From positions 540,226 to 604,225 of the forward strand of contig CP029803.1 in the NCBI GenBank assembly GCA_003226295.1: a stretch of DNA of 64,000 nt, written 5' to 3'. Shown here one piece after another: positions 1 through 64,000 of the stretch (positions are counted from its first letter, which is position 1; every line of letters starts with the position of its first letter). Below the pieces are notes generated by a model. It searched no databases, was not told the DNA's origin, and saw nothing but the letters and a program-made list of their open reading frames with translations. The position numbers and the translations under genes were made by a program. This DNA is from Candidatus Moanabacter tarae. Its GTDB lineage: Bacteria > Verrucomicrobiota > Verrucomicrobiia > Opitutales > UBA2987.

Positions 1-1232
1 GTAGTGATGAATTCCGACGTTGGTTGAAAACGAATGTCCGGCCTCAACGACAGGCTGGGTATGTCACTGTGACCGTGGCCCTTCCATTGGGAGACATTAC
101 CTCTCTCCAACTTCGTGATTTGGCCGATATTGTGAGGCGTTTTACTCGCGGCACAATTCGAACAACTGTAGAGCAAAACGCGGTGCTGCGGTGGATAAGT
201 AAGACAGATCTAAACGAACTGTACAACGCACTTGTAGAGGCTAATTTGGGTGAGTCCGGGGCTTGCAACCTTTATGATGTAACTGCTTGCCCGGGAACGG
301 ATACCTGCAAGTTGGGTATTTCCTCATCGCGAGGGTTGGCTGCTGAATTGCGTAATCGTCTCGAGCATAAATACTACAATATGGATGAGGCAATTCAGAG
401 TCTTCATATCAAGATCAGCGGTTGTTTCAACAGCTGTGGGCAACATCATGTTGCGGACCTCGGATTTTATGGTGTGAGTCGAAGCAACAAGGGGTTCAAA
501 GTTCCAGGATTCCAAGTTGTTTTGGGTGGGCAGTGGGAAGAGAATGCTGGATCCTTCGGGCTTCCTATCATGGCTATCCCCTCTAAGAACGTTCCTGAAG
601 TGGTAGACCGTATTACGAATCGCTATGTAATGGAGCGAGAAAAGGGTGAAAAATTCAAAACTTTTATTGATCGTATTGGTAAGGTTGAGGTGAAAAAAAT
701 GCTACAGGATCTGGCAAATGTGCCGGATCACGAGGTGGACTCGTCTAAGTACGCAGATTGGGGCGATCCGAGAGAATACAGTTTGCTGGACCGTTCCGAA
801 GGTGAGTGTGCTGGTGAGGTCGTACCGCTAGTAGAGTTTGGCCTGGCAGCTGCAGAAAGAGGGGTATTCGAAGCACAAATCGCACTTGAGGAGGGCAATG
901 CTCAGGGCGCTGCCAAGAATGCCTACAGAGCTATGATTGATGCTGCTAAGGCCCTGATTAAAACTGAGTTTCTTGATGTTTCGGATAATGACGAACAGGT
1001 AGTATCGGAATTTCGGCGCCGTTTCTTCGATACTCAGAAGTTCTTTGATCCCTATGCAGGAGGAAAATTTGCTCAGTATCTATTCGATGCTCACGGTAGA
1101 AATGGCCGGACCTATGATGTTGAAGCCGCTCATCACATGATCGAGGAAGCCCAACTTTTTGTGGAGGCAGCACACAGTTGTTACCATAGGATGCGGACGG
1201 ATGAGTCAGTAGCAGGAGCGGTGAAAGGCTAA
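1..1232 (+). CDS. Nitrite/sulfite reductase, siroheme type, C-terminal part
   Basis: The frame is open to the first base, so the N-terminus lies outside the window; a TTG at 24 is an internal codon, not the start. Siroheme/4Fe-4S reductases carry out six-electron reduction of sulfite to sulfide or nitrite to ammonia in the cytoplasm. The cluster-binding cysteines are visible as C-x5-C (codons at 288 and 306) and C-x3-C (423 and 435), the latter within GCFNSCGQHH, the family signature. From about 816 to 1208 there is an alpha-helical extension absent from standard reductases; its Ala-rich helices resemble a HEPN-type domain (inference). The siroheme synthesis genes lie 1.7 kb away on the other strand, which fits cofactor supply. 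Sulfite versus nitrite as substrate cannot be decided from this part. Confidence 0.9.
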   Translation, partial: SDEFRRWLKTNVRPQRQAGYVTVTVALPLGDITSLQLRDLADIVRRFTRGTIRTTVEQNAVLRWISKTDLNELYNALVEANLGESGACNLYDVTACPGTDTCKLGISSSRGLAAELRNRLEHKYYNMDEAIQSLHIKISGCFNSCGQHHVADLGFYGVSRSNKGFKVPGFQVVLGGQWEENAGSFGLPIMAIPSKNVPEVVDRITNRYVMEREKGEKFKTFIDRIGKVEVKKMLQDLANVPDHEVDSSKYADWGDPREYSLLDRSEGECAGEVVPLVEFGLAAAERGVFEAQIALEEGNAQGAAKNAYRAMIDAAKALIKTEFLDVSDNDEQVVSEFRRRFFDTQKFFDPYAGGKFAQYLFDAHGRNGRTYDVEAAHHMIEEAQLFVEAAHSCYHRMRTDESVAGAVKG

Positions 1233-1245
1233 TCGGAGGATCCAG

Positions 1246-1812
1246 ATGGAGTTTCAACATTTTACTGTCAAAGTCTTTATGGAATCCCCGTTGGGAGAGG
1301 TCAATCTTGAGACTTACATCCAGATTTTTCATCGTTGGATACAAGATTCCCTCCTTGATGAAATTCTGATCGATGTTGCCGATTATCGGCATCTTACAGA
1401 AGGACCTGGGGTGGTCTTGGTGGCCCACGAGGCAGACTACAGCATGGATGGAAACGGTGGACGATTAGGCTTACTTTATCGGTGTAAGGTCGGACAGCAG
1501 GGAAGCAATCAGGATCGTTTGAAGAAAGCGACGGTTTCAGCACTGGCTGCCTGTGATTTGCTGGAGAAGGAATCCTCGTTTGCTGGTGAGCTAAAATTCA
1601 ATCGCCGGGAGCTGGAAATCTCTGTCAACGATCGGGCCTTAGCGCCTAATACTGAGAAGACATTTTCTGTTTTGAAGCCTGAACTTGAGGAATTCTTAGG
1701 CAAGCTTTGTGGTGAAGGCCAATTTTCGGTTTCTTACCAGCAAGGTGATCCGCGTGGGCTCTTTCGGGTTAGGGTGGACTCAAAGAAAAATTTCTTGGCA
1801 GAATCGGTTTAG
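1246..1812 (+). CDS. Conserved hypothetical protein, partner of the sulfite/nitrite reductase
   Basis: This 188-residue protein starts 13 bases after the reductase stop codon, behind a good Shine-Dalgarno site (GGAGG near 1235), so the two genes are almost surely co-transcribed. There is no signal peptide and no membrane segment. The N-terminal half is acidic with a segment ILIDVADYRHL followed by VVLVAHEADYSMD and a Gly-rich GNGGRLGLLYRC; the C-terminal half is charged. I recognise no catalytic motif. I recall similar unnamed proteins next to siroheme reductases in other phyla, but this is memory and not a search. A role as an accessory or assembly factor of the reductase is an inference from position only. 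Confidence 0.75.
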   Translation: MEFQHFTVKVFMESPLGEVNLETYIQIFHRWIQDSLLDEILIDVADYRHLTEGPGVVLVAHEADYSMDGNGGRLGLLYRCKVGQQGSNQDRLKKATVSALAACDLLEKESSFAGELKFNRRELEISVNDRALAPNTEKTFSVLKPELEEFLGKLCGEGQFSVSYQQGDPRGLFRVRVDSKKNFLAESV

Positions 1813-2131
1813 TTGTCCTTTTTAAATCCCTCAGCGTAAATATTTTCTGCCCTTCATTACGGATCAAATCATCGCTTATGATTGGCCGTGGTATTGAAGT
1901 CTCTACGAGTAAAAAAGGGTAAGGTTCCGGAGATCTTTTTAGGTTTGTTGTAGGATTAAGCCTTACGAATACAAAACCTGTCCGGTTTCTGTAGATCCAC
2001 TGGAAAGGATGGTAATTTTTTCTGCGATTATTCCTTAGCGGTTGTGTCTGGGAGACAGAAATCTTTCTCTGTTTGTCTGTACAAATCAGGATTGAAAATT
2101 ATATATTTCTCGGTACAAGAAAGTCGGAGAG
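1813..2131. other. Intergenic region, no gene seen
   Basis: These 319 bases separate the reductase pair from the next gene on the same strand. I find no open frame of note, no tRNA-like fold and no convincing terminator. The only clear signal is the ribosome binding site CGGAGAG just before the GTG at 2132. Confidence 0.5.
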
Positions 2132-2980
2132 GTGATTAAAAATACTATAGGAATATTGCATCCTGGGGAGATGGGTTCATCCATTGCAGTGGCGATTCAG
2201 CAAAATGGCCAAAGGGTTCTTTGGGCCTCCGAAGGAAGAAGCGAGGATAGCCACATGAGAGCCGAAAAGGCCAATCTTGAGGATGCTGGAAATCTTCCCA
2301 CACTGGTAATAGAATCGGGTTTGATTCTTAGCGTTTGTCCTCCCGAATTCTCACCGCAAACCGGGGCGAATGTGTCCGAATCCGGATTTAAGGGCATCTA
2401 TGTTGATGCTAATGCAATAAGCCCAGCGCGCAGCCGTGAATTGGGTGTTTTAATGGAGAAGATAGGGGTGAGTTATGTTGACGGCAGCATCGTAGGGAGT
2501 TCGGATTTCAGCAAGGGATCTTCCTACCTTTATCTATCTGGGCCTAAAGCACCTTTGGTTTCTGAAATTTTTGAAGGGAGCGATCTCCACGTAGTGGTGC
2601 TGGATGGGCCTTTGGGCGCAGCGTCGGCTCTAAAGATGTGCTATGCTGCATGGACAAAGGGGAGTGCGGCCCTTCTCAGCGGTATCCTTTCATTGGCGAA
2701 GGATGAGAGTGTGCTCGATGAGCTTTGGGAACAGTGGAAAGTATCGCAAAAAGGGCTCTATACAGGGGCCGAACAGAGAGTTTTGGAAGGTACTGCTAAG
2801 GCGTGGCGATTTGCAGGTGAAATGGAAGAGATCGCCAACGCTTTTTTAGGATCCTCTCTTCCTGATGGATTTCATCGGGCTGCCGCCGAAATATATCGGA
2901 GACAGTCTGGCTTTAAAGATGCCTCTGAACTACCGCCCCTTGATGAGGTTATTCGTACTGTGTTGGGTTCGAAGAGTTGA
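2132..2980 (+). CDS. NAD(P)-dependent 6-phosphogluconate dehydrogenase-like protein (DUF1932 type)
   Basis: A 282-residue protein with an N-terminal Rossmann fold in the style of the 6-phosphogluconate/3-hydroxyisobutyrate dehydrogenase superfamily: a beta strand then HPGEMGSSIA (residues 10-19), in which the usual GxGxMG reads PGEMG. The middle has YVDANAISPARS and VDGSIVGS, typical of this superfamily. The C-terminal half, with ALKMCYAAWTKGSAAL, matches the helical DUF1932 domain, in which the Lys is normally the catalytic one. The GTG start is chosen because CGGAGAG precedes it. The substrate is unknown. Its stop touches the stop of the convergent cobA gene. Confidence 0.7.
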   Translation: MIKNTIGILHPGEMGSSIAVAIQQNGQRVLWASEGRSEDSHMRAEKANLEDAGNLPTLVIESGLILSVCPPEFSPQTGANVSESGFKGIYVDANAISPARSRELGVLMEKIGVSYVDGSIVGSSDFSKGSSYLYLSGPKAPLVSEIFEGSDLHVVVLDGPLGAASALKMCYAAWTKGSAALLSGILSLAKDESVLDELWEQWKVSQKGLYTGAEQRVLEGTAKAWRFAGEMEEIANAFLGSSLPDGFHRAAAEIYRRQSGFKDASELPPLDEVIRTVLGSKS

Positions 2981-3757
2981 TTAAGCGGTTTCGCTGTGGA
3001 GTTTGCGAATAAGACGGGCAAGCGAAACATTATTACTGGAAAGGGTCGTCCCGATGCTGACAACGTCACCCACAATCAGGGTGGCAGGGGGAGGGATATC
3101 CTTGGCACGTTCTGCTATGGTGGCAAGGGTCCCGGTGCGTACTTTCTCATTTTCGGTAGTTGCACTTCCAATGACCGCAGCTGGAGTGGAAGGGGATCGA
3201 CCGTGGTTAATTAGAGATGAGACGATCTTTTTAAGCCGATGCGCTCCCATTAAGAAGACAGCGGTCTGGACGCCAGCAGCTATATCCCAGTCAACGTCAC
3301 CGGTAGAATCTTGTGCGTGATGGCCAGAGAAAACTGAGAAAGAGGAGGCAATTCCCCGATGAGTGAGGGGAATTCCAGCATTTCCCGGAGCAGCGTAGGA
3401 GGCGCTTATACCTGGTATGATTTGGAATGGTATATCTTCCGAAAGGAGGGTGAGAGCCTCTTCACCACCCCGTCCAAAGACGAATGGGTCGCCTCCTTTG
3501 AGGCGGACCACGGTTTTGCCAATGCGAGCGTAGGAGACCATCAAACTTTCGATACGCTCCTGCTCGTTAAATGGCGTTTGCCGGCTTATCTTGCCCACAT
3601 AGATATGTTCGGCGTCTGGGGCATGCTGCAAAAGAGTTGGATCAATCAACCGATCATAGAGTACAACATCGGCCTTTTCTAGGGCGCAGACACCCTTAAG
3701 GGTAATCAATTCTGGATCTCCAGGTCCGGCTCCTACTATGTAAACTTTGCCTTTCAC
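2981..3757 (-). CDS. cobA: Uroporphyrinogen-III C-methyltransferase
   Basis: A 258-residue SAM-dependent enzyme that methylates uroporphyrinogen III at C-2 and C-7 to give precorrin-2, the first step from the heme branch to siroheme. Family signatures are all present: GAGPGDPELITLKG at the N-terminus (residues 10-23), YVGK, RLKGGDPFVFGRGGEE (about 84-99) and PGISASYAAPGNAGIPLTHRG (about 114-134). The length is that of a single-domain CobA/SumT. It lies 15 bases downstream of the precorrin-2 dehydrogenase gene on the same strand and forms with it a two-gene siroheme operon; together they replace the fused CysG of enterobacteria. Confidence 0.95.
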   Translation of the reverse strand: MKGKVYIVGAGPGDPELITLKGVCALEKADVVLYDRLIDPTLLQHAPDAEHIYVGKISRQTPFNEQERIESLMVSYARIGKTVVRLKGGDPFVFGRGGEEALTLLSEDIPFQIIPGISASYAAPGNAGIPLTHRGIASSFSVFSGHHAQDSTGDVDWDIAAGVQTAVFLMGAHRLKKIVSSLINHGRSPSTPAAVIGSATTENEKVRTGTLATIAERAKDIPPPATLIVGDVVSIGTTLSSNNVSLARLIRKLHSETA

Positions 3758-3772
3758 CTAGATTAGATTCTA

Positions 3773-4489
3773 CTAAAATTTCGTCTTACTTGGTGCATCG
3801 GGCGATTTATGATTACGGTATTTACTAAGATGGGAATCAAACTGTTGGCTAGCTTTGAATTTGTTAGTAGTCAATACTTTGGGAAAATTAGAATCAAGGA
3901 GCTCTCTCCAAAATTGGACGCGTTTTTGGAAGGAGGTGATTGAATTCTGAACTATATTTCGTCGTGAGCCAATGAAGTCTACTAGGTTTCCTATTCCATC
4001 GGTCAGAATTTCTTTTTTAATGCGATTTCGGATACGTTGTGCCATAGCTGGGCTTTTCCCTTCCGTTGACACCGCGACCTGGATTGGTCCAGATTTTGCT
4101 ACGGCCGGGTAAATAAAATTGCAGCGGGGTGCGTCATCGTGGACGTTAACGAGTTTGTTCAAAGAATTTAGAAGGTCGAAGATTTCCTGATTCTCTTGTT
4201 GATCTTCGAGGGTCGAAACGACAAGGAAGGCATCATTTGCATCGGTAGCTTCAAAACCTTTTCGAATCCAAAGAACTTTTGATTCCATAGCCAATGATTG
4301 AATACGGGAGTTAGCTTCAGGAGCAACGACTATGATTTCAGCTCCGGTGTTTAGCAGCGATTCTATTTTACTAAATGCCGTGTCTCCTCCCCCAATGACG
4401 ATACACTGCTTGCCTTCCAGGTTTAGGTAGATAGGGAAATGTCTCTTTTCGGTCACTTTTGTCAGCGCGGATTTAATCTGCGCTGACAA
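3773..4489 (-). CDS. Precorrin-2 dehydrogenase / sirohydrochlorin ferrochelatase (CysG N-terminal/Met8 type)
   Basis: A protein of up to 238 residues that oxidises precorrin-2 with NAD and inserts iron to make siroheme. Seen: FPIYLNLEGKQCIVIGGGD (residues 18-36), the NAD-binding glycine motif of this family; a VNVHDDAPRCNFIYPA segment that aligns with the catalytic-Asp region of Met8/CysG; and STEGKSPAMAQRIRNRIK, the hallmark of the central domain. The start is uncertain. The outermost possible start is TTG at 4489; a GTG at 4456 would also keep the whole fold, and neither has a clear Shine-Dalgarno site. A strong inverted repeat covers exactly this start region. First gene of the siroheme operon. 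Confidence 0.9.
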   Translation of the reverse strand: MSAQIKSALTKVTEKRHFPIYLNLEGKQCIVIGGGDTAFSKIESLLNTGAEIIVVAPEANSRIQSLAMESKVLWIRKGFEATDANDAFLVVSTLEDQQENQEIFDLLNSLNKLVNVHDDAPRCNFIYPAVAKSGPIQVAVSTEGKSPAMAQRIRNRIKKEILTDGIGNLVDFIGSRRNIVQNSITSFQKRVQFWRELLDSNFPKVLTTNKFKASQQFDSHLSKYRNHKSPDAPSKTKF

Positions 4490-4492
4490 AAG
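4456..4492. promoter_or_regulatory. 17-bp near-perfect inverted repeat at the start of the siroheme operon
   Basis: Left arm 4456-4472 and right arm 4476-4492 are complementary over 17 bases with one mismatch and a 3-base centre; the core is TTTTGTCAGCGC with its reverse complement. On the minus strand a TATACT hexamer (4498-4493) sits directly upstream, so the repeat would lie at the transcription start. It could be an operator or a 5' hairpin that gates translation. It also encodes the first residues if the TTG start is used. Confidence 0.55.
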
Positions 4493-5029
4493 TATAAAAT
4501 CCCAAAGGCACTCTTGGCCGACGGGGTTGGTTATGGGTTTTAGGGAGTGGTTTCTATAGTTTTAACTCCTGCATTATCCTGCTAAACAATCTCTTTAATC
4601 GACGACGCCAGGCAGAGTGACTTCGATTCTAGGATTTGAGTCAATATTATTGGGTTATTGTTGCTGAGAATTGAATATTCGAAATTCACTATTCATGCCG
4701 TCTTTAACCTTATCCATTATGGTTTATTTAGCTTTGTCTCTAAAAAGTATCCTTTCTCAACGAACTTCTGAAATTCAAAAATCCCCTTTACTAACTCATT
4801 TATTCATGCTTCCGTGATCGGGGAACTTTTCTTAATTTCCTGATCGAATGAAGATGGGTCTAAGAGTGAAATGATTATAGGATCGTTGGTCAGGGAGGAC
4901 AGATCGAGGGAGCTAATTCTACTTGCCTAGTAAGTTCGGCAATGAACCTCATTGCGATCTATCATCCAGATCTTGTATGACATTGCTCAATACGATTTTG
5001 GTTTCTAGCCTGAAGGCTTTTAGGATCTT
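4493..5029. other. Intergenic region, no gene seen
   Basis: About 540 bases between the siroheme operon promoter and tRNA-Pro. The stretch is AT-rich with stops in all frames. I see no coding frame, conserved RNA fold or repeat apart from the palindrome at its left edge. Confidence 0.5.
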
Positions 5030-5106
5030 CGGGGCGTAGCTCAGCTTGGCAGAGCGCTGCGTTCGGGACGCAGAGGTCGCTGGTTCAAATCCAGTCGCCC
5101 CGACCA
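5030..5106 (+). tRNA. tRNA-Pro (CGG)
   Basis: Full cloverleaf: acceptor CGGGGCG pairs perfectly with CGCCCCG; D-stem GCTC/GAGC; anticodon stem CTGCG/CGCAG enclosing TTCGGGA with anticodon CGG; T-stem GCTGG/CCAGT around TTCAAAT; CCA is encoded. The C1-G72 first pair is typical of bacterial tRNA-Pro. Confidence 0.97.
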
Positions 5107-5377
5107 TTAATAGCTAGTAAACTCCAAGATAAAGAGTGAATTGGATAGGAAAACCCGGAAGAAAGAGAGCCCTCCTTGGCGAGAAGTTAATCTATAAGCT
5201 TGAGGTCAAATGGCCAGGTTCATGTGGCTGTATAATATGTAATGAAATAGACAAAATCCTGTGCTTTCATCTCCCGATGATTAGGAATGCTGAACGCTAG
5301 ATCTTGATCCAAAATAGAGGTAACTTTAGCTATTTAAATCGCTTATAGTTAGTGCTTTCTTGTTTTACGAATATCTC
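5107..5377. other. Intergenic leader region, no gene seen
   Basis: Non-coding stretch between tRNA-Pro and the promoter of the riboswitch-controlled gene. A TATAAT hexamer occurs near 5232, without a matching -35 box. Nothing else recognised. Confidence 0.45.
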
Positions 5378-5406
5378 TTGACAATTCAATTCTAACGGAC
5401 ACGATA
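5378..5406 (+). promoter_or_regulatory. Probable sigma-70 promoter of the SAM riboswitch transcript
   Basis: A perfect TTGACA (5378-5383) is followed after 17 bases by ACGATA (5401-5406), a weak -10 match. Transcription from here would begin close to 5412, just where the riboswitch P1 stem starts, and that placement is the main support. Confidence 0.4.
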
Positions 5407-5410
5407 CGGA

Positions 5411-5497
5411 CGGCATTCGGAGTGGCCTCATTGATGAAATGGGGCCTGGCAACCTGGCAGGACAGGCCAAGGTGCTTCCCCCGAAAGGGTGATGCGG
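5411..5497 (+). ncRNA. SAM riboswitch, SAM-I/IV family aptamer
   Basis: The SAM-I clan core is visible. P1 pairs GCATT (5413-5417) with GATGC (5491-5495). After CGGAGTG comes P2, a 9-bp stem of GGCCTCATT (5424-5432) with AATGGGGCC (5438-5446). Next is the conserved TGGCAACC (5447-5454), then P3, then AAGGTGCTTCC (5469-5479) and a hairpin closed by GAAA, ending GGGTGATGC. The GAGTG and GGGTGATG flanks match SAM-IV and SAM-I/IV variants better than classical SAM-I. The next gene is a homocysteine S-methyltransferase, which fits control by SAM. The expression platform (5498-5620) contains further possible stems such as CTGGG/CCCAG, but I cannot define the switch. Confidence 0.8.
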
Positions 5498-5620
5498 TTT
5501 CTGGGAAGGGACAAAGAAGCTGTCTACTGGGCAATACCCTCAGACCCGATGCTGGGGGTTGGTGTTGTGAATCCCAGTGAGTTCTGAGTGCGACAGACTG
5601 TCCTTTGGAGAAAAGGGGAT

Positions 5621-6640
5621 ATGAATAGAGATCTACGTGCTAGACTTAAAGAGGCAAAGCCTTTGGTTTACGATGGGGGTTTTGGGTCGCAATTATTCGC
5701 TAGGGGAATTGAGCTTACCAATAGTACATTAGCCAATGATCTTCACCCGAATACGGTTGAGGACATCCATGGCGATTACATCAGAGCAGGAGCTGATGCC
5801 ATTGGAACAAACACATTCGTTGCTTCTGAACTCCATCTGAAGATGGCAGGAAAGGAAGTGAAGGATGTTAACCAATTAGTGAAAAGAGCAGTGGCACATG
5901 CTAAGACGGCTGTCGAGAACAGTGGTAGGGAGGTATTCATTGCAGGTTCGGTAGGTCCTTCACCCGGTGCGATCGAAGCTGATGTGGGTTGTAATGAATT
6001 CGGAATACCCGATGATGATGTCCGGTCTGCGCATGAGCGGGTCATAAATGCGCTAGCCGAGGAGGGAGTTGATTTTTTGAATATTGAAACGATGTTCTCA
6101 GCGACAGAGGCGGTCATGATTGTCGATATCGCCCGCCACACGGGGCTTCCACTTGCGGTGAATCTAACCTATAAGTACACTGGGAATCGTGCAAAGGATG
6201 GATTCATCTATCGCACAGATTGGGGCCATTCAGCGGAAGATCTTGTGAAGATTCTAGCGGGAGAAAACAATCTGGATACGGGTAACCTGCTTGAATTCAT
6301 TCAAATTTTGGGCTTGAATTGCGGTGCTGAATCAAGGCGAAAAGAACATACGGGCATGCCTTATGCGGTCAATGGCATACGGCAATTACACGAGGCTATA
6401 GAAGGACAAGGGGTGAAAGGGAAACGGCTGATGGCATATCCGAATGCCGGACTTCCCTACCTTGATGAGGAACAGCGCACCTGTTATTCGCAAACGCCAG
6501 AGGAAATGGCTACCAACATCGGAGAACTCATAAATGCCGGTGCTTCTGTTATTGGAGGATGCTGTGGCACTGGGCCAGATCACATCCGGGCTTTCCGTGA
6601 GGCAGTTGATTCCTTCGAAGGACGGGTACACCACACTTAA
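5621..6640 (+). CDS. Homocysteine S-methyltransferase family protein
   Basis: A TIM-barrel methyltransferase of the MetH N-terminal/BHMT/MmuM family that passes a methyl group to homocysteine to make methionine. Zinc ligands are visible: Cys234 in GLNCG and Cys314-Cys315 in GGCCGTGPDHI, near the C-terminus as expected. The N-terminus has VYDGGFGSQLFARG, the family opening. ATG at 5621 is chosen because GGAGA lies 8 bases upstream; a GTG 33 bases earlier falls in the leader and has no ribosome site. The product is 339 residues, a stand-alone enzyme without cobalamin domains. The methyl donor (S-methylmethionine, betaine or a corrinoid partner) is not evident. Likely repressed when SAM is high through the upstream riboswitch. 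Confidence 0.9.
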   Translation: MNRDLRARLKEAKPLVYDGGFGSQLFARGIELTNSTLANDLHPNTVEDIHGDYIRAGADAIGTNTFVASELHLKMAGKEVKDVNQLVKRAVAHAKTAVENSGREVFIAGSVGPSPGAIEADVGCNEFGIPDDDVRSAHERVINALAEEGVDFLNIETMFSATEAVMIVDIARHTGLPLAVNLTYKYTGNRAKDGFIYRTDWGHSAEDLVKILAGENNLDTGNLLEFIQILGLNCGAESRRKEHTGMPYAVNGIRQLHEAIEGQGVKGKRLMAYPNAGLPYLDEEQRTCYSQTPEEMATNIGELINAGASVIGGCCGTGPDHIRAFREAVDSFEGRVHHT

Positions 6641-6860
6641 TGTTTGAAACATGACAACTTGGTTGGGATGGCCCGTGTTTAGCTTTAATTGGTTTTATTC
6701 CCTCTGAGTTAGAAAAGAATGCTGGATTGATAATACTAAAGCTGGGCTTGCACCAAGAATCGGGCACGTCCATCTTATAAAGACACGGTTTCCTGCTCGA
6801 TGCCCGTTTCCTATGGATTTCTGGCTAGAAGTTTGGTGCGAGATTTTGAGAGTATAGTGC

Positions 6861-7577
6861 ATGCGCGTTTCGATTGTCATACCATTGCACAATGAAGCTG
6901 ACAATGTTGCTCAACTCGTGAGCGAGATTGCGACGCTTTCCCTGAAGAGCCAGTTTGAAATTATCTTAGTGAACGACGCAAGTTTCGATGAGACAGCCCT
7001 AGTTCTTTCTGAGATGAAGTTGAAAATTCCCCATCTGAAGGTTATATCGCACAGTAAGAAATATGGTCAAAGCGCAGCAATTGCAACCGGAGTTAGGTAT
7101 TCCCAAGGCGAATTAATTGCAACGCTGGATGGAGACGGCCAGAATGATCCAGCGGATATTCCAAAGTTGATTTCAGTTCTTGAAAACAACCAGGAATTTT
7201 CGATGGTAGCAGGTTATCGAAGAGAACGCCATGATTCATGGTGGAAAATTTCTTCCTCTAAAATAGCTAATTTGGTTCGAGGTTTTATTTTGAGGGACAA
7301 TACTCCGGATGCCGGTTGCGGGTTGAAAGTTTTCTACAAGACTACGTTTCTGGCGCTCCCTTTTTTCGACCATATGCACCGCTTTTTGCCAGCCCTAGTA
7401 CAGATGCAAGGGGGGAAAGTTACTTCTGTGGAAGTGAGTCATCGAACAAGGGCACACGGCCGATCGAACTATGGAACATGGGACAGGCTTTGGGTAGGAA
7501 TTATTGATCTGATGGGTGTAAGATGGCTTAGATTGCGATCCAGGAAAATTTTAATTGAGGAGGACTTCGATGAATGA
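6861..7577 (+). CDS. Family 2 glycosyltransferase, polyprenyl-phosphate sugar synthase type
   Basis: A 238-residue GT-A glycosyltransferase related to dolichol-phosphate mannose synthase and ArnC/FlmF. Seen: VSIVIPLHNEADNVAQLV at the N-terminus, the strand VNDASFDET, the nucleotide-sugar and metal site TLDGDGQNDP (residues about 89-98), and the RTRAHGRSNYG motif typical of this group. It has no C-terminal pair of membrane helices, unlike ArnC, so it probably sits at the inner face of the membrane and loads a sugar on undecaprenyl phosphate. It overlaps the next gene and is first in an operon whose last gene is an ArnT-like transferase, the expected user of the lipid-linked sugar. Confidence 0.88.
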   Translation: MRVSIVIPLHNEADNVAQLVSEIATLSLKSQFEIILVNDASFDETALVLSEMKLKIPHLKVISHSKKYGQSAAIATGVRYSQGELIATLDGDGQNDPADIPKLISVLENNQEFSMVAGYRRERHDSWWKISSSKIANLVRGFILRDNTPDAGCGLKVFYKTTFLALPFFDHMHRFLPALVQMQGGKVTSVEVSHRTRAHGRSNYGTWDRLWVGIIDLMGVRWLRLRSRKILIEEDFDE

Positions 7578-7842
7578 AACCAACATTTTTTGGCTTTGTG
7601 TCGGCCTTATGGGCCAGGGATTTTTCACGATGCGGTTTCTTATTCAGTGGATCGTCACCGAGAAGAAACGAGAGAGTGTTATTCCCACTTTTTTTTGGTA
7701 CTGCAGTATTCTTGGCTCCGTCTTTCTACTATCTTATGCGATATCGAGACAGGATCCTGTTTTTATTCTGGGCCAGTCATTTGGATCTATAGTCTATATT
7801 CGAAATCTCTATTTCATATATCGAAAAGATACGAGTGGATGA
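7570..7842 (+). CDS. Lipid A biosynthesis N-terminal domain (LABN) protein
   Basis: A 90-residue membrane protein of the LABN family, found as the N-terminus of some LpxB proteins or alone next to lipid-linked glycosyltransferases. Seen: MRFLIQWIVTEKKRESVIP, the hallmark, then WYCSILGSVFLLSYAISRQDPVF and GSIVYIRNLYFIYR, about three membrane helices. ATG at 7570 has an excellent GAGGAGG site 7 bases upstream and overlaps the end of the preceding gene by 8 bases, so translation is coupled. Probably a small membrane subunit or flippase-like partner of its neighbours (inference). Confidence 0.85.
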   Translation: MNETNIFWLCVGLMGQGFFTMRFLIQWIVTEKKRESVIPTFFWYCSILGSVFLLSYAISRQDPVFILGQSFGSIVYIRNLYFIYRKDTSG

Positions 7843-7875
7843 GGATTAAGGGAAATTATAGGACCTATAGTTAAG

Positions 7876-9495
7876 GTGCTTTCGATTTCTACAAGAATAG
7901 GGATTAGGGAAATAGGGATCTCCTACCTTATCGTATTGATAGTGGGAGCGGTGTACGTTTTTACGGTACCTTATCTAGTGATCGACGAGACGCGTTATCT
8001 CACGGTGGCCTGGGAGATGCATTTGAATCATTCTTTTTTGGTGCCAACGCTGAATAACGAATTCTACTCTCATAAGCCTCCTTTGTTTTTTTGGTTGATA
8101 AACCTGAATTGGTTTATGCTTGGGATAAATGAGAAAACATTACGTTTCATCCCCTTGCTCTTCAGTCTATTTAATTTGCTGATGACTTACCGAATAGGGT
8201 TGAAGCTATGGGGGGATGTAAGGACTGCTGCATTTTCAACATTAATCCTGTCGTCAATGTTTGTCTACCTCCTTTGGTCTCCCTTGATTATGTTTGATAT
8301 TCTTCTCACCTTCTGGGTTCTTCTGGGAGTCTATGGGTTTTTGGTAGGAGCCGAAGATAAGAAACAGAGAGTATCTTGGTTACTAGTCGGGTTATCAATT
8401 GCGGGAGGATTATTGACGAAAGGGCCCGTAATACTCGTACATGTCCTTCCTCTGGGCATCATGTACTTTATTTGGGTTTCCAAAGAAAAGGCGCTTGGCT
8501 GGAGGTGGTACTTGGGGCTTGGCTTAGCCGTGTTAATAGGGGTTGGTACGGCCATGATTTGGGTAGTTCCAGCAACAATTGCTGGTGGTGAAGAATATGA
8601 AAAGGCCATCTTATGGAGCCAGACAGCAGATCGAATGGTTTCCTCCATGGCTCACCAAAGGCCTATCTGGTGGTATATTCCCATGCTGCCAGTATTGATT
8701 TTTCCGTGGATTTTAGTCGGGCATCCGTGGATTGTGAAATCCGATATTAAACTGAAGTGGAATTATCGGTTTCTGGCCGTTTGGATCGGATTTTCAATCG
8801 GCCTCTTTTCTCTAATCAGTGGGAAACAATTATACTATTTGGTCCCAACTCTTCCAGCTTTCAGCCTCTTAATAGGAAGAGGAATCTCCCGACTACCTAG
8901 GGAGTTGCGCGGCTTTTGGACCTTTCACAGGCGGATTGGAGCAATTTACGTTGGCTTGGGTTGTACTCTGAGCGTACTGGCTGGCAGTGTTTGGATCCAG
9001 GAAAAGATGATTCCTAGTAGTTTGGTCGCAACTTTGGGGATTGGACTAATTGTTTTGGGATCCGTCTTATTCATCTTCAGGAGCAAAACGGTGGATGGGA
9101 GTATAAGAGGTATCGCAATATTCTCCGTGATCGTATTTATCGTATTTTTGGTCGCGGTGCATCCCTTATTTGCAAGCCGTTATGATGTACGAAATGTCGC
9201 ACGAATTTTGAAGGAGAAACAAGAAGCTGGATACGCAATAGTTAATTCCCTTAAATATTTTGGACAATTCCACTTCCTGGGGAGATTAGAGAAACCTTTA
9301 GTTGTCATTACGGATATAGAAAGTATCGGTAAATACATAAATAATAATGAAAAGGTCCTCATAATCAGTTATGAAGAAAGAGATAAAAATTTTGATCAAA
9401 TAAATGTGTTGTACAATCAGCTTTATAGGGGAGGGAGACTCATCATTTGGAATGAAAAGGGAGTTCAAGATTTTATCGAAGGTCGATTGAGGTGA
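7876..9495 (+). CDS. ArnT/PMT-family membrane glycosyltransferase
   Basis: A 539-residue polytopic protein (about 11-13 hydrophobic helices) of the GT-C type, like ArnT, FlmK and protein mannosyltransferases. The first periplasmic loop has VIDETRYLTVAWEM with the Asp-Glu pair expected for catalysis, and HKPPLFFWLI follows, the ArnT-type signature. It would move a sugar from undecaprenyl phosphate to lipid A or another outer-envelope acceptor on the periplasmic side. GTG start at 7876 after AAGG, 33 bases behind the LABN gene. The sugar is unknown: no arnA, arnB or naxD-like genes are in the window. Confidence 0.85.
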   Translation: MLSISTRIGIREIGISYLIVLIVGAVYVFTVPYLVIDETRYLTVAWEMHLNHSFLVPTLNNEFYSHKPPLFFWLINLNWFMLGINEKTLRFIPLLFSLFNLLMTYRIGLKLWGDVRTAAFSTLILSSMFVYLLWSPLIMFDILLTFWVLLGVYGFLVGAEDKKQRVSWLLVGLSIAGGLLTKGPVILVHVLPLGIMYFIWVSKEKALGWRWYLGLGLAVLIGVGTAMIWVVPATIAGGEEYEKAILWSQTADRMVSSMAHQRPIWWYIPMLPVLIFPWILVGHPWIVKSDIKLKWNYRFLAVWIGFSIGLFSLISGKQLYYLVPTLPAFSLLIGRGISRLPRELRGFWTFHRRIGAIYVGLGCTLSVLAGSVWIQEKMIPSSLVATLGIGLIVLGSVLFIFRSKTVDGSIRGIAIFSVIVFIVFLVAVHPLFASRYDVRNVARILKEKQEAGYAIVNSLKYFGQFHFLGRLEKPLVVITDIESIGKYINNNEKVLIISYEERDKNFDQINVLYNQLYRGGRLIIWNEKGVQDFIEGRLR

Positions 9496-9530
9496 CCAAT
9501 TTTTGGATAACTAATTGTTGGTTGTCTTAT

Positions 9531-10424
9531 TCATCTTTGCTTCAAGGCCGGACCCGGGATCTTGTTCCATTCTGTTTCTGAGTCCAATATAGAGCCGGTG
9601 TAAATTGGGTCAAAGGGTTGAAGAATTTTTCGAGCTTCTGTCGACCAGCCTTTCCTTAATTTTTTACGGGCTAGAAATGACCGAATTGAATCCGGTAGTT
9701 CGTGAAAAAGAGGGAGGTACCATAGTGTGATTACTGTCCGCCGTTGGTTTGTGTTATTTGGGTGGGCACTATGAAGGATTCTTGAGTCTCCGATAACCAC
9801 GTCTCCAGCCTGGACGCAGACATTGACTTCACCTTCAGCTTTTTGGAAAGCCGGATGATCCGGGTTCGCGACTTTTATTAGTTTGGTAGTATGTGCCTCA
9901 GGAGTCGCTTCATGGAGTGGGTGATGTTTAAGGTGGCTACCGGGAATTAGCCTTAAGCATCCGTTTTCTGGCCTAGTGTTTACTAGATAGTACATTAAGA
10001 AAACCTGCTGTGGAAACTTCTTGTAACTGACAGGTTCGTTCCATCCCCACCAGTCTTGGTGCCAAAAAAGGGGTGGACTGTAGGGGGGCTTACTGATCAC
10101 GAAGCCAGTGGAAAAAACAGGCCTATTAAATCCCATAGACCTGATTGCTTCGATTGCTTTGGGCCATACTACGAGTTCCGCAAAGAGTGAATCTTTATGG
10201 ACAGGAATAAGACTTCCTGTAGATTTCTGGGTTTTAAAATGCTCATTGTCTTCGAGTGCTAGTAACCGGTTGGCTGCTTCATCAAGACGTCTGAGCATTG
10301 CATCATCCAGGATATTTTTGAAAATGCAGAAACCATCTTCGATGAGTTTGGAGAGTTGATTCTCTGATACGGAGGAATTCATTAGGGAAAAATATAGGAA
10401 CGAATTTAAAAAAGTTTCAATCAT
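9531..10424 (-). CDS. Phytanoyl-CoA dioxygenase (PhyH) family protein
   Basis: A protein of up to 297 residues in the Fe(II)/2-oxoglutarate dioxygenase superfamily. The iron ligands are visible as HQD in FWHQDWWGW (His and Asp) and the distal His in RILHSAHPN; the Arg that binds 2-oxoglutarate is probably in NQRRTVITLW. LRLIPGSHLKHH is the PhyH signature. It hydroxylates a carbon of an unknown substrate; such proteins are abundant in marine bacteria and rarely characterised. An alternative ATG at 10382 would remove 14 residues, and neither start has a strong ribosome site. It converges with the glycosyltransferase operon (35-base gap). Confidence 0.85.
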   Translation of the reverse strand: MIETFLNSFLYFSLMNSSVSENQLSKLIEDGFCIFKNILDDAMLRRLDEAANRLLALEDNEHFKTQKSTGSLIPVHKDSLFAELVVWPKAIEAIRSMGFNRPVFSTGFVISKPPYSPPLFWHQDWWGWNEPVSYKKFPQQVFLMYYLVNTRPENGCLRLIPGSHLKHHPLHEATPEAHTTKLIKVANPDHPAFQKAEGEVNVCVQAGDVVIGDSRILHSAHPNNTNQRRTVITLWYLPLFHELPDSIRSFLARKKLRKGWSTEARKILQPFDPIYTGSILDSETEWNKIPGPALKQR

Positions 10425-10742
10425 ACCCTTTTTTTAGACTAAAATCCCATAGGATTCAGAGGGTGAAAGAGGCTTTACGCTCTCATGTTTTACGACCTAG
10501 TTTGGATGGAGTTATGTTTTTATTTCAGAATTTTATGAGTTATTAGAATGTGAAAAGAATAAATGTTTGGGAAAATGCAAAGTTTGGCAAAGAAGGTTTT
10601 GTGCTTCACCCTCAATGCAGTTATTGGTTACATGGCCGATATTTCTGAAGGGATCGAAGAGACGGTTGTAAAGTTTGGCTAAATTGACTTCTATAAAGCT
10701 TACGACGAAGGTTGGGATGCATCTGTAATCTGCTGTCTAAAA
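10425..10742. other. Intergenic region, no gene seen
   Basis: Divergent spacer of 318 bases between the dioxygenase and the HAD hydrolase. AT-rich, stops in all frames, no clear promoter pair or hairpin seen. Confidence 0.45.
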
Positions 10743-11378
10743 ATGGGTTTACGTAAGAAACTTTTTATTTTCGATCTAGGTAACGTATTCATAAGGACAA
10801 CCTATAATAAACCTTTCGAGGTTTGGGGATGTTACTCAGGAGTGTCAGCAGCTGAACTATTGGAGAGATTTCACTTTGATGAGGCATTTCAACAGTATGA
10901 ACGGGGGGAAATCAGCAGTTCTCAATACTTTGGGCATTTCAGAAATCTGATGAGGCTTGGTATTAATGAGGCCCAGATTGTAGAAGGATGGAATGCGATT
11001 TTTGACGGGATCCATGAGAGTGTGGTGGAGTCAATTAATCGGATTAAGAAACTCAGCAGTGTGGTAGCTTTGAGTAATACTAACAGAGCGCATGTGGATA
11101 GTGCTGTGTCGCTCTATAGCGAGAATTTCAAGCTCTTTGATGAACTTTACTTCTCGTGCGAAATCGGGATGCGAAAGCCGGAAGAAAGAATTTATCGGTT
11201 TGTTTTAGAAAAATCTGGGATGGACCTGAATGAGGTCATCTTTTTCGATGATGACCTGAGGAATGTTATTGGAGCTAGAGAAATTGGAATTGAGTCTGTA
11301 CATGTGGTTGATGGAACGACGGTGAAGAGTTGGGTTCAAAACTACCTAGACCGGGTGTCTAGCTTTTCGTGGTGTTAA
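10743..11378 (+). CDS. HAD-superfamily phosphatase, YihX-like
   Basis: A 211-residue hydrolase of the haloacid dehalogenase superfamily. Motif I is FDLGNV (residues 9-14), the variant typical of the YihX/alpha-glucose-1-phosphatase group in which the usual second Asp is Asn. Motif II is ALSNTN, motif III the Lys in MRKPEERIY, and motif IV FFDDDLRNV. A four-helix cap domain lies between motifs I and II. It likely removes phosphate from a small sugar phosphate; the true substrate is not known. It lies alone, converging with mlaA, from which it is separated by about 50 bases. Confidence 0.85.
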   Translation: MGLRKKLFIFDLGNVFIRTTYNKPFEVWGCYSGVSAAELLERFHFDEAFQQYERGEISSSQYFGHFRNLMRLGINEAQIVEGWNAIFDGIHESVVESINRIKKLSSVVALSNTNRAHVDSAVSLYSENFKLFDELYFSCEIGMRKPEERIYRFVLEKSGMDLNEVIFFDDDLRNVIGAREIGIESVHVVDGTTVKSWVQNYLDRVSSFSWC

Positions 11379-11427
11379 TCGTTCACTCCAGCCTTCTCGA
11401 GCAGCTAGTAGACTGGGATCTTATGGA

Positions 11428-12291
11428 TTATCTATCTCCTTTAGGATTTTTCAGCACATCTTTTTCTTCGAAGAAAAAATCGTCGTCCTGGAAGAGCATT
11501 TCATCATCGATAAGGTCTTCTATAGGGGGTGAGCCATCGAATATGTCGAATTTTCGGGAGTCAAGATAGGCTTCACGGACAAAAATGTATCGGTCCAAGG
11601 CTGTATCATCGATTTTTTTAATCGAGCCTGTTACTTGAGCCCGCGTGTTTAAAGTCCCTGTGATTCCTCGAGAAATACGAGAAGAACCTTTTTGCCAGTA
11701 GTTGAATGGGTTGGTGTATTTCCCGATGAAGCGGTTGGGTAGGTCTCTTAAAGTAGAGGGCCCTACAAGAGGTATGACCAGATATGGCCCCTCTGCGAGT
11801 CCCCATATTGCGAGGGTTTGGCCCAAATCTTCTTTGTGTTTCTTCAATCCTCCATGAGAGGCGACATCAATTAGGCCACCAACTCCAGCAGTAGAATTGA
11901 GGAAAAAGCGAACAAAACTGTGGATGGCCTGTTTTCTTTTCCCCTGAAGTATACAGTTGGCGATTGTGTTGGGTTCGCCGAGATTGTAGAAAAAGTTCCG
12001 AATGCTGTTCCGAATTGGGGTAGGGAGGGTTTTCTCATAGGCTTTGGCAACTGGTTTAAGTAAAGCAGTATCCAGTTTGTGATTTAAGTTGTGGATGGGC
12101 CGGTTGAAGTTCTCAAAAGGATCCGGATTCCCATTTATGGTCGCGGTTGTGGTGCAACCGGAGAGCAGTAATGGTAGGAGAACTAGTAACCTAGAAGTAA
12201 AGCCGAAAAGGGGCTCTAGTTTTCTCTCGACTACAGAATCGTTGTATTCCGAGGAGTGCAAGTATCGTCGTGGACCAGTGATATGTAACAT
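11428..12291 (-). CDS. mlaA: MlaA/VacJ-family outer-membrane lipoprotein
   Basis: A 287-residue lipoprotein with a hydrophobic signal segment ending in the lipobox LLSGC (Cys46). The mature part shows the MlaA pattern: DPFENFNRPIHNLNHKLD, then PTPIRNSIRNFFYNLGEP, and EDLGQTLAIWGLAEGPYLVIPLVGPST. MlaA sits in the outer membrane and takes phospholipids from the outer leaflet to MlaC for return to the inner membrane. The N-terminal region before the signal (about 30 residues) is longer than usual, so the real start may be further in. The C-terminus is very acidic (DDEMLFQDDDFFFEEKD). Last gene of the leftward hopanoid-linked gene set, 148 bases behind an MlaC-like gene. Confidence 0.92.
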   Translation of the reverse strand: MLHITGPRRYLHSSEYNDSVVERKLEPLFGFTSRLLVLLPLLLSGCTTTATINGNPDPFENFNRPIHNLNHKLDTALLKPVAKAYEKTLPTPIRNSIRNFFYNLGEPNTIANCILQGKRKQAIHSFVRFFLNSTAGVGGLIDVASHGGLKKHKEDLGQTLAIWGLAEGPYLVIPLVGPSTLRDLPNRFIGKYTNPFNYWQKGSSRISRGITGTLNTRAQVTGSIKKIDDTALDRYIFVREAYLDSRKFDIFDGSPPIEDLIDDEMLFQDDDFFFEEKDVLKNPKGDR

Positions 12292-12439
12292 TGATGCTAC
12301 TACATATGAAGAAATTATCTGCGTTCTCGATGATTAGGTGCTGATAAGAGGAGCAGCCACTCCTGTGTGTGAATCGCGAATTTTGGTAGAGTCTAGGGCG
12401 GCGTAGACTAAAAAGTTGTGCTGTTAGTAGGTGCTAAAA

Positions 12440-13087
12440 TTAAGGTAAAGTTTTTTCTCCTTCGGAGCGTTGTCTGATTTTTTCCACATTCTCTTGGAGT
12501 TTAATCAACAGGGCGGGAAAGCCGTTTTTTTCTATTATGCTAGTAAATTCTGCTCTCTTCATTGCTAGATCACTGATGCCCTTAACAATTACATTTATGA
12601 TCTTCCAGTTGTCCTCAAATTGCCTCAGAATATAGTTGAATCTGACTGTGTCGCCACCATCAAGACAGAGGTCAGTAACGATTAGTTTTCGGCCCCGTTT
12701 GAGTTCTTTTTCCGAAACACTCTTGAAATATTCGCCTTTAGATTTCTTGAATTTTGATGCATAGTCTGAGACTACGTATTCCCCAAATCGATCAATAAAC
12801 TCTCTGCGTTCTTGATGGTTGATTTCCTTCCAGTAGCGACCTATCGTTAGGCGGGCAATATAGGGGATATGGTGAGTCTGAAGGATAACTGGCCCCAGTT
12901 TTTCGTAGCGTCCTTGAAAAAGAAATTCAGGCCCTAGGTTCATTGTATCGATTAGGTTCGATTGAAGGGTATGGACGACAGTCTCGGGTCCCGCCTTAGG
13001 TTTCTCCTCTGCCGATAGGGTAACTGATAGCAGAAAGAAACTGGCCAGGACAAGTTCGGTATTTTTCTTCGAGTTTGTCGTATTCAT
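12440..13087 (-). CDS. mlaC: MlaC/Ttg2D-family periplasmic lipid carrier, HpnM-like
   Basis: A 215-residue secreted protein: an N-terminal hydrophobic signal (ELVLASFFLLSVTLSA) followed by the MlaC fold, with IGRYWKEINHQERREFIDRF and the DYASKF segment typical of the family, and NWKIINVIVKGISDLAMKRAEF near the end. MlaC carries phospholipids across the periplasm; the HpnM subgroup is tied to hopanoid loci. Its place between hpnB and mlaA supports a role in moving hopanoids or phospholipids between membranes. No MlaD, MlaE, MlaF or HpnN partner is seen in the window. Confidence 0.85.
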   Translation of the reverse strand: MNTTNSKKNTELVLASFFLLSVTLSAEEKPKAGPETVVHTLQSNLIDTMNLGPEFLFQGRYEKLGPVILQTHHIPYIARLTIGRYWKEINHQERREFIDRFGEYVVSDYASKFKKSKGEYFKSVSEKELKRGRKLIVTDLCLDGGDTVRFNYILRQFEDNWKIINVIVKGISDLAMKRAEFTSIIEKNGFPALLIKLQENVEKIRQRSEGEKTLP

Positions 13088-13275
13088 ATATTTAACGAGA
13101 CAATGTTATAATTGAAAGTTTTAAGGCATATACTTGTGAGGTATCAGGGTCAGAAACATTCACTGCATTATGATACTGTAACCTGTACAGGATTTCTGGG
13201 CAGTAATTTTACGGTTTCTGACAGGAGATCGATGGGAAAGATCCCTGATAGCTTTTCGAAGCTCGATTGAAAATT

Positions 13276-14403
13276 TCAACTCGAACGTTGGTAAATACGA
13301 CCTTTCCATTGTGATCGTTTCCCTAGCCAGTAACGGAAAGCGGAGGTCCAAGTCATTTCAGTAAAGAGTATTGCTGCAAGAGGCATAGTAAGGGACCAAA
13401 ATATGGACTGCTTATAGAAACTCAAGGTGGGAAGGAAATTTAAACAGAGAAGCAAAAAAGCAGAAAGGGAAAGTGCTTGGACTACGAGAGACGGATACAG
13501 CAGGAAGACCGGGGGCAAAACGAAAAGCACCGTCATTGTAAACGAGCAGAATACAAGATTCAGGGTTGAATAGTTCAACTGTGTAAAGGCTGTCCGGGCT
13601 ACCATTTCTCTAATTGATGCCAAAGAAGGATAGGGCCGGACGCTCTTAACAGAGCGAGACAGGCCAATCCAGGTGGTAAATCCGAATTCCTTTACGCGCC
13701 GCGCAAGGGCGCAGTCATCAATAAGTGAGGATCGAAGAGGAGATATTCCGCCAATCGAGTCAAAAACCACGGATTTTGCCAGGATGCATCCACCGGCCGC
13801 AGCTGCTGTCTTCGATCTTCTAGAATTTGCAAGTCGGAACGGATAGAGTATTTTAAAGAAATAAATAAAGGGTGGCATTAGAAGTTGTTCCCAAAAGTTA
13901 GAAGTGGACGGTTGGGCCATAATCGAGACGAAATCGAGATTCTCATTCTTCAGTTTCTGTTTCAGGCATTTAATAAAATCTGGGGCGAGCTGAATATCAG
14001 CGTCGAGCAAGAGTGTTAACTCTGTTGAAATGAAATCAATACCCTGTTCAAGTGCCCACAGTTTACCGATCCAACCTTCTGGCAGAGGTTTCCCTCTTAT
14101 GATTACAGCGTGAGATCCTCCCTCGGTTTGTGCGATCTTAGCAGTTTCATCATCAGATCTGTCATCAACGATGACAAACCTGAGACCATCTCCTTGAGTT
14201 CGAATGGTGGAGAGGTTTTGACGGAGTTGCTCTGCTTCATTACGAGCAGGGATAAGGACCGTAATGTTCGACAAATCGATATTTTCGCTGCACGGAGAAG
14301 CGTCTAGAAAAGGTACACTCCGCCAGGGCTGCCATGGAAGAAGGAAAATTACGGTCCAGAACAGAGTAGATATGAGAATAAGACCAAAAGCGATTATCTC
14401 CAT
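13276..14403 (-). CDS. hpnB: Hopene-associated glycosyltransferase HpnB
   Basis: A 375-residue membrane glycosyltransferase of family GT2. One membrane helix at the N-terminus (ILISTLFWTVIFLLPW) is followed by the GT-A domain with VLIPARNEAEQL, VIVDDRSDDET and the metal site LLDADIQL; HpnB-type PLPEGWIGKLWALEQG and IDDCALARRVKEFG follow; several membrane helices end the protein. HpnB homologues are encoded in hopanoid clusters and are thought to act on the side chain of extended hopanoids, though their exact reaction is poorly known. It lies 74 bases downstream of hpnH on the same strand. Confidence 0.9.
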   Translation of the reverse strand: MEIIAFGLILISTLFWTVIFLLPWQPWRSVPFLDASPCSENIDLSNITVLIPARNEAEQLRQNLSTIRTQGDGLRFVIVDDRSDDETAKIAQTEGGSHAVIIRGKPLPEGWIGKLWALEQGIDFISTELTLLLDADIQLAPDFIKCLKQKLKNENLDFVSIMAQPSTSNFWEQLLMPPFIYFFKILYPFRLANSRRSKTAAAAGGCILAKSVVFDSIGGISPLRSSLIDDCALARRVKEFGFTTWIGLSRSVKSVRPYPSLASIREMVARTAFTQLNYSTLNLVFCSFTMTVLFVLPPVFLLYPSLVVQALSLSAFLLLCLNFLPTLSFYKQSIFWSLTMPLAAILFTEMTWTSAFRYWLGKRSQWKGRIYQRSS

Positions 14404-14477
14404 CTTTAGTCGGAACGGGCAGACAAGTTATGACTCGATTAGACTATCGAGTATTGGGGCCAGGCCTGATTGTAGGC

Positions 14478-15611
14478 CTAGTTTGCAGAGGTGGTCTCTT
14501 TCTTTTTGCTAAACGAAATATTTCCGTCTCCATGCCTTGATCCATTTAGAGTGGAAACATCTTGGTACCGGAATGGGACCTCGGGTGCGAAAGGACCGGT
14601 GGTCGCGGGTCCTTTCAAAAAGGTCTTTAGTGCCTTTAACGGATGGCTGAAGGTGTCATCGACAGCGGTTGCTTCGTATCCGCAATGAGCCATACAATTG
14701 GCACACTTAGGATTGTTTCCCGTTCCGTAACGATCCCAATCGGTTTCTTCCATGAGAGACCGAAAATTGGAAGCGTATCCTTCGTCGACTAGGAGATAGC
14801 AAGGCCTCTGCCAACCGAAGACATTTCTAGTTGGATTGCCCCAGGGCGTGCAATGGTAGGTTTGATTGCCGGCGAGAAAGTCGAGAAATAGGGCAGAGTG
14901 GCTGAGACGCCATTTTCTGCGATTGGGACTCTTGAAGATGTCCCGAAAAAGTTGTTTCCCAGTAGTTCTTTGAATAAAGACATCTTGGCGAGGAGCATGC
15001 TCATAACTAAACCCTGGCGAGACGGTAACTCCCTCAACACCGAGTGTCATAGCAAAATCCAGAAATTCAGCAACCTCTTTGCCACTTTCTCCCTGAAAGA
15101 GGGTACAATTGATATTGACTCGAAATCCACGTTCCACCGCGATTTCAATTGCCTCAACAGCCTGTTCGAAGACGCCTTCACGACATACAGAAGTATCGTG
15201 TCTTTCACGATTTCCGTCGAGGTGTATAGAAAACGTGAGGTAAGGCGAAGGGGTATAGTCGTCGATACGATTTTTTAGAAGAATGGCATTCGTGCAAAGA
15301 TAGACGAACCGCTTCTGTGCAATAATTTTTGAGACAATTTGTGGCATTTCCTTATGGACAAGCGGTTCTCCTCCTGCGATGGAGACAATGGGTGCCCCAC
15401 ACTCCTCAGCCGCGTGGACACATTCACCAACTCCCAGCCTTTTATTAAGGATTTCATTGGGATAGTCGATTTTACCGCAGCCAGAACAGGCAAGGTTACA
15501 CCGGAAGAGAGGTTCAAGCATAAGGACAAGGGGATATTTCTTCTCCCCTCTGATTCGTTTACCGAGGAGGTATTTAGCAACTGCAATCTGTTGCTTTAAT
15601 GGAACGCCCAT
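14478..15611 (-). CDS. hpnH: Adenosyl-hopene transferase HpnH (radical SAM)
   Basis: A 377-residue radical SAM enzyme that joins a 5'-deoxyadenosyl radical to diploptene, giving adenosylhopane, the first step to C35 extended hopanoids. Seen: the cluster motif C38-x3-C42-x2-C45 in RCNLACSGCGKIDYP; SIAGGEPL for SAM binding; and the C-terminal WQRPCYLL and GNNPKCANCMAHCGYEA cysteine region typical of HpnH. The length matches the family. The gene begins 2 bases after ispH and is clearly co-transcribed with it. The next enzyme, HpnG, is not in the window. Confidence 0.95.
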   Translation of the reverse strand: MGVPLKQQIAVAKYLLGKRIRGEKKYPLVLMLEPLFRCNLACSGCGKIDYPNEILNKRLGVGECVHAAEECGAPIVSIAGGEPLVHKEMPQIVSKIIAQKRFVYLCTNAILLKNRIDDYTPSPYLTFSIHLDGNRERHDTSVCREGVFEQAVEAIEIAVERGFRVNINCTLFQGESGKEVAEFLDFAMTLGVEGVTVSPGFSYEHAPRQDVFIQRTTGKQLFRDIFKSPNRRKWRLSHSALFLDFLAGNQTYHCTPWGNPTRNVFGWQRPCYLLVDEGYASNFRSLMEETDWDRYGTGNNPKCANCMAHCGYEATAVDDTFSHPLKALKTFLKGPATTGPFAPEVPFRYQDVSTLNGSRHGDGNISFSKKKETTSAN

Positions 15612-15613
15612 CG

Positions 15614-16588
15614 TTAAACCCTTTCCAATTTCTCCTTCTTGTGTTGAACCTCCTTATGTTTCAAGGAAGCAGGTAGAGGGAAAGTCACACCTTCTGGCTC
15701 CGCTTCCATTTCCCTAACTTTTGAAATTCCAAATGACCGAAGCTTTTCGAGCACTTCATGAACCAGAATCTCTGGTGCCGAAGCTCCGGCGGTTACGCCG
15801 ACACTGCGGGAATCGAGGAACCAGGATTCTTCGAGGTCTTCCGCGTCTTGGACAAGGTATGACTTCAGCCCCCGATTTTCTCCTACTTCCCGCAATCGAT
15901 TGGAATTCGAACTGTTTCGCGCTCCTACGACGATCAGTATATCGACCGAATCAGAGAGTTGTTTAACTGATTGTTGGCGGTTCTGGGTAGCGTAACAAAT
16001 ATCGTCTTTTCTGGGACCAACTATACTGGGAAATCGCGCCTTAAGGGCATTAATTATCTGTTTAGTATCATCAACAGACAGGGTGGTCTGAGTAACGTAG
16101 GCCATCTCGTCTGGGTTATTCACCTCGAGGGCAGCGACATCATCTACCGTTTCAATGAGATAGATGTCACCTCCAAAACTTTTATCGTAGTGTCCGAGAG
16201 TACCGTTTACCTCTACGTGGTGATGGTGTCCAATAAGTACGACTTCACGTGGTTCGCGCGCGTAGCGTGCCACTTGAAGGTGCACTTTGGTCACCAAGGG
16301 ACAAGTCGCATCAATAACGTTAAGATTCCTGCCCCGCGCTTCGTTGACCTTAGCAGTGGCTACCCCGTGGGCGCTGAAGATCAAATTTGCGCCGTTGGGA
16401 ATTTCATCGAGCTCATCAGTGAATATTGCTCCGCGTGAGCGGAGGTCTTCGACTACTCTCTGATTGTGAACAATCTCATGGAGAACGTAGACAGGGGGGC
16501 CGTAAATTTCGAGAGCGGTCTCAACAATCTCAATTGCGCGAACGACGCCGGCGCAGAAACCTCTAGGTTGTGCTAACAGTACTTCCAT
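15614..16588 (-). CDS. ispH: 4-hydroxy-3-methylbut-2-enyl diphosphate reductase
   Basis: A 324-residue iron-sulfur enzyme, last step of the MEP pathway, making IPP and DMAPP. The three cluster cysteines are Cys12 (RGFCAGV), Cys96 (DATCPLV) and Cys198 ([10 protein letters not shown]). The diphosphate-binding histidines are in HEIVHN and [10 protein letters not shown], the latter with the catalytic Glu, and SSNSNRL closes the active site. Placed first in the leftward operon with hpnH and divergent from the squalene synthase gene, it supplies isoprenoid precursor for hopanoids. Confidence 0.97.
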
Positions 16589-16902
16589 CTTTTTGGGATC
16601 TTATTTTCCTTCTTCGGTACTGGTTGTTACGTTAACGGGTTTGCCGAACGCTATTCATAAGACGGATAGCATTCAAGTTTTCATGGGTCAGATCTTGGTT
16701 TTCCCTTACGAGTGGTCAACGACTAAATTCCGGTGGGTTTTCTCGGGTTAGCACATGCTGTATACTGGAGGAATAGGGACGGATTGTAGTTCTGATATGA
16801 CGGTTAATATGACTTGACAGCTAGAACCCGCGTTTATTTTCCTCCCGAAAGATCCTATTCCCAATTTTAAAGTCAGTATTTCCTATATTCAAACTGCTTC
16901 CT
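16589..16902. promoter_or_regulatory. Divergent promoter region of the hopanoid locus
   Basis: These 314 non-coding bases separate ispH/hpnH (leftward) from squalene synthase/shc (rightward). A perfect TTGACA occurs at 16814-16819, but the -10 region after it (around 16833-16842) is a poor match. A TATACT hexamer is at 16761-16766. These are candidates only; no operator repeat was found. Confidence 0.35.
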
Positions 16903-18042
16903 ATGGTAGACTTTAATTGCTTTGGATCGAGAATGAAAAACTCAGCACTTAGTTCGGCCAACATTCGGGATCCAGGAGAGTTGAAGCTATTAAAGTTCAC
17001 CGATTGGTCAGATACTAAGTTGCAGTCTTATCTTCTACAGGGTGTTTCCAGGACTTTTGCGCTCACAATCCCACAGCTTCCGAATGAACTCTGTTTTGTA
17101 GTTTCGAACGCGTATCTTTTGTGTCGAATTGTAGACACGATCGAGGATGAACCGGCCTTAAACGGGGAGGAGAAACGAGAATTTTGCCTCTGGTTCGTAA
17201 CGGTTGTAAAAGGAGAAGAGAAACCGGGACCGTTCGCACGGAAGCTCGGCGCCCGTCTTTCTCAAAACACGATTCCTGCAGAGCATGAGCTGATTGCTTT
17301 GATGCCCCGAATTATTCATATCACAATCAATCTGAGAGAGGAGGAAAGAAGAGTTCTCGAGCGATGTGTCGAAGTGATGGCCGAAGGGATGGCGGAATTT
17401 CAAAATGTGGAGGATCCATTCGGTTTGAAGGACTTGGACGAACTCGACCGGTATTGTTATGTGGTTGCCGGGGTGGTGGGTGAATTGTTGACTCAGCTTT
17501 TTTGTATTTACTCTCCGGCGGTTGCGAAAAATCGAGAGGGCCTCATGCAAATGGCAATTTCCTTTGGTCAGGGACTTCAAATGACCAACATTTTGAAAGA
17601 CATGTGGACAGACAACAGTCGGGAGGAGTGTTGGTTGCCCAGAGATTATTTTGAAAATGCAGGGCTTGAACTTAACAATTTAGATACTATCCGCGAGGAG
17701 GCCCAGTTTAGCAAAATCTTGGGGCAGTTGATTGGGATAACCCACTCCCACATACTGAACGCTTTGAGTTACGTTCTTCTAATACCTAGAAAAGAAGTGA
17801 GAGTGCGAAAGTTCTGTCTTTGGAATCTCGGCATGGCGCTTCTCACCCTTAGAAATATTAACGGCAATCGTAGTTTTAGGAGTGGGGATGAAATTAAAAT
17901 CTCGAGGAATCTTGTAAGGGCGACAATTCTAGCGACCCATATTTCTGCTCGCTTCAACACCTTATTGAAACTTCTCTTTTTGCTCGTGGGGTTCCGTCTT
18001 CCGCGAGCAAAGTCATTACACCCAGTTCGATCACGAGTATGA
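16903..18042 (+). CDS. Squalene synthase (farnesyl-diphosphate farnesyltransferase type)
   Basis: A protein of up to 379 residues of the squalene/phytoene synthase family. It should join two farnesyl diphosphates head-to-head to squalene. The two Asp-rich sites are DTIED (78-82) and DMWTD (233-237, in NILKDMWTDNSREECWLPRD). YCYVVAGVVGELLTQLF corresponds to the YCHYVAG segment of eukaryote-type squalene synthase rather than to HpnC or HpnD. A weak hydrophobic segment lies near the C-terminus. An inner ATG at 16936 is as plausible as 16903. The stop overlaps the start of shc (ATGA), so the product feeds the cyclase directly. Phytoene synthase is the alternative but is less likely beside shc. 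Confidence 0.85.
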   Translation: MVDFNCFGSRMKNSALSSANIRDPGELKLLKFTDWSDTKLQSYLLQGVSRTFALTIPQLPNELCFVVSNAYLLCRIVDTIEDEPALNGEEKREFCLWFVTVVKGEEKPGPFARKLGARLSQNTIPAEHELIALMPRIIHITINLREEERRVLERCVEVMAEGMAEFQNVEDPFGLKDLDELDRYCYVVAGVVGELLTQLFCIYSPAVAKNREGLMQMAISFGQGLQMTNILKDMWTDNSREECWLPRDYFENAGLELNNLDTIREEAQFSKILGQLIGITHSHILNALSYVLLIPRKEVRVRKFCLWNLGMALLTLRNINGNRSFRSGDEIKISRNLVRATILATHISARFNTLLKLLFLLVGFRLPRAKSLHPVRSRV

Positions 18043-20018
18043 CGCCTAACATATCTGACGGTTCCCGTGAGGAAGCCCAAAACACCAGTGTGTCAAGTGG
18101 AGGAATGAATACCGAAGATGCTTTGGTGCAAGCTATAGAGAAGGGCAACAAAGCCCTACTTGAATTGCAGCATAAAGATGGTTATTGGTGTTTTGAGCTC
18201 GAAGCTGACTGTACGATCCCATCGGAGTATATCCTCATGATGCATTTCATGAACGAGGTGGATGTCGAATTGGAAAAGAAAATCGGCGTTTATCTGCGTG
18301 AGAATCAGCTCGAAGATGGAGGTTGGCCACTTTATCGAGGGGGTGAGGCTGACCTGAGCTGCACAGTAAAGGCATATTTTGCGTTGAAGCTTATTGGAGA
18401 TGGAATTGATACGCCCCACATGAAAAGGGCAAAAACGGTGATTCTTTCAAAAGGAGGTGCAGCGCGTTGTAATGTCTTCACGCGGATTACGCTGGCGTTG
18501 TACGGTCAGCTTCCATGGCGTGGGGTTCCCTTAGTCCCGGTGGAGATTATGCTTCTCCCTCGCTGGTTTCCATTCCATCTTTCTAAGGTTTCCTATTGGT
18601 CCCGAACGGTAATGGTGCCATTAGCCGTCCTTTGTTCCCTCAAGGCGCGTGCTAATAATCCGCGAGAAGTTAATATTCGCGAGCTTTTTGTGAGGTCGCC
18701 GGAAAATGAGAAGAACTTCTTTCCTGTTCGGTCCTTCCTGAACCGGGTCTTTATCTTACTCGATAGGTGTGCTCACATTTTAGAACCCATCATTCCTAGA
18801 GCCGTCCGGCGCATTTCAATGAAGAGGGCAGAGGAATGGATTATTAAGCGGCTTAATGGAGAAGGAGGGTTGGGTGCAATCTTTCCTGCCATGGTGAATG
18901 CTTACGAAGCTCTCGATCATCTTGGTTATTCGCGTGAGCATCCTTATTGTGTAAGTGCTCGAAAGGCTTTACTACGACTTCTTGTAGTTGAAGAAAATAA
19001 AGCTTATTGCCAACCGTGTGTTTCACCTGTTTGGGACACGGGTTTGGCATCGCTTGCTTTGCTGGAAAGTGGATCAGAAGACAATGTTTTGGCAGTAAGT
19101 AAGGCAATGGATTGGTTATCCAATAGACAACTATTGGAAGAATTCGGTGATTGGCGAGAGTGCCGACCGACTCTGCGTGGTGGAGGATGGGCTTTCCAAT
19201 TTGAGAACTCGCCCTATCCTGATCTAGACGATACCGCTGTGGTTGCGGTTGCTATGGGGCTTGTCGATCCTGAAGAGTATTACAACCAGGTCCAGAGGGC
19301 TGTAGAATGGGTTGCTGGAATGCAATCAATAAATGGGGGATTTGCAGCTTTTGATGTCGATAATAATAAGGCCTACCTTAATGAGATTCCCTTTGCCGAT
19401 CATGGAGCTTTGTTGGATCCGCCATCCAGCGATGTCAGTGCCCGTTGTCTGATGATGCTGTCGAGTTGCCAAAATCCGAACGGGGAAATGCGAAGGGTTG
19501 TAAAACGTTGTCTAGATTATCTGATAAAGGAACAGGAAGAAGATGGGGCATGGTTTGGCCGATGGGGTACTAATTACATCTATGGTACATGGTCCGTTCT
19601 AATCGCTTTTGAGAGAGCCGGTGTTCATCCGGATCATCCTTCTATTCGTAGGGCGGTTGGATGGCTCAAGGAAAAGCAAAGGAAAGATGGGGGTTGGGGT
19701 GAGAGCAACGATTCCTATATGTATCCCGCCCGTCGCGGCCAGGCTCCGCGAAGCACCTCTTTTCAAACGGCCTGGGCCATTCACGGTCTCATTGCATCTG
19801 GAGAAGGTTGTTCTGACGTCGTAAAGAGAGGTGTTGATTTTCTCCTTAAACATCAAGGCCCTGATGATCTATGGTACGACACCGAATATACCTCACCCGG
19901 ATTTCCGCGAGTTTTTTACCTCAAGTATCACGGCTACGATAAATACTCACCTTTATGGGCGTTGGCGAAGTATCGAAACTTCAAGAGGGAAAATCCTGAA
20001 CGATCGAATCTGGATTAG
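18039..20018 (+). CDS. shc: Squalene-hopene cyclase
   Basis: A 659-residue monotopic membrane enzyme that cyclises squalene to hopene and hopanol. The catalytic DxDD motif is PDLDDTA (residues 394-400). Several QW repeats are visible, such as DGGWPLYRGG, NGGFAAFDVDNN, DGAWFGRWGTNYIYGTW and DGGWGESNDSY. The N-terminal LQHKDGYWCFELEADCTIPSEY and C-terminal SPGFPRVFYLKYHGY are typical of class II triterpene cyclases. The length fits the bacterial family. Translationally coupled to the squalene synthase gene. Hopanoids would order the outer membrane; the neighbouring HpnH suggests side-chain extension. Confidence 0.97.
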   Translation: MTPNISDGSREEAQNTSVSSGGMNTEDALVQAIEKGNKALLELQHKDGYWCFELEADCTIPSEYILMMHFMNEVDVELEKKIGVYLRENQLEDGGWPLYRGGEADLSCTVKAYFALKLIGDGIDTPHMKRAKTVILSKGGAARCNVFTRITLALYGQLPWRGVPLVPVEIMLLPRWFPFHLSKVSYWSRTVMVPLAVLCSLKARANNPREVNIRELFVRSPENEKNFFPVRSFLNRVFILLDRCAHILEPIIPRAVRRISMKRAEEWIIKRLNGEGGLGAIFPAMVNAYEALDHLGYSREHPYCVSARKALLRLLVVEENKAYCQPCVSPVWDTGLASLALLESGSEDNVLAVSKAMDWLSNRQLLEEFGDWRECRPTLRGGGWAFQFENSPYPDLDDTAVVAVAMGLVDPEEYYNQVQRAVEWVAGMQSINGGFAAFDVDNNKAYLNEIPFADHGALLDPPSSDVSARCLMMLSSCQNPNGEMRRVVKRCLDYLIKEQEEDGAWFGRWGTNYIYGTWSVLIAFERAGVHPDHPSIRRAVGWLKEKQRKDGGWGESNDSYMYPARRGQAPRSTSFQTAWAIHGLIASGEGCSDVVKRGVDFLLKHQGPDDLWYDTEYTSPGFPRVFYLKYHGYDKYSPLWALAKYRNFKRENPERSNLD

Positions 20019-20063
20019 ATTTCCTTTCTAATTATTGCCGAGTAAATGGATTCGAAATACTTA

Positions 20064-20921
20064 TTATGGGGATGAGGCGGTCCAGGCGGATTCCGATGAA
20101 TTTAGGCATCTTTTGAGTTTCTCGATTCCCTCCCTTGCAGTTTCCTGCGGGCCTTGGTTCCAGTAGGCTTGATTGAAGAGTTCGAGGGAGAGCATGCCGC
20201 GGTAGCGAAGCTTTCTAAGATTTGCGACAATCTGACCCCAAGGAGCCCTGCCATCTCCTGGATATATGCGTTCAGCGTCAGTTATGGTGTTTCGGCTAGG
20301 AGTCGATGGATAGTCGTTGACGTGGATAAGCCCAAGTCGGTCTGGCCCAAAGTGTTCAAAACCGAAGTGATGACCACTGCCTTTGTACATGTGAAAGATG
20401 TCGGCCAGCAGTTGCACTCCTGGCCGACCACATTCTGCAGCTACAAAGAGTGCTTCGCCGGCGGTGCCTAGAGTTTTAGCAATACCCCAAAATTCAAGAA
20501 GTGGAATAACATTGTATTGCAATGCCAGATCAAAGAGCTTGGCGAAGTGATCAGCGATTGGTTCAAGATCGATCTTCCGATCATGTATGCCCGAAGGCGG
20601 AGCGGCAATAAATGGGCATTCAAGGGATTGAGCGATGCTGAGACAGCGTTCTGCTTCTTGGAATCCCTTGGTGCGACGATTGTCTTCTGGTACGGCCCAC
20701 TCTGGGAAAGCGATCAGGTTTACAATCTGGATATTGCGATTGATGGCGTGCTCCCGTACCTGAGCAAGCGTCCCGCCGTCAGCTACGAATCTGTCGATTT
20801 CCTCTACCCAGGGCTCTATTCCATCGTAACCGGCCGAAGCTGCTGTGTCGATTGAATCGAGGATAGTGGAACCCTTACTTCGGATAGTGCTGGTGTTAAG
20901 ACAGATTTGCAAGTGAGACAT
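20064..20921 (-). CDS. Sugar phosphate isomerase/epimerase-like TIM-barrel protein
   Basis: A 285-residue protein of the AP-endonuclease 2/xylose isomerase-like TIM-barrel superfamily. Seen: CLNTSTIRS at the first strand, AASAGYDGIEPWVEEIDRF, IPLLEFWG (with a metal-binding Glu), LLADIFHMYKGSGH (Asp and His ligands), LIHVNDYPS, and MLSLELFN (last Glu). These are the usual metal sites. ATG at 20921 is preferred because MSHLQICLN is the natural opening; the frame extends to 20990, but that would overlap the neighbouring leader. Substrate unknown, probably a keto sugar or inositol derivative. Divergent from an SDR gene. Confidence 0.8.
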   Translation of the reverse strand: MSHLQICLNTSTIRSKGSTILDSIDTAASAGYDGIEPWVEEIDRFVADGGTLAQVREHAINRNIQIVNLIAFPEWAVPEDNRRTKGFQEAERCLSIAQSLECPFIAAPPSGIHDRKIDLEPIADHFAKLFDLALQYNVIPLLEFWGIAKTLGTAGEALFVAAECGRPGVQLLADIFHMYKGSGHHFGFEHFGPDRLGLIHVNDYPSTPSRNTITDAERIYPGDGRAPWGQIVANLRKLRYRGMLSLELFNQAYWNQGPQETAREGIEKLKRCLNSSESAWTASSP

Positions 20922-21015
20922 ATTATAGGGGAAGTGAAGAGTGGACAGTGAAGCATTCATCCTCTTAGTTAGACCTAGTATTGTTTCCAAATCAATAAAA
21001 GGAGATAAGGATCCT

Positions 21016-21801
21016 ATGGCTAAACGACTTGAAGGTAGAGTGGCTTTGGTGACGGGAGCGTCAAGAGGTATTGGGCGGTCTATCGCGTTCCGTTTCGCTG
21101 AGGAAGGTGCTTTAGTGGCGGTTAATTACCAGAAGAATCGGGAGATGGCTGAGGAGGTTTGTAAGGCTATCAAGGCATTGGGTGGGGAGGCGGTAGCCAT
21201 CCAGGGCGATGTAGGAGACCTCGATGCAATTCCAGATTTTGTAAAAAGAGTATTGGAGCATTTTGAGGTTATCGACATATTAGTTAATAATGCAGGTATC
21301 TACCTTGAGACTTCACTATCCGACCCGAAGATGGCGGTCATGGAACGCCTTATGCAAGTGAATGTCCATGGATTGGTCCGCCTTTCGGCTGAGGTTATTC
21401 CGGGAATGATTGAGCGTCGTTATGGGAAAATCCTGAATCTGGCCTCGATCGCCGCCTTGGGAACTTCAGTTGAAGGCACTAGCGGTTACGGAACGACTAA
21501 GGCGGCGGTGAATTTAATTACTAAGCGAACTGCATTCGAAGTCGGCCGCCACAATATCAATGTTAATGCCATTGCACCTGGGCTAATCCGGACAGATATG
21601 GGGATGCCGGAAAAGGATCCGACAGAAATCAAAGCGAGAATTCAGGGCTATGGGGAAAATTCAGTGCTTGGAAGGATAGGCGAGCCGGATGAGATTGCCC
21701 ATGCCGCTTTGTTTCTAGTATCCGATGAATCGGCCTTTATCACTGGGCAGGTGTTGGTGGTGGATGGGGGCCGGACGAATTTTCTTTCGCATTCAGCATA
21801 A
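21016..21801 (+). CDS. Short-chain dehydrogenase/reductase (FabG-like)
   Basis: A 261-residue SDR. Classical motifs: TGASRGIG for NAD(P) binding, NNAG, and the catalytic Ser in NLASIAALGTS with YGTTK (Tyr and Lys); PGLIRTDM and a C-terminal ITGQVLVVDGG complete the fold. ATG at 21016 fits the MAKRLEGRVALVTG opening and has AAGGAG and AAGGA ahead of it; 25 more codons upstream remain open but lie in the divergent promoter. The role could be 3-oxoacyl-ACP reductase or oxidation of a sugar or alcohol; with the isomerase-like gene opposite, sugar metabolism is a guess. Confidence 0.85.
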   Translation: MAKRLEGRVALVTGASRGIGRSIAFRFAEEGALVAVNYQKNREMAEEVCKAIKALGGEAVAIQGDVGDLDAIPDFVKRVLEHFEVIDILVNNAGIYLETSLSDPKMAVMERLMQVNVHGLVRLSAEVIPGMIERRYGKILNLASIAALGTSVEGTSGYGTTKAAVNLITKRTAFEVGRHNINVNAIAPGLIRTDMGMPEKDPTEIKARIQGYGENSVLGRIGEPDEIAHAALFLVSDESAFITGQVLVVDGGRTNFLSHSA

Positions 21802-22095
21802 CCGCATCCAATGAACAGGGACATTTTACCTGCAATTCAAGATTAAGGAGATATAGATTTTCAGCATACAACTTTCGACCTCAGTGACTGATCAAAATTG
21901 GAAGATATGTTCATTAAAAACTTCTCGCTTGTTCCGTCTTTCAGTTAATCGGTGAAGCTGAAACTAGGATTTTAATAAGTGGGGAGTGGATGTGCATCCT
22001 ACAAATAATGGAAGAGAAGCCTTCCGGCCTTGTGGTAGAAGGCAGAAGGAAAAAAGCTGACGAAGAATAGTCCCTTTGGTTTTCAAAAGTTAGGC
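21802..22095. other. Intergenic region, no gene seen
   Basis: Non-coding stretch before the TPP riboswitch promoter. A 6-bp stem GCCTTC/GAAGGC near 22021-22045 encloses a 13-base loop; no T-run follows, so I do not call it a terminator. Confidence 0.4.
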
Positions 22096-22124
22096 TTGAT
22101 CTTCAACTGAGATCCATTTAGAAA
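22096..22124 (+). promoter_or_regulatory. Probable sigma-70 promoter of the TPP riboswitch transcript
   Basis: TTGATC (22096-22101), 17-base spacer, TAGAAA (22119-22124). Start of transcription would fall near 22131, one base before the P1 stem of the riboswitch. Confidence 0.5.
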
Positions 22125-22130
22125 TCTCAT

Positions 22131-22228
22131 TGTTCACGGGGTGCTCCTGCGAAGTGAGCTGAGAATTGGTTGTAGGCAACCAGTAACCCTTGGAACCTGA
22201 TCTGGGTCGTGCCGGCGTAGGGAGAACT
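22131..22228 (+). ncRNA. TPP riboswitch (THI element)
   Basis: The sequence carries the conserved blocks of the thiamin pyrophosphate aptamer: CACGGGGTGC (22135-22144), GCTGAGA (22158-22164), a variable stem TGGTTG...CAACCA, then ACCCTTGGAACCTGATCTGG and GTGCCGGCGTAGGGA ending near 22223. P1 is GTTC (22132-22135) with GAAC (22224-22227). The order and spacing match the class. It lies about 50 bases before the TonB-dependent receptor start, so the receptor is likely turned down when TPP is plentiful. I cannot tell a terminator from an RBS-blocking platform. Confidence 0.95.
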
Positions 22229-22276
22229 GAGCGTGTGTGGAGTTTTTCTTCATTGGTATGGCCTACTAAAATCCAT

Positions 22277-24658
22277 ATGATGAAAGAGAGAGCTTTTCTA
22301 GGGGACCTACTAGGTTGTTTTGTTATACTTAGTTTGCTTGTGGCGAGTGATGTTCCCGTAAGCGGGGATAGTAATGCAAAAGAAAGTGACATAAAGGAGC
22401 TTCAGGAATATGTCGTTGGAGGGGTGGCTCCAGAGATTTCTGTTAATCCACTGGCTCATCCAATTAGCTCTGTCTACGGCTGGAAGCGAGATCTTCTATC
22501 CATACCTAGGGGGGTCTCTTTGATTCCTCCCGAGCTTTTGCAGGAACGATACGTAGACAGTGTGCAGGAGATCATTCCTTTCAGTCCAAGTGCACAGTCT
22601 CCATCTAGCTATGGTAACAATACAACTCCCCACATTCGGGGGGATGTAGCGGAATTCTATGTTAACGGACAGAGGCGGAGCGGTAATGAATACGGGTTCG
22701 ACCCCAGTTTTAATAGCGTGGAGTCAATCAGTGTAGTGCGTGGACCTGGAACGGTGAGCTTGGGTCCTGGATTCTACAGTGGAGGTTATGTCAATTACGT
22801 TACGAAGAAGCCGAATTTGGATAAGCATGCAATTAAGGTCACAGCTAATATTGGGGCTTGGGTTCCGGGGCATCATTCCTATCTTGACACTTCTTTTCAA
22901 TTCGACCGCAACCTTCCTCTAAGTCGAGGTAAACTGGGTCTTCGGATTAGTTATGAGGGGCAGGAGAACCAAACTTTTTTTCATCGAAATGGAGGAAGAG
23001 AAGATTATCAAGATTTGTATTTAGCGCTAAAATGGAGACCTACCCCCAAGTTGGAGATAGACTTTGGTGGACAATATGTTTGGCAAGGAGTTCCGCAGTT
23101 ACTTGGCGTAAATCGGCCCTACGATGGACTGATACTTGAGAATCGGTATATTAAAGGGGGGTTAACCTATCCGGCTGTAAACGCGCCTGATGGGTTTTCA
23201 ATTCGAACTAAGGTGGGCGGTACAACTGAATTTGATCCCCAGTACACCCTTCTTTCCTCGGGTGACTACAGCAATGCGAACATAGGGAGTGTTCAGGTAA
23301 TCAGCAGGTTGTCCTTAGACAAAAGTTCTGTCCTGGTGAATCGGACTTTCGTTGAGCGAGTGAATCGAAGACGTCATCATGATTTTTCCTATACTGAATA
23401 CGTTAGACAGTTGACGTTCGAAACTCGCAACGAATGGGAGAAGAAATTTGATGGGGGAGAGATTAGCCACAGTCTCCTTTTAGGATTCGGTATCCGATAC
23501 GAAGATACTGAGGCCTACATGAACTATTTCAACTATTATCCCTATGGCTACGATATTTCAAGAGGCCCACCTTTTAGGGCGGAAGATATCATCGGCCTGT
23601 TCGGACAACCCGGTCCTGGAGGCAGCCTTTTTTATGGAGCCGAAGAGGGTATCCCAGAAACCTCACATTCTGAAGTATGGCATCCAGCTGTATTTTTGCA
23701 ACATGAGGTCTCTTATGCCGATCGAGTCCAGATCCTCTATGGACTCCGCGGAAATTCCTACAATGCAAATGTCTCAGACCCACTGCCTCCTTCAGGAGCA
23801 GAAAGTGCCTGGAGGGACAGCGGTGTTTTCTATAGTGGAGATTACAATGTAAGCCTAACCTTCAAAGCGAGAGATGGACTGTCAATCTACACAACATTCA
23901 ACCTCACTCATGCAGTTGATGGAAGCAGTGGAGGGGGAGCGATCATGCTTGGGGGAGAAGGAGTGATCGATAAAGAGGACTTTAAAAACCAATGCGAACT
24001 AATTGAAGGTGGGGTTAAATTAAGCTTATTGGAGAACAGTCTATATGTTGCTACAACTGGATTCCGGCAGGACCGATACCGTTCCGAGCTAGGGGGAGGA
24101 AAGACTGGAATAAGAGTCAGTGGATTGGAATTTGAAACCGTCTACCAGCCGGTTGAACGATTTTATTTCCTGGCCAATTTAACCTATATGTCGGGTCATT
24201 ATAAAGATGCATCACCATTCGTTCTTGGTGGAGTTGACTTAAACGGACTTTATTATTCTCCTGAGGGTTTTTTTGGCGTTACTCAAAATTTTGACCCGAA
24301 CTTGATTGGAGATGACGGCCAGATTATTCCGGGCAATCACACAATTTCAGGCATATCGAAATGGACCCTTAATTTAGGGACTTCTTGGAGATCAATTAAG
24401 GGTTTTGGATTTCGATTGTGGGGGAGTGTTCAATCATCCCAAAATGGAAACATGTTGCGACAATATACGATTCCAACACAGTTTGGGCTCAATGGTTCTT
24501 TGCTGTTTAAGAACCAGAGTTGGGAGGCATCCCTCAGCTTTCTGAATTTCACAGATGAACCCAACTGGTCGCACAACGGTGACGAATTTGGTAGTAACGT
24601 ATTTGTAGGCCGTAATCTGCCTTTCCGGATGGAAGCACAATTCCGAATCTTCCTTTAG
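22277..24658 (+). CDS. TonB-dependent receptor, probable thiamin or thiamin-precursor uptake
   Basis: A 793-residue outer-membrane receptor. ATG at 22277 (with another at 22280) opens a signal peptide (FLGDLLGCFVILSLLVASDVPVSG); an upstream in-frame TTG lies inside the riboswitch and is rejected. The plug domain is seen around residues 50-180, with TPHIRGDVAEFYVNGQRR and SISVVRGPGTVSLGPG, then SGGYVNYVTKKP, followed by a long beta-barrel of alternating aromatic strands ending in RMEAQFRIFL, where the terminal hydrophobic residues suit BAM insertion. Function is inferred from the TPP riboswitch. A hairpin terminator follows at 24681. Energy would come from ExbB/ExbD/TonB. Confidence 0.9.
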   Translation: MMKERAFLGDLLGCFVILSLLVASDVPVSGDSNAKESDIKELQEYVVGGVAPEISVNPLAHPISSVYGWKRDLLSIPRGVSLIPPELLQERYVDSVQEIIPFSPSAQSPSSYGNNTTPHIRGDVAEFYVNGQRRSGNEYGFDPSFNSVESISVVRGPGTVSLGPGFYSGGYVNYVTKKPNLDKHAIKVTANIGAWVPGHHSYLDTSFQFDRNLPLSRGKLGLRISYEGQENQTFFHRNGGREDYQDLYLALKWRPTPKLEIDFGGQYVWQGVPQLLGVNRPYDGLILENRYIKGGLTYPAVNAPDGFSIRTKVGGTTEFDPQYTLLSSGDYSNANIGSVQVISRLSLDKSSVLVNRTFVERVNRRRHHDFSYTEYVRQLTFETRNEWEKKFDGGEISHSLLLGFGIRYEDTEAYMNYFNYYPYGYDISRGPPFRAEDIIGLFGQPGPGGSLFYGAEEGIPETSHSEVWHPAVFLQHEVSYADRVQILYGLRGNSYNANVSDPLPPSGAESAWRDSGVFYSGDYNVSLTFKARDGLSIYTTFNLTHAVDGSSGGGAIMLGGEGVIDKEDFKNQCELIEGGVKLSLLENSLYVATTGFRQDRYRSELGGGKTGIRVSGLEFETVYQPVERFYFLANLTYMSGHYKDASPFVLGGVDLNGLYYSPEGFFGVTQNFDPNLIGDDGQIIPGNHTISGISKWTLNLGTSWRSIKGFGFRLWGSVQSSQNGNMLRQYTIPTQFGLNGSLLFKNQSWEASLSFLNFTDEPNWSHNGDEFGSNVFVGRNLPFRMEAQFRIFL

Positions 24659-24680
24659 CCCAGAGGATGCGAGAGATTAT

Positions 24681-24704
24681 AGGAAGCTTGCTCGCTTCCT
24701 TTTC
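24681..24704 (+). terminator. Rho-independent terminator after the TPP-controlled receptor
   Basis: AGGAAGC (24681-24687) pairs with GCTTCCT (24694-24700) over 7 bp around the loop TTGCTC, followed by a short T-run. It lies 23 bases after the stop codon. Confidence 0.6.
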
Positions 24705-24766
24705 AATACAAGAGTTTTAATTTTTGATAATGATTATTTAGTAATTCCATGTATATGGCTTTCTAA

Positions 24767-24784
24767 GCGAGTCTTTCGACTCGC
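24767..24784. repeat. GC-rich 7-bp hairpin, GCGAGTC/GACTCGC
   Basis: A perfect 7-bp inverted repeat with a 4-base loop that reads TTTC on the plus strand and GAAA (a stable tetraloop) on the minus strand. No T-run follows on either side. It lies between the receptor terminator and trkH; its function is unknown. Confidence 0.4.
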
Positions 24785-24937
24785 CTAAACGAAATTTATA
24801 TTTTGTCAAACAGCAGTCCAAAGTTTGGATCTGTTGCGAATTGCAAAGACCAAAAGATTTCTTTTTCTAAAGGTCCTTGGGAAGAATGTACCTACTTTAG
24901 GACGGCCCTAAGATAACAACCGAAAGGTTTATACGCA

Positions 24938-26416
24938 GTGAATTACGCCATCATCTTCCGGTTGCTCGGTATTATACTAACAGCCTTGTGTGTGGCGATG
25001 GCTGTTAGCCTTGGCATTGCTTTTTTCTTCGACGGTGATGTCGGGAGAGAAGGAACCGCCATTCGGGGTTTTACCATGAGTATCGTGATTTCTTCCTCTT
25101 TGGCGGTTGCTTTTCAACTAATGAGCCGGGAGGGAGAGATGAAAATGCTTCGGAAGGAGGCTATAACGGTTATTGGGTTGGGGTGGATACTCGCCAGTCT
25201 GGTTGGTGCGCTACCTTATTACTTAATCCTTCCAGATTGTTCAGTGGCGGATGCGGTTTTTGAGTCAACCTCCGGTATTACTACGACGGGCGCTTCAGTA
25301 TTCAGTACCCTCGAGGGGTTTCCCCGCAGTCTTCTTTTCTGGCGTGCTATCAGTCAATGGATCGGTGGACTTGGAATTGTGGTATTTTTTGTTTCTCTTC
25401 TCTCCTTTTTGGGTGTTGGGGCCAAAATATTATTCTCAGGTGAGTCTTCTGCTAGTTCGACGGAGTTGGATTCACCAAGAGTGCGGATTGGTATATTGCA
25501 TATAATGTATCTTTACTTTGGTCTCTCGGCCATCTGTGCGGTGGCCTATCGTTTCTGTGGGTTGAATTGGTTCGATGCCGTTTGCCATATGTTCACGACG
25601 GTAAGCACGGCGGGTTTTAGTACAAAGACGGCGAGTATCGGTGCTTTCGACAATGCCACTTTTGAGTGGACCGTAATCTTCTTTATGTTGTTAGGAGGGA
25701 TGAGCTTTCTGGTTATGGTGCGTGTTTTGCAGGGCGATTTCCGTGTGCTGTTGAGAAACAGCGAAGTAAAGTCCCTCCTGTTAATTGTAATAATCGCAAC
25801 ATTGCTTGTGGCAGAGACCCTCCTCGATCAGAATAGTATGGAAGGGTTTCATACGTTAATCAGGAAGAGCGTTTTTCAGACCGTATCAATACTAACCACG
25901 ACGGGATATAGTTCGGCCAACTTCGATGTCTGGTCGGAGACAACTCATGCTGTTTTGTTGGTGCTCATGTTGATTGGTGGCTGTAGTGGATCAACTGCCG
26001 GTGGACTTAAAATAGTCCGAGTTATTGCTGCTTTCCGTATCTGCCTTTTGCAGATCGAGAAGGCCTTTCGTGCTCGGCTTTTCCGCCAAATCAAGATAAG
26101 CGGTCGCACTATCGATACAGAGACAAAAGTATCGATTTCTGGTTATATTGTACTGGCAATGTCTCTCTGTTTCGCAGGTATGCTGGTCGTAGCTTACCTG
26201 GAACCAGGATTCAGTATGAAAGGGATGTTCTCGGCTGCAATTGCCTGTTTTTTCAACATTGGCCCTGGGTTTTCAGAAGTTGGTCCCGCTCAAAATTACG
26301 GTGAGTTGAAAGGACTCACTAAGTCTTTTCTCTCTCTTCTTATGATTATGGGAAGGGTCGAGCTCTTCCCAGTGTTAGTGCTATTTGTGCCCACATTATG
26401 GCGGAGGTTTTACTAA
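24938..26416 (+). CDS. trkH: Trk-type potassium uptake protein TrkH
   Basis: A 492-residue membrane protein with about ten helices in four repeats, each with a pore loop. The four selectivity filter regions are visible: TSGITTTGASV, TVSTAGFST, ILTTTGYSSA and FNIGPGFSEVGP. GGCSGSTAGGLKIVR, a family signature, lies between the third and fourth. GTG start at 24938 with GAAAGG about 10 bases upstream. TrkH imports K+ with a cytoplasmic TrkA NAD-binding ring; no trkA is seen in the window. The next gene begins 74 bases on, so read-through to the second receptor is possible. Confidence 0.95.
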   Translation: MNYAIIFRLLGIILTALCVAMAVSLGIAFFFDGDVGREGTAIRGFTMSIVISSSLAVAFQLMSREGEMKMLRKEAITVIGLGWILASLVGALPYYLILPDCSVADAVFESTSGITTTGASVFSTLEGFPRSLLFWRAISQWIGGLGIVVFFVSLLSFLGVGAKILFSGESSASSTELDSPRVRIGILHIMYLYFGLSAICAVAYRFCGLNWFDAVCHMFTTVSTAGFSTKTASIGAFDNATFEWTVIFFMLLGGMSFLVMVRVLQGDFRVLLRNSEVKSLLLIVIIATLLVAETLLDQNSMEGFHTLIRKSVFQTVSILTTTGYSSANFDVWSETTHAVLLVLMLIGGCSGSTAGGLKIVRVIAAFRICLLQIEKAFRARLFRQIKISGRTIDTETKVSISGYIVLAMSLCFAGMLVVAYLEPGFSMKGMFSAAIACFFNIGPGFSEVGPAQNYGELKGLTKSFLSLLMIMGRVELFPVLVLFVPTLWRRFY

Positions 26417-26490
26417 GAATCCTTAGAGGCAAATCTGGTCAGAACCTCTTTGTTGATTTTGATAACACACACGTAGCTATCTTACGAGAT

Positions 26491-28818
26491 ATGAAATTCA
26501 ACAAATTTCTAATTCCAAATCGATGGATCCGGTTTTTTGTACTGGGCTCAGTAAGTTTTACTGCATACCTCGAAGGGAGTGAACTAGAAATCGATGATAA
26601 AGTTGAGATTCTCGAATCGATGGAAGTAATTGATATTACACCTACCCATAGTGTTGGTATCGATCCTAGAGATATGCCTTCATCTGTTCTACGGATTACA
26701 GAGACGGAACTAAAGTGGTCGTTGAGTTTGGGTCTAACCGATGTCATGAACCGGGCGATTGGTAGCTTTCTTGTCAATGATGCACAGGGGAACCCGATGC
26801 AGCCAAATTTTCAATTTCGAGGGTATACCTCTTCTCCGCTACTCGGATTACCTCAAGGACTTGCCGTTTTCCAGAACGGTATTCGAATGAATGAGCCCTT
26901 TGGTGACACGGTGAATTGGGACCTGATCCCTCTCGTGGGAATCAGCAGTGTCAATGTAATGGCGGGATCAAATCCGATGTTTGGATTGAATACATTAGGT
27001 GGGGCGATATCAATTCGAACAAAGAACGGCTTCTCTCATCCCGGGAACGACATTAAATTATATGGCGGTTCGTTTGGACGTTTGTCAGCTCAGTTTCAGA
27101 GTGGTGCAAATAAAGGGGCTTTCGGTTACTATATTGCCGCCCACCATTTCCAAGAGGTCGGGTGGCGAGATTTCTCGGACTCAGAAGCCTCTAACTTTAT
27201 GGGTGTATTTAGTTGGCGGGATGAGTCCAGCTTCTTAAACCTCAATTTTTCAGCTGGGAAAACAGAACTCAGAGGGAATGGAGCATCTCCGGTCGAGCTC
27301 CTTGAAAATGACCGAAGTGCTGTTTTTACCCATCCAGATATAACAAAGAATGCTCTTTCAATGTTTTCTGCTGAATGGGATAGAGCAGTTGCGAAAGATT
27401 TCCACTTTTCGGGTACAGCTTATTTTCGAGCAACTGATACAGATTCTTTTAACGGCGACGGATCCGAATTTGAAGAATGCGTTGGAGACCCGGGTAACGA
27501 ATACTTATGTCATGGAATGGAGAGTTCTGGAGAAGTCCCCATTCTCGATCAGGTTGGAGGGTTTGCTAACGCTGGGTTCGATGCCATAAACAATATTAGT
27601 TGGCGAGACCAAGAGAGCTATGGAGGATCGTTGCAGACAATCTTATCCAAGGAAATCGGAATAAATGAAAACCAATTGATTTTCGGGGGAAGTTTTGACC
27701 GAGGGGCAAGTGGATTCGAATCCCAAGTTGAACTGAGCCAATTAACCGACGATAGAGGAACGATCAGGACAGGGCTTTTCGTGCCTGAAGAGGAAGTCGA
27801 AATAAAGACCCGAACAGAGACCTGGTCTCTCTACTTTTGGGATACTTTTTATTTTTCTGAAGTAATGAATATTTCGGTCTCTGGACGGTACAATAATTCC
27901 GATGTTCTAATACGTGACATCACGGGTAATACTCCAGATCTTAATGGTGACCACCATTTCGATCAATTTAATTTCTCAGCTGGAATTACCCACGACATCT
28001 TTCCGGAGATGGGTTTCTATTTCAACTTCAGCCAATCTAATCGTGTCCCCACTCCTGTTGAGCTGGCTTGTGCTAATCCGGATGCCCCCTGTAATCTTCC
28101 AAACTCCTTTCTTGCAGATCCTCCACTCGAGCAGGTGCGGACAGACACATTGGAAGGAGGTTTTCGGGGCGAGATCAGAGATTCGGTTGAATTAGAGGTC
28201 GGGGTTTTTCGATCCGAGAACAAGGATGACATTATCTTTATCAGCACCGGTGGTGTAACAAGTAACCAAGGTTACTTTGACAATATAGGGAATACACTTC
28301 GACAGGGAATAGAATTTCGTATGAAAGGCGATCTCGAAAGCATTCAGTGGCATTTTAACTATAGTTATCTTAGGGCTGAATTCAACAGTGCCTTCGTCTC
28401 GAATAGTCCCTATCATCCTAATTCAAGTATTAACGGTGATATCAATGTGGGGAGAGGTGACCGTATTCCTTCAATTCCTCAGCATAATCTAAAGGCAGGT
28501 GTTAAATGGGAATCTAGAAATAGTCTCAGTCTCAGTGCTGATGCCTCATACATTTCTGGGCAATACCTACGGGGAGATGAAATGAATGCCCTTGCCTTAA
28601 TAGATGGGTACGTAGTATTCGATTTTTTTGGACGCTATGAATTAACTCAATTGCTTTCGGTCTTCTGGAAGGTCGATAATCTGCTTGATTCGATATACGA
28701 GACTTTTGGTCTTCTGGGTGAACCCGATGAAGTCTTGGGAGAGGATTTCGAGAATCCTAGATTTTTGGCGCCCGGGCCACCTTTTGGTGTTTGGGTTGGC
28801 TTAGAGTATGAATTTTAG
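26491..28818 (+). CDS. TonB-dependent receptor, substrate unknown
   Basis: A 775-residue receptor starting at ATG 26491, which gives a short basic and hydrophobic signal segment (WIRFFVLGSVSFTAYLEGS). The same frame is open further upstream into trkH, but that part has no signal-like features. A TonB-box-like MEVIDIT lies near residue 46. The plug shows PNFQFRGYTSSPLLGLPQG, VFQNGIRMNEPFGD and LNTLGGAISIRTKNG; the barrel ends PPFGVWVGLEYEF with a terminal Phe. This arrangement resembles siderophore or vitamin-type receptors more than SusC, as no carboxypeptidase-like domain or SusD partner is present. No riboswitch or Fur-like box was recognised upstream. Confidence 0.88.
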   Translation: MKFNKFLIPNRWIRFFVLGSVSFTAYLEGSELEIDDKVEILESMEVIDITPTHSVGIDPRDMPSSVLRITETELKWSLSLGLTDVMNRAIGSFLVNDAQGNPMQPNFQFRGYTSSPLLGLPQGLAVFQNGIRMNEPFGDTVNWDLIPLVGISSVNVMAGSNPMFGLNTLGGAISIRTKNGFSHPGNDIKLYGGSFGRLSAQFQSGANKGAFGYYIAAHHFQEVGWRDFSDSEASNFMGVFSWRDESSFLNLNFSAGKTELRGNGASPVELLENDRSAVFTHPDITKNALSMFSAEWDRAVAKDFHFSGTAYFRATDTDSFNGDGSEFEECVGDPGNEYLCHGMESSGEVPILDQVGGFANAGFDAINNISWRDQESYGGSLQTILSKEIGINENQLIFGGSFDRGASGFESQVELSQLTDDRGTIRTGLFVPEEEVEIKTRTETWSLYFWDTFYFSEVMNISVSGRYNNSDVLIRDITGNTPDLNGDHHFDQFNFSAGITHDIFPEMGFYFNFSQSNRVPTPVELACANPDAPCNLPNSFLADPPLEQVRTDTLEGGFRGEIRDSVELEVGVFRSENKDDIIFISTGGVTSNQGYFDNIGNTLRQGIEFRMKGDLESIQWHFNYSYLRAEFNSAFVSNSPYHPNSSINGDINVGRGDRIPSIPQHNLKAGVKWESRNSLSLSADASYISGQYLRGDEMNALALIDGYVVFDFFGRYELTQLLSVFWKVDNLLDSIYETFGLLGEPDEVLGEDFENPRFLAPGPPFGVWVGLEYEF

Positions 28819-28923
28819 TTGTACCGAGTGCTGTCATATAAGACGTCGATGAGATTTTTCCTTAAGTTTAGGATTACTAGTCCAGACTTTAAGGGGATCT
28901 AGTTTTCCTTCCTAGAGTTTCAC

Positions 28924-28944
28924 AAGGGAATTTATTCCTTTTCT
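28924..28944 (+). terminator. Possible terminator after the second TonB-dependent receptor
   Basis: AAGGGAA (28924-28930) pairs with TTCCTTT (28935-28941), one G-T pair, loop TTTA, followed by a short pyrimidine run. Rather AT-rich, so only a candidate. Confidence 0.35.
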
Positions 28945-29071
28945 CCATCTCCTTCGGATGTGGCTTTGACTTATGGACACCAGGCTGTTTTATAAACTCG
29001 AGTCTCTCATTTTTGGGATTTTCCTCAGGGTAATGTTCGACTAACTAAGAGATTGAAGCGTTGATTAACAA

Positions 29072-29884
29072 ATGAACCGCCTAAAGGATAAAGTAGCTAT
29101 TTTAACTGGAGCAGGAACCCGAGAAGTTGGGGATGATGCTCTTTACGGGACCGGCAGTGCAACCGCGATACTTTTTGCCCGGGAAGGTGCGAAAGTCGTA
29201 TTAGTGGATATGGACAGTGGTAATGCAGAAAGAACTCGTGCTAGGATCAGAGATGAAGGAGGCGAGGTCGAGGTTGTCGAGACCGATGTATCACAACCCT
29301 CTCAATGCAGGGCTTCTGTAGAAGCCGCGATTTCCTATTTTGGTAGGTTAGACATCTTGTTCAACAATGTGGGTACATTTGGATCGGGGAGGATCACTGA
29401 AGTTGAGGAGGATACATGGGACCATCAAATGGCAGTTGGATTGAAGGGAATGGCATTCATGTGCAAGTATGCAATCCGACGCATGGCTGAGTCTGGAGGT
29501 GGGTCGATCATCAATATTTCCTCAATAGACGGGATGCGAGCTGGGTTTCGTCCTAACGTACCATATGGAGTAGCGAAAGGCGGTATTATTTCGATGACTC
29601 GTCATACTGCTGTTCATCACGGGCGGGCAAATATTAGGGTCAACTGCATTGCACCCGGTCATATCCATACAACGTTTGTAAGCAGTCTCTCAGAAGAAGA
29701 TCGAGAGCTCCGTCGTCGGATTTCTCCGCTCGGAAATGAAGGAACAGCATGGGACGTGGCATGGGCCGCAGTTTATCTTGCAAGTGATGAGGCACGATGG
29801 GTATCGGGCGTTGTGCTCCCAGTTGACGCGGGTCTATTTGCTGGAAGTCCTTTGTCTTTGGTTGATAATCTTATGGACGGCTGA
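29072..29884 (+). CDS. Short-chain dehydrogenase/reductase with extended cofactor loop
   Basis: A 270-residue SDR. The cofactor motif reads TGAGTREVGDDALYGTG (residues 12-28), longer than the classical TGxxxGxG by about eight residues, a form known from one SDR subgroup. VDMD at the end of strand 2 favours NAD over NADP. FNNVG, the Ser in NISSIDGM and YGVAK (Tyr and Lys) supply the active site; CIAPGHIHTTF follows. The C-terminus has WVSGVVLPVDAG. It is followed after 79 bases by an acetoacetate decarboxylase-like gene on the same strand, probably one transcript for breakdown of an unknown carbon source. Confidence 0.85.
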   Translation: MNRLKDKVAILTGAGTREVGDDALYGTGSATAILFAREGAKVVLVDMDSGNAERTRARIRDEGGEVEVVETDVSQPSQCRASVEAAISYFGRLDILFNNVGTFGSGRITEVEEDTWDHQMAVGLKGMAFMCKYAIRRMAESGGGSIINISSIDGMRAGFRPNVPYGVAKGGIISMTRHTAVHHGRANIRVNCIAPGHIHTTFVSSLSEEDRELRRRISPLGNEGTAWDVAWAAVYLASDEARWVSGVVLPVDAGLFAGSPLSLVDNLMDG

Positions 29885-29963
29885 GGGTCTAAACAAGATT
29901 TGAAGCTCCATTACGATGACAAAAGAAGACTTTTCAGATTTATTCTGAACAATAAAAATTATT

Positions 29964-30797
29964 ATGTCCTATTCATTCGTTGCGAAGAAAATGTATCGGA
30001 TGCCGACTCATTTTGGGCCAATGATGGGTCCCCGTCAGCATCCAGATGGTCGCAAGTTCGAGTGTGTTGATAATCCTAAGACCTTATCGATCTCAGTGTC
30101 GTTTCTTAGTAACGCCGAACAATTAGAGCGTTTGCTGCCGGATTGTTTTGAACTTGACGAAAAACCGATTGTAACGGTTTCAGCAAGTTATATGAAGGAA
30201 ATTGAATGGCTTGCGGGTAGGGGCTATAACACTCTTGGCGTAACGTTTCCGGCTGTCTTTAGAGGGGATCGGGACAATGTCCGGGGGGCTTTTCTCAGTG
30301 TGCTCTGGGAAAATCTTACTGATCCCATTCTAACAGGGCGTGAGGAGCTAGGATTTTCTAAAATCTACTGTGAATTGCCCGAACCCCAAATTTCGAGCAC
30401 AGAGGCCCAGTGTTCTGCTGGTTGGTTAGGCTTCAATTTCATGAATATGTCCCTATCTGACCTCGTACCTAAGCCTGTGGAGATGGCATCCGAATCCGGT
30501 GACAATACGATAGATGGAACCCTTCATTACAAGTACATTCCCAAGACAGGAGAATGGGGTGTTCCTGATGTTGCTTACCCCGTTATCACTCCAGTTTCCG
30601 GAGGGCATCGGAAAATAGTTGAAGAATTGGTTGGGGACGGGAATCTAACGTGGAATCGTGCAAGATGGGAAGACCTTCCAACGCAATTTAACGTGATCAA
30701 TGCATTGGCTGATTTAGAACTGGTAGAGGTGCTAGAGGGAACCCTAACTCGATCTATTGGCGGCAAAGATTTAAGCGATCAGCGAATCCTATATTAG
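29964..30797 (+). CDS. Acetoacetate decarboxylase family protein
   Basis: A 277-residue protein of the ADC superfamily. The family signature is GREELGFSKIYCELPEP (about residues 120-136), which holds the Lys used for Schiff-base chemistry. LPDCFELDEKPIVTVSASYM near residue 55 is also typical. True acetoacetate decarboxylases release CO2 from acetoacetate; many ADC-like proteins act on other keto acids or as aldolase-dehydratases, so the substrate is open. The start has only weak AT-rich upstream sequence. Converges with the enolase-superfamily gene (21-base gap). Confidence 0.85.
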   Translation: MSYSFVAKKMYRMPTHFGPMMGPRQHPDGRKFECVDNPKTLSISVSFLSNAEQLERLLPDCFELDEKPIVTVSASYMKEIEWLAGRGYNTLGVTFPAVFRGDRDNVRGAFLSVLWENLTDPILTGREELGFSKIYCELPEPQISSTEAQCSAGWLGFNFMNMSLSDLVPKPVEMASESGDNTIDGTLHYKYIPKTGEWGVPDVAYPVITPVSGGHRKIVEELVGDGNLTWNRARWEDLPTQFNVINALADLELVEVLEGTLTRSIGGKDLSDQRILY

Positions 30798-30818
30798 TTT
30801 GTTAAGGAACAGCTAATA

Positions 30819-31985
30819 TTATGAGTACTCGATCATTCTAAGAGCTTCTTCGGAGGGTTCGACCCCTAATCCAGGTCCAGTGGGAATACTGTAGGCTCCT
30901 TTCTCACATCGCATATCCCCCGTGATCAAGTATTGATTTCGGTCGAAAATAGAATGTTGGTATTCATGGGCCGGGAGAGAGCGAATGGAAGCGCTAACCT
31001 GCAGGCTAGCGGCCAGGAAAATGCCAAGACCAATGGTTGCATGTGGAATTGTTTGGAGGTGATGAGCTTCAGCCAGTTGCGCCATACGGACAAATTCAGT
31101 TACGCCGGTATGTCCCATTTCAGGCTGTATTATGGATACAGCCTGACGGTCTAACCTCAAACGCACATCGAAAACAGTACGCCATTCTTCTCCAAGAGCG
31201 ATGGGAACCCTAACAGCGGTCGCAATACGAGCCTGACCATCAATATCTTCCGATTTACATGGTGCTTCGACAAACCAAGGCCGGTGGGGTTCAAGAGATC
31301 TGATAATCTCAATCGCATCTGCTGCAGTGTAGGCCCAATGGTAATCTATGGCTATCTTCACATTATCTCCAAGACGTTCTCTTAGATGAGCAATTTCTTC
31401 TAAGGTTGGAATGTCTGCAGCGACGCCGGCAGTCTTGAACATATCGAATCCGCGACTCTGCCATTTTGCGGCTAGATCCGAACGTTCGTTTTGGGTTGGA
31501 CACGGTAACCCAGAGACATAGGCAGGGATGGAATGGCGTCTTTTCCCTCCAAGGAGCTTTGCCAGCGGCTTTCCTGATTGCTTGCCGCAAATATCCCAAA
31601 GAGCAATGTCAATAGCAGCCAGTGCATCCATATAAAACCCGCTAGAATATCCACGGACCCGCATGAGGTCGTAGAGCTCGTCGTGGATTACCATAGCATC
31701 CCAAGGATCACGGCCTACTACAAACCCTGATAGAAGATCATCGATGATCGCTGTGACTGCTCCAGGAGCGACAATCCCGTAAGTCTCGCCCCATCCAATC
31801 ACACCGTCACGAGTTTCTATGCAGACAAGGACACTCCGATCGAATGATGGGTAGACCGTCCCGTTTCTACGTACAATGTAACCTCGATCGTCGAGTGTTT
31901 CGCCTGGAAGTAGTTTTCCAAGGTAGGGAGTGTCCCGAGGAATCGTCAAAACACCGGTTTTAATATTGCGCACCGAGTCACTCAT
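30819..31985 (-). CDS. Mandelate racemase/muconate lactonizing enzyme family protein (enolase superfamily)
   Basis: A 388-residue enzyme with an N-terminal capping domain and a TIM barrel. Metal ligands are Asp in AIDYHWAY, Glu in WFVEAPC and Glu in IALGEEW, and a catalytic His is in TIPHATIGLG, as in the mandelate racemase subgroup. The Lys in DMFKTAG takes the place of the KxK motif. Such enzymes mostly dehydrate acid sugars. With the SDR, decarboxylase-like and aldo/keto reductase genes around it, a role in sugar-acid breakdown is likely but unproven. Confidence 0.88.
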   Translation of the reverse strand: MSDSVRNIKTGVLTIPRDTPYLGKLLPGETLDDRGYIVRRNGTVYPSFDRSVLVCIETRDGVIGWGETYGIVAPGAVTAIIDDLLSGFVVGRDPWDAMVIHDELYDLMRVRGYSSGFYMDALAAIDIALWDICGKQSGKPLAKLLGGKRRHSIPAYVSGLPCPTQNERSDLAAKWQSRGFDMFKTAGVAADIPTLEEIAHLRERLGDNVKIAIDYHWAYTAADAIEIIRSLEPHRPWFVEAPCKSEDIDGQARIATAVRVPIALGEEWRTVFDVRLRLDRQAVSIIQPEMGHTGVTEFVRMAQLAEAHHLQTIPHATIGLGIFLAASLQVSASIRSLPAHEYQHSIFDRNQYLITGDMRCEKGAYSIPTGPGLGVEPSEEALRMIEYS

Positions 31986-32136
31986 ATCACGTACCTATTG
32001 GGTGGTATCCGCTGAATATATTTAGAAGGTGAATCACTATTAAAATTTTCCCAGGAAACTTTCAAATTAAGTTTCGATAATCAACCAATGAATTAAAGTT
32101 TACACCGGATGTAAAGACTCAGGTTTTACAGCTGAT

Positions 32137-33117
32137 CTAAGCACGTCCCGGACCTTTGTACTCACGTCCAAACGGAAACCCGAACGGTTCGTCAAATGGA
32201 CGGAAGGGCACAAGGGAGGCGATTTTATCGAGTCGACGAAGAATATCAGAGTTCAGGGGGCCCTTTTCTACCGATGCTACGTTCAGTTCTACTTCCCTTG
32301 AGGATCGGGCGCCCATTAGAGTACAATCTATGTGCGGATTTGAAATGACGAACCGAATAGCACATTCGGCGAGCGTCATATCGACTTCATCAAGAAAAGC
32401 GTAGAGTTTACGTATTTGTTCGCGACGAGGTGGAGAAATCCAATTCGCTGTTTCAATCTCTTTGTCTTGTCGCTGTGCTATAGCTCCCTGTTGCAGTGGT
32501 GAACCTATAATAATCCCCAACCCGTTTTCAACGGCTGCAGGCAGGATCTCTCGTTCTGCTTCACGCCACAATAGGCTGTAGTTAAAGGCGGTCAAAACGA
32601 TATCGAACTTACCCGTTCGGATGAGATCTGCCATCCTATAGGCGGTGGTGCCGGCTATACCAATCGCCCTTATTGTGCCTTCCCGTTTGAGATCTTTGAG
32701 GAGGTCAAGCACTGGGCCTTCAAAGTTTCGATTATTCTTCCACCAGTCATAATAGCCGGGTCGATCCGGTTCGTGAATGAAGAGAATATCGATATGATTT
32801 CGCCCAAGAAGACGGAGGCTCGTTTCGAGCGATTCTTGAAGCTGATCGCGGTTTTGCGGATCGAAAGGCTGAGGCCGTCCTCCGAGCTTGGTTGAGACGA
32901 TAAGAGGAGTTTGGATTTCGTCCAGGGTCCTGCCGAGCACTAACTCACTATTTCCGTATGAGGGAGCCGTGTCGGTGTAGTTAACACCCAGGTCCACTGC
33001 TCGATGAATGGTTTCTCGGGCTCCATCGAATCTCGAATATTTTGAACTGATTTGAAGGCCACCTATTCCCAGACGGCTTACCTTTATGCCTGTTTTTCCT
33101 AAAGTTCGTTGATCCAT
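32137..33117 (-). CDS. Aldo/keto reductase
   Basis: A 326-residue NADP-dependent oxidoreductase. The catalytic tetrad is visible: Asp and Tyr in NYTDTAPSYGNSE, Lys in VSTKLGG, and His in LFIHEPD. SRLGIGGLQIS at the start and VISNPHIDCTLMGARS near the end fit the family; the closest functional relatives are L-fucose and galactose dehydrogenase-like reductases, judged from the style of the N-terminal LGKTGIKVSRLG (inference). ATG start. It is 151 bases upstream of the enolase-superfamily gene on the same strand, which suggests a shared sugar-oxidation pathway (sugar to lactone, then acid dehydration). Confidence 0.9.
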   Translation of the reverse strand: MDQRTLGKTGIKVSRLGIGGLQISSKYSRFDGARETIHRAVDLGVNYTDTAPSYGNSELVLGRTLDEIQTPLIVSTKLGGRPQPFDPQNRDQLQESLETSLRLLGRNHIDILFIHEPDRPGYYDWWKNNRNFEGPVLDLLKDLKREGTIRAIGIAGTTAYRMADLIRTGKFDIVLTAFNYSLLWREAEREILPAAVENGLGIIIGSPLQQGAIAQRQDKEIETANWISPPRREQIRKLYAFLDEVDMTLAECAIRFVISNPHIDCTLMGARSSREVELNVASVEKGPLNSDILRRLDKIASLVPFRPFDEPFGFPFGREYKGPGRA

Positions 33118-33254
33118 TAATCCAATTGTTTCCGAGGATCGCTCCCAGGGTTTGGTGCCGCCCGTCTCTATTCATTTAATCCCTCAATTTTAAATCGGTC
33201 TGTAGCCCTAGACGGTCGAGGTTTCCCTTTCACGATAGAACTTTTGGGGGAAGA

Positions 33255-33854
33255 TTAGTTTCCTTGTTGTTGTTCCGTTTTGAGGACTCCGATGCACCGC
33301 AGGTTGCGATAGCGCTGGGCGTAATCAAGACCATAGCCCACAACGAATTCATCGGGAATCTGAAATCCAACAAGGTCAATTTCAAAGGCGACTTTACGAC
33401 GAGCTTTCTTTTCAAGAAGAACGGCTGTTCGAATCGATGCAGGATCCATATCGAGAACGTACTGATAAACTTTAGAAATGGTATTTCCAGTATCGATAAT
33501 ATCGTCGACTAAGAGGACATGCCGATTAGCGAGATCAAGTGTCAGTGTACTTGAGATTTTAGGCCCGTTGACAGGGGAGGTCTCATCCTCATAGCTAGAG
33601 ACACGTATACAGTCGATTCTAACTTGACCTGGAAGATTACGAACGAGATCAGCGGTAAAAAGAATTGCACCATTAATGATCGAGATGACTGTTATTTCTT
33701 CATCTGGGTCATAGAGGTTGGAGATTTCTTTAGCTAGTTCCTTCACTCGTTCCTCTATTTGTTCCTCCGTAATGAGCACCTTTTCGAGGTCAGCAAGCAT
33801 GAGTTGTGAATTCGATAGTTGGGCGGTAGGTTGGGTGATAGCTTGAATTGTCAT
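33255..33854 (-). CDS. hpt: Hypoxanthine (purine) phosphoribosyltransferase
   Basis: A 199-residue type I PRTase that salvages hypoxanthine or guanine with PRPP. The PRPP loop is [14 protein letters not shown] (about residues 114-127), SSYEDET is the flexible loop, and [20 protein letters not shown] is the base-binding end. About 20 extra residues ([12 protein letters not shown] and on) precede the normal start of the domain. The start codon overlaps the dnaE stop (ATGA), so the two are translationally coupled, an unusual but tight pairing. Confidence 0.93.
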
Positions 33855-36800
33855 GGGGTTTTCACGTTTACGAATGCGCCCACAACAGCGGGATGATTCC
33901 GGAGTTCGTTGAAACCCCTAGGAGTCACATTCCAGGTTAGAGATTGAGCGATATCGCTGAAAACCGCATGGTGATCTTCAGCTAGAAAACCAATTCTCAA
34001 GCGAGTCGGGCCAGGTTCCTCCATAATTGAAGTGGTGAGGTTTGAAAGGAAGTCATTTGCCTTCTCATTTGGTTCCAGGATCCAATCGATCTGCTTTATA
34101 AGTCGTGAAGGAAATCGGTTTAAGATGGATACTGAATCCGCGCTGAGGCGATAGTCGTCAGCGCGATTCAGAAGAACACCAGTGACTAATACAATGTTAC
34201 CTGGAAGGATCGAGGGATCAAATTTTTCATAAGCTTCGGCAAATATATTTATGCTGAAGGTTGCTTTCCTTGTTGCGAGTTCGAGAATCGCCCATGGACG
34301 GTTGTCCTTACGTGTGAGTTTCTTTGTTAGAGTTGAAACTACACCACAAAGTCGAAAGGGAGTTCGATCATTGGTTCCTCTAAGATTGGAGTTTTGAAAG
34401 GTATTTATAGGTTCATCTAGTCCACAGAAGATATCTAAGGGATGACCGGATACGTAAAATCCGAGTAACTCCTTTTCATCCTTAAGTATCTCGTCCATAG
34501 GTTTTTCTGAACCATTCTTTCTAGAAGGGGAAGGACCTTTTTTACCTTCTATTTCCTTGCTGATCTCGTTTTCTGCATTACCCATCAGATCAAAGAAATT
34601 GCCTTGTCCTCTCGCGAGATCACGTTGAATGGCGGCGGCTTCACCCAGAATTGTGTCTAGTTCTTCCAGTAAATGACCGCGATGGTCGCCTAGGGAGTCA
34701 AAGGCACCGGATCGAATAAGATGTTCCATAACCCGTCGGTTGACGGAACGACTGTCAACCCGAAGGGTAAAGTCCTTAAAACTCCCGAAATCTCCTGCTC
34801 TTTCCCGTTCTTCGATAATCTTTTGGGAAGCGCTGTCTCCAACCCCTTTGATAGCTGCTAGACCAAAACGTATAGATCCGGTCTGACTTCCATTGGCGGA
34901 AGGATCACCGTTGAGTATAGGAGTGAAACTCTCTCTCGACTCATTGATATCAGGACTCAAAACCGGTACGTTCTGGGATGCTGATTCATCGACGAATCGT
35001 GAGACTTTATCACTGTTGCCTAATTCGGAAGAGAGGAGAGCAGCCATGAACTCAACCGGATAATTTGCCTTCAGAAAGGCGGTGCGATAGCTTAGCATGG
35101 CGTAGGCGGCAGAATGGGACTTAGTAAAGCCGTAGGTGGCAAATTTTTCCAAGGTCTCAAATATTCGAAGTGCCTCTCCGCTGTCTATGTCATTGTGATT
35201 TTTAGCTCCTCTTACAAAGTTCTCTCTTTGCGAATCCATCACTGACTGGATTTTCTTGCCCATTGCCAGACGGAGTATATCGGCTTCACCCAATGTGTAG
35301 CCAGCTATGATTCGCGCTGCTTCCATTACCTGTTCTTGATAAACTAATATCCCATGGGTTTCATTTACCACTTCTTGGAGTAGTGGATGAAGGCTTTGAA
35401 TGGTAGAGGGATCCTTCTTCCCCTTGATATATTTCGGGATATCTTGCATAGGCCCAGGCCGATAGAGGGCAATAAGCGCTATGATCTCCTCGAATCGACT
35501 CATACCTATTTGACAGCAAAGTGTTTGCATGCCTCGAGATTCGAGTTGGAAAACTCCTGTTGTTTGGCCGCTATTCAGTAATGCAAAGGTTTTTGGGTCG
35601 TCTAAAGAAATCGATTCGATATCGAATTCTGGGTTTTCTCGAATGCGACGAATATGCTCTTCGGTATCGGCGATTACGGTTAATGTTTTTAATCCAAGAA
35701 AGTCCATCTTGAGCAGTCCAAGATCTTCAATGGGACCCTTGGAATACTGCGTTGTAAGATCCCCCTCCTGAAGGGTTACAGGAACTAGGTTAGTGATCGG
35801 TTGATCGCCAATAATCATACCACAGGCGTGCTTCCCGGTATTGCGCACCATTCCTTCGATTACTTGACCCTGCTCCACGATACTTTTCGTCACGGTATTT
35901 CCGGAGATTTCGTTCTGGAGCTCACGAGAACGATTGATTGAATCATCAATCGAGACATTGAGCTCGTCAGGGATCATTTTTGCCAACCGATCGGCATCAG
36001 CAAAAGGTACGTCATTAACACGGGCCAAATCTCGAATCGACATTTTGGCCCCGAATGTTCCGAACGTTATTATGTGAGCAACATGATCTTCGCCATATTT
36101 TTCCCTTACGAAGTCAACCACTTCGTCCCGCCGCCTCATGCAAAAATCTAAGTCGAAATCCGGAGGCGAAACGCGTTCTAGATGGAGCATACGTTCGAAT
36201 AAAAGGCCAAACCGCAACGGATCAATGTCAGTAATTTTTAGTAGATAGGAGACGATACATCCGACTCCAGATCCGCGACCGGGCCCAACGGGAATTTTCT
36301 TTTGTCTAGCCCAGTAGATAAAGTCCCAAACTATGAGGAAATAGTCGAGAAAACCGGTTCCGATTATGATTGCGAGTTCATAGTCGAGTTTACGACTAAC
36401 CATTTGGGAAAATTCAGATTTCTTTTTTTGATGACCATCGGATCGGCGAGGGGCGTTTTCATATTTTACTCCGTAACGGTCCAGTAGTCCTCTTTTACAG
36501 AGGTCGAAAAGGAATAATCCATTCTCGCGTAAATCGTTCCGGTGTACCTCTGGTTTTATGGCTTGATCTGAGCTCTCCTTTTGAACATTAAGTTTAGCTT
36601 TTTCAGCGACATAGATATCTAGGATTCGTTCGAGGTTGTCCTGGTCTGGCTTGAATTTGATCTCTTCTGGCTTCTTAAAAATAGGATTGTGATTCTCTCC
36701 GAACGGGATCTCCAATTCGCACATGTCAGCGACTGCTCGAGTATTCGTGATAGCCTCAGGAAATTCGCTAAAGATTTCGCCCATTTCTTCCACGCTCTTG

Positions 36801-37612
36801 AGATAGAATTCAGGACATGGATATCGAAGGCGTTCTTCGTCACTTAGTCTTTTACCGGTCTGGATGCAGAGCAATGAGTCATGGGCGTTCCAGTCCTCAC
36901 GTCTAACGTAATGGACGTCGTTAGTACAGACAACTTTTAGATTAAACTCCTTAGCCAGGCGAAGGAGTTCAGGGAAGAGATTTTTTTGAATTGGAATGCC
37001 GTGATCTTGCAATTCAATGAAGTAGTTCTCTTGTCCGAAAATATCGACAAACTTGCCGACCGCTTCTCGTGCCTTAGCGTAGTCGTTGTAGAGAAGGAAT
37101 TGTGGGACGACTCCATTTAGACAGCCACTGAATCCAATCAATCCCTCAGAGTGGGCTGCGAGTTTATCTAGGTCGACCCTCGGGCGGTAGTACATCCCCT
37201 CAGTATGAGCCAGAGATACAAGCTTCGAAAGGTTTCGGTAGCCCTTTAGGTTTCGAGCGATTACCCCTTTGTGATGAATCTTATATTTTGGAAAATCGCT
37301 GGGGTCTCGCCTCTGCACCTGATCGAATTCCTCCCTTGCGTTAGGCTGCCTTCTCTCTCTTCTGGGGCGATCACTCATCGCATGATCATAGACTATGTAT
37401 ACCTCACATCCAAGGAGGGGTTTGACTCCGGCATCCTTAGCCTTCTGATAGAATTCAATGGAACCAAAAAGGTTTCCGTGATCAGTTAAGGCTATAGCTG
37501 GCATCCCAAGAGCCAGAGTGCGTTTGATTAGGCTTTCGATTCGACAGCAGCCGTCTAGCAAACTGTGATCAGAGTGAACGTGAAGGTGGACGAACTGGTC
37601 CGCTGCTGCCAT
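33851..37612 (-). CDS. dnaE: DNA polymerase III subunit alpha
   Basis: A 1253-residue replicative polymerase (DnaE1 type). The N-terminal PHP domain starts [15 protein letters not shown] with its metal-binding histidines intact. The polymerase core has [17 protein letters not shown] and the catalytic PDFDLDFC; the third acidic site is in [10 protein letters not shown]. Then HHH-type and beta-binding regions and an OB-fold ([27 protein letters not shown]) near the C-terminus. The last part (about 100 residues) is divergent. The length is a little above the E. coli protein (1160). Overlaps hpt by 4 bases. Confidence 0.97.
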
Positions 37613-37732
37613 GCTACGCTTAGAATAAATCGGTTAAAGTCGAATATTCAAGGAGGATTTAAGAATTCTTATTCACATTCATACGCTGCTTGACTCCTTC
37701 AACGTGACCGCTACGATTGCTCAGGATTGTAA

Positions 37733-37933
37733 ATGCCAGTAGAAGTTAAAATACGAAAAGGCGAGCCCATGGAACGTGCTCTCCGGCGTCTGAAGAAGAG
37801 ATTGGATCGAGAGGGCGTGATTAGGGACGTGCGTGCCAAGAGGTATTTTGAGAAACCTTCGGAAGTGAAGCGTCGAAAGAAGAAGATTGCTGCATTTTCC
37901 AATATGCTGAGGCTTCGCCACGAGAATAGGTAA
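37733..37933 (+). CDS. rpsU: 30S ribosomal protein S21
   Basis: A 66-residue basic protein with the S21 pattern: PVEVKIRKGEPMERALRRLK, then a KRLDREGVIRDVRAKRYFEKPSE segment and a lysine/arginine-rich tail. It binds 16S rRNA near the anti-Shine-Dalgarno region. Encoded alone, divergent from dnaE (120-base gap). Confidence 0.95.
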   Translation: MPVEVKIRKGEPMERALRRLKKRLDREGVIRDVRAKRYFEKPSEVKRRKKKIAAFSNMLRLRHENR

Positions 37934-38059
37934 TTACCGAGTATTTTCTCACATCAGCTTCTCCACGATTTCCTAACCTATTGTGTAGAGTGGGTTCGGG
38001 TCGAACCCTGGTAGATCTTCAAGCTGTCGTGTTGGTATGTACAGTGGTATTTTTAGATT

Positions 38060-39085
38060 TTAGAGGAATTCGTTAACCCAGCGGCGGTGGGGACCCGATA
38101 GGGCGACTTTGTCGAGGTTCGAGAGATGAATCCAGTGGAGATCCGAGGAGGCTTCTATCCTTTTCCGCAGGGCTGGATTTGGATCTAGGTAATAAAGTTT
38201 CTCAGTTATCCGTTCGTTGCCGATGCTTCGGTTTCTAATAGCAAAAGGGCGGGGAAGATCGATTTCTTCCTTAAATAGATCAGTATTAGGTAACTCATAG
38301 ATTTTCGCAAGGCGGATATTTTTATGAGGCGTTTTGTAAAGAAGAATGGAATTTTTGTTGCGAACGAAAAGACGCTGTACGGAGAGTCGACGGGTTAACC
38401 TGGGGTGGAATTTTGGAATTAAATGTGCTGTTCCATTTTGACCGGTGATGCAAAAATTTAGGAGAGGACAGTTGGTGCATTTGGGTTTGTTCTTCAAGCA
38501 GACGGTTGCACCAAGTTCCATCATCGCTTGGTTGTGTACTCCTGGGTTGGCGGATTTGATTAGCCAATTGGCAACGGGGGCGAGGGATTTTGCGGCAGAG
38601 GTAGCGTTTCGAAATAATTGAGAACAGTTGAAAATTCTAGCGAGGACGCGAATAACATTTCCGTCTAAGCAAGCAATGTGTTGCCCGAAAGAGATACTGG
38701 CTATGGCGGCTGCGGTGTAAGGACCGACTCCAGGGAAAGTTTTCCATTGCTCGGCAGTTTCGGGAGTTTTGGGAAGAGAAACAAAGGTTTTCGCCAATTG
38801 GAGAAGATTGCGGGCCCGTTTGTAGTAACCTAGACCTTCCCAGGCTCTAAGTACATTATTTTCATCAGCTTGCGCAAGAGTATTGAAATCAGGGAATTGA
38901 TCTATCCACCTTTCAAAATAAGGAATGACTGTTTTGACCTGGGTTTGCTGAAGCATGAATTCTGATACCACCGTCTTATAGAGAGAGGGATTTTCCCTCC
39001 ATGGGAGAGGGCGGCTCCTTTCTGTGTACCATTTGTTGAGGACCTCTATTAATTTTTGGTCTTCACAGGATTGTGGATTGAACAT
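38060..39085 (-). CDS. mutY: A/G-specific adenine glycosylase
   Basis: A 341-residue base-excision enzyme that removes adenine opposite 8-oxoguanine. Seen: SEFMLQQTQVKTVIPYFERW with the catalytic Glu, the helix-hairpin-helix FPGVGPYTAAAIAS, CLDGNVIRVLAR with the catalytic Asp, and the 4Fe-4S site C-x6-C-x2-C-x5-C in CLKNKPKCTNCPLLNFC. A NUDIX-like C-terminal domain follows. ATG at 39085 is chosen over a TTG 16 codons upstream, which would run into the divergent rnhC gene. Confidence 0.95.
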   Translation of the reverse strand: MFNPQSCEDQKLIEVLNKWYTERSRPLPWRENPSLYKTVVSEFMLQQTQVKTVIPYFERWIDQFPDFNTLAQADENNVLRAWEGLGYYKRARNLLQLAKTFVSLPKTPETAEQWKTFPGVGPYTAAAIASISFGQHIACLDGNVIRVLARIFNCSQLFRNATSAAKSLAPVANWLIKSANPGVHNQAMMELGATVCLKNKPKCTNCPLLNFCITGQNGTAHLIPKFHPRLTRRLSVQRLFVRNKNSILLYKTPHKNIRLAKIYELPNTDLFKEEIDLPRPFAIRNRSIGNERITEKLYYLDPNPALRKRIEASSDLHWIHLSNLDKVALSGPHRRWVNEFL

Positions 39086-39108
39086 TCTCAGGAATTCTAT
39101 CTTAATAA

Positions 39109-40071
39109 TTGGAGGTGGCGAGAAAATCGACAAAGAAGCCTGATGAGGAGCCTAAAAAGCTGAGTTCCTATACCTTAAGCTTGGACGATGGGCAGATGAA
39201 AAAGCTTGAGGACATTTGCGATCAGAAGGGCTTCGGGTATTACGAAGTCGGCTATTCCCGTTTCGCCTTCAAGTCGAAACATGACCGCATCAATATCGTG
39301 GGTTATGAAAGCGGAAAGGTTGTTATTCAGGGCAAGGGTACGGAGGATTTTGTACGAGACGTGGTAGAGTCCGAGGTTACAGGCGAACCAAGGCTAGGCT
39401 ATGAAGAATTCCATAACCCGCAATGGTTTGATGAGCACGCAGGCTTAGATGAGGCGGGGAAGGGAGATTTGTTCGGACCCCTAGTAACAGCCTGTGTAGT
39501 GGCGGACGGAGCGATGGTCCGGGCGTGGATAGAGAAGGGTGTTCGAGACAGCAAGAAGATGACTGATTCCTCCATTTTGCGTTTAGAGAAGTTGATCAAG
39601 GCAACCCGAGGCGTGGTAGTTAAAACTGCCTATTGCAGGATGAGGAAATACAATGAGTTGATGTCCAAACCAAATGCAAATCTTAATCGGCTGTTGGCTT
39701 GGTTACATTCTCGTTCGTTAGAAGACGCCCTTGGGGTTCGTACAGTGAAATGGGGCTTGCTTGACCAGTTTTCGACTACACCTCTTGTTCAGAATTATTT
39801 GAAGGTGAAATCGTTTAAACTAGAAGCACAGCCAAGAGCTGAAGTGGATCCAGTTGTAGCTGCAGCTTCTATTTGTGCTCGTGCCGAATTTCTTCGGCAG
39901 ATGAAAGGATTGTCAGAGAATTTTGGTGAAACACTTCTTAAAGGAGCTAGTTCCAATGCAAAAAGTCAGGCCGTTCGGATTGTAGAAAAAATGGGGGATA
40001 GGGCACTTGGTGACTTTGCGAAACTACACTTTAAGACGGTTTCTGAAGTGATGAATTTGGTACGGAGATAA
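39109..40071 (+). CDS. rnhC: Ribonuclease HIII
   Basis: A 320-residue enzyme with the TBP-like N-terminal substrate-binding domain of RNase HIII (about residues 20-90, YTLSLDDGQMKKLEDICDQ and on) and a catalytic domain: GLDEAGKGDLFGPL gives Asp and Glu, GLLDQF the third Asp, and ASICARAEFL the final Glu. It cuts RNA in RNA-DNA hybrids. TTG at 39109 or GTG at 39115 could start it; the GGAGG overlaps both, so the choice is uncertain. It is followed 41 bases later by rnhB. Confidence 0.93.
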   Translation: MEVARKSTKKPDEEPKKLSSYTLSLDDGQMKKLEDICDQKGFGYYEVGYSRFAFKSKHDRINIVGYESGKVVIQGKGTEDFVRDVVESEVTGEPRLGYEEFHNPQWFDEHAGLDEAGKGDLFGPLVTACVVADGAMVRAWIEKGVRDSKKMTDSSILRLEKLIKATRGVVVKTAYCRMRKYNELMSKPNANLNRLLAWLHSRSLEDALGVRTVKWGLLDQFSTTPLVQNYLKVKSFKLEAQPRAEVDPVVAAASICARAEFLRQMKGLSENFGETLLKGASSNAKSQAVRIVEKMGDRALGDFAKLHFKTVSEVMNLVRR

Positions 40072-40112
40072 AGACTTCTTGAATCCACTGAGAGCACTAG
40101 ATTGTAAGTTGC

Positions 40113-40907
40113 ATGAGAGGCTACATGAAGCGGTCCTTGATTGAATTTGATTTGGATGCAGTGTCGGGATGTAGCGGTATAGCGGGCGTCGATGAGGCAG
40201 GCAGAGGAGCTCTGGCTGGTCCGGTAGTAGCATCAGCAGTTTGTTTATCTGAGAACTTCTATGCCTATCGGCATAGTCTTCCTGAAATTTCTGAGGTAAA
40301 TGATTCTAAAAAACTGTCAGATCGACAGCGTAAAAGGGTATTTAAGGGCCTATGGAAACTGCGAGACTCTGGATCGATTGAGATCGAGATTGGGGTGGCA
40401 ACAGTCAGTGAGATAGAGAAAATGAATATTCTAGGAGCAACACGTATGGCTATGCGGCGAGCTCTCTATCGACTAGCGAAAGTCTTTCCTGAAGGAGTTG
40501 ACCCTGCGGCATCTAGAGAGAAAGAATTCCTGTTTCGGAGGGGCTGCGATGACAGCGCAACGACGCCCGATAGCCCCATGATAAGGAGGACACATAAGAT
40601 ACTCGTTGACGGAAACCCCCTTAGTCCTTTCCCTTACAAACACACTGCTGTTGTCAAGGGAGACGGCAAATCCCTTGCTATTGCAATGGCCTCAGTTGTT
40701 GCGAAGGTCGTTCGGGACCGTATAATGTGTGGTTTGGATTCGCTTCATCCGTATTACGGATTTTCTAACAACAAGGGATACGGGACTAATTTCCATTGTG
40801 CGGCGATTAGAGATAAAGGTCCTTCCCGACATCACCGGAGGCTGTTTTTGAGGAGGCTCCTGGAGCCCGAATCGGAGCGTAATCAGTTGGAATTTTATCA
40901 TTCCTAG
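40113..40907 (+). CDS. rnhB: Ribonuclease HII
   Basis: A 264-residue type 2 RNase H that removes single ribonucleotides from DNA. Catalytic residues: Asp and Glu in GVDEAGRGALAGPVV, Asp in ILVDGNPL, and Asp in KVVRDRIM. HPYYGFSNNKGYGT is the family signature for recognition of the RNA-DNA junction. The protein is about 60 residues longer than usual; the extra length is mainly an insertion (about residues 128-160, GVDPAASREKEF and on) before the third catalytic Asp. A second ATG 4 codons in is possible. Confidence 0.93.
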   Translation: MRGYMKRSLIEFDLDAVSGCSGIAGVDEAGRGALAGPVVASAVCLSENFYAYRHSLPEISEVNDSKKLSDRQRKRVFKGLWKLRDSGSIEIEIGVATVSEIEKMNILGATRMAMRRALYRLAKVFPEGVDPAASREKEFLFRRGCDDSATTPDSPMIRRTHKILVDGNPLSPFPYKHTAVVKGDGKSLAIAMASVVAKVVRDRIMCGLDSLHPYYGFSNNKGYGTNFHCAAIRDKGPSRHHRRLFLRRLLEPESERNQLEFYHS

Positions 40908-41114
40908 AAAGGGATTTTGCAATGGATTCGAAAGGGATGAGATCTCTCGGAGCAGTTGAATCTGGTTCTGCCAAATTCCGAGCGATGAATCCTGAATCTA
41001 GTAAGAGATTAATATGACCCAGAGGATTCGAGTTGGGCAAATTACTTTTTTGTTTAGCTCCTTAATGTGCATCAACTAGGTGTAAAGATTAATGGCTTCA
41101 ACTGAGCGCTTAGA

Positions 41115-42680
41115 TTGATGAAATTTATACATCCCATTTTAAGTTGCGTGGAGGCTCAGGAGCTTGAGAGGCGGCTGCTTAACGGTGATGAGGCTCGAGA
41201 GTGGAAGGCGATGAACCAAGCAGGGCGTTCTCTGGGAATTAGGGTATTAGATGATTTTGGTGAAATTGGATATTTCCCGGAATGCGGAAGGATCCTAGTC
41301 CTGGCCGGGAAGGGTCATAATGGAGGAGATGCAATTCTGGCTGCGGATGAAATACTTAAGGCAAAGAATAAGGCTAAAGTGACTGTGGCTTTAGTCCTTG
41401 GAGACCGTGGCTTGAAGCCTTTGGTCAGGCGTTCAGTAGAATTGCTGTTGAGAAACTGGGGAGAGCAAGCCGAGGTTCTGTCATGGAGGGATAACGAAGT
41501 TGAACGATTCGAAAAGGTTGAGTGGGATATATGTCTTGACGGGATTATCGGTATGCAATTTCAACCTCCCTTGAAGGGTATAGTAGAGCGATGCGTGAAG
41601 TGGGCAAACGAACGCTGCCGGGCTCGATTGCGTGCGGCAGTCGATCTTCCCACTGGAGTTGGTGACGGATGCAGCGGAGTTCGATTCCAAGCGGATTTCA
41701 CATATGCTACAGGTATCTTGAAACGGCCGCTATTAGAGCCGGATTGCGTGGATAACGTAGGAAGAATCCGTTATTTGGACATTGGCTTTTTTGAAGGCGA
41801 TATTGAACAAAATACTGGTGATTATGTCCTCCTTTCAAAGACCCTGCAGCCTGTTTCTGAGTTTCGACCTTCGAATAGTGACAAGCGGTCTTACGGTCAC
41901 CTTTACTTAGTAGGAGGTTCGCAAAGAATGCCAGGGGCGATTCAGATGGCAGTGAGAGCGGCGGTGAAGAGTGGGGTTGGATTGGTGACAGCTTTTGTTC
42001 CCAAGTCGGTGGTCGCTCATTTTTCGGCTGTAATTCCGGAGGCAATGTGGGTGCCGATGCCGGAGACTAGAGAGGGTGGCTTGGGTTTGAATGGAATAGA
42101 AAAGATTACAGAAACAATCGACCAGGCATCAGCTTTGGTGGTGGGGCCAGGAATGGGGAAGGAAAAAGAAACTCAGGAATTAATTACTCGGATCGCTTCT
42201 GAGACAACGGTAAAATTGGGGATTGATGCTGATGGTTTACAGAATGAAGTGATTAAGGTTTTGGGAAAGCGGCCAAAGGGGGCGGGAGAGGTTGTTATTA
42301 CCCCTCACCTGGGGGAATTCAGACGGATTTTAGATAACAAGGAGAATACCGAGAAGAAACTAGACCTCTGTAGCTTTTCATTTTGTCACAATGTCATTAC
42401 TGTTCTTAAGGGTAGGATTACCCGAATAAGTGATGGCGATCGGACGATTCATAGTTTTTTTGGTGGACCTCTTTTGGCGAGGGGAGGGAGCGGTGATTTA
42501 TTGGCAGGGTTAGTTGGAAGCATGTTGGCTCGTCCAGGTGCTGATGGGTTGAAGGCTACTTGCCAAGCCGTGGCACTTCATGGCTTAGCCTGCGATCAAC
42601 TGGTTCAGCGGCGAGGAGCAGAAGCTATCAGGACTACAGATCTCCTTGAGTTTTTAGGGGAGGCAATTCGGTGTTGGTGA
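41115..42680 (+). CDS. nnrD: Bifunctional NAD(P)HX epimerase / ADP- or ATP-dependent dehydratase
   Basis: A 521-residue fusion that repairs hydrated NADH and NADPH. The N-terminal half (about 1-230) is the epimerase (YjeF-N): VLAGKGHNGGDAILAADE and AVDLPTGVGDG. The C-terminal half is the ribokinase-like dehydratase: KRSYGHLYLVGGS, VVGPGMG, VVITPHLGEFRRI and the catalytic GGPLLARGGSGDLLAGLVGSM. Both sites look intact. It stands behind a 207-base gap and converges with the HIT-protein operon (36 bases). Confidence 0.93.
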   Translation: MMKFIHPILSCVEAQELERRLLNGDEAREWKAMNQAGRSLGIRVLDDFGEIGYFPECGRILVLAGKGHNGGDAILAADEILKAKNKAKVTVALVLGDRGLKPLVRRSVELLLRNWGEQAEVLSWRDNEVERFEKVEWDICLDGIIGMQFQPPLKGIVERCVKWANERCRARLRAAVDLPTGVGDGCSGVRFQADFTYATGILKRPLLEPDCVDNVGRIRYLDIGFFEGDIEQNTGDYVLLSKTLQPVSEFRPSNSDKRSYGHLYLVGGSQRMPGAIQMAVRAAVKSGVGLVTAFVPKSVVAHFSAVIPEAMWVPMPETREGGLGLNGIEKITETIDQASALVVGPGMGKEKETQELITRIASETTVKLGIDADGLQNEVIKVLGKRPKGAGEVVITPHLGEFRRILDNKENTEKKLDLCSFSFCHNVITVLKGRITRISDGDRTIHSFFGGPLLARGGSGDLLAGLVGSMLARPGADGLKATCQAVALHGLACDQLVQRRGAEAIRTTDLLEFLGEAIRCW

Positions 42681-42716
42681 GGTCGGAAATCGCAGAGCCG
42701 CTCTTCTGCTAATTGT

Positions 42717-43058
42717 TTAGCCTGGGGGCCAGGCCATTTGGCGGCCTCCGAGGAGGTGAACATGCATATGGGGTACGCTTTCACCACCGTGGGGACCATT
42801 ATTGATGACAATACGAAAACCGGAGGAGAGTTTGTTTTTTTTAGAGATGTTGGTGGCTGTTAGGAGAAGATGTCCGAGGATTTCACGATCATCATCATCA
42901 GCGTCTCCAATGCGTTGAATTACCTTTTTGGGAATTACGAGGATGTGGGTAGGGGCCTGAGGGTTGAGGTCATGAATAGCAATACAAAGATCATCCTCGT
43001 ATTCAATTTTGGCTGGGATATCTCGATCGATTATCTTTTGGAATATGGGTTTTTCCAT
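42717..43058 (-). CDS. HIT (histidine triad) family protein
   Basis: A 113-residue nucleotide hydrolase of the HINT group. The histidine triad HMHVHLLGGR lies at the C-terminal end, and the N-terminal KPIFQKIIDRDIPAKIEYED and PTHILVIPKK are typical. ATG at 43058 overlaps the stop of the upstream gene (TGATG); this gives the normal family length, and the open frame upstream of it is a shadow. It removes AMP from adenosine phosphoramidates or acyl-adenylates. Last gene of a four-gene operon. Confidence 0.93.
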   Translation of the reverse strand: MEKPIFQKIIDRDIPAKIEYEDDLCIAIHDLNPQAPTHILVIPKKVIQRIGDADDDDREILGHLLLTATNISKKNKLSSGFRIVINNGPHGGESVPHMHVHLLGGRQMAWPPG

Positions 43059-43528
43059 CACACGTGTACGATTTGAAGCTTCGTTTTTCGGGTGGCGGAA
43101 GAGGCTGCAAGCTCGTCGATGTAGCGAATAGCGTTGGTGTAACGTAAGGCGATGCGTTGAGTCCAATATTTTCTTTTAGGGCAAAGACAGGATCGGAGGC
43201 CAGTCACAAGAAGTACAGTGTGTCGATACCCGGCGAGCTCCTTAAAACTGTCAAGTACCCATTTGCGTATCCAAAGCGGGTCGTAGTGCTGTTCAGAAAA
43301 GTCAAGGAAACAAAAGGCACTAGAATTGGTATTGAGAATGGGGGACCTAAGGAGTGCGGGAAGGGTTTGGGAGAATTTCTGAATTGAAGATCGACTGAGA
43401 TGGGAGCCGGTTAGGTAGTACTCGATGGCTGATTTGATCTGGCAAGTAAGGAAGAGATCGTTTCCGACGGTAGGGCCAAAGAGTGAATGAAGGCAGTGAA
43501 GTTTAGCGAGTTCGTTTGAGTTATTCAT
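43058..43528 (-). CDS. Hypothetical protein in the nrdR operon
   Basis: A 156-residue protein I do not recognise. ATG at 43528 overlaps the nrdR stop by 8 bases (ATGAATAA) and its stop overlaps the HIT start by one base, so it is held in the operon by coupling on both sides, strong evidence that it is real. It has no signal peptide. The middle has an aromatic/acidic stretch (SSAFCFLDFSEQHYDPLWI) and a hydrophobic strand HTVLLVTGLRSC; the C-terminal part is helical and basic (RIALRYTNAIRYIDELAAS). Seven or so cysteines are scattered without a zinc-finger pattern. Confidence 0.65.
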   Translation of the reverse strand: MNNSNELAKLHCLHSLFGPTVGNDLFLTCQIKSAIEYYLTGSHLSRSSIQKFSQTLPALLRSPILNTNSSAFCFLDFSEQHYDPLWIRKWVLDSFKELAGYRHTVLLVTGLRSCLCPKRKYWTQRIALRYTNAIRYIDELAASSATRKTKLQIVHV

Positions 43529-43967
43529 TTGGCCGTGAGGCAATGGATCTGCTACTCTCCTCCTGGAAATTGCGATAAGCGCTGGCAAATCGAATGTATG
43601 CTATATCATCAATTAGTCTTAGTTTCTCCATGGTCCATTTCCCGATTGCTGCGCTTGGGATTTCTTGGTCAAACTCGCCTTCTAGTTCGATCACAACATC
43701 AGATATGAGCATGTCAATCTGTTCAAGGTCGATTGGTCTCTTTTCGCAGGCCCGTCGGATCCCATGTAACATTTTGTTACGATCGAATTCCTCTCGGCGG
43801 CCGTCTGATTTAATTACGACTCGATCGCCGCGGAGAACTTCCTCAATTGTTGTGAATCGGTAAGCGCATGCAGGGCACTGACGACGGCGCCTTATAGAGA
43901 GGCCGTTTCGTCCAATTCTCGAATCTATTACCCGGGTATCATGAGTTGAACACTTGGGGCAGATCAT
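43521..43967 (-). CDS. nrdR: Transcriptional repressor NrdR
   Basis: A 148-residue regulator of ribonucleotide reductase genes. It has the N-terminal zinc ribbon ([17 protein letters not shown] and CPACAYRFTT, four Cys) and an ATP-cone domain (VIKSDGRREEFDRNKMLHGIRRACEKRP) that senses ATP/dATP. The length is typical. Its ATG overlaps the stop of the upstream amidotransferase gene (TAATG). No nrd genes are in the window, so its targets lie elsewhere. Confidence 0.96.
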   Translation of the reverse strand: MICPKCSTHDTRVIDSRIGRNGLSIRRRRQCPACAYRFTTIEEVLRGDRVVIKSDGRREEFDRNKMLHGIRRACEKRPIDLEQIDMLISDVVIELEGEFDQEIPSAAIGKWTMEKLRLIDDIAYIRFASAYRNFQEESSRSIASRPNE

Positions 43968-44536
43968 TAGCTTGTCTGGTTGAGGAAATTTTGGAGAATC
44001 AGGATCCCTTGATTAGTGGCGAGTGATTCGGGATGAAACTGGACACCCCACACAGGAAATTCCAGGTGCTTGATGGCCATGATCTCACCCTCGGAAGTGT
44101 CAGCTATCACCTGAAGGGAATCTGGAACAGAATCTGGATCAATGACGAGGGAATGATAGCGCGCAGCGGGAAAGGGGGAATCCAACCCTTCGAAGATCTG
44201 ATCACCGCGGTGGTGTATCATGGATGTTTTGCCATGCATGAGATTGGTTGCCTTCACAATGCGGCTGCCAAAGCATTGACCAATACATTGGTGTCCGAGG
44301 CAGACTCCTAAGATAGGAGTTTTGTGACAAAAGGCTTCGATTATTTTGAGGCTGACTCCGGCGAAATCGGGAGTTTTGGGTCCAGGCGATATCAAAATGC
44401 GATCAGGATTTAATGCGGCTGCTTCTTCTGTGGTAATCTCGTCGCTACGGTAGACCTTTTGTTCGACGCCAAGCTCCCCAAAACACTGGACCAGGTTATA
44501 GGTGAAGGAATCAAAGTTGTCGATGATTAGAAGCAT
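43967..44536 (-). CDS. Anthranilate/aminodeoxychorismate synthase glutamine amidotransferase subunit (TrpG/PabA)
   Basis: A 189-residue class I glutamine amidotransferase. Seen: [16 protein letters not shown] at the start, the nucleophile in GVCLGHQ, and the His-Glu pair in [11 protein letters not shown]. It supplies ammonia to TrpE or PabB. No partner subunit is in the window, so whether it serves tryptophan, folate or both is open. First gene of the operon with nrdR, the unknown gene and the HIT protein. A perfect hairpin lies in its leader. Confidence 0.93.
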
Positions 44537-44849
44537 GTTCCTGAAAAATGGTTTGTGAAGGATGTTGAGTCAAGTGGTAGAGTGGATGCTGTACTAGCAG
44601 TAATAGATACTGACCTGGTTATGGTCCATTTTCTCGGAATCAATGGATGTGGAGATATAAAGAAGCAGATGTAGCACATCTGCTGTAGTCGACATAATCC
44701 TACAAGATTGTCACGGCATGAGGTGAATGGCAACAGCTAGTTCACAGAGGAAGAGTATGACTATTCAGCACAGCGAATCTATTGGCTTTACTAGTTCAAG
44801 ATGAAATCAAACTTGCTAGTTTGGCGAGGGTCTGGATATGTAAGGGTTA
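44537..44849. other. Divergent intergenic region between the amidotransferase operon and tgt
   Basis: 313 non-coding bases holding the 9-bp palindrome described separately. I looked for a preQ1 riboswitch before tgt and found no matching pattern. Confidence 0.45.
44664..44684 (-). promoter_or_regulatory. 9-bp perfect palindrome, possible attenuator or operator
   Basis: AGCAGATGT (44664-44672) and ACATCTGCT (44676-44684) pair perfectly around a 3-base loop. Read on the minus strand the hairpin is followed by TTCTTTATA, like a weak intrinsic terminator in the leader of the trpG/pabA-like gene; as DNA it could be an operator between two divergent genes. Confidence 0.45.
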
Positions 44850-45980
44850 GTGTCGAGGTATTTCAAGATCGAGTCAGAGATGTCTGGTTTAGAGGCCCGG
44901 GCGGGTCGGTTGCAGACGCAACACGGAGATGTGGCTACGCCGATATTCATGCCGGTTGGTACCCAAGCCAGTGTGAAGTCGCTGACACCTGTGCATTTGC
45001 ATGAGGTTGGAGCTCGGGTCATTTTGGGCAATACATATCATTTGAATCTTCGACCAGGATCGGATACGATACACAAACTCGGTGGACTTCATCAATTCAT
45101 GGGATGGGGAGGTCCAATTTTGACAGATAGTGGTGGCTATCAAGTATTCAGTCTTTCCCGCCTTCGAAAAATCACAGACCAGGGAGTTTTTTTTCGGTCT
45201 CATATTGATGGAGAGGTAGTATTTTTGGGTCCTGTCGAAGTTATGAACATTCAACGAAACTTGGGATCGGACATAGCGATGGTATTGGATGAATGTTCTC
45301 CATCCCAAAGCAAACGGGATGTCTGTGCCCAAGCGGTGGAGCGAACGGTTTATTGGGCAGACAGGTGTTTGACAATAGCTAATGAAACTGGTTTTCGAAA
45401 GGAAGGAGGGCAGGTTTTTGGAATTGTACAAGGTTCAGTTTTTGAAGATTTGCGGACCGAATGTAGTAAGGCACTAGTTTCGATGGGTTTTGATGGCTTT
45501 GCTATTGGGGGAGTTAGTGTTGGTGAATCAGAGTCGAAAATGTTCAAACAGGTGAAGTGGGTTTCATCTCAGGTACCTAAGGACTATCCACTCTATGTGA
45601 TGGGGGTTGGAACCCCGCCTCAGATGCTGCGTATGGTTGCGATGGGGGTAGATATGTTCGATTGTGTGATGCCGACTAGAGCGGCACGCCACGGAATGGT
45701 CTTTACTCCTTCCGGCCCGATTAACATTTCCAACAGCAAGTACAGGGAAGACGATAGACCGTTAGTGGATGGAGTTGACAATTACACGTGTCGTAATTTC
45801 TCGCGGAGCTATCTCAGGCATCTGGTCACGTCGAAGGAACTACTGGCCCATACGCTTTTGTCTATCCATAATCTCCACTTCTATATCGAAATAATGAGGC
45901 AGGCACGACAGCATATTATCGAGGGAGACTTTGATCTGTGGCACAAAGAGTGGATTTCGATTTACGAAGGAAATAAGTAG
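44850..45980 (+). CDS. tgt: tRNA-guanine transglycosylase (queuine tRNA-ribosyltransferase)
   Basis: A 376-residue TIM-barrel enzyme that swaps the wobble guanine of GUN anticodons for preQ1. The catalytic residues are kept: Asp93 in LTDSGGYQVFSL and the nucleophile Asp271 in MFDCVMPTRAARHG; GIVQGS is also present. Of the zinc site (Cys-x-Cys-x2-Cys and His), the first two cysteines are replaced: Val309 (45774-45776, GTT) and Asn311 (45780-45782, AAT), while Cys314 in YTCRNFSRSYLRHL and His340 in SIHNLHFY remain. GTG start at 44850 after TAAGGG. Loss of zinc may alter folding or dimerisation. Confidence 0.93.
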   Translation: MSRYFKIESEMSGLEARAGRLQTQHGDVATPIFMPVGTQASVKSLTPVHLHEVGARVILGNTYHLNLRPGSDTIHKLGGLHQFMGWGGPILTDSGGYQVFSLSRLRKITDQGVFFRSHIDGEVVFLGPVEVMNIQRNLGSDIAMVLDECSPSQSKRDVCAQAVERTVYWADRCLTIANETGFRKEGGQVFGIVQGSVFEDLRTECSKALVSMGFDGFAIGGVSVGESESKMFKQVKWVSSQVPKDYPLYVMGVGTPPQMLRMVAMGVDMFDCVMPTRAARHGMVFTPSGPINISNSKYREDDRPLVDGVDNYTCRNFSRSYLRHLVTSKELLAHTLLSIHNLHFYIEIMRQARQHIIEGDFDLWHKEWISIYEGNK

Positions 45981-46228
45981 ACGGTGAACACTGAAAGATG
46001 AACGGGTGTGACGATTTTATCCTAACTCTTATTTTTGTTCTAGTATGTGTCATATAGATTCAAGGTTTTCATCGAGTCTATGTTGCGAGTTTTCGGAGAA
46101 GTATTAGTTGTATTCCGTATTCAATATTCATCAATTACTACTGTATCCGAGGTTGCTATTAATTAGAATATCACCTAGGAGATTTGTGTCCTATATATGA
46201 GCTATCCTAATGAGGTGAGACTGCTGGT

Positions 46229-47164
46229 ATGCGTTCGTTGGTAACAGGAGGTGCAGGTTTTCTAGGTAGTCATCTTTGCGAGCGACTTTTGCGAGATGGG
46301 CACGAGGTGATATGCTTGGACAACCTCTTTACGGGTTCGAAAAGCAACATCATTCATTTACTTAGTGACCCAGGGTTTGAGTTCATGCGACACGATGTGG
46401 TTGAACCATTCAAGGTTGAAGTAGATCGGATTTACAATCTTGCCTGTCCTGCTTCACCACCACACTATCAGTTTAATCCAATCAAGACGGTTAAGACCTC
46501 TGTAATGGGTGTAATTAATTGCCTAGGTTTGGCAAAGAGTACGGCGGGACGCATTTTGCAAGCCTCGACGTCAGAAATTTATGGCGATCCTAAGGAACAT
46601 CCCCAAAGCGAGGCTTATCGAGGTAATGTCAATCCAATCGGTTTACGGGCTTGTTATGATGAGGGAAAACGTTGTGCCGAAACATTGTGCTTCGACTACC
46701 ATCGTGAAAATAACGTCGACATACGTGTAGTTCGAATATTCAATACATACGGTCCTCGGATGGACCCGAGTGACGGTAGGGTGGTGTCAAATTTTATCGT
46801 CCAGGCTTTGCGAGGAGACCCAATCACCATTTACGGAGATGGCACTCAGACCCGCTCGTTTTGTTACGTGGACGATTTGATTTCTGGAATTGTTCGGATG
46901 ATGGACCAGGAGGAGATTGTTGGTCCGGTTAACCTAGGCAACCCGGTGGAGTTTACAATGTGTGAGCTGAGTGAATGGGTGATAAAATTGACAGGCAGTT
47001 CCTCTCGGGTAGTATTTGAGGAATTGCCAGAGGATGATCCGAGGCAACGTCGGCCTGACATCTCGCTGGCAGCGGAGTCCTTAGGATGGGTTCCCAAAAT
47101 TGAACTAGAATCTGGGCTTCGGAAGACGGTTTCGTATTTCAAGGAATTAATCTCTTCAGGTTGA
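46229..47164 (+). CDS. UDP-glucuronate decarboxylase (UDP-xylose synthase)
   Basis: A 311-residue SDR-type sugar nucleotide enzyme that turns UDP-glucuronate into UDP-xylose. Seen: the NAD site [11 protein letters not shown] (residues 6-16), [19 protein letters not shown], which is diagnostic of [13 protein letters not shown] with the catalytic Thr/Ser, and YDEGKR (Tyr and Lys). [22 protein letters not shown] also fits. UDP-xylose would feed capsule or LPS. It stands alone, 95 bases before secA. Confidence 0.93.
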
Positions 47165-47259
47165 CCCCTTTGTCACAGACTCCAAAGTTCGATATACTCC
47201 TAGTATTAACCAGTGAAGGAAGGCTATAATCCTATTGCTGAAGGCAAATTAGATTCGGG

Positions 47260-50205
47260 ATGATTTCTAAAATATTAAAAGCGCTTACAGGAAGGCACTA
47301 TCGGAAATACCTTAAAAAGGTGAATCCGTTAGTTGCTGCTATCAACCGATACGAGGAAGAGTTTCAACGTCTTTCTGATGAAGAGTTAAAGGGGAAGACC
47401 GAGGAGTTCAAGCGCCGGCACAGAGAAGGAGAGAGTCTCAAAGATTTGCTTCCGGAAGCTTTCGCAGCGGTAAAAAATGCAGCCCGGAGGTTAGTTGGGC
47501 GGACGGTGACAGTGTGTGATCATGAAATCATATGGGATATGGTTCATTTCGATGTTCAGCTGATTGGAGGTATTGCACTCAATGATCGGCATATAGCTGA
47601 GATGGCAACAGGAGAGGGCAAGACACTTGCAGCGACGCTTCCTCTCTACCTAAATGCGTTGACGGGTAAGAACTGTCAGCTGGTGACGGTGAATGATTAC
47701 TTAGCGAGAAGAGATTCAGAGTGGATGGGGTACATTTATCGGTTTCTCGGACTCTCGGTTGGTTGTATCCAGAATTCAATGGATCCTGTCGCCCGTCGTG
47801 AAATCTATGGATATGACATTACCTATGGCACGGCTAGTGAATTCGGATTTGATTGCCTTCGCGACAATGGAATGGCGACGCGTATTGAGGACCAGGTTCA
47901 GAGGGACCACTACTATTGTATTATCGACGAAGTAGATTCCATATTAGTAGATGAAGCGCGTACTCCTTTGATTATTTCTGGGCCGGTCCAGGTTGATAGA
48001 GAGATGCCCTTCCAGGAGCTGAAGCCAAGTATTTCGCGATTGGTTCGACAGCAATCTGTGCTATGCAATCAACTTATATTGGAGGCAAAAAAGGAGTTGA
48101 ATGGGGGAGGCGGAGAGGATTTCGATGTCTTTAATAAACTTCTCCAGGTAAAACTCGGAATGCCCAAAAACAAACAGTTTCTGCGTATTATGGAAGACGG
48201 AGGCGTTCGAAAACCATTTGATAAATTCGAATTGGAAATGGGCAGTGATTTCAACAAGGAGCAGTTCTTCTCTCTAAAAGAAGAGCTCTTCTTTCTCATC
48301 GATGAAAAAGGGCATCAAGCAGATTTGACGGAGAAAGGGAGGCGTTTTCTACGCCCAGATGACGAAGATGCCTTTGTTTTACCTGATCTTCCATCGATCT
48401 ATTCAGAGATCGATGGAAAAAATGATCTGGAGCCAGAGGAAAGGGACCGCAAAAAATCAGACGAGCAAAAGCGATTTGAGAAGTTGAGCGAGGATATTCA
48501 TGGGATTAGCCAACTTTTGAGAGCATATTCTCTCTACGAGCGGGATGTAGAGTACATCGTGAAGGATGGGAAAGTAATGATCATCGATGAAAATACAGGC
48601 AGGATCATGCCGGGCCGGCGTTGGAGCGATGGCCTGCATCAGGCTGTAGAAGCAAAAGAAGGTGTCGTTATTGAAAAGGAATCGAAGACCTATGCTACAA
48701 TCACGATCCAAAACTACTTTCGCATGTATGAAAAACTATCTGGGATGACGGGGACTGCGGAAACAGAGGCCAACGAATTCCGTGATATTTATAATCTGGA
48801 TGTGATGGTGATCCCAACCAATTGCCCGATGATCCGTGATGATCAGGATGATCTTATCTATAAGACGCGTCGGGACAAGTACAACGCTGTGATCAATGAG
48901 ATTAAGGAAGCGAATGAACGTGGGCAGCCGGTATTGGTGGGCACGGTATCAGTTGAAGCTTCGGAGGTGCTCTCCAGGATGCTGAAAAGGAGCAACATTG
49001 CCCACAAAGTACTCAATGCTAAATTCCATGCACAGGAGGCTGAAATAGTGGCCCGAGCTGGAGAAAGAGGTGGCGTTACGATTGCAACTAATATGGCGGG
49101 CCGTGGAACAGACATCAAACTAAGCAAAGGGATTCCGGAGCTTGGCGGACTTTATGTAATTGGTACAGAACGACACACTTCCCGTCGCATTGATAGGCAA
49201 CTTCGCGGTCGAAGTGGCCGACAAGGTGATCTTGGATTATCGCGCTTTTTTATTTCTTTGGAAGATGATCTTTTGAGATTGTTTGGAAATGCCGGGGCCA
49301 TGGGTAAACTTTTGGAAAAGTCAGTTGGCGAAGGAGAGGTTCCACTCCCGAGTTGGGTAATCGAAAACGCTCAAAAACGAGTTGAGGAACAAAACTATTC
49401 GGCACGAAAGAGACTGCTTCAGTACGATGATGTTTTGAATAAGCAACGGGAAGTTGTCTACAGTATCCGAAATGATGCTATTCAGTCTAAATCGCCGAAA
49501 GGTATTGTTCTCGAGCTGGTTGAGGAGGAATTGGATTTTCGTTTGGAGGAGAGTGGAGTTTTCGATGAGAAGACTGTGAGTAATGGAGCGTTGGAGGTGT
49601 TCCAAAATTGGATAAAAACCCACTTTCCGGTGATTCTCAAAATTGAAGATCTTAGGGAGAGGGCCCCGGAAGGTATAAAGGCGCATGCTTTAGATCGGAT
49701 CAAGACGGCATATGCTACAAAGGAATCGGTTGAAGAACCGGAAGCACTGCAGGCCTTAGAGCGTTATGTTGTTATTAACAGTGTGGATAAACACTGGCAG
49801 GATCACCTTACGGAAATGGATGATCTTCGGCAGAGTGTGGGTCTAAGAGGCTATGGACAGAAGGATCCTTTGAGCGAGTATAAGAGCGAGGCGTTTCTAT
49901 ACTTCGAGCAGATGATGGGCAATATTCGTTCTGATATCTGCATGAACCTTTTTCGTTCTGCGACTAACATCAAGGCTTTCGATAACATGCTCGCAATGCT
50001 CTCACGAACGGCTCGTAAATACGGTCCCGAGTCCGTTGATGGGTCCTCGTTTATACAGGGTTCGGGAACGGACAACAGGCAAACGGGGGAGGTGGAATTA
50101 CCAAAAGTGACTGTTCGTAGAGAGGGCCCAAAGTTAGGAAGGAACGATCCGTGCATTTGTGGGAGTGGGAGGAAGTATAAAAAGTGTTGCGGTCGGCGGG
50201 TCTAA
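47260..50205 (+). CDS. secA: Preprotein translocase ATPase SecA
   Basis: A 981-residue motor that drives proteins through SecYEG. Walker A is [13 protein letters not shown] (115-127) and the DEAD-like site [40 protein letters not shown] and [12 protein letters not shown] are further signatures. The C-terminal zinc finger [18 protein letters not shown] (SecB/membrane binding) is intact. Between residues about 275 and 395 there is an acidic and lysine-rich insertion also known from SecA of Bacteroidota and Verrucomicrobiota, which explains the length over the E. coli protein (901). Confidence 0.97.
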
Positions 50206-50428
50206 TAGAAGAACTGGCTTCTAATTAGAATTTGATAAGGAGTTCAACGACGCAGACGTTTTTCAGTCGGTGACTGGAAAGTTTCGATTCCTCAAAGTGC
50301 ATTGCTGTTTTAAGAGAACCCATAATTCGGGTTCCCTATCGACACTAGGGCGATTTTGTAGTGCGATAGCATTTCAATTATTGAGTGGATGTGGCTGGAA
50401 GTACGATAATAGGAGCTAGGCAAATAGT

Positions 50429-52126
50429 TTGAGTTATCAATTTAATAGGTTAAAGCCGAGATCGTGGTCCCGCCGATTGGAGTCGGGCGATGCAGGAGAC
50501 CCTGAGCCAAAGAGACTGCCTTCTTGGATGACGGCCTGTGTCATTCCTTTGTTAGTATTCTCTCTGACAGTGTCTCTGACAGTGGCTGCCTTTCCCCCAG
50601 CAGGTTTTGCTGAAGCAGCCTATGTGTTTTCGGTTCCCTTGATTATTTGGAGTTTCTATCGCCCGAATTATCGGATTTTTTTGGGAACTTCAGCGATAGC
50701 CGGTTTTGTATCCTGGCTGATATTGATCTGGTGGTTGCGACACGTTACTTATCTTGGAACATTTGCTCTTTCAGGATTCCTAACACTTTTCTTGGTAGGG
50801 TGGGCCCTTGTGGTACGAATGATCCTTCCGAGTATTGAGGGCCGGGGTTTCTCAGTTAGGCTGCCTGTCCTACTAGGCCTGGCCGGGTTTTGGGTTCTGC
50901 TCGAGTATATGCGAGGATTTGTACTGACCGGGTTCCCTTGGCTTCCTCTTGCGGCTAGTCAGTGGGATCGCGCGGCGGTTCTACAGATTGCTGCATACAC
51001 TGGATATACGGGAGTTTCTTTTGTCCTCATATTTTTCAATCTTGGATTGGGGGTGTACCTAAGAAGAATGCTGACTCGTCGCCGGGCGGAAGAGTGGTAC
51101 GAGAAAATTTGTCCAGAGTTTTACGTTGCCTTGTTTCTGTTGGTTGGAACGGCCAGTGGGTTGATTTGGTCTGAAGTATTTAACCAACGGCAAGAGCGGC
51201 TCTTCAGCGTTACTCTTGTGCAGCCTTATATCGAGCAACCCTCGAAATGGGATCCAGAGAAGACGATGGAAATTTTCAGGACTTTGGAGAAGCAGACTCT
51301 ATTTGCTGACGGGCTAGGAGGAGAAGTGATATTCTGGCCTGAATCAGTCACGCCTTTACCTGTTAAAGGAAATCACTTAGCGAGGGAATGGACTGAGGAA
51401 TTAGTGCGACGGATAGATAACCCCATAGTGATGGGGAATATAGCGAAGGAGGATGAATTTTGGTATAATATCGTTTGTGCAGTGACTCCTGATGAAGGGC
51501 TTATTGAGCCCTACTATACCAAGCGAAAGTTGGTTCCTTTTGGAGAATACGTTCCGTTTGGTGGGTTGCTGTCATTTATCGATAAGTTTGTTCCTATGGC
51601 CGGTTTATTCAGGAGAGGGGAGAAGGCGGTCGTTATACCTGTTAAGATCGGTAATTCCACCTATCGCGTAGGGGCTTTAGTTTGCTATGAGGATATCTTT
51701 TCTCAGCTATCTCGCGAGAATGTCAAAGCCGGGGCCGATTTAGTTTTTGTGGCCACAAATAATGCTTGGTATGGAGAGGAGGGCGGGGCTTACCAGCACG
51801 CGGCGCATTCTGTTCTTCGTGCAGTAGAAACGCGCAGGCCTTTTATTCGTTGTGGTAATTCTGGATGGAGCGGTTGGATTGACGAGTATGGAAATGTTCG
51901 GAAGGTGCTGGTTGTTCCCGAGAAGGGTATTTACTTTCGTGGAAGCGAATTATTTGAATTAAAACGTGATGCTAAATGGGTCCGCCGTGAGAGCTTCTAC
52001 GTTCTGTATGGAGACTGGTTCATCTCCATCTGTCTGGGGTTGTCAATTTGGGGTTACATTTGCTTTCGGTTTGCCAGGGGTTCAAGATATGAGCCGGGAG
52101 CATTATTGAGGGGGAAAAGGAATTAG
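50429..52126 (+). CDS. lnt: Apolipoprotein N-acyltransferase
   Basis: A 565-residue inner-membrane enzyme that adds the third acyl chain to lipoproteins. About seven membrane helices (from residue 32) precede a nitrilase-like periplasmic domain. The catalytic triad is Glu in FWPESVTPL, Lys in YTKRKLVPFGEYVPFG and Cys in LVCYEDIF. LEYMRGFVLTGFPWLPL is the usual membrane-domain signature. TTG start after an AGGAG about 13 bases upstream; the first 30 residues are polar and Arg-rich. Its substrates include the MlaA lipoprotein found here. Confidence 0.95.
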   Translation: MSYQFNRLKPRSWSRRLESGDAGDPEPKRLPSWMTACVIPLLVFSLTVSLTVAAFPPAGFAEAAYVFSVPLIIWSFYRPNYRIFLGTSAIAGFVSWLILIWWLRHVTYLGTFALSGFLTLFLVGWALVVRMILPSIEGRGFSVRLPVLLGLAGFWVLLEYMRGFVLTGFPWLPLAASQWDRAAVLQIAAYTGYTGVSFVLIFFNLGLGVYLRRMLTRRRAEEWYEKICPEFYVALFLLVGTASGLIWSEVFNQRQERLFSVTLVQPYIEQPSKWDPEKTMEIFRTLEKQTLFADGLGGEVIFWPESVTPLPVKGNHLAREWTEELVRRIDNPIVMGNIAKEDEFWYNIVCAVTPDEGLIEPYYTKRKLVPFGEYVPFGGLLSFIDKFVPMAGLFRRGEKAVVIPVKIGNSTYRVGALVCYEDIFSQLSRENVKAGADLVFVATNNAWYGEEGGAYQHAAHSVLRAVETRRPFIRCGNSGWSGWIDEYGNVRKVLVVPEKGIYFRGSELFELKRDAKWVRRESFYVLYGDWFISICLGLSIWGYICFRFARGSRYEPGALLRGKRN

Positions 52127-52292
52127 GAAATTTTCTGAGATGAAACTGTTACTATGGGTACGATGGGACAAAAATTAAGTCAGATTTCATTCTGTAAATT
52201 GAGTGTTTTACGGACGGCCTTCACGGGTTAATTGTGGGGCCGAAAGCTTCGGGATCTCATGATGTATATTGTGAAAATAGGAGAGACTAAGA

Positions 52293-53297
52293 ATGGAGAA
52301 AACTGGGAAAATTGAGGTGAATCCCGATTTTGCAGATCGTCTCCGGGGGATGATCTGGGGTCAGTTAGTAGGAGATGCAGCGGCTCTGGGGACTCACTGG
52401 ATTTATAATATCAGTGAATTGATGGCTACCTATCCAAAAGGGGTAGAAGGGTTTGAGGAGCCGAAAGAGGGTCACTACCATTTTGGGAAAAACCCGGGTG
52501 ACCAGACCCATTATGGAGATGCGGCCCTTGTTCTGATGAAGTCAGTTGCGGAATATGGCCAATTCGACCAAGCAAGATTCGGCCGTTCATTCATTGAGCG
52601 AATGAACCCAGAGACTTACGAGGGATATGTTGATAATTCCACTCGTGGAACGGTTGAGATTAAGATGAATTTCGAGGAATTATATCCAGATCGGGAATTC
52701 GATTTTCAACATGGGGCGGATGATGATCAATTGGCGACTGCGACTTCCATTTGTCCAGTTGTTGCGGCTCATTTAAGGAATCCAGACTTGATGGAGATCG
52801 TGGAAAAAGTGACGAGGGTCCGTCAGAATAATGATCGAGCGGTTGCTTACATGAAGGCACATGTCGGAATTTTGCTCGAGTTGCTAAAAGGTCGTGATAT
52901 CCACAGTTCGTTACATAGGGTTGAGGAGATTGCAGGAAAGGACGCAAAATTTGGAACAGAATTGAGGCGAAAGTTTGGGAGTGCGTTTGATCTTTTCCCC
53001 AGGAGTGTGGGAGAAGCTACGGACAAACTGGGGCAGTCATGTCCGTTAATCAGTAGCTTTCCTTCGGCGCTGCACGGGTTTTTGTGCTATCGAGATTCGT
53101 TCGAAGTCACCATTCTAGACGTAATTCGTGCAGGAGGGGATAATGCGGGAAGAGCAGCAATGGTTGGAGCGTGGCTCGGTGCGCATCTAGGTGTTAGGGC
53201 GATTCCCAAGGATTGGCTGAGACGACTGTCGAAATACGAAGTGGTCGATGGTTGTGTGGAAATGATAGTAGATGGGGCGATGGGCGGTGGAACTTAG
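52293..53297 (+). CDS. ADP-ribosylglycohydrolase family protein with altered metal site
   Basis: A 334-residue all-helical protein of the DraG/ARH family. The opening DRLRGMIWGQLVGDAAALGTHW is diagnostic. The usual metal motifs are changed: the central (S/T)DDT reads as THYGD near residue 73, and the C-terminal GGDTDT reads GGDNAG (about 53133-53150), losing the second Asp and the Thr. It may therefore bind a different metal set, act on another substrate or be inactive; I recall that homologues with GGDNA exist as a subfamily. It stands alone behind a 166-base gap with GGAGA before the ATG. Confidence 0.8.
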   Translation: MEKTGKIEVNPDFADRLRGMIWGQLVGDAAALGTHWIYNISELMATYPKGVEGFEEPKEGHYHFGKNPGDQTHYGDAALVLMKSVAEYGQFDQARFGRSFIERMNPETYEGYVDNSTRGTVEIKMNFEELYPDREFDFQHGADDDQLATATSICPVVAAHLRNPDLMEIVEKVTRVRQNNDRAVAYMKAHVGILLELLKGRDIHSSLHRVEEIAGKDAKFGTELRRKFGSAFDLFPRSVGEATDKLGQSCPLISSFPSALHGFLCYRDSFEVTILDVIRAGGDNAGRAAMVGAWLGAHLGVRAIPKDWLRRLSKYEVVDGCVEMIVDGAMGGGT

Positions 53298-53720
53298 GAT
53301 AAAAATGCTACAGGAGATTCAAAATTAATGACGTGCATAACTTACGTGTTAAGGCAAAATCCTAGCGCTTAACTCGAGTGTAGGAATAGGACGCTTATCC
53401 ATTCAGTGATTGACGGCAGTCCGCAAAATTTCTGAAACGACATCATTATATTCAACCAAAGTAGAGTCGAACGATTTTTGCTCTCAATCTAAAACTGTAG
53501 ATCCTAAGACTTCCGAGTAGTATCAGGTTCAGCGATATACTTCAGTAATTTGATATTTGAACTAAAAATATTCAGGACTATCATTCGGTTGATTGAAGAG
53601 GCTTACTCCTTCGTATTGACTCAATTCCTGATTCAAAAGGATAGGGAGTCAAACAATCCTGGATGATCGAAGTAATTAATACTAACACGATAAACCAGCT
53701 TAAAACAGACAGGTTGAAAT
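53298..53720. other. Intergenic region, no gene seen
   Basis: 423 bases without a coding frame. A 7-bp repeat TTGACTC...GAGTCAA near 53618-53655 with a long spacer could form a stem; no other element recognised. ACAGG lies before the next start. Confidence 0.4.
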
Positions 53721-55679
53721 ATGTCTAATAATCTTATTTTTGACTTAGGAGAGAAAGAGATATACACCCTGAGGACGACGACAAAGGGGCCGAACGGCAA
53801 ATTGCCGTTGGGCTCGGACTTTTTAAGGAATAAGCCGAGCGGTACTATATTTGGATGGACACAGAATGCAGGGATGGGGTGGGATCCAGCGAAGTTGGGT
53901 GGAAAGGAATTTGTTATCCTTAGTACTCAGGGAGGGATACGGCAGCCGGATGGGAGTCCCGTTGCGTTGGGGTATCATACGGGTCACTACGAAATAGGGC
54001 TATTAATGGAGGAGGCGGCGCGAGTGATTTCAGAAAGGGGAGGGATTCCCTTTGCAGGGTTTTGTAGTGATCCTTGCGATGGACGGACGAATGGAACTGA
54101 TGGCATGTTGGATAGTCTCCCGTATAGAAACGACGCTGCGGTTGTATTGAGGCGTCTCATTCGTTCGTTGCCAACACGACGAGGAGTGCTCGGAGTAGCG
54201 ACTTGCGACAAAGGATTGCCGGCGATGATGATGGCTTTGGCAAAGATGCGAGATCTTCCTTCAATTTTGATTCCAGGAGGAGTTACATTACTTAGCGAAG
54301 AGGGCGAAAATACGGCAAAGGTTCAGACAATCGGAGTACGTTTCGCTCATGGCGAAATTTCTTTGGATCACGCGGCATCGGTTGGCTGTAAAGCGTGTGG
54401 ATCTCCAGGAGGAGGATGTCAATTTCTTGGAACTGCGGCTTCCAGCCAGATCGTGGCGGAAGCGCTTGGAATTAGTCTCACACATTCTGCTCTTTCTCCT
54501 TCGGGAGCTCCAATTTGGAAAGATTTGGCGAGGCGATCAGCTCTTGCTTTGATTGAACTTGAGGAGCAGGGAGTTACTGGGAGCGACATTTTAAATGAGG
54601 TATCGATTCAGAATGCCATGGTGGTCCACGCTGCTTTTGGTGGGTCTACCAATCTGATTCTTCACTTGCCGGCGATCGCCTTCGAAGCAGGATTAAGCCG
54701 TCCAACCGTCTCTGACTGGCAGGAAGTGAATAAGAAAGTGCCAAGAATTGTCGATGCTCTACCAAACGGACCAGTAGGCTTTGCTACGGTACAGGTTTTC
54801 CTTGCTGGAGGTGTTCCTGAAGTGATGTTGCATCTGAGAGATCTCGATCTCCTCGATCTTTCTGCGCGAACGGTTACAGGTAAGTCACTTGGAGAAAATC
54901 TAGAATGGTGGGAAGGATCAGAGAGGCGTCGTATCTTAAAGGATAAACTTCTCCTGCTTGACGGGATCGACCCCACCGACGTTATAATGAACCCGGTTAA
55001 GGCTAAGAGTAAGGGGCTTACGAGCACTGTTACTTTCCCAACGGGTAATCTTGCTCCAGAAGGATCTGTGATTAAAAGCACGGCAATAGATCCGACGCTC
55101 ATTTCTGGAGAGGGAATTTTTCTGCATGAGGGCCCGGCCCGGGTTTTTAGTTCAGAGAATGACGCTATCGAAGCTATCAAACATGAAGGAAATGGTGGCA
55201 TAGAGAAAGGGGATATCATGGTTCTTTTGGGTATTGGGCCGCTAGGAAGCGGGATGCCTGAGACCTATCAGGTGACTTCGGCTTTACGCTACTCAAATGC
55301 TGGCAAGGGAGTTTCCCTTTTGACGGATGGGCGTTTTTCCGGTGTTTCGACGGGAGCATGCGTTGGACATATCAGCCCTGAGGCGTTGAGTGGAGGTCCA
55401 ATTGGTAAGGTGCGGGATGGGGACCGCATTCGAATTTTGGTCGATTGTGTTAAGTTAGAAGGTAGGATTGATTTGTTGGAAAAGGATGCAGATAAGCTCC
55501 TTAAGGAACGTTCTCTAAATCCGATTGTTCGCCAACATCCTGGGTTGCCCGACGACACACGCCTATGGGCGGCATTACAGAATGTGAGTGGGGGAAGCTG
55601 GCAGGGATGTGTCTATGATGTCGATCGGATCTTGGAGAGGTTGATTGGGAAGAATGCCGATAATATGTCAGACCGGTAG
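53721..55679 (+). CDS. yjhG: IlvD/Edd-family sugar-acid dehydratase, YjhG/YagF type
   Basis: A 652-residue iron-sulfur dehydratase. The N-terminal TIFGWTQNAGMGWDP is characteristic of the YjhG/YagF (D-xylonate dehydratase) branch, as is the total length. Cluster cysteines are in GFCSDPCDGRTNGTDGM, GVATCDKGLPAMM and VGCKACGSPGGGCQFLGTA. The C-terminal swivelling domain has VSLLTDGRFSGVSTGACVGHISPEA. It would turn a pentonate such as D-xylonate into 2-keto-3-deoxypentonate. No aldolase neighbour is seen. UDP-xylose synthase elsewhere in the window is not evidence for the same substrate. Confidence 0.9.
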   Translation: MSNNLIFDLGEKEIYTLRTTTKGPNGKLPLGSDFLRNKPSGTIFGWTQNAGMGWDPAKLGGKEFVILSTQGGIRQPDGSPVALGYHTGHYEIGLLMEEAARVISERGGIPFAGFCSDPCDGRTNGTDGMLDSLPYRNDAAVVLRRLIRSLPTRRGVLGVATCDKGLPAMMMALAKMRDLPSILIPGGVTLLSEEGENTAKVQTIGVRFAHGEISLDHAASVGCKACGSPGGGCQFLGTAASSQIVAEALGISLTHSALSPSGAPIWKDLARRSALALIELEEQGVTGSDILNEVSIQNAMVVHAAFGGSTNLILHLPAIAFEAGLSRPTVSDWQEVNKKVPRIVDALPNGPVGFATVQVFLAGGVPEVMLHLRDLDLLDLSARTVTGKSLGENLEWWEGSERRRILKDKLLLLDGIDPTDVIMNPVKAKSKGLTSTVTFPTGNLAPEGSVIKSTAIDPTLISGEGIFLHEGPARVFSSENDAIEAIKHEGNGGIEKGDIMVLLGIGPLGSGMPETYQVTSALRYSNAGKGVSLLTDGRFSGVSTGACVGHISPEALSGGPIGKVRDGDRIRILVDCVKLEGRIDLLEKDADKLLKERSLNPIVRQHPGLPDDTRLWAALQNVSGGSWQGCVYDVDRILERLIGKNADNMSDR

Positions 55680-55747
55680 GATGACTAGCTCTTTTCCGAT
55701 TGAGAATTTACTTTTCAGTGGTAAAGGATAATCAAATACGATGAGAA

Positions 55748-58492
55748 TTGATTTTGCCGGTATTTGAAGTCCGAATCGGGGAGATGTGTAGACCCGTTGT
55801 CATATCAATTCAGGGGTGGACCCCAGCTTATGTGTGTATTTTGTTGCCTTTAGTTCTGCTTGCAACCAATCAGGTTCTTGGAGAAATTGGAGGTCCGATT
55901 GAGCAGTCTAGTCTTGTACAGTATCGAGGAGAACGGAGGAGTTTTGTTGCTCATAGAGAGGCTCCGTTAGTTCCGGGGAATAAGTTGTTTGAAAGCGGGA
56001 TCCGTGGGCCGGTTGCTTGGCAGATAAGAGCAGCGGATGAGGCACTGAAATCGGGACTTTCGGCAATCGCAGGTAGACTCTACGGAATGGTGTTGGGATC
56101 CGATGAGTTAAGGGAGAAAGAACGGGAACAGATCGCTCTGAGCTTTAGTTCTGCTCTGATCAGTGAGGGCGAATTTAAAAAGGCCGTTGCCATTGTTGAT
56201 GAATACGCGGATTCATCAGATCCAGGTTTCATGATGCGGCGAGCTCTACTCTCCTATCAGACTGGGGACTTTGACGCGACGAATGAGATTCTGAATGGGG
56301 TGGAAGCTAGTCAGTTGAGATCGAGTGACCGTGCTTGGTTTTATCTCCTTACCGGTTTAGTAGAAGAATGGAGACAGGATCCAATTCGTGCTGAAAGGCA
56401 GTACCGAATGGCGAAAGATGAGAGTAATTCGGAATCACAGAAAGTTCACTTTGATGCCATCATTTACCGCAGCCGTCTTCTCCTTCTTAGGCCGGGTCAA
56501 TTACATCCCAACCTGGTGACCGACCTACGCGAGAAACTAAGGTCTTCAAAGGGAAGTTTTCAAGGTTTCCAGAATGCCAAGATTTTGGCTGTTGTCTTGC
56601 ATGAGTTAGGAGAAACAGAGGAAGCCATTAGGGTTATTGAAGAGCAGCTTCTAATCGAAGCAGTGAAAGAGAGCGAGCTAGAGGATGAGCTTCTATTGCT
56701 ATTGGGGCTAATCGCGGGCGAAGAAACAGCTAGAGGGAAGGAGGCATTTTCTCGACTTCTGGGCAAGGATGGTGATCGAAAATTACAAAAAATAGCACTC
56801 AGAATTCTTGGCCAAGTTGCACTTTCGATCGGACAACAAAGGCAAATTGAAAAACTCTTGAGTGAGTTAATAGAGAGACCTACTGCACATTCATTGCTTG
56901 ACGAATTATACTATTTCAGGGCCTTTCTCAGACTTCAGGAAGGTCATTTAATCACATCCGAGGCTGACGCTAAGCGGATACTAGCTGAATATCCGGGATC
57001 CCCTTTTGCTAATCGAGCGATCTACCTATTAGCTTATTTGGCTTGGTTGAGAGATCCTCCTCAATATCGGAATGCTGCCTATTTTCTCAATCAATTGCGT
57101 GGGCGTTCACAGGATACGAAGGAGAGGTCAGAACTCTCTGTCTTAGTAGCGGATTGTTATTTCTTAAATGGCGACTACGAACGGGCTGTTGAGGTTTATG
57201 AGACAACGCTGGGGCAGGCCCGAGACGACGAAGCTCGAGGAGCCCTTTTTTTTCAGAGAGTGATATCGGAGATTGAGGCGGGACGCCTTGAAGAAGCTGC
57301 TTCATATTTGGATTCTACTGGAATCAGGGATGGGATAAGTCCCGTCGAGCGATGGAGAGCGGAGTGGAATCTAATCAGCAAAATGAAAGCAACTGGAGGA
57401 GTCGGGGTTGCCTTCGAGCGGATTCAGCAACTACTCGGAAGGAAGGTAAACATCGAGATTCCGTCGGAGTTACAGGTTAGACTAATGTGGTTGGAGGCGC
57501 AATTATCATTAGAGGCAAACCAACCTGAGAAGACCCCTACGATGGTAGCACAGATTCTAACAGCCTTGGCTCGAGTTCCTGATGCCGAAATCGGGAAGGA
57601 ACAGCGTGAGCAGATTATCAGCCATTCGCTTCTGCTCCATGGACGCGCGTTTTTCGCCCTTGAAAGTGAGGAGGAGGGTCTGAGGATTTTCGACGAACTT
57701 CGGAGTATTTACCCGAAAAGCCGACCGAGTATTCTTTCCTACGCCTTTGAGGCAAGATATTACGCGGCCATGAAGCATTTGGCAAAAGCACAACAGAGAT
57801 TCATCATATTAGCAGATGAATTTTCCGAGAGCGAGTATGCAGGGATTGCTCTCTGGGAAGCAGCCGAGATCGCTAATCAGAGAGAACAGAAGGAAGAATC
57901 AGGGAGAATTCTTAGGGACCTTGTAGAACGCTATCCTGACCATGATTTGGTTTACTATGCACGATTGCGGCAGGGTGACCTTTCACGGGAATTAGATGAT
58001 TTTGCCACCGCTCAGAGTGTTTACGAGAATTTGATTAATCAATTCCCCGATCATCCTGAACGCTACCGAGCGGAAATTAGCCTGGCAGATTCTCATCTGG
58101 CTCAGGCGGGGATGAATCCAGTTCGATTGGACAATGCGGTAGCTATCCTGGAGCGTCTATTTGATCTGCCTGACATGCCGATGGATTTGAGATTGGAAGC
58201 AGGTTTCAAGTGGGGGTTTGCTCTGACTAAAATGGATCAGCGGCCACGAGCCCAGGAAATATTCTGGTTAGTTCTCAATCGCTCATTGAATGATCATCCT
58301 GGAGAGGATGACACTAGAGCTCGGGGCAGATATTGGCAGGCGCGATTGATCCTTGAGTTGGGTGAACTTCTCGAGGAGGAATTCCGTTTTGAGGAGGCGC
58401 AGCAGATATATTCCTACGTGAATATTTATGATTTACCAGGAAAGGCTGTAGTGAGAGCGAGAATAAATAAATTTACAGAGTCGAATAGGTAG
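55748..58492 (+). CDS. Large TPR-repeat protein, probably periplasmic
   Basis: A protein of up to 914 residues made of tetratricopeptide-type helix pairs. The N-terminus has a hydrophobic segment (AYVCILLPLVLLATNQVLG) that looks like a signal peptide. Repeats are clear in the C-terminal third, such as DFATAQSVYENLINQFPDHPERYRAEISLADSHLAQ, with the Tol-Pal-like pattern of outer-envelope TPR proteins. The start is uncertain: TTG at 55748 or ATG at 55784. It precedes exbB, exbD and a TonB-like gene on the same strand by 100 bases and is probably part of that envelope energy system. Confidence 0.8.
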   Translation: MILPVFEVRIGEMCRPVVISIQGWTPAYVCILLPLVLLATNQVLGEIGGPIEQSSLVQYRGERRSFVAHREAPLVPGNKLFESGIRGPVAWQIRAADEALKSGLSAIAGRLYGMVLGSDELREKEREQIALSFSSALISEGEFKKAVAIVDEYADSSDPGFMMRRALLSYQTGDFDATNEILNGVEASQLRSSDRAWFYLLTGLVEEWRQDPIRAERQYRMAKDESNSESQKVHFDAIIYRSRLLLLRPGQLHPNLVTDLREKLRSSKGSFQGFQNAKILAVVLHELGETEEAIRVIEEQLLIEAVKESELEDELLLLLGLIAGEETARGKEAFSRLLGKDGDRKLQKIALRILGQVALSIGQQRQIEKLLSELIERPTAHSLLDELYYFRAFLRLQEGHLITSEADAKRILAEYPGSPFANRAIYLLAYLAWLRDPPQYRNAAYFLNQLRGRSQDTKERSELSVLVADCYFLNGDYERAVEVYETTLGQARDDEARGALFFQRVISEIEAGRLEEAASYLDSTGIRDGISPVERWRAEWNLISKMKATGGVGVAFERIQQLLGRKVNIEIPSELQVRLMWLEAQLSLEANQPEKTPTMVAQILTALARVPDAEIGKEQREQIISHSLLLHGRAFFALESEEEGLRIFDELRSIYPKSRPSILSYAFEARYYAAMKHLAKAQQRFIILADEFSESEYAGIALWEAAEIANQREQKEESGRILRDLVERYPDHDLVYYARLRQGDLSRELDDFATAQSVYENLINQFPDHPERYRAEISLADSHLAQAGMNPVRLDNAVAILERLFDLPDMPMDLRLEAGFKWGFALTKMDQRPRAQEIFWLVLNRSLNDHPGEDDTRARGRYWQARLILELGELLEEEFRFEEAQQIYSYVNIYDLPGKAVVRARINKFTESNR

Positions 58493-58592
58493 TTGCGATA
58501 CAATAAGTGGAAAAAGTAAGTAAAGTTTGATCTACTAATAACGAATTGCGCTTGAGTCAGAATTAGAAAACGGGGAGGATTAAGAAAGGTTC

Positions 58593-59231
58593 GTGAAATA
58601 TCTCGACCTATCACTGATTGAAGAAGGAGGGTTACTGATGTGGCCGATCCTCTTGCTTAGCCTGATTGGGTTCGTGCTTTTTGTTGAGCGAACACTCCAT
58701 CTGCATCGAGGTCAGATACGAACCAGTGAGTTTATTGATGGGATAAAGAACCTTCTTAGGAAGAGGCGGTTATTGGAGGCATTGACATTATGTGAGGAAA
58801 CTTCTGCTCCGGTGTCGAATGTAATTAAAGCTGCACTCTTGCATTACGATGAGGAGGAAGGGAAGATGCTTTCGGCAGTACAAGCTGCTGCAATTGTTCA
58901 GATACCCCTTATGGAGAGGAGAATTGGTTCTATTGCTGCAATTGCCCGTGTCTGCCCATTGATAGGTTTACTCGGGACTGTTTTAGGAATGTTTGAGTCT
59001 TTTTCTGATTATCTCGGTGGGGGGACAGTTTATGCTGACGTAGCGGTGTTGGCAAACGGGTTCAGCGAAGCCTTGATAACAACTGCGGCAGCTTTGGCAA
59101 TAGCGATTGTGGCTCATCTGGCTCATCATTTTTTATCGGGACGAGTGCGAGCTTTGGTACATGATATGGAATGGGCCGGGAATGATATAATGCAATTTCT
59201 CCTTCACGATCTCCCTGAGGAGGAGACATGA
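58593..59231 (+). CDS. exbB: MotA/TolQ/ExbB proton channel family protein
   Basis: A 212-residue inner-membrane protein with three helices: MWPILLLSLIGFVLFVERTLHL near the N-terminus, then IGSIAAIARVCPLIGLLGTVLGMFESF (the family signature) and FSEALITTAAALAIAIVAHLAHHF. It forms the proton channel with ExbD. GTG start after AAAGG. It overlaps exbD by 4 bases. Assignment to ExbB rather than TolQ rests on the TonB-like third gene and on the absence of tolA, tolB and pal nearby. Confidence 0.9.
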   Translation: MKYLDLSLIEEGGLLMWPILLLSLIGFVLFVERTLHLHRGQIRTSEFIDGIKNLLRKRRLLEALTLCEETSAPVSNVIKAALLHYDEEEGKMLSAVQAAAIVQIPLMERRIGSIAAIARVCPLIGLLGTVLGMFESFSDYLGGGTVYADVAVLANGFSEALITTAAALAIAIVAHLAHHFLSGRVRALVHDMEWAGNDIMQFLLHDLPEEET

Positions 59232-59683
59232 TTACGAGTCCGTTAGATCTTCGAAGGCATCTGTCCGAGATCGATCAGCGGTTTGATTTTGTCCCGTTCG
59301 TCGATCTTATCCTACTTGGACTCTTTTCGGTTATTCTAGGATCACGATTTATTTTTGCGCCGGGGCTCGATGTGGAGTTGCCGAAAGTTGACTCGGAAGT
59401 GTTATCGATTTTGCCGACAGCGGCTGTTCTGACAATTCGTGAAAATGAGATGATTTTATTTGAAGGAGATCGGGTAAGAATCGGTGGGCTTGAGCAAAAG
59501 TTAGGGGAATACATGACGGAAAAAAAAATCGATAAAACGATCCTGCTTGTTAAGGCGGATCAAGGTGTGAAGGTTCGGATCCTTCTCGAGATTATGGATC
59601 TTGCTCGTCGTTCCGGGTTTTCCCGAGTTCAGATTGCAGCGGAGGAAAAAGTATCCACAGCCGATTTTCTGTCGACGAATTAA
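59228..59683 (+). CDS. exbD: ExbD/TolR family biopolymer transport protein
   Basis: A 151-residue protein with one N-terminal helix. FDFVPFVDLILLGLFSVILGSRF holds the essential membrane Asp in FVDLI. Then comes a periplasmic domain with TIRENEMILFEGDRVRIGGLE and KTILLVKADQGVKVRILLEIMDLARRSGFSRVQIA, the ExbD ending. The start ATG overlaps the exbB stop (ATGA). It is slightly longer than E. coli ExbD (141). Confidence 0.9.
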   Translation: MITSPLDLRRHLSEIDQRFDFVPFVDLILLGLFSVILGSRFIFAPGLDVELPKVDSEVLSILPTAAVLTIRENEMILFEGDRVRIGGLEQKLGEYMTEKKIDKTILLVKADQGVKVRILLEIMDLARRSGFSRVQIAAEEKVSTADFLSTN

Positions 59684-59685
59684 CC

Positions 59686-60447
59686 TTGAGTAATAAGATC
59701 TCTATGAAGCGCAATTTTCGACAGAATCTTAGAAAGGCTCGATTTGCTTTGATGGCAATTTCAGTTGGACTCATGGTTCATTTGGCTGTGTTTGTCCCTT
59801 TAAGTTTTGAATCAAGATCGGTTGATAGGGAAAAGATTCGTGAGGCATTTGTTCAGTATCCTGACCGTCGGGAAGGGGAGCATTCGGTGCTCTTGAAAGA
59901 GCAAGCGAGCCTTTTTGATTCAGCACCCTTGTTCCTGCCCACCCCTCATAATCATTCCTTCTCCCTGAAAGAGATTCGGATGCAGGAAGAGGAAACTACA
60001 CTCTTTGATTCTTTTCCTGCGAAAATCACTCTTTCTAGGCTGAATTGGGAGGCATTCAGTTGGTTCGAAAAGCCTGGGGTTAGCGATTATCGAGGGGTTT
60101 TGCGAAGTGAGTTTTGGAACATATTTCATTATCTAGGTTCTTCTCCCAGATCGAAAGATGTTGAGACTAAACGTGGAAGTTGGATCGAGATTGTCCCGTA
60201 CGGAAGGTCGACGCCAACTCTAGTTGAACCTTTACCGATCCAAATTAGACAGGCGGGAGAAGGGGTTCTCTGGAGTCCTGTTGCTCTGCGAATTCTTGTC
60301 GACAGAATTGGGCCGATTGGCGCACCATTGCTTGTCAATTCTTCGGGGAGCTATAGGGTTGATGAGGCTATTGAGCGTTACCTCTTGGAGGCGGCTCGGG
60401 ATTGGGGGTTGAGACCAGGGTATTATAAGGTGCTGTTTGGTCCGTGA
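59686..60447 (+). CDS. Divergent TonB-like energy transducer candidate
   Basis: A protein of up to 253 residues directly behind exbD (2-base gap). It has one N-terminal membrane helix with the His expected in TonB (LMAISVGLMVHLAVFVPLSF), a long periplasmic part, and a C-terminal domain that resembles TonB-C in style: RILVDRIGPIGAPLLVNSSG then AIERYLLEAARDWGLRPG. There is no Pro-rich spacer (EP/KP repeats), so it is atypical; the spacer is instead mixed and rich in Phe and Ser. TTG at 59686 or ATG at 59704 may start it. Role inferred from position and helix; it could drive both receptors here. Confidence 0.65.
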   Translation: MSNKISMKRNFRQNLRKARFALMAISVGLMVHLAVFVPLSFESRSVDREKIREAFVQYPDRREGEHSVLLKEQASLFDSAPLFLPTPHNHSFSLKEIRMQEEETTLFDSFPAKITLSRLNWEAFSWFEKPGVSDYRGVLRSEFWNIFHYLGSSPRSKDVETKRGSWIEIVPYGRSTPTLVEPLPIQIRQAGEGVLWSPVALRILVDRIGPIGAPLLVNSSGSYRVDEAIERYLLEAARDWGLRPGYYKVLFGP

Positions 60448-60588
60448 AGAGTTTTACATTGGGATTGATGGAATGATCTTATTTTGCCGCTAAATCTTCT
60501 CTCATCTTTTGCGGGGAGTAAGGATTTTAAATCAGAGCCAACAGTGGATGGATGGTAAATAGGGAACCAGATTAGGGATAAATAAGTA

Positions 60589-60617
60589 TTGACGGATAAT
60601 TCCGTTACAATCAGATT
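60589..60617 (+). promoter_or_regulatory. Candidate promoter of the tRNA-Thr/tuf transcript
   Basis: TTGACG (60589-60594) followed after 17 bases by CAGATT (60612-60617), a weak -10 match. A TACAAT at 60606-60611 is too close for this -35. Only a suggestion. Confidence 0.25.
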
Positions 60618-60674
60618 CCTGGGTTTCGATTTGTCCTTCCTGGTTACTCCGTCGGCAAGAATCCATTTCAACGG

Positions 60675-60750
<76 letters not shown>

Positions 60751-60853
60751 GGGTCTATTCCTTGACAGTTTTTCTATTTCTACATTTTTAGGATTATTTC
60801 ATACGTAGTGCTTCGGGGGAGGATCCGAATCAACCATCAACAGAGCAAGATTA

Positions 60854-62044
60854 ATGGCTAAAGAAACATTCCAGAGGACAAAACCACACGTCAACGTTGG
60901 TACCATCGGTCATGTTGATCATGGGAAGACAACACTCACATCGGCATTATTAAAGGTCCAGAGTGAAAAAGGGTTGGCGGAATTGAGATCATATGCGGAA
61001 ATTGCGAAAGGGGGAACGGTCCGAGACGACTCGAAGATTGTTACGATTGCGGTAGCGCATGTGGAATATGAAACGGATAACCGACACTATGCCCATGTAG
61101 ATTGTCCGGGGCACGCAGATTTTGTAAAAAACATGATCACTGGTGCAGCCCAGATGGACGGAGCAATACTGGTAGTGAGTGCGGCAGATGGTCCAATGCC
61201 TCAAACTCGTGAGCATATACTTCTAGCTCGTCAGGTAGGTGTTCCCAGTATGGTTGTTTTCCTGAACAAAACCGATTTGGTGGACGATGAAGAGTTGCTC
61301 GAACTTGTCGAAATGGAGGTTCGGGAATTGCTTTCGAAATACGAGTTTGACGGAGACAATATTAAGATAGTTCAAGGGTCTTCGTTGGCCGCTATGGAAG
61401 GAAAGCCGGACGGAGTTCAATCGGTGGAGGAGCTGTTGGACGTAATCGACAAAGAGATTCCAGAGCCGGAGCGGGATGTGGATAAAGCCTTTCTGATGTC
61501 GGTTGAGGACGTATTCTCCATTACCGGGCGTGGAACCGTGGCAACAGGTCGTGTGGAACGAGGTATTGTGAAGGTCGGAGAGACGATTGAGATTGTGGGG
61601 TTGGCTGAGACTCAGAACACAACTTGTACGGGAGTCGAAATGTTTCGAAAGATCCTTGATGAGGGGCGTGCAGGAGACAATATCGGAGTCCTGATGCGTG
61701 GCGTTGAGAAGGATCAGGTAGAGCGGGGACATGTTTTGGCCCATCCTGGGACTATTACTCCACACGTTAAAGCGAAGGCTGAAGTGTACGTGTTGAACAA
61801 AGATGAAGGTGGACGCCACACACCATTTTTCGACGGCTATCGACCTCAGTTCTATTTTAGAACTACAGATGTTACTGGAGTCTGTGAACTCCCAGAAGGC
61901 GTAGAGATGGTAATGCCAGGTGATAATCTCGGCGTTACGATCTCGCTAGGAAAGCCGATCGCGATGGAACCAGGGCAACGCTTCGCCATTCGTGAGGGTG
62001 GCCGCACAATTGGAGCGGGGCGAGTTACTGATATCATAGAGTAG
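60854..62044 (+). CDS. tuf: Elongation factor Tu
   Basis: A 396-residue GTPase that delivers aminoacyl-tRNA to the ribosome. G1 is [10 protein letters not shown], switch [14 protein letters not shown], and NKTDLVD the guanine site, followed by the two beta-barrel domains ([36 protein letters not shown]). Switch I is slightly divergent: [32 protein letters not shown], where most EF-Tu have ERARGITI before NTAHVEYET. Flanked by tRNA-Thr and tRNA-Trp. Confidence 0.97.
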
Positions 62045-62143
62045 CTTTCGGAGGACTTTTATCGAACCAGAGGCTTGCGAAGAGGCCGTATCAGATATAT
62101 TTTAAAAATTGGAAAGCTGAGTAAACAAAAGAAAACTCGACCA

Positions 62144-62219
62144 AGGGCAGTAGCTCAATTGGAAGAGCGGCGGTCTCCAAAACCGCAGGTTGGGGGTTCG
62201 AGCCCCTCCTGCCCTGCCA
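62144..62219 (+). tRNA. tRNA-Trp (CCA)
   Basis: Acceptor AGGGCAG pairs with CTGCCCT; anticodon stem GCGGT/ACCGC encloses CTCCAAA with anticodon CCA; T-loop TTCGAGC; discriminator G and encoded CCA. It sits between tuf and secE as in many bacteria. Confidence 0.97.
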
Positions 62220-62244
62220 CTGCCAAACAGGCTGGAACCCACTG

Positions 62245-62484
62245 ATGAGGAATCCATTTACCAGAGTTCGTGTATTTTTCCAGGAAATGCTCCAGGAGCT
62301 AAAGAAGGCATCCTGGCCGACTCGCTTGGAATTGCGCGATTCAACTGTTGTAGTAATAATCGCAATGATCCTTTTGGGTGGATTTATCACCCTTTCGGAT
62401 TGGTCGGTCTACAATGTAGTAACGCTACTGACCGAACTCGTACGAGCTGAGGCGGTAGAGGTAGTATCAGGAGACGGTTTATAA
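62245..62484 (+). CDS. secE: Preprotein translocase subunit SecE
   Basis: A 79-residue single-spanning membrane protein. The amphipathic helix and signature FFQEMLQELKKASWPTRLEL precede one membrane helix (TVVVIIAMILLGGFITL). It clamps SecY in the translocon with SecG. It begins 25 bases after tRNA-Trp, ahead of nusG. Confidence 0.95.
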   Translation: MRNPFTRVRVFFQEMLQELKKASWPTRLELRDSTVVVIIAMILLGGFITLSDWSVYNVVTLLTELVRAEAVEVVSGDGL

Positions 62485-62547
62485 GAGGGTGGAAAAAAAC
62501 ACGGGAATGGTTACTCAGAAAATCTGAGAGGCAGAAAGATTTAGAGG

Positions 62548-63126
62548 ATGTCGATGGAAACGGGAGATTTAAGCCGGCAGTGGTTTGCGGTTCAGACGCT
62601 TTCGAACAAGGAGGCAGCAGTGAAACGTTACCTTGATCGATATCTAGAAAGCGAGGAGATGGATCAGTTCATTGACAATGTGCTGGTGCCGACTGAGACA
62701 GTGACTGAGGTTAAGAACGGCCGTAAATATCAAAAGGTACGTAAATTTTACCCAGGGTACATATTTGTACATATGCAGCTTTATGCTGAGGATGGAGAAA
62801 TATTGCAGAAGCCGTGGTATTTTGTACGGGACGTGGATGGGGTAATAGGTTTTTTGGGTGGAAATAGTCCCACCCCCTTGAAGGAGAAAGAGATTGCAAG
62901 CATCTTAGCCCAGGTCGCTGAGACGGAGGGCAAGGAAATCCCCAAGGTGGAGTTTAGTGAGGGTGAGGAAGTAAAGATTACAGATGGGCCCTTTTTTAAT
63001 TTGACTGGTCGTATTGATGAGATCGATCCGGAGCGGGGAAAACTCAAAGTCTCAGTATCAATATTTGGCCGGTTTACACCAGTTGAGTTAGAGTTTTGGC
63101 AGGTTGAGAGGATGGAAGATAGCTGA
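62548..63126 (+). CDS. nusG: Transcription termination/antitermination protein NusG
   Basis: A 192-residue factor that binds RNA polymerase and links it to Rho or the ribosome. The NGN domain has [19 protein letters not shown] and [14 protein letters not shown]; a KOW domain follows with [22 protein letters not shown]. Typical length. Its stop overlaps the rplK start (TGATG). Confidence 0.97.
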
Positions 63127-63554
63127 TGTCGAAGAAAGAAGTATCACAAATACGGTTGCAACTTCCGGCAGGAGCTGCCAATCCAGCGCCACCGGTGGGT
63201 CCCGCTTTGGGCGCGCACGGGGTCAACATAATGGGATTCTGTAAGGAGTTTAACGCCAGGACCAAGGATCAGACAGGAACTATTCTTCCGGTAGTGATTT
63301 CGGTCTATCAGGATCGCTCGTTCACCTTTATTCTAAAGTCTCCCCCAGCTGCTGTTCTCTTGAAGAAGGCAGCTGCAATAGCCAAGGGTTCAGGGGTGTG
63401 TCATAGAGAAAAAGTAGGTAGTGTGACTCGAGCACAATGTCTAGAGATTGCTGCTATCAAGAAAGATGACCTAAACTCGAATGATGAAGAAGCAGCTATC
63501 CGAGTGATTGCTGGGACCGCACGTAGCATGGGAATCGATGTGGTCGATCTTTAG
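63126..63554 (+). CDS. rplK: 50S ribosomal protein L11
   Basis: A 142-residue protein of the GTPase-associated centre. The opening [21 protein letters not shown] with [15 protein letters not shown], and [19 protein letters not shown] later, are diagnostic. It is translationally coupled to nusG. Confidence 0.98.
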
Positions 63555-63628
63555 ACTTAGAATTTCTTTTGAAGGCTTTAACGGTACAGGAAAACCAGAG
63601 CATTGATAACTGAGGAAAGGAAATAAAC

Positions 63629-64000
63629 GTGGTAAAGCTCAGCAAACGATATCAGACGGCGCAGCAGATTAAGGATCTTTCGATAGGCTATCCATTGGAG
63701 GAGGCTGTGACGATTCTTTCGAAAATGCCAACGGCGAAATTCGATGAAACCGTAGAGTTAGCAGTTCGTCTGGGAGTTGATCCAAAGCAGAGCAATCAAA
63801 TGGTCCGCGGTATTATCAGTCTTCCTAACGGGAGTGGGAAAAAGGTCCGCGTATTGGTTTTTACAGAGAATGGTGATGAGGCGCTAGAAGCGGGTGCTGA
63901 TCATGCTGGATTGGACGATGTCGTTTCTAAGATTCAGGAGGGTTGGCTCGAATTTGATGTTGCAATGGCGACTCCCTCAGCGATGAAGCAAGTAAGGGCA
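63629..64000 (+). CDS. rplA: 50S ribosomal protein L1, N-terminal part
   Basis: Starts at GTG 63629 with GAGGAAAGGAAA upstream and runs off the right edge, so it is truncated by the window. The 124 codons read VKLSKRYQTAQQIKDL..., then MPTAKFDETVELAVRLGVDP, QSNQMVRGIISLPNGSGKK and VRVLVFTENGDEAL, the standard L1 pattern. Follows rplK by 74 bases in the usual L11-L1 order. Confidence 0.95.
   Translation, partial: MVKLSKRYQTAQQIKDLSIGYPLEEAVTILSKMPTAKFDETVELAVRLGVDPKQSNQMVRGIISLPNGSGKKVRVLVFTENGDEALEAGADHAGLDDVVSKIQEGWLEFDVAMATPSAMKQVRA

Follow-up and report, generated by a model that had tools for sequence, protein, structure and literature searches.

A TPP riboswitch ahead of a TonB-dependent receptor in a ThiC-less Opitutales genome: a probable outer-membrane importer for a thiamin-type compound

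The locus described here lies in a 64,000-nucleotide stretch of DNA (the window; C1:540226-604225 of the Candidatus Moanabacter tarae genome, G000) and consists of a TPP riboswitch aptamer (THI element) followed by a gene for a TonB-dependent receptor, after which the next gene encodes TrkH (Table 1). The covariance model RF00059 matches the aptamer from end to end and above the gathering score (E 2.1e-9 for cmscan over the whole window, 1.1e-11 for the aptamer searched alone), so that the near-consensus THI element proposed by the first-pass annotation holds up under the Infernal comparison it had called for. The conserved blocks GCUGAGA, GAACCUGAUC and GCGUAGGGA are present, and 24 of the 27 consensus pairs are canonical. 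This is the single RF00059 match (E <= 0.001) in the 2,633,965-base genome. Since the folding energy of the aptamer is no better than that of shuffled sequences (z -0.02), the evidence for it is the covariance-model match together with its recurrence in related genomes, and not thermodynamics. The well-spaced promoter that had been read in front of the aptamer could not be recovered: a scan of positions 21800-25000 for the sigma-70 consensus (at least 9 of 12 matches) gave no plus-strand site upstream of the aptamer.

Table 1. Features of the riboswitch-receptor locus, in window coordinates.
Feature	Position	Strand	Evidence
TPP riboswitch aptamer (THI element, RF00059)	22127..22239	+	cmscan 60.6 bits, gathering score 54.3, model 1-105
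Putative expression platform, hairpin covering ATGs 22277/22280 in the closed-aptamer state	22240..22296	+	Constrained folding
TonB-dependent receptor, family A; start ATG 22277 or 22280, in-frame TTG 22253 possible	22277..24658	+	Plug PF07715, relatives, aptamer 37 nt upstream
Predicted receptor signal peptide, approximate cleavage site	22277..22369	+	Read from sequence; 15-residue hydrophobic maximum 2.39
TonB-box-like LQEYVV	22400..22417	+	Residues 42-47; L42 invariant in 7/7 alignment rows
Plug domain	22496..22774	+	PF07715 residues 73-165, numbered from ATG 22280

The receptor has the signal peptide and plug that had been ascribed to it: PF07715 matches at 35.4 bits (gathering score 23.9), and the N-terminus, as read from the sequence, is a strongly hydrophobic leader on the Kyte-Doolittle scale. 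The LQEYVV stretch between the two resembles what we take to be a TonB box. The barrel model PF00593 reported no match, and the protein falls within no named family. Alignment with six relatives, whose receptors also lie 3' of TPP aptamers and are 34-58% identical, reveals homology that is continuous over the full length of the protein; the closest named relatives (58% identical) come from two Opitutales bacterium MAGs. A search against PDB sequences gave a single match (E 0.096), and an AlphaFold model built from three sequences has a mean pLDDT of 29.

Between aptamer and receptor, constrained folding suggests how the two might be coupled. When the aptamer pairs are enforced, a hairpin at about 22240-22296 pairs the candidate start codons, leaving them unpaired with a probability of only 0.19 (ATG at 22277) and 0.03 (ATG at 22280), whereas in the unconstrained fold these values rise to 0.67 and 0.38, and the hairpin segment is paired instead to the 3' side of the aptamer. 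The folding is thus consistent with repression of translation by TPP through occlusion of the start codon. The hairpin itself is weak and not significant, because 46 of 500 shuffles (22240-22296) or 70 of 500 (22240-22300) equal or better it.

The thiamin pathway of G000 was surveyed by profile searches. ThiC gave no match in the genome, and neither did TPK of the PF04263 type. ThiD (278.4 bits, NCBIfam cut-off 204.95), ThiE (172.4, cut-off 145.1), ThiH (406.8, cut-off 380), ThiL (188.6, cut-off 184.15) and TenA (169.7, cut-off 130 for TIGR04306) were all found, as was ThiG (343 bits), whose gene is adjacent to that of ThiH. All of these genes are located outside the window; the earlier remark that the window holds no thi biosynthesis genes is correct as far as it goes but is weak evidence about the cell, and the search of the whole genome for thiC, thiG and thiE that it had recommended yields the latter two without the first. 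The absence of ThiC rests on one assembly, 98% complete, with which the same-family relatives G001-G003 agree. The gene content predicts that the bacterium synthesizes the thiazole itself and is able to form thiamin phosphate, while it lacks the means to make the pyrimidine, in other words that it is an auxotroph for the pyrimidine (HMP), and that the PF04263-type TPK route for pyrophosphorylating imported thiamin is missing. Full thiamin auxotrophy is ruled out by ThiE, ThiG, ThiH, ThiD and ThiL, and a need to import thiazole is ruled out by ThiG and ThiH: since this pair is kept, and ThiC and TPK alone among the genes tested went undetected, a thiazole precursor would not be needed.

TenA of G000 belongs to the thiaminase II or salvage type by its score against TIGR04306 and by its LLPCYWIY stretch, which aligns with LLPCYWLY of the TenA chains 1tyh, 1to9 and 1yaf. 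The LLPCYW motif presumably carries the catalytic cysteine. The protein begins with a signal-peptide-like leader (MKVTIKECISKLCFPRLLAALFLALFIYSDLSA-ES...), whose hydrophobic maximum is 2.25 as against 0.43-0.88 in four leaderless TenA proteins, and no in-frame ATG, GTG or TTG occurs between its ATG and the TenA domain. Eleven of the 103 genomes of the order have a TenA match; BLAST comparison covered the proteins of G000 and eight others, G019 and G088 being the remaining two. None of the eight other proteins (those of G016, G030 and G055 among them) has a signal leader, and export of TenA is therefore no regular feature of this system. One distant TenA (L201, of G166) has a lipoprotein-like leader. 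Six further PF03070 matches (L191-L196) were rejected as TenA: they have no BLAST match to the G000 protein even at E 10, and of the three whose surroundings were inspected (L191, L192 and L196) L191 and L192 adjoin ORFs that by eye resemble pqqB or pqqE, for which reasons we take the six to be PqqC-like.

A carrier for the inner membrane is suggested by the only CNT permease found in G000. It scores 384.9 bits against the NupC subfamily model (cut-off 442), and its gene is located near neither the receptor nor the thi genes found. Its nearest kin among 19 CNT proteins compared are those of G001, G002 and G003 (67-69% identical, branch support 98). In G001 the CNT gene is directly 3' of the receptor gene, in G003 it stands behind the receptor with one amidohydrolase gene between, and the genomes G020 and G038 have a more distant CNT immediately after ThiC. 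On these grounds a CNT is regarded as a candidate thiamin or pyrimidine carrier, and as nothing more definite. A literature search on CNT proteins and thiamin returned nothing pertinent.

Comparison across the order places the locus in a wider pattern. An E cut-off of 0.001 finds the aptamer in 69 of 103 genomes, in 56 of them above the gathering score, and at 79 sites with G000 counted. Picked by length, the first ORF 3' of the aptamer encodes ThiC in 39 cases; in 8 it encodes a receptor of the family found in the window (family A), in 16 a receptor of a second family (family B; about 700 aa, with a Plug domain and, in G064, a fragmentary frame only), and in 16 it is something else or unresolved; among these last, ThiC is the second ORF in G040 and G054, and a ThiC match lies immediately 3' of the aptamer in G092. 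The TPP riboswitch of the order is hence mostly found in front of thi genes (chiefly ThiC) or in front of a receptor, and two distinct receptor families fill the receptor role. The receptor arrangement goes with loss of ThiC: a receptor lies 3' of the riboswitch in 20 of 24 ThiC-less but in only 4 of 45 ThiC-bearing riboswitch genomes, leaving 4 and 41, respectively, without one (Fisher p 7e-10, with kinship of the genomes ignored). The 8 genomes with family A come from five taxonomic families and all lack ThiC (Fisher p 9e-5, kinship again ignored), and other members of two of these families (f13 and f21) retain ThiC; family B is divided between 12 ThiC-less and 4 ThiC-bearing genomes. ThiE and ThiG without ThiC are found in 7 of the 103 genomes; a PF03070 TenA match occurs in 6 of them, as against 5 of the 96 others.

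Two sets can be told apart among the eight family A genomes. G000, G030 and G055 have ThiD, ThiE, ThiG, ThiL and TenA and no ThiC, and G016 (82% complete) has the same genes apart from ThiL, which is not above its cut-off. G001, G002, G003 and G065 have ThiL alone among the genes tested, and their best PF08543 matches reach at most 30.6 bits. The receptor of G000 is 58% identical to those of G001 or G003, the two full-length ones of G001-G003. If a single receptor family such as this has one ligand, both sets should profit from it, and the ligand is thus probably a thiamin moiety, the simplest shared one, and not a free pyrimidine or thiazole.

In the wider phylum, a family A profile finds matches at E 1e-50 in 38 of 387 genomes, with at most two candidates scored per genome. 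All nine receptors scoring 900 bits or more are preceded by an aptamer (G000, G065, G055, G443, G421, G191, G446, the second copy of G286, and G433, whose aptamer at 53.9 bits is slightly below the gathering score), and none of the 18 lower-scoring loci scanned (L171-L188, at most 630 bits) is. Neither the first copy of the tandem in G286 (832 bits) nor one of the G206 copies (815 bits) has its own aptamer; a further G206 copy (876 bits) stands at a contig end and is not counted either way. In a tree of 58 rows (LG+G4, quick search) family B forms one clade with support 99, and family A forms one clade save for L171 (630 bits), which is nested in it and lacks an aptamer. The branch leading to three paralog rows (L177, L179 and L187) has a length of 2.53, and these rows may represent misassigned frames. 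As the tree keeps family A apart from family B, and BLAST matches between the two are marginal (best E 1e-5 over 150 residues), we regard them as separate lineages in the same role.

Taken together, these observations point to an importer in the outer membrane that is repressed by TPP and takes up a thiamin-type compound, whose pyrimidine half would be used by the ThiC-less cell; we put the probability of this reading at about 0.72. When TPP is scarce, the aptamer would stay open and the receptor would be translated; when TPP is plentiful, the aptamer would close and the hairpin would cover the start codon. The receptor, powered by TonB, would then bring thiamin, thiamin phosphate or partly degraded thiamin into the periplasm. 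Because neither ThiC nor TPK was detected, we infer that the imported compound serves for its pyrimidine half. TenA would release HMP from it, ThiD would phosphorylate HMP twice, ThiE would join the pyrimidine to thiazole from the cell's own ThiG/ThiH, and ThiL would make TPP as the last step. Given the predicted TenA leader, thiamin may be cleaved in the periplasm, and HMP would then cross the inner membrane, possibly by the single CNT permease. The first-pass annotation had suggested uptake of thiamin or of a pyrimidine or thiazole precursor; the RF00059 score and a receptor family that tracks both the aptamer and the absence of ThiC support this, except that the thiazole is removed by the presence of ThiG and ThiH. 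Several observations weigh against the importer reading. The extra copies in G206 and G286 (815-832 bits) and the nested L171 (630 bits) have no aptamer of their own, and the non-significant hairpin is joined by the OMthi transcript of Bacteroides thetaiotaomicron, which, according to the available part of PMC5613172, does not respond to thiamin.

A more elaborate version, which we hold to be speculative and rather doubtful, has family A recruited for thiamin independently of family B, with exported TenA in G000 cutting imported thiamin or its breakdown products in the periplasm, the CNT permease taking in the pyrimidine half only, and the cell rejoining it with its own thiazole. Such a 'strip and rebuild' scheme, if true, would be a route for a vitamin across the envelope, and periplasmic cleavage of thiamin is its specific and testable prediction.

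Small free pyrimidines pass porins, which would make a TonB receptor less necessary for them. This weakens the alternative of a receptor for HMP or some other free pyrimidine (AmMP, FAMP), which would supply exactly what G000 lacks and which agrees with the combination of ThiE, ThiG and TenA without ThiC in G000, G016, G030 and G055. The other family A genomes (G001-G003 and G065) could not use a free pyrimidine, since they have no ThiE, ThiG or strong ThiD match, and we therefore think this alternative improbable, even though thiC-less Pelagibacterales are described, in the portion of PMC10881298 at hand, as having the pyrimidine transporter gene thiV next to a TPP riboswitch and tenA.

The receptor might instead import thiamin mono- or diphosphate, or carrier-bound thiamin, with ThiL completing the cofactor. 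The preference of TonB receptors for larger or scarce ligands suits this proposal, as do the family A genomes with ThiL and without TPK (G001-G003 and G065), for which import of TMP would make any further enzyme unnecessary. A kinase of the ThiK type, like the one in the Sulfurovum cluster discussed below, would however let ThiL-only cells use plain thiamin, and TMP was mostly below quantification in coastal water in the part of PMC10881298 available, so that only a small chance is given to this proposal.

A siderophore receptor with a TPP aptamer in its leader by chance, through rearrangement or an iron-thiamin link, is highly improbable: the best named model is indeed TIGR01783 (TonB-siderophor), and family A with most paralogs does fall on the FhuA/FhuE/Fiu side of the tree (SH-aLRT 87), a grouping that the first-pass annotation had named as speaking against thiamin, but the score of 59.6 bits is far under the cut-off of 223.5, a long branch with support 100 parts family A from E. 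coli FhuA/FhuE/Fiu, the aptamer recurs 5' of family A in five taxonomic families and was found 5' of none of the 18 lower-scoring relatives scanned, and the association with ThiC absence is tight.

The preferred reading, import of a thiamin-type compound under TPP control, can be approached directly, as the comparison supplies sets of related genomes in which thiamin, thiamin phosphates or pyrimidine could be tried as ligands. It also bears on ecology, since thiamin auxotrophy shapes the dependencies among members of aquatic communities.

The nearest known counterpart is OMthi/OMR1 (BT2390) of B. thetaiotaomicron, where a TPP riboswitch lies 5' of a TonB-dependent receptor accompanied by PnuT and Tnr3, and where a strain without the biosynthesis operon needs more thiamin once the receptor is lost as well (EC50 15.8 vs 2.8 nM), as given in the accessible text of PMC5613172. 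The likeness drawn here is one of arrangement, and in the window TrkH follows the receptor with neither PnuT nor TPK, the latter being undetected in G000. However, the thiamin operon of B. thetaiotaomicron is itself split, according to the same text (PMC5613172), and PnuT or TPK neighbours are accordingly not strictly defining for OMR1. Opitutales are listed as using omr1 in the available part of PMC12442306, where the legend of Fig. 2 marks the specificity of omr1 as unclear.

In Sulfurovum mangrovi, a 71.6-bit TPP aptamer is followed in turn by a receptor that matches family B (33.4%) and not family A, by PnuC and by a kinase similar to E. coli ThiK (24%, E 3e-10). Caldithrix abyssi has a locus of TPP riboswitch, TonB receptor, sodium symporter and TPK, and Variovorax a TPP operon with a TonB receptor, both with predicted roles in the excerpts available (PMC5317091, PMC10409787). 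These share the logic of riboswitch and receptor with our locus but link it to a carrier and TPK or to biosynthesis genes, whereas here a lone receptor accompanies a ThiC-less pathway.

In its predicted metabolism, G000 is similar to marine bacteria of the Pelagibacterales type, which lack ThiC and salvage through TenA (PMC10881298, PMC12442306, each as far as available) and, like G000, keep ThiG and ThiE. The riboswitch here lies 5' of an outer-membrane receptor, while theirs lies beside the inner-membrane ThiV, and the TenA of G000 differs in having a predicted signal peptide. A TenA outside the cytoplasm has a parallel in BtTenA of B. thetaiotaomicron, which is reported to be packaged in extracellular vesicles (PMC10277260, in the part available); BtTenA is vesicle cargo, unlike the G000 protein with its Sec-type leader predicted from sequence alone. 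In the literature searched we found no account of a family A-type receptor with an exported TenA, which is not proof of absence, and nothing pertinent on Verrucomicrobia with TonB and ThiC. Since TPP-controlled thiamin receptors of the OMthi/OMR1 kind are established and, in the source text available, reported for Opitutales, the locus is of a known kind; less ordinary are its receptor lineage, the pyrimidine-only gap without TPK and the predicted export of TenA.

The window contains two further features. A SAM-I/IV riboswitch is present, and the ORF that starts about 60 nt past it reads, as judged by eye from the sequence, like a homocysteine S-methyltransferase gene. A second TonB-dependent receptor is located behind TrkH, and the scan of the window did not detect a TPP aptamer (RF00059) for it. 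Since the opening codons of this receptor ORF run into the last part of TrkH, translation of the receptor probably begins further inside the ORF.

Coordinates of the features discussed in the text
Feature	Position	Score
SAM-I/IV riboswitch	window 5408-5528	44.6 bits (GA 41.1)
ORF past riboswitch	window 5588-6640	
Second TonB-dependent receptor	window 26398-28818	
TenA with leader	L137:1381-2148 = G000:C1 2081949-2082716	
CNT after thiC, G020	L143:5286-6515	
CNT after thiC, G038	L144:3964-5208	
KamA-like, G000	L142:5560-6750	
KamA-like, G421	L223:1233-2429	
KamA-like, G433	L226:9910-11094	
Weak TPP aptamer	L111 (G007:C3:12908-13024)	37.7 bits (below GA)
Plasmid row	L217:2777-6566	
Second plasmid TPP aptamer	L217:6937-7087	

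ThiL scores above the cut-off in 12 of the 103 compared genomes of the order with no match to ThiC, ThiE or TPK and no strong match to ThiG (G001, G002, G003, G006, G012, G062, G064, G065, G078, G079, G099 and G101). With such a gene content these genomes would need either a thiamin kinase or thiamin phosphate supplied from outside. TenA of the window's genome (G000) carries a signal-peptide-like leader, which is absent from TenA of the eight relatives checked. TenA of a distant genome of the phylum (L201, G166:C83) has a lipoprotein-like leader (LPGC).

The gene of the CNT permease, the candidate inner-membrane carrier, is adjoined in G000 by a KamA-like gene (named by eye, as are the following two); KamA-like genes are also present near the family-A receptor, kin of the window's riboswitch-linked receptor, in G421 and G433. 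In G020 and G038, thiC is directly followed by a gene for a CNT nucleoside transporter, an assignment for which the Pfam check covers L143 only, and the genome scan gave no TPP aptamer match in either.

The TPP aptamer occurs in other arrangements as well. It precedes, as a weak match, a sodium:solute symporter in the small genome G007, where the ThiC search found no match. Family-A receptors stand in tandem in L220 (G286:C46), with the aptamer between them, preceding the second copy only. On a Sulfurovum mangrovi plasmid, which holds two aptamers, one is followed in a row by split frames of a receptor resembling the second family (B), PnuC and a ThiK-like kinase.
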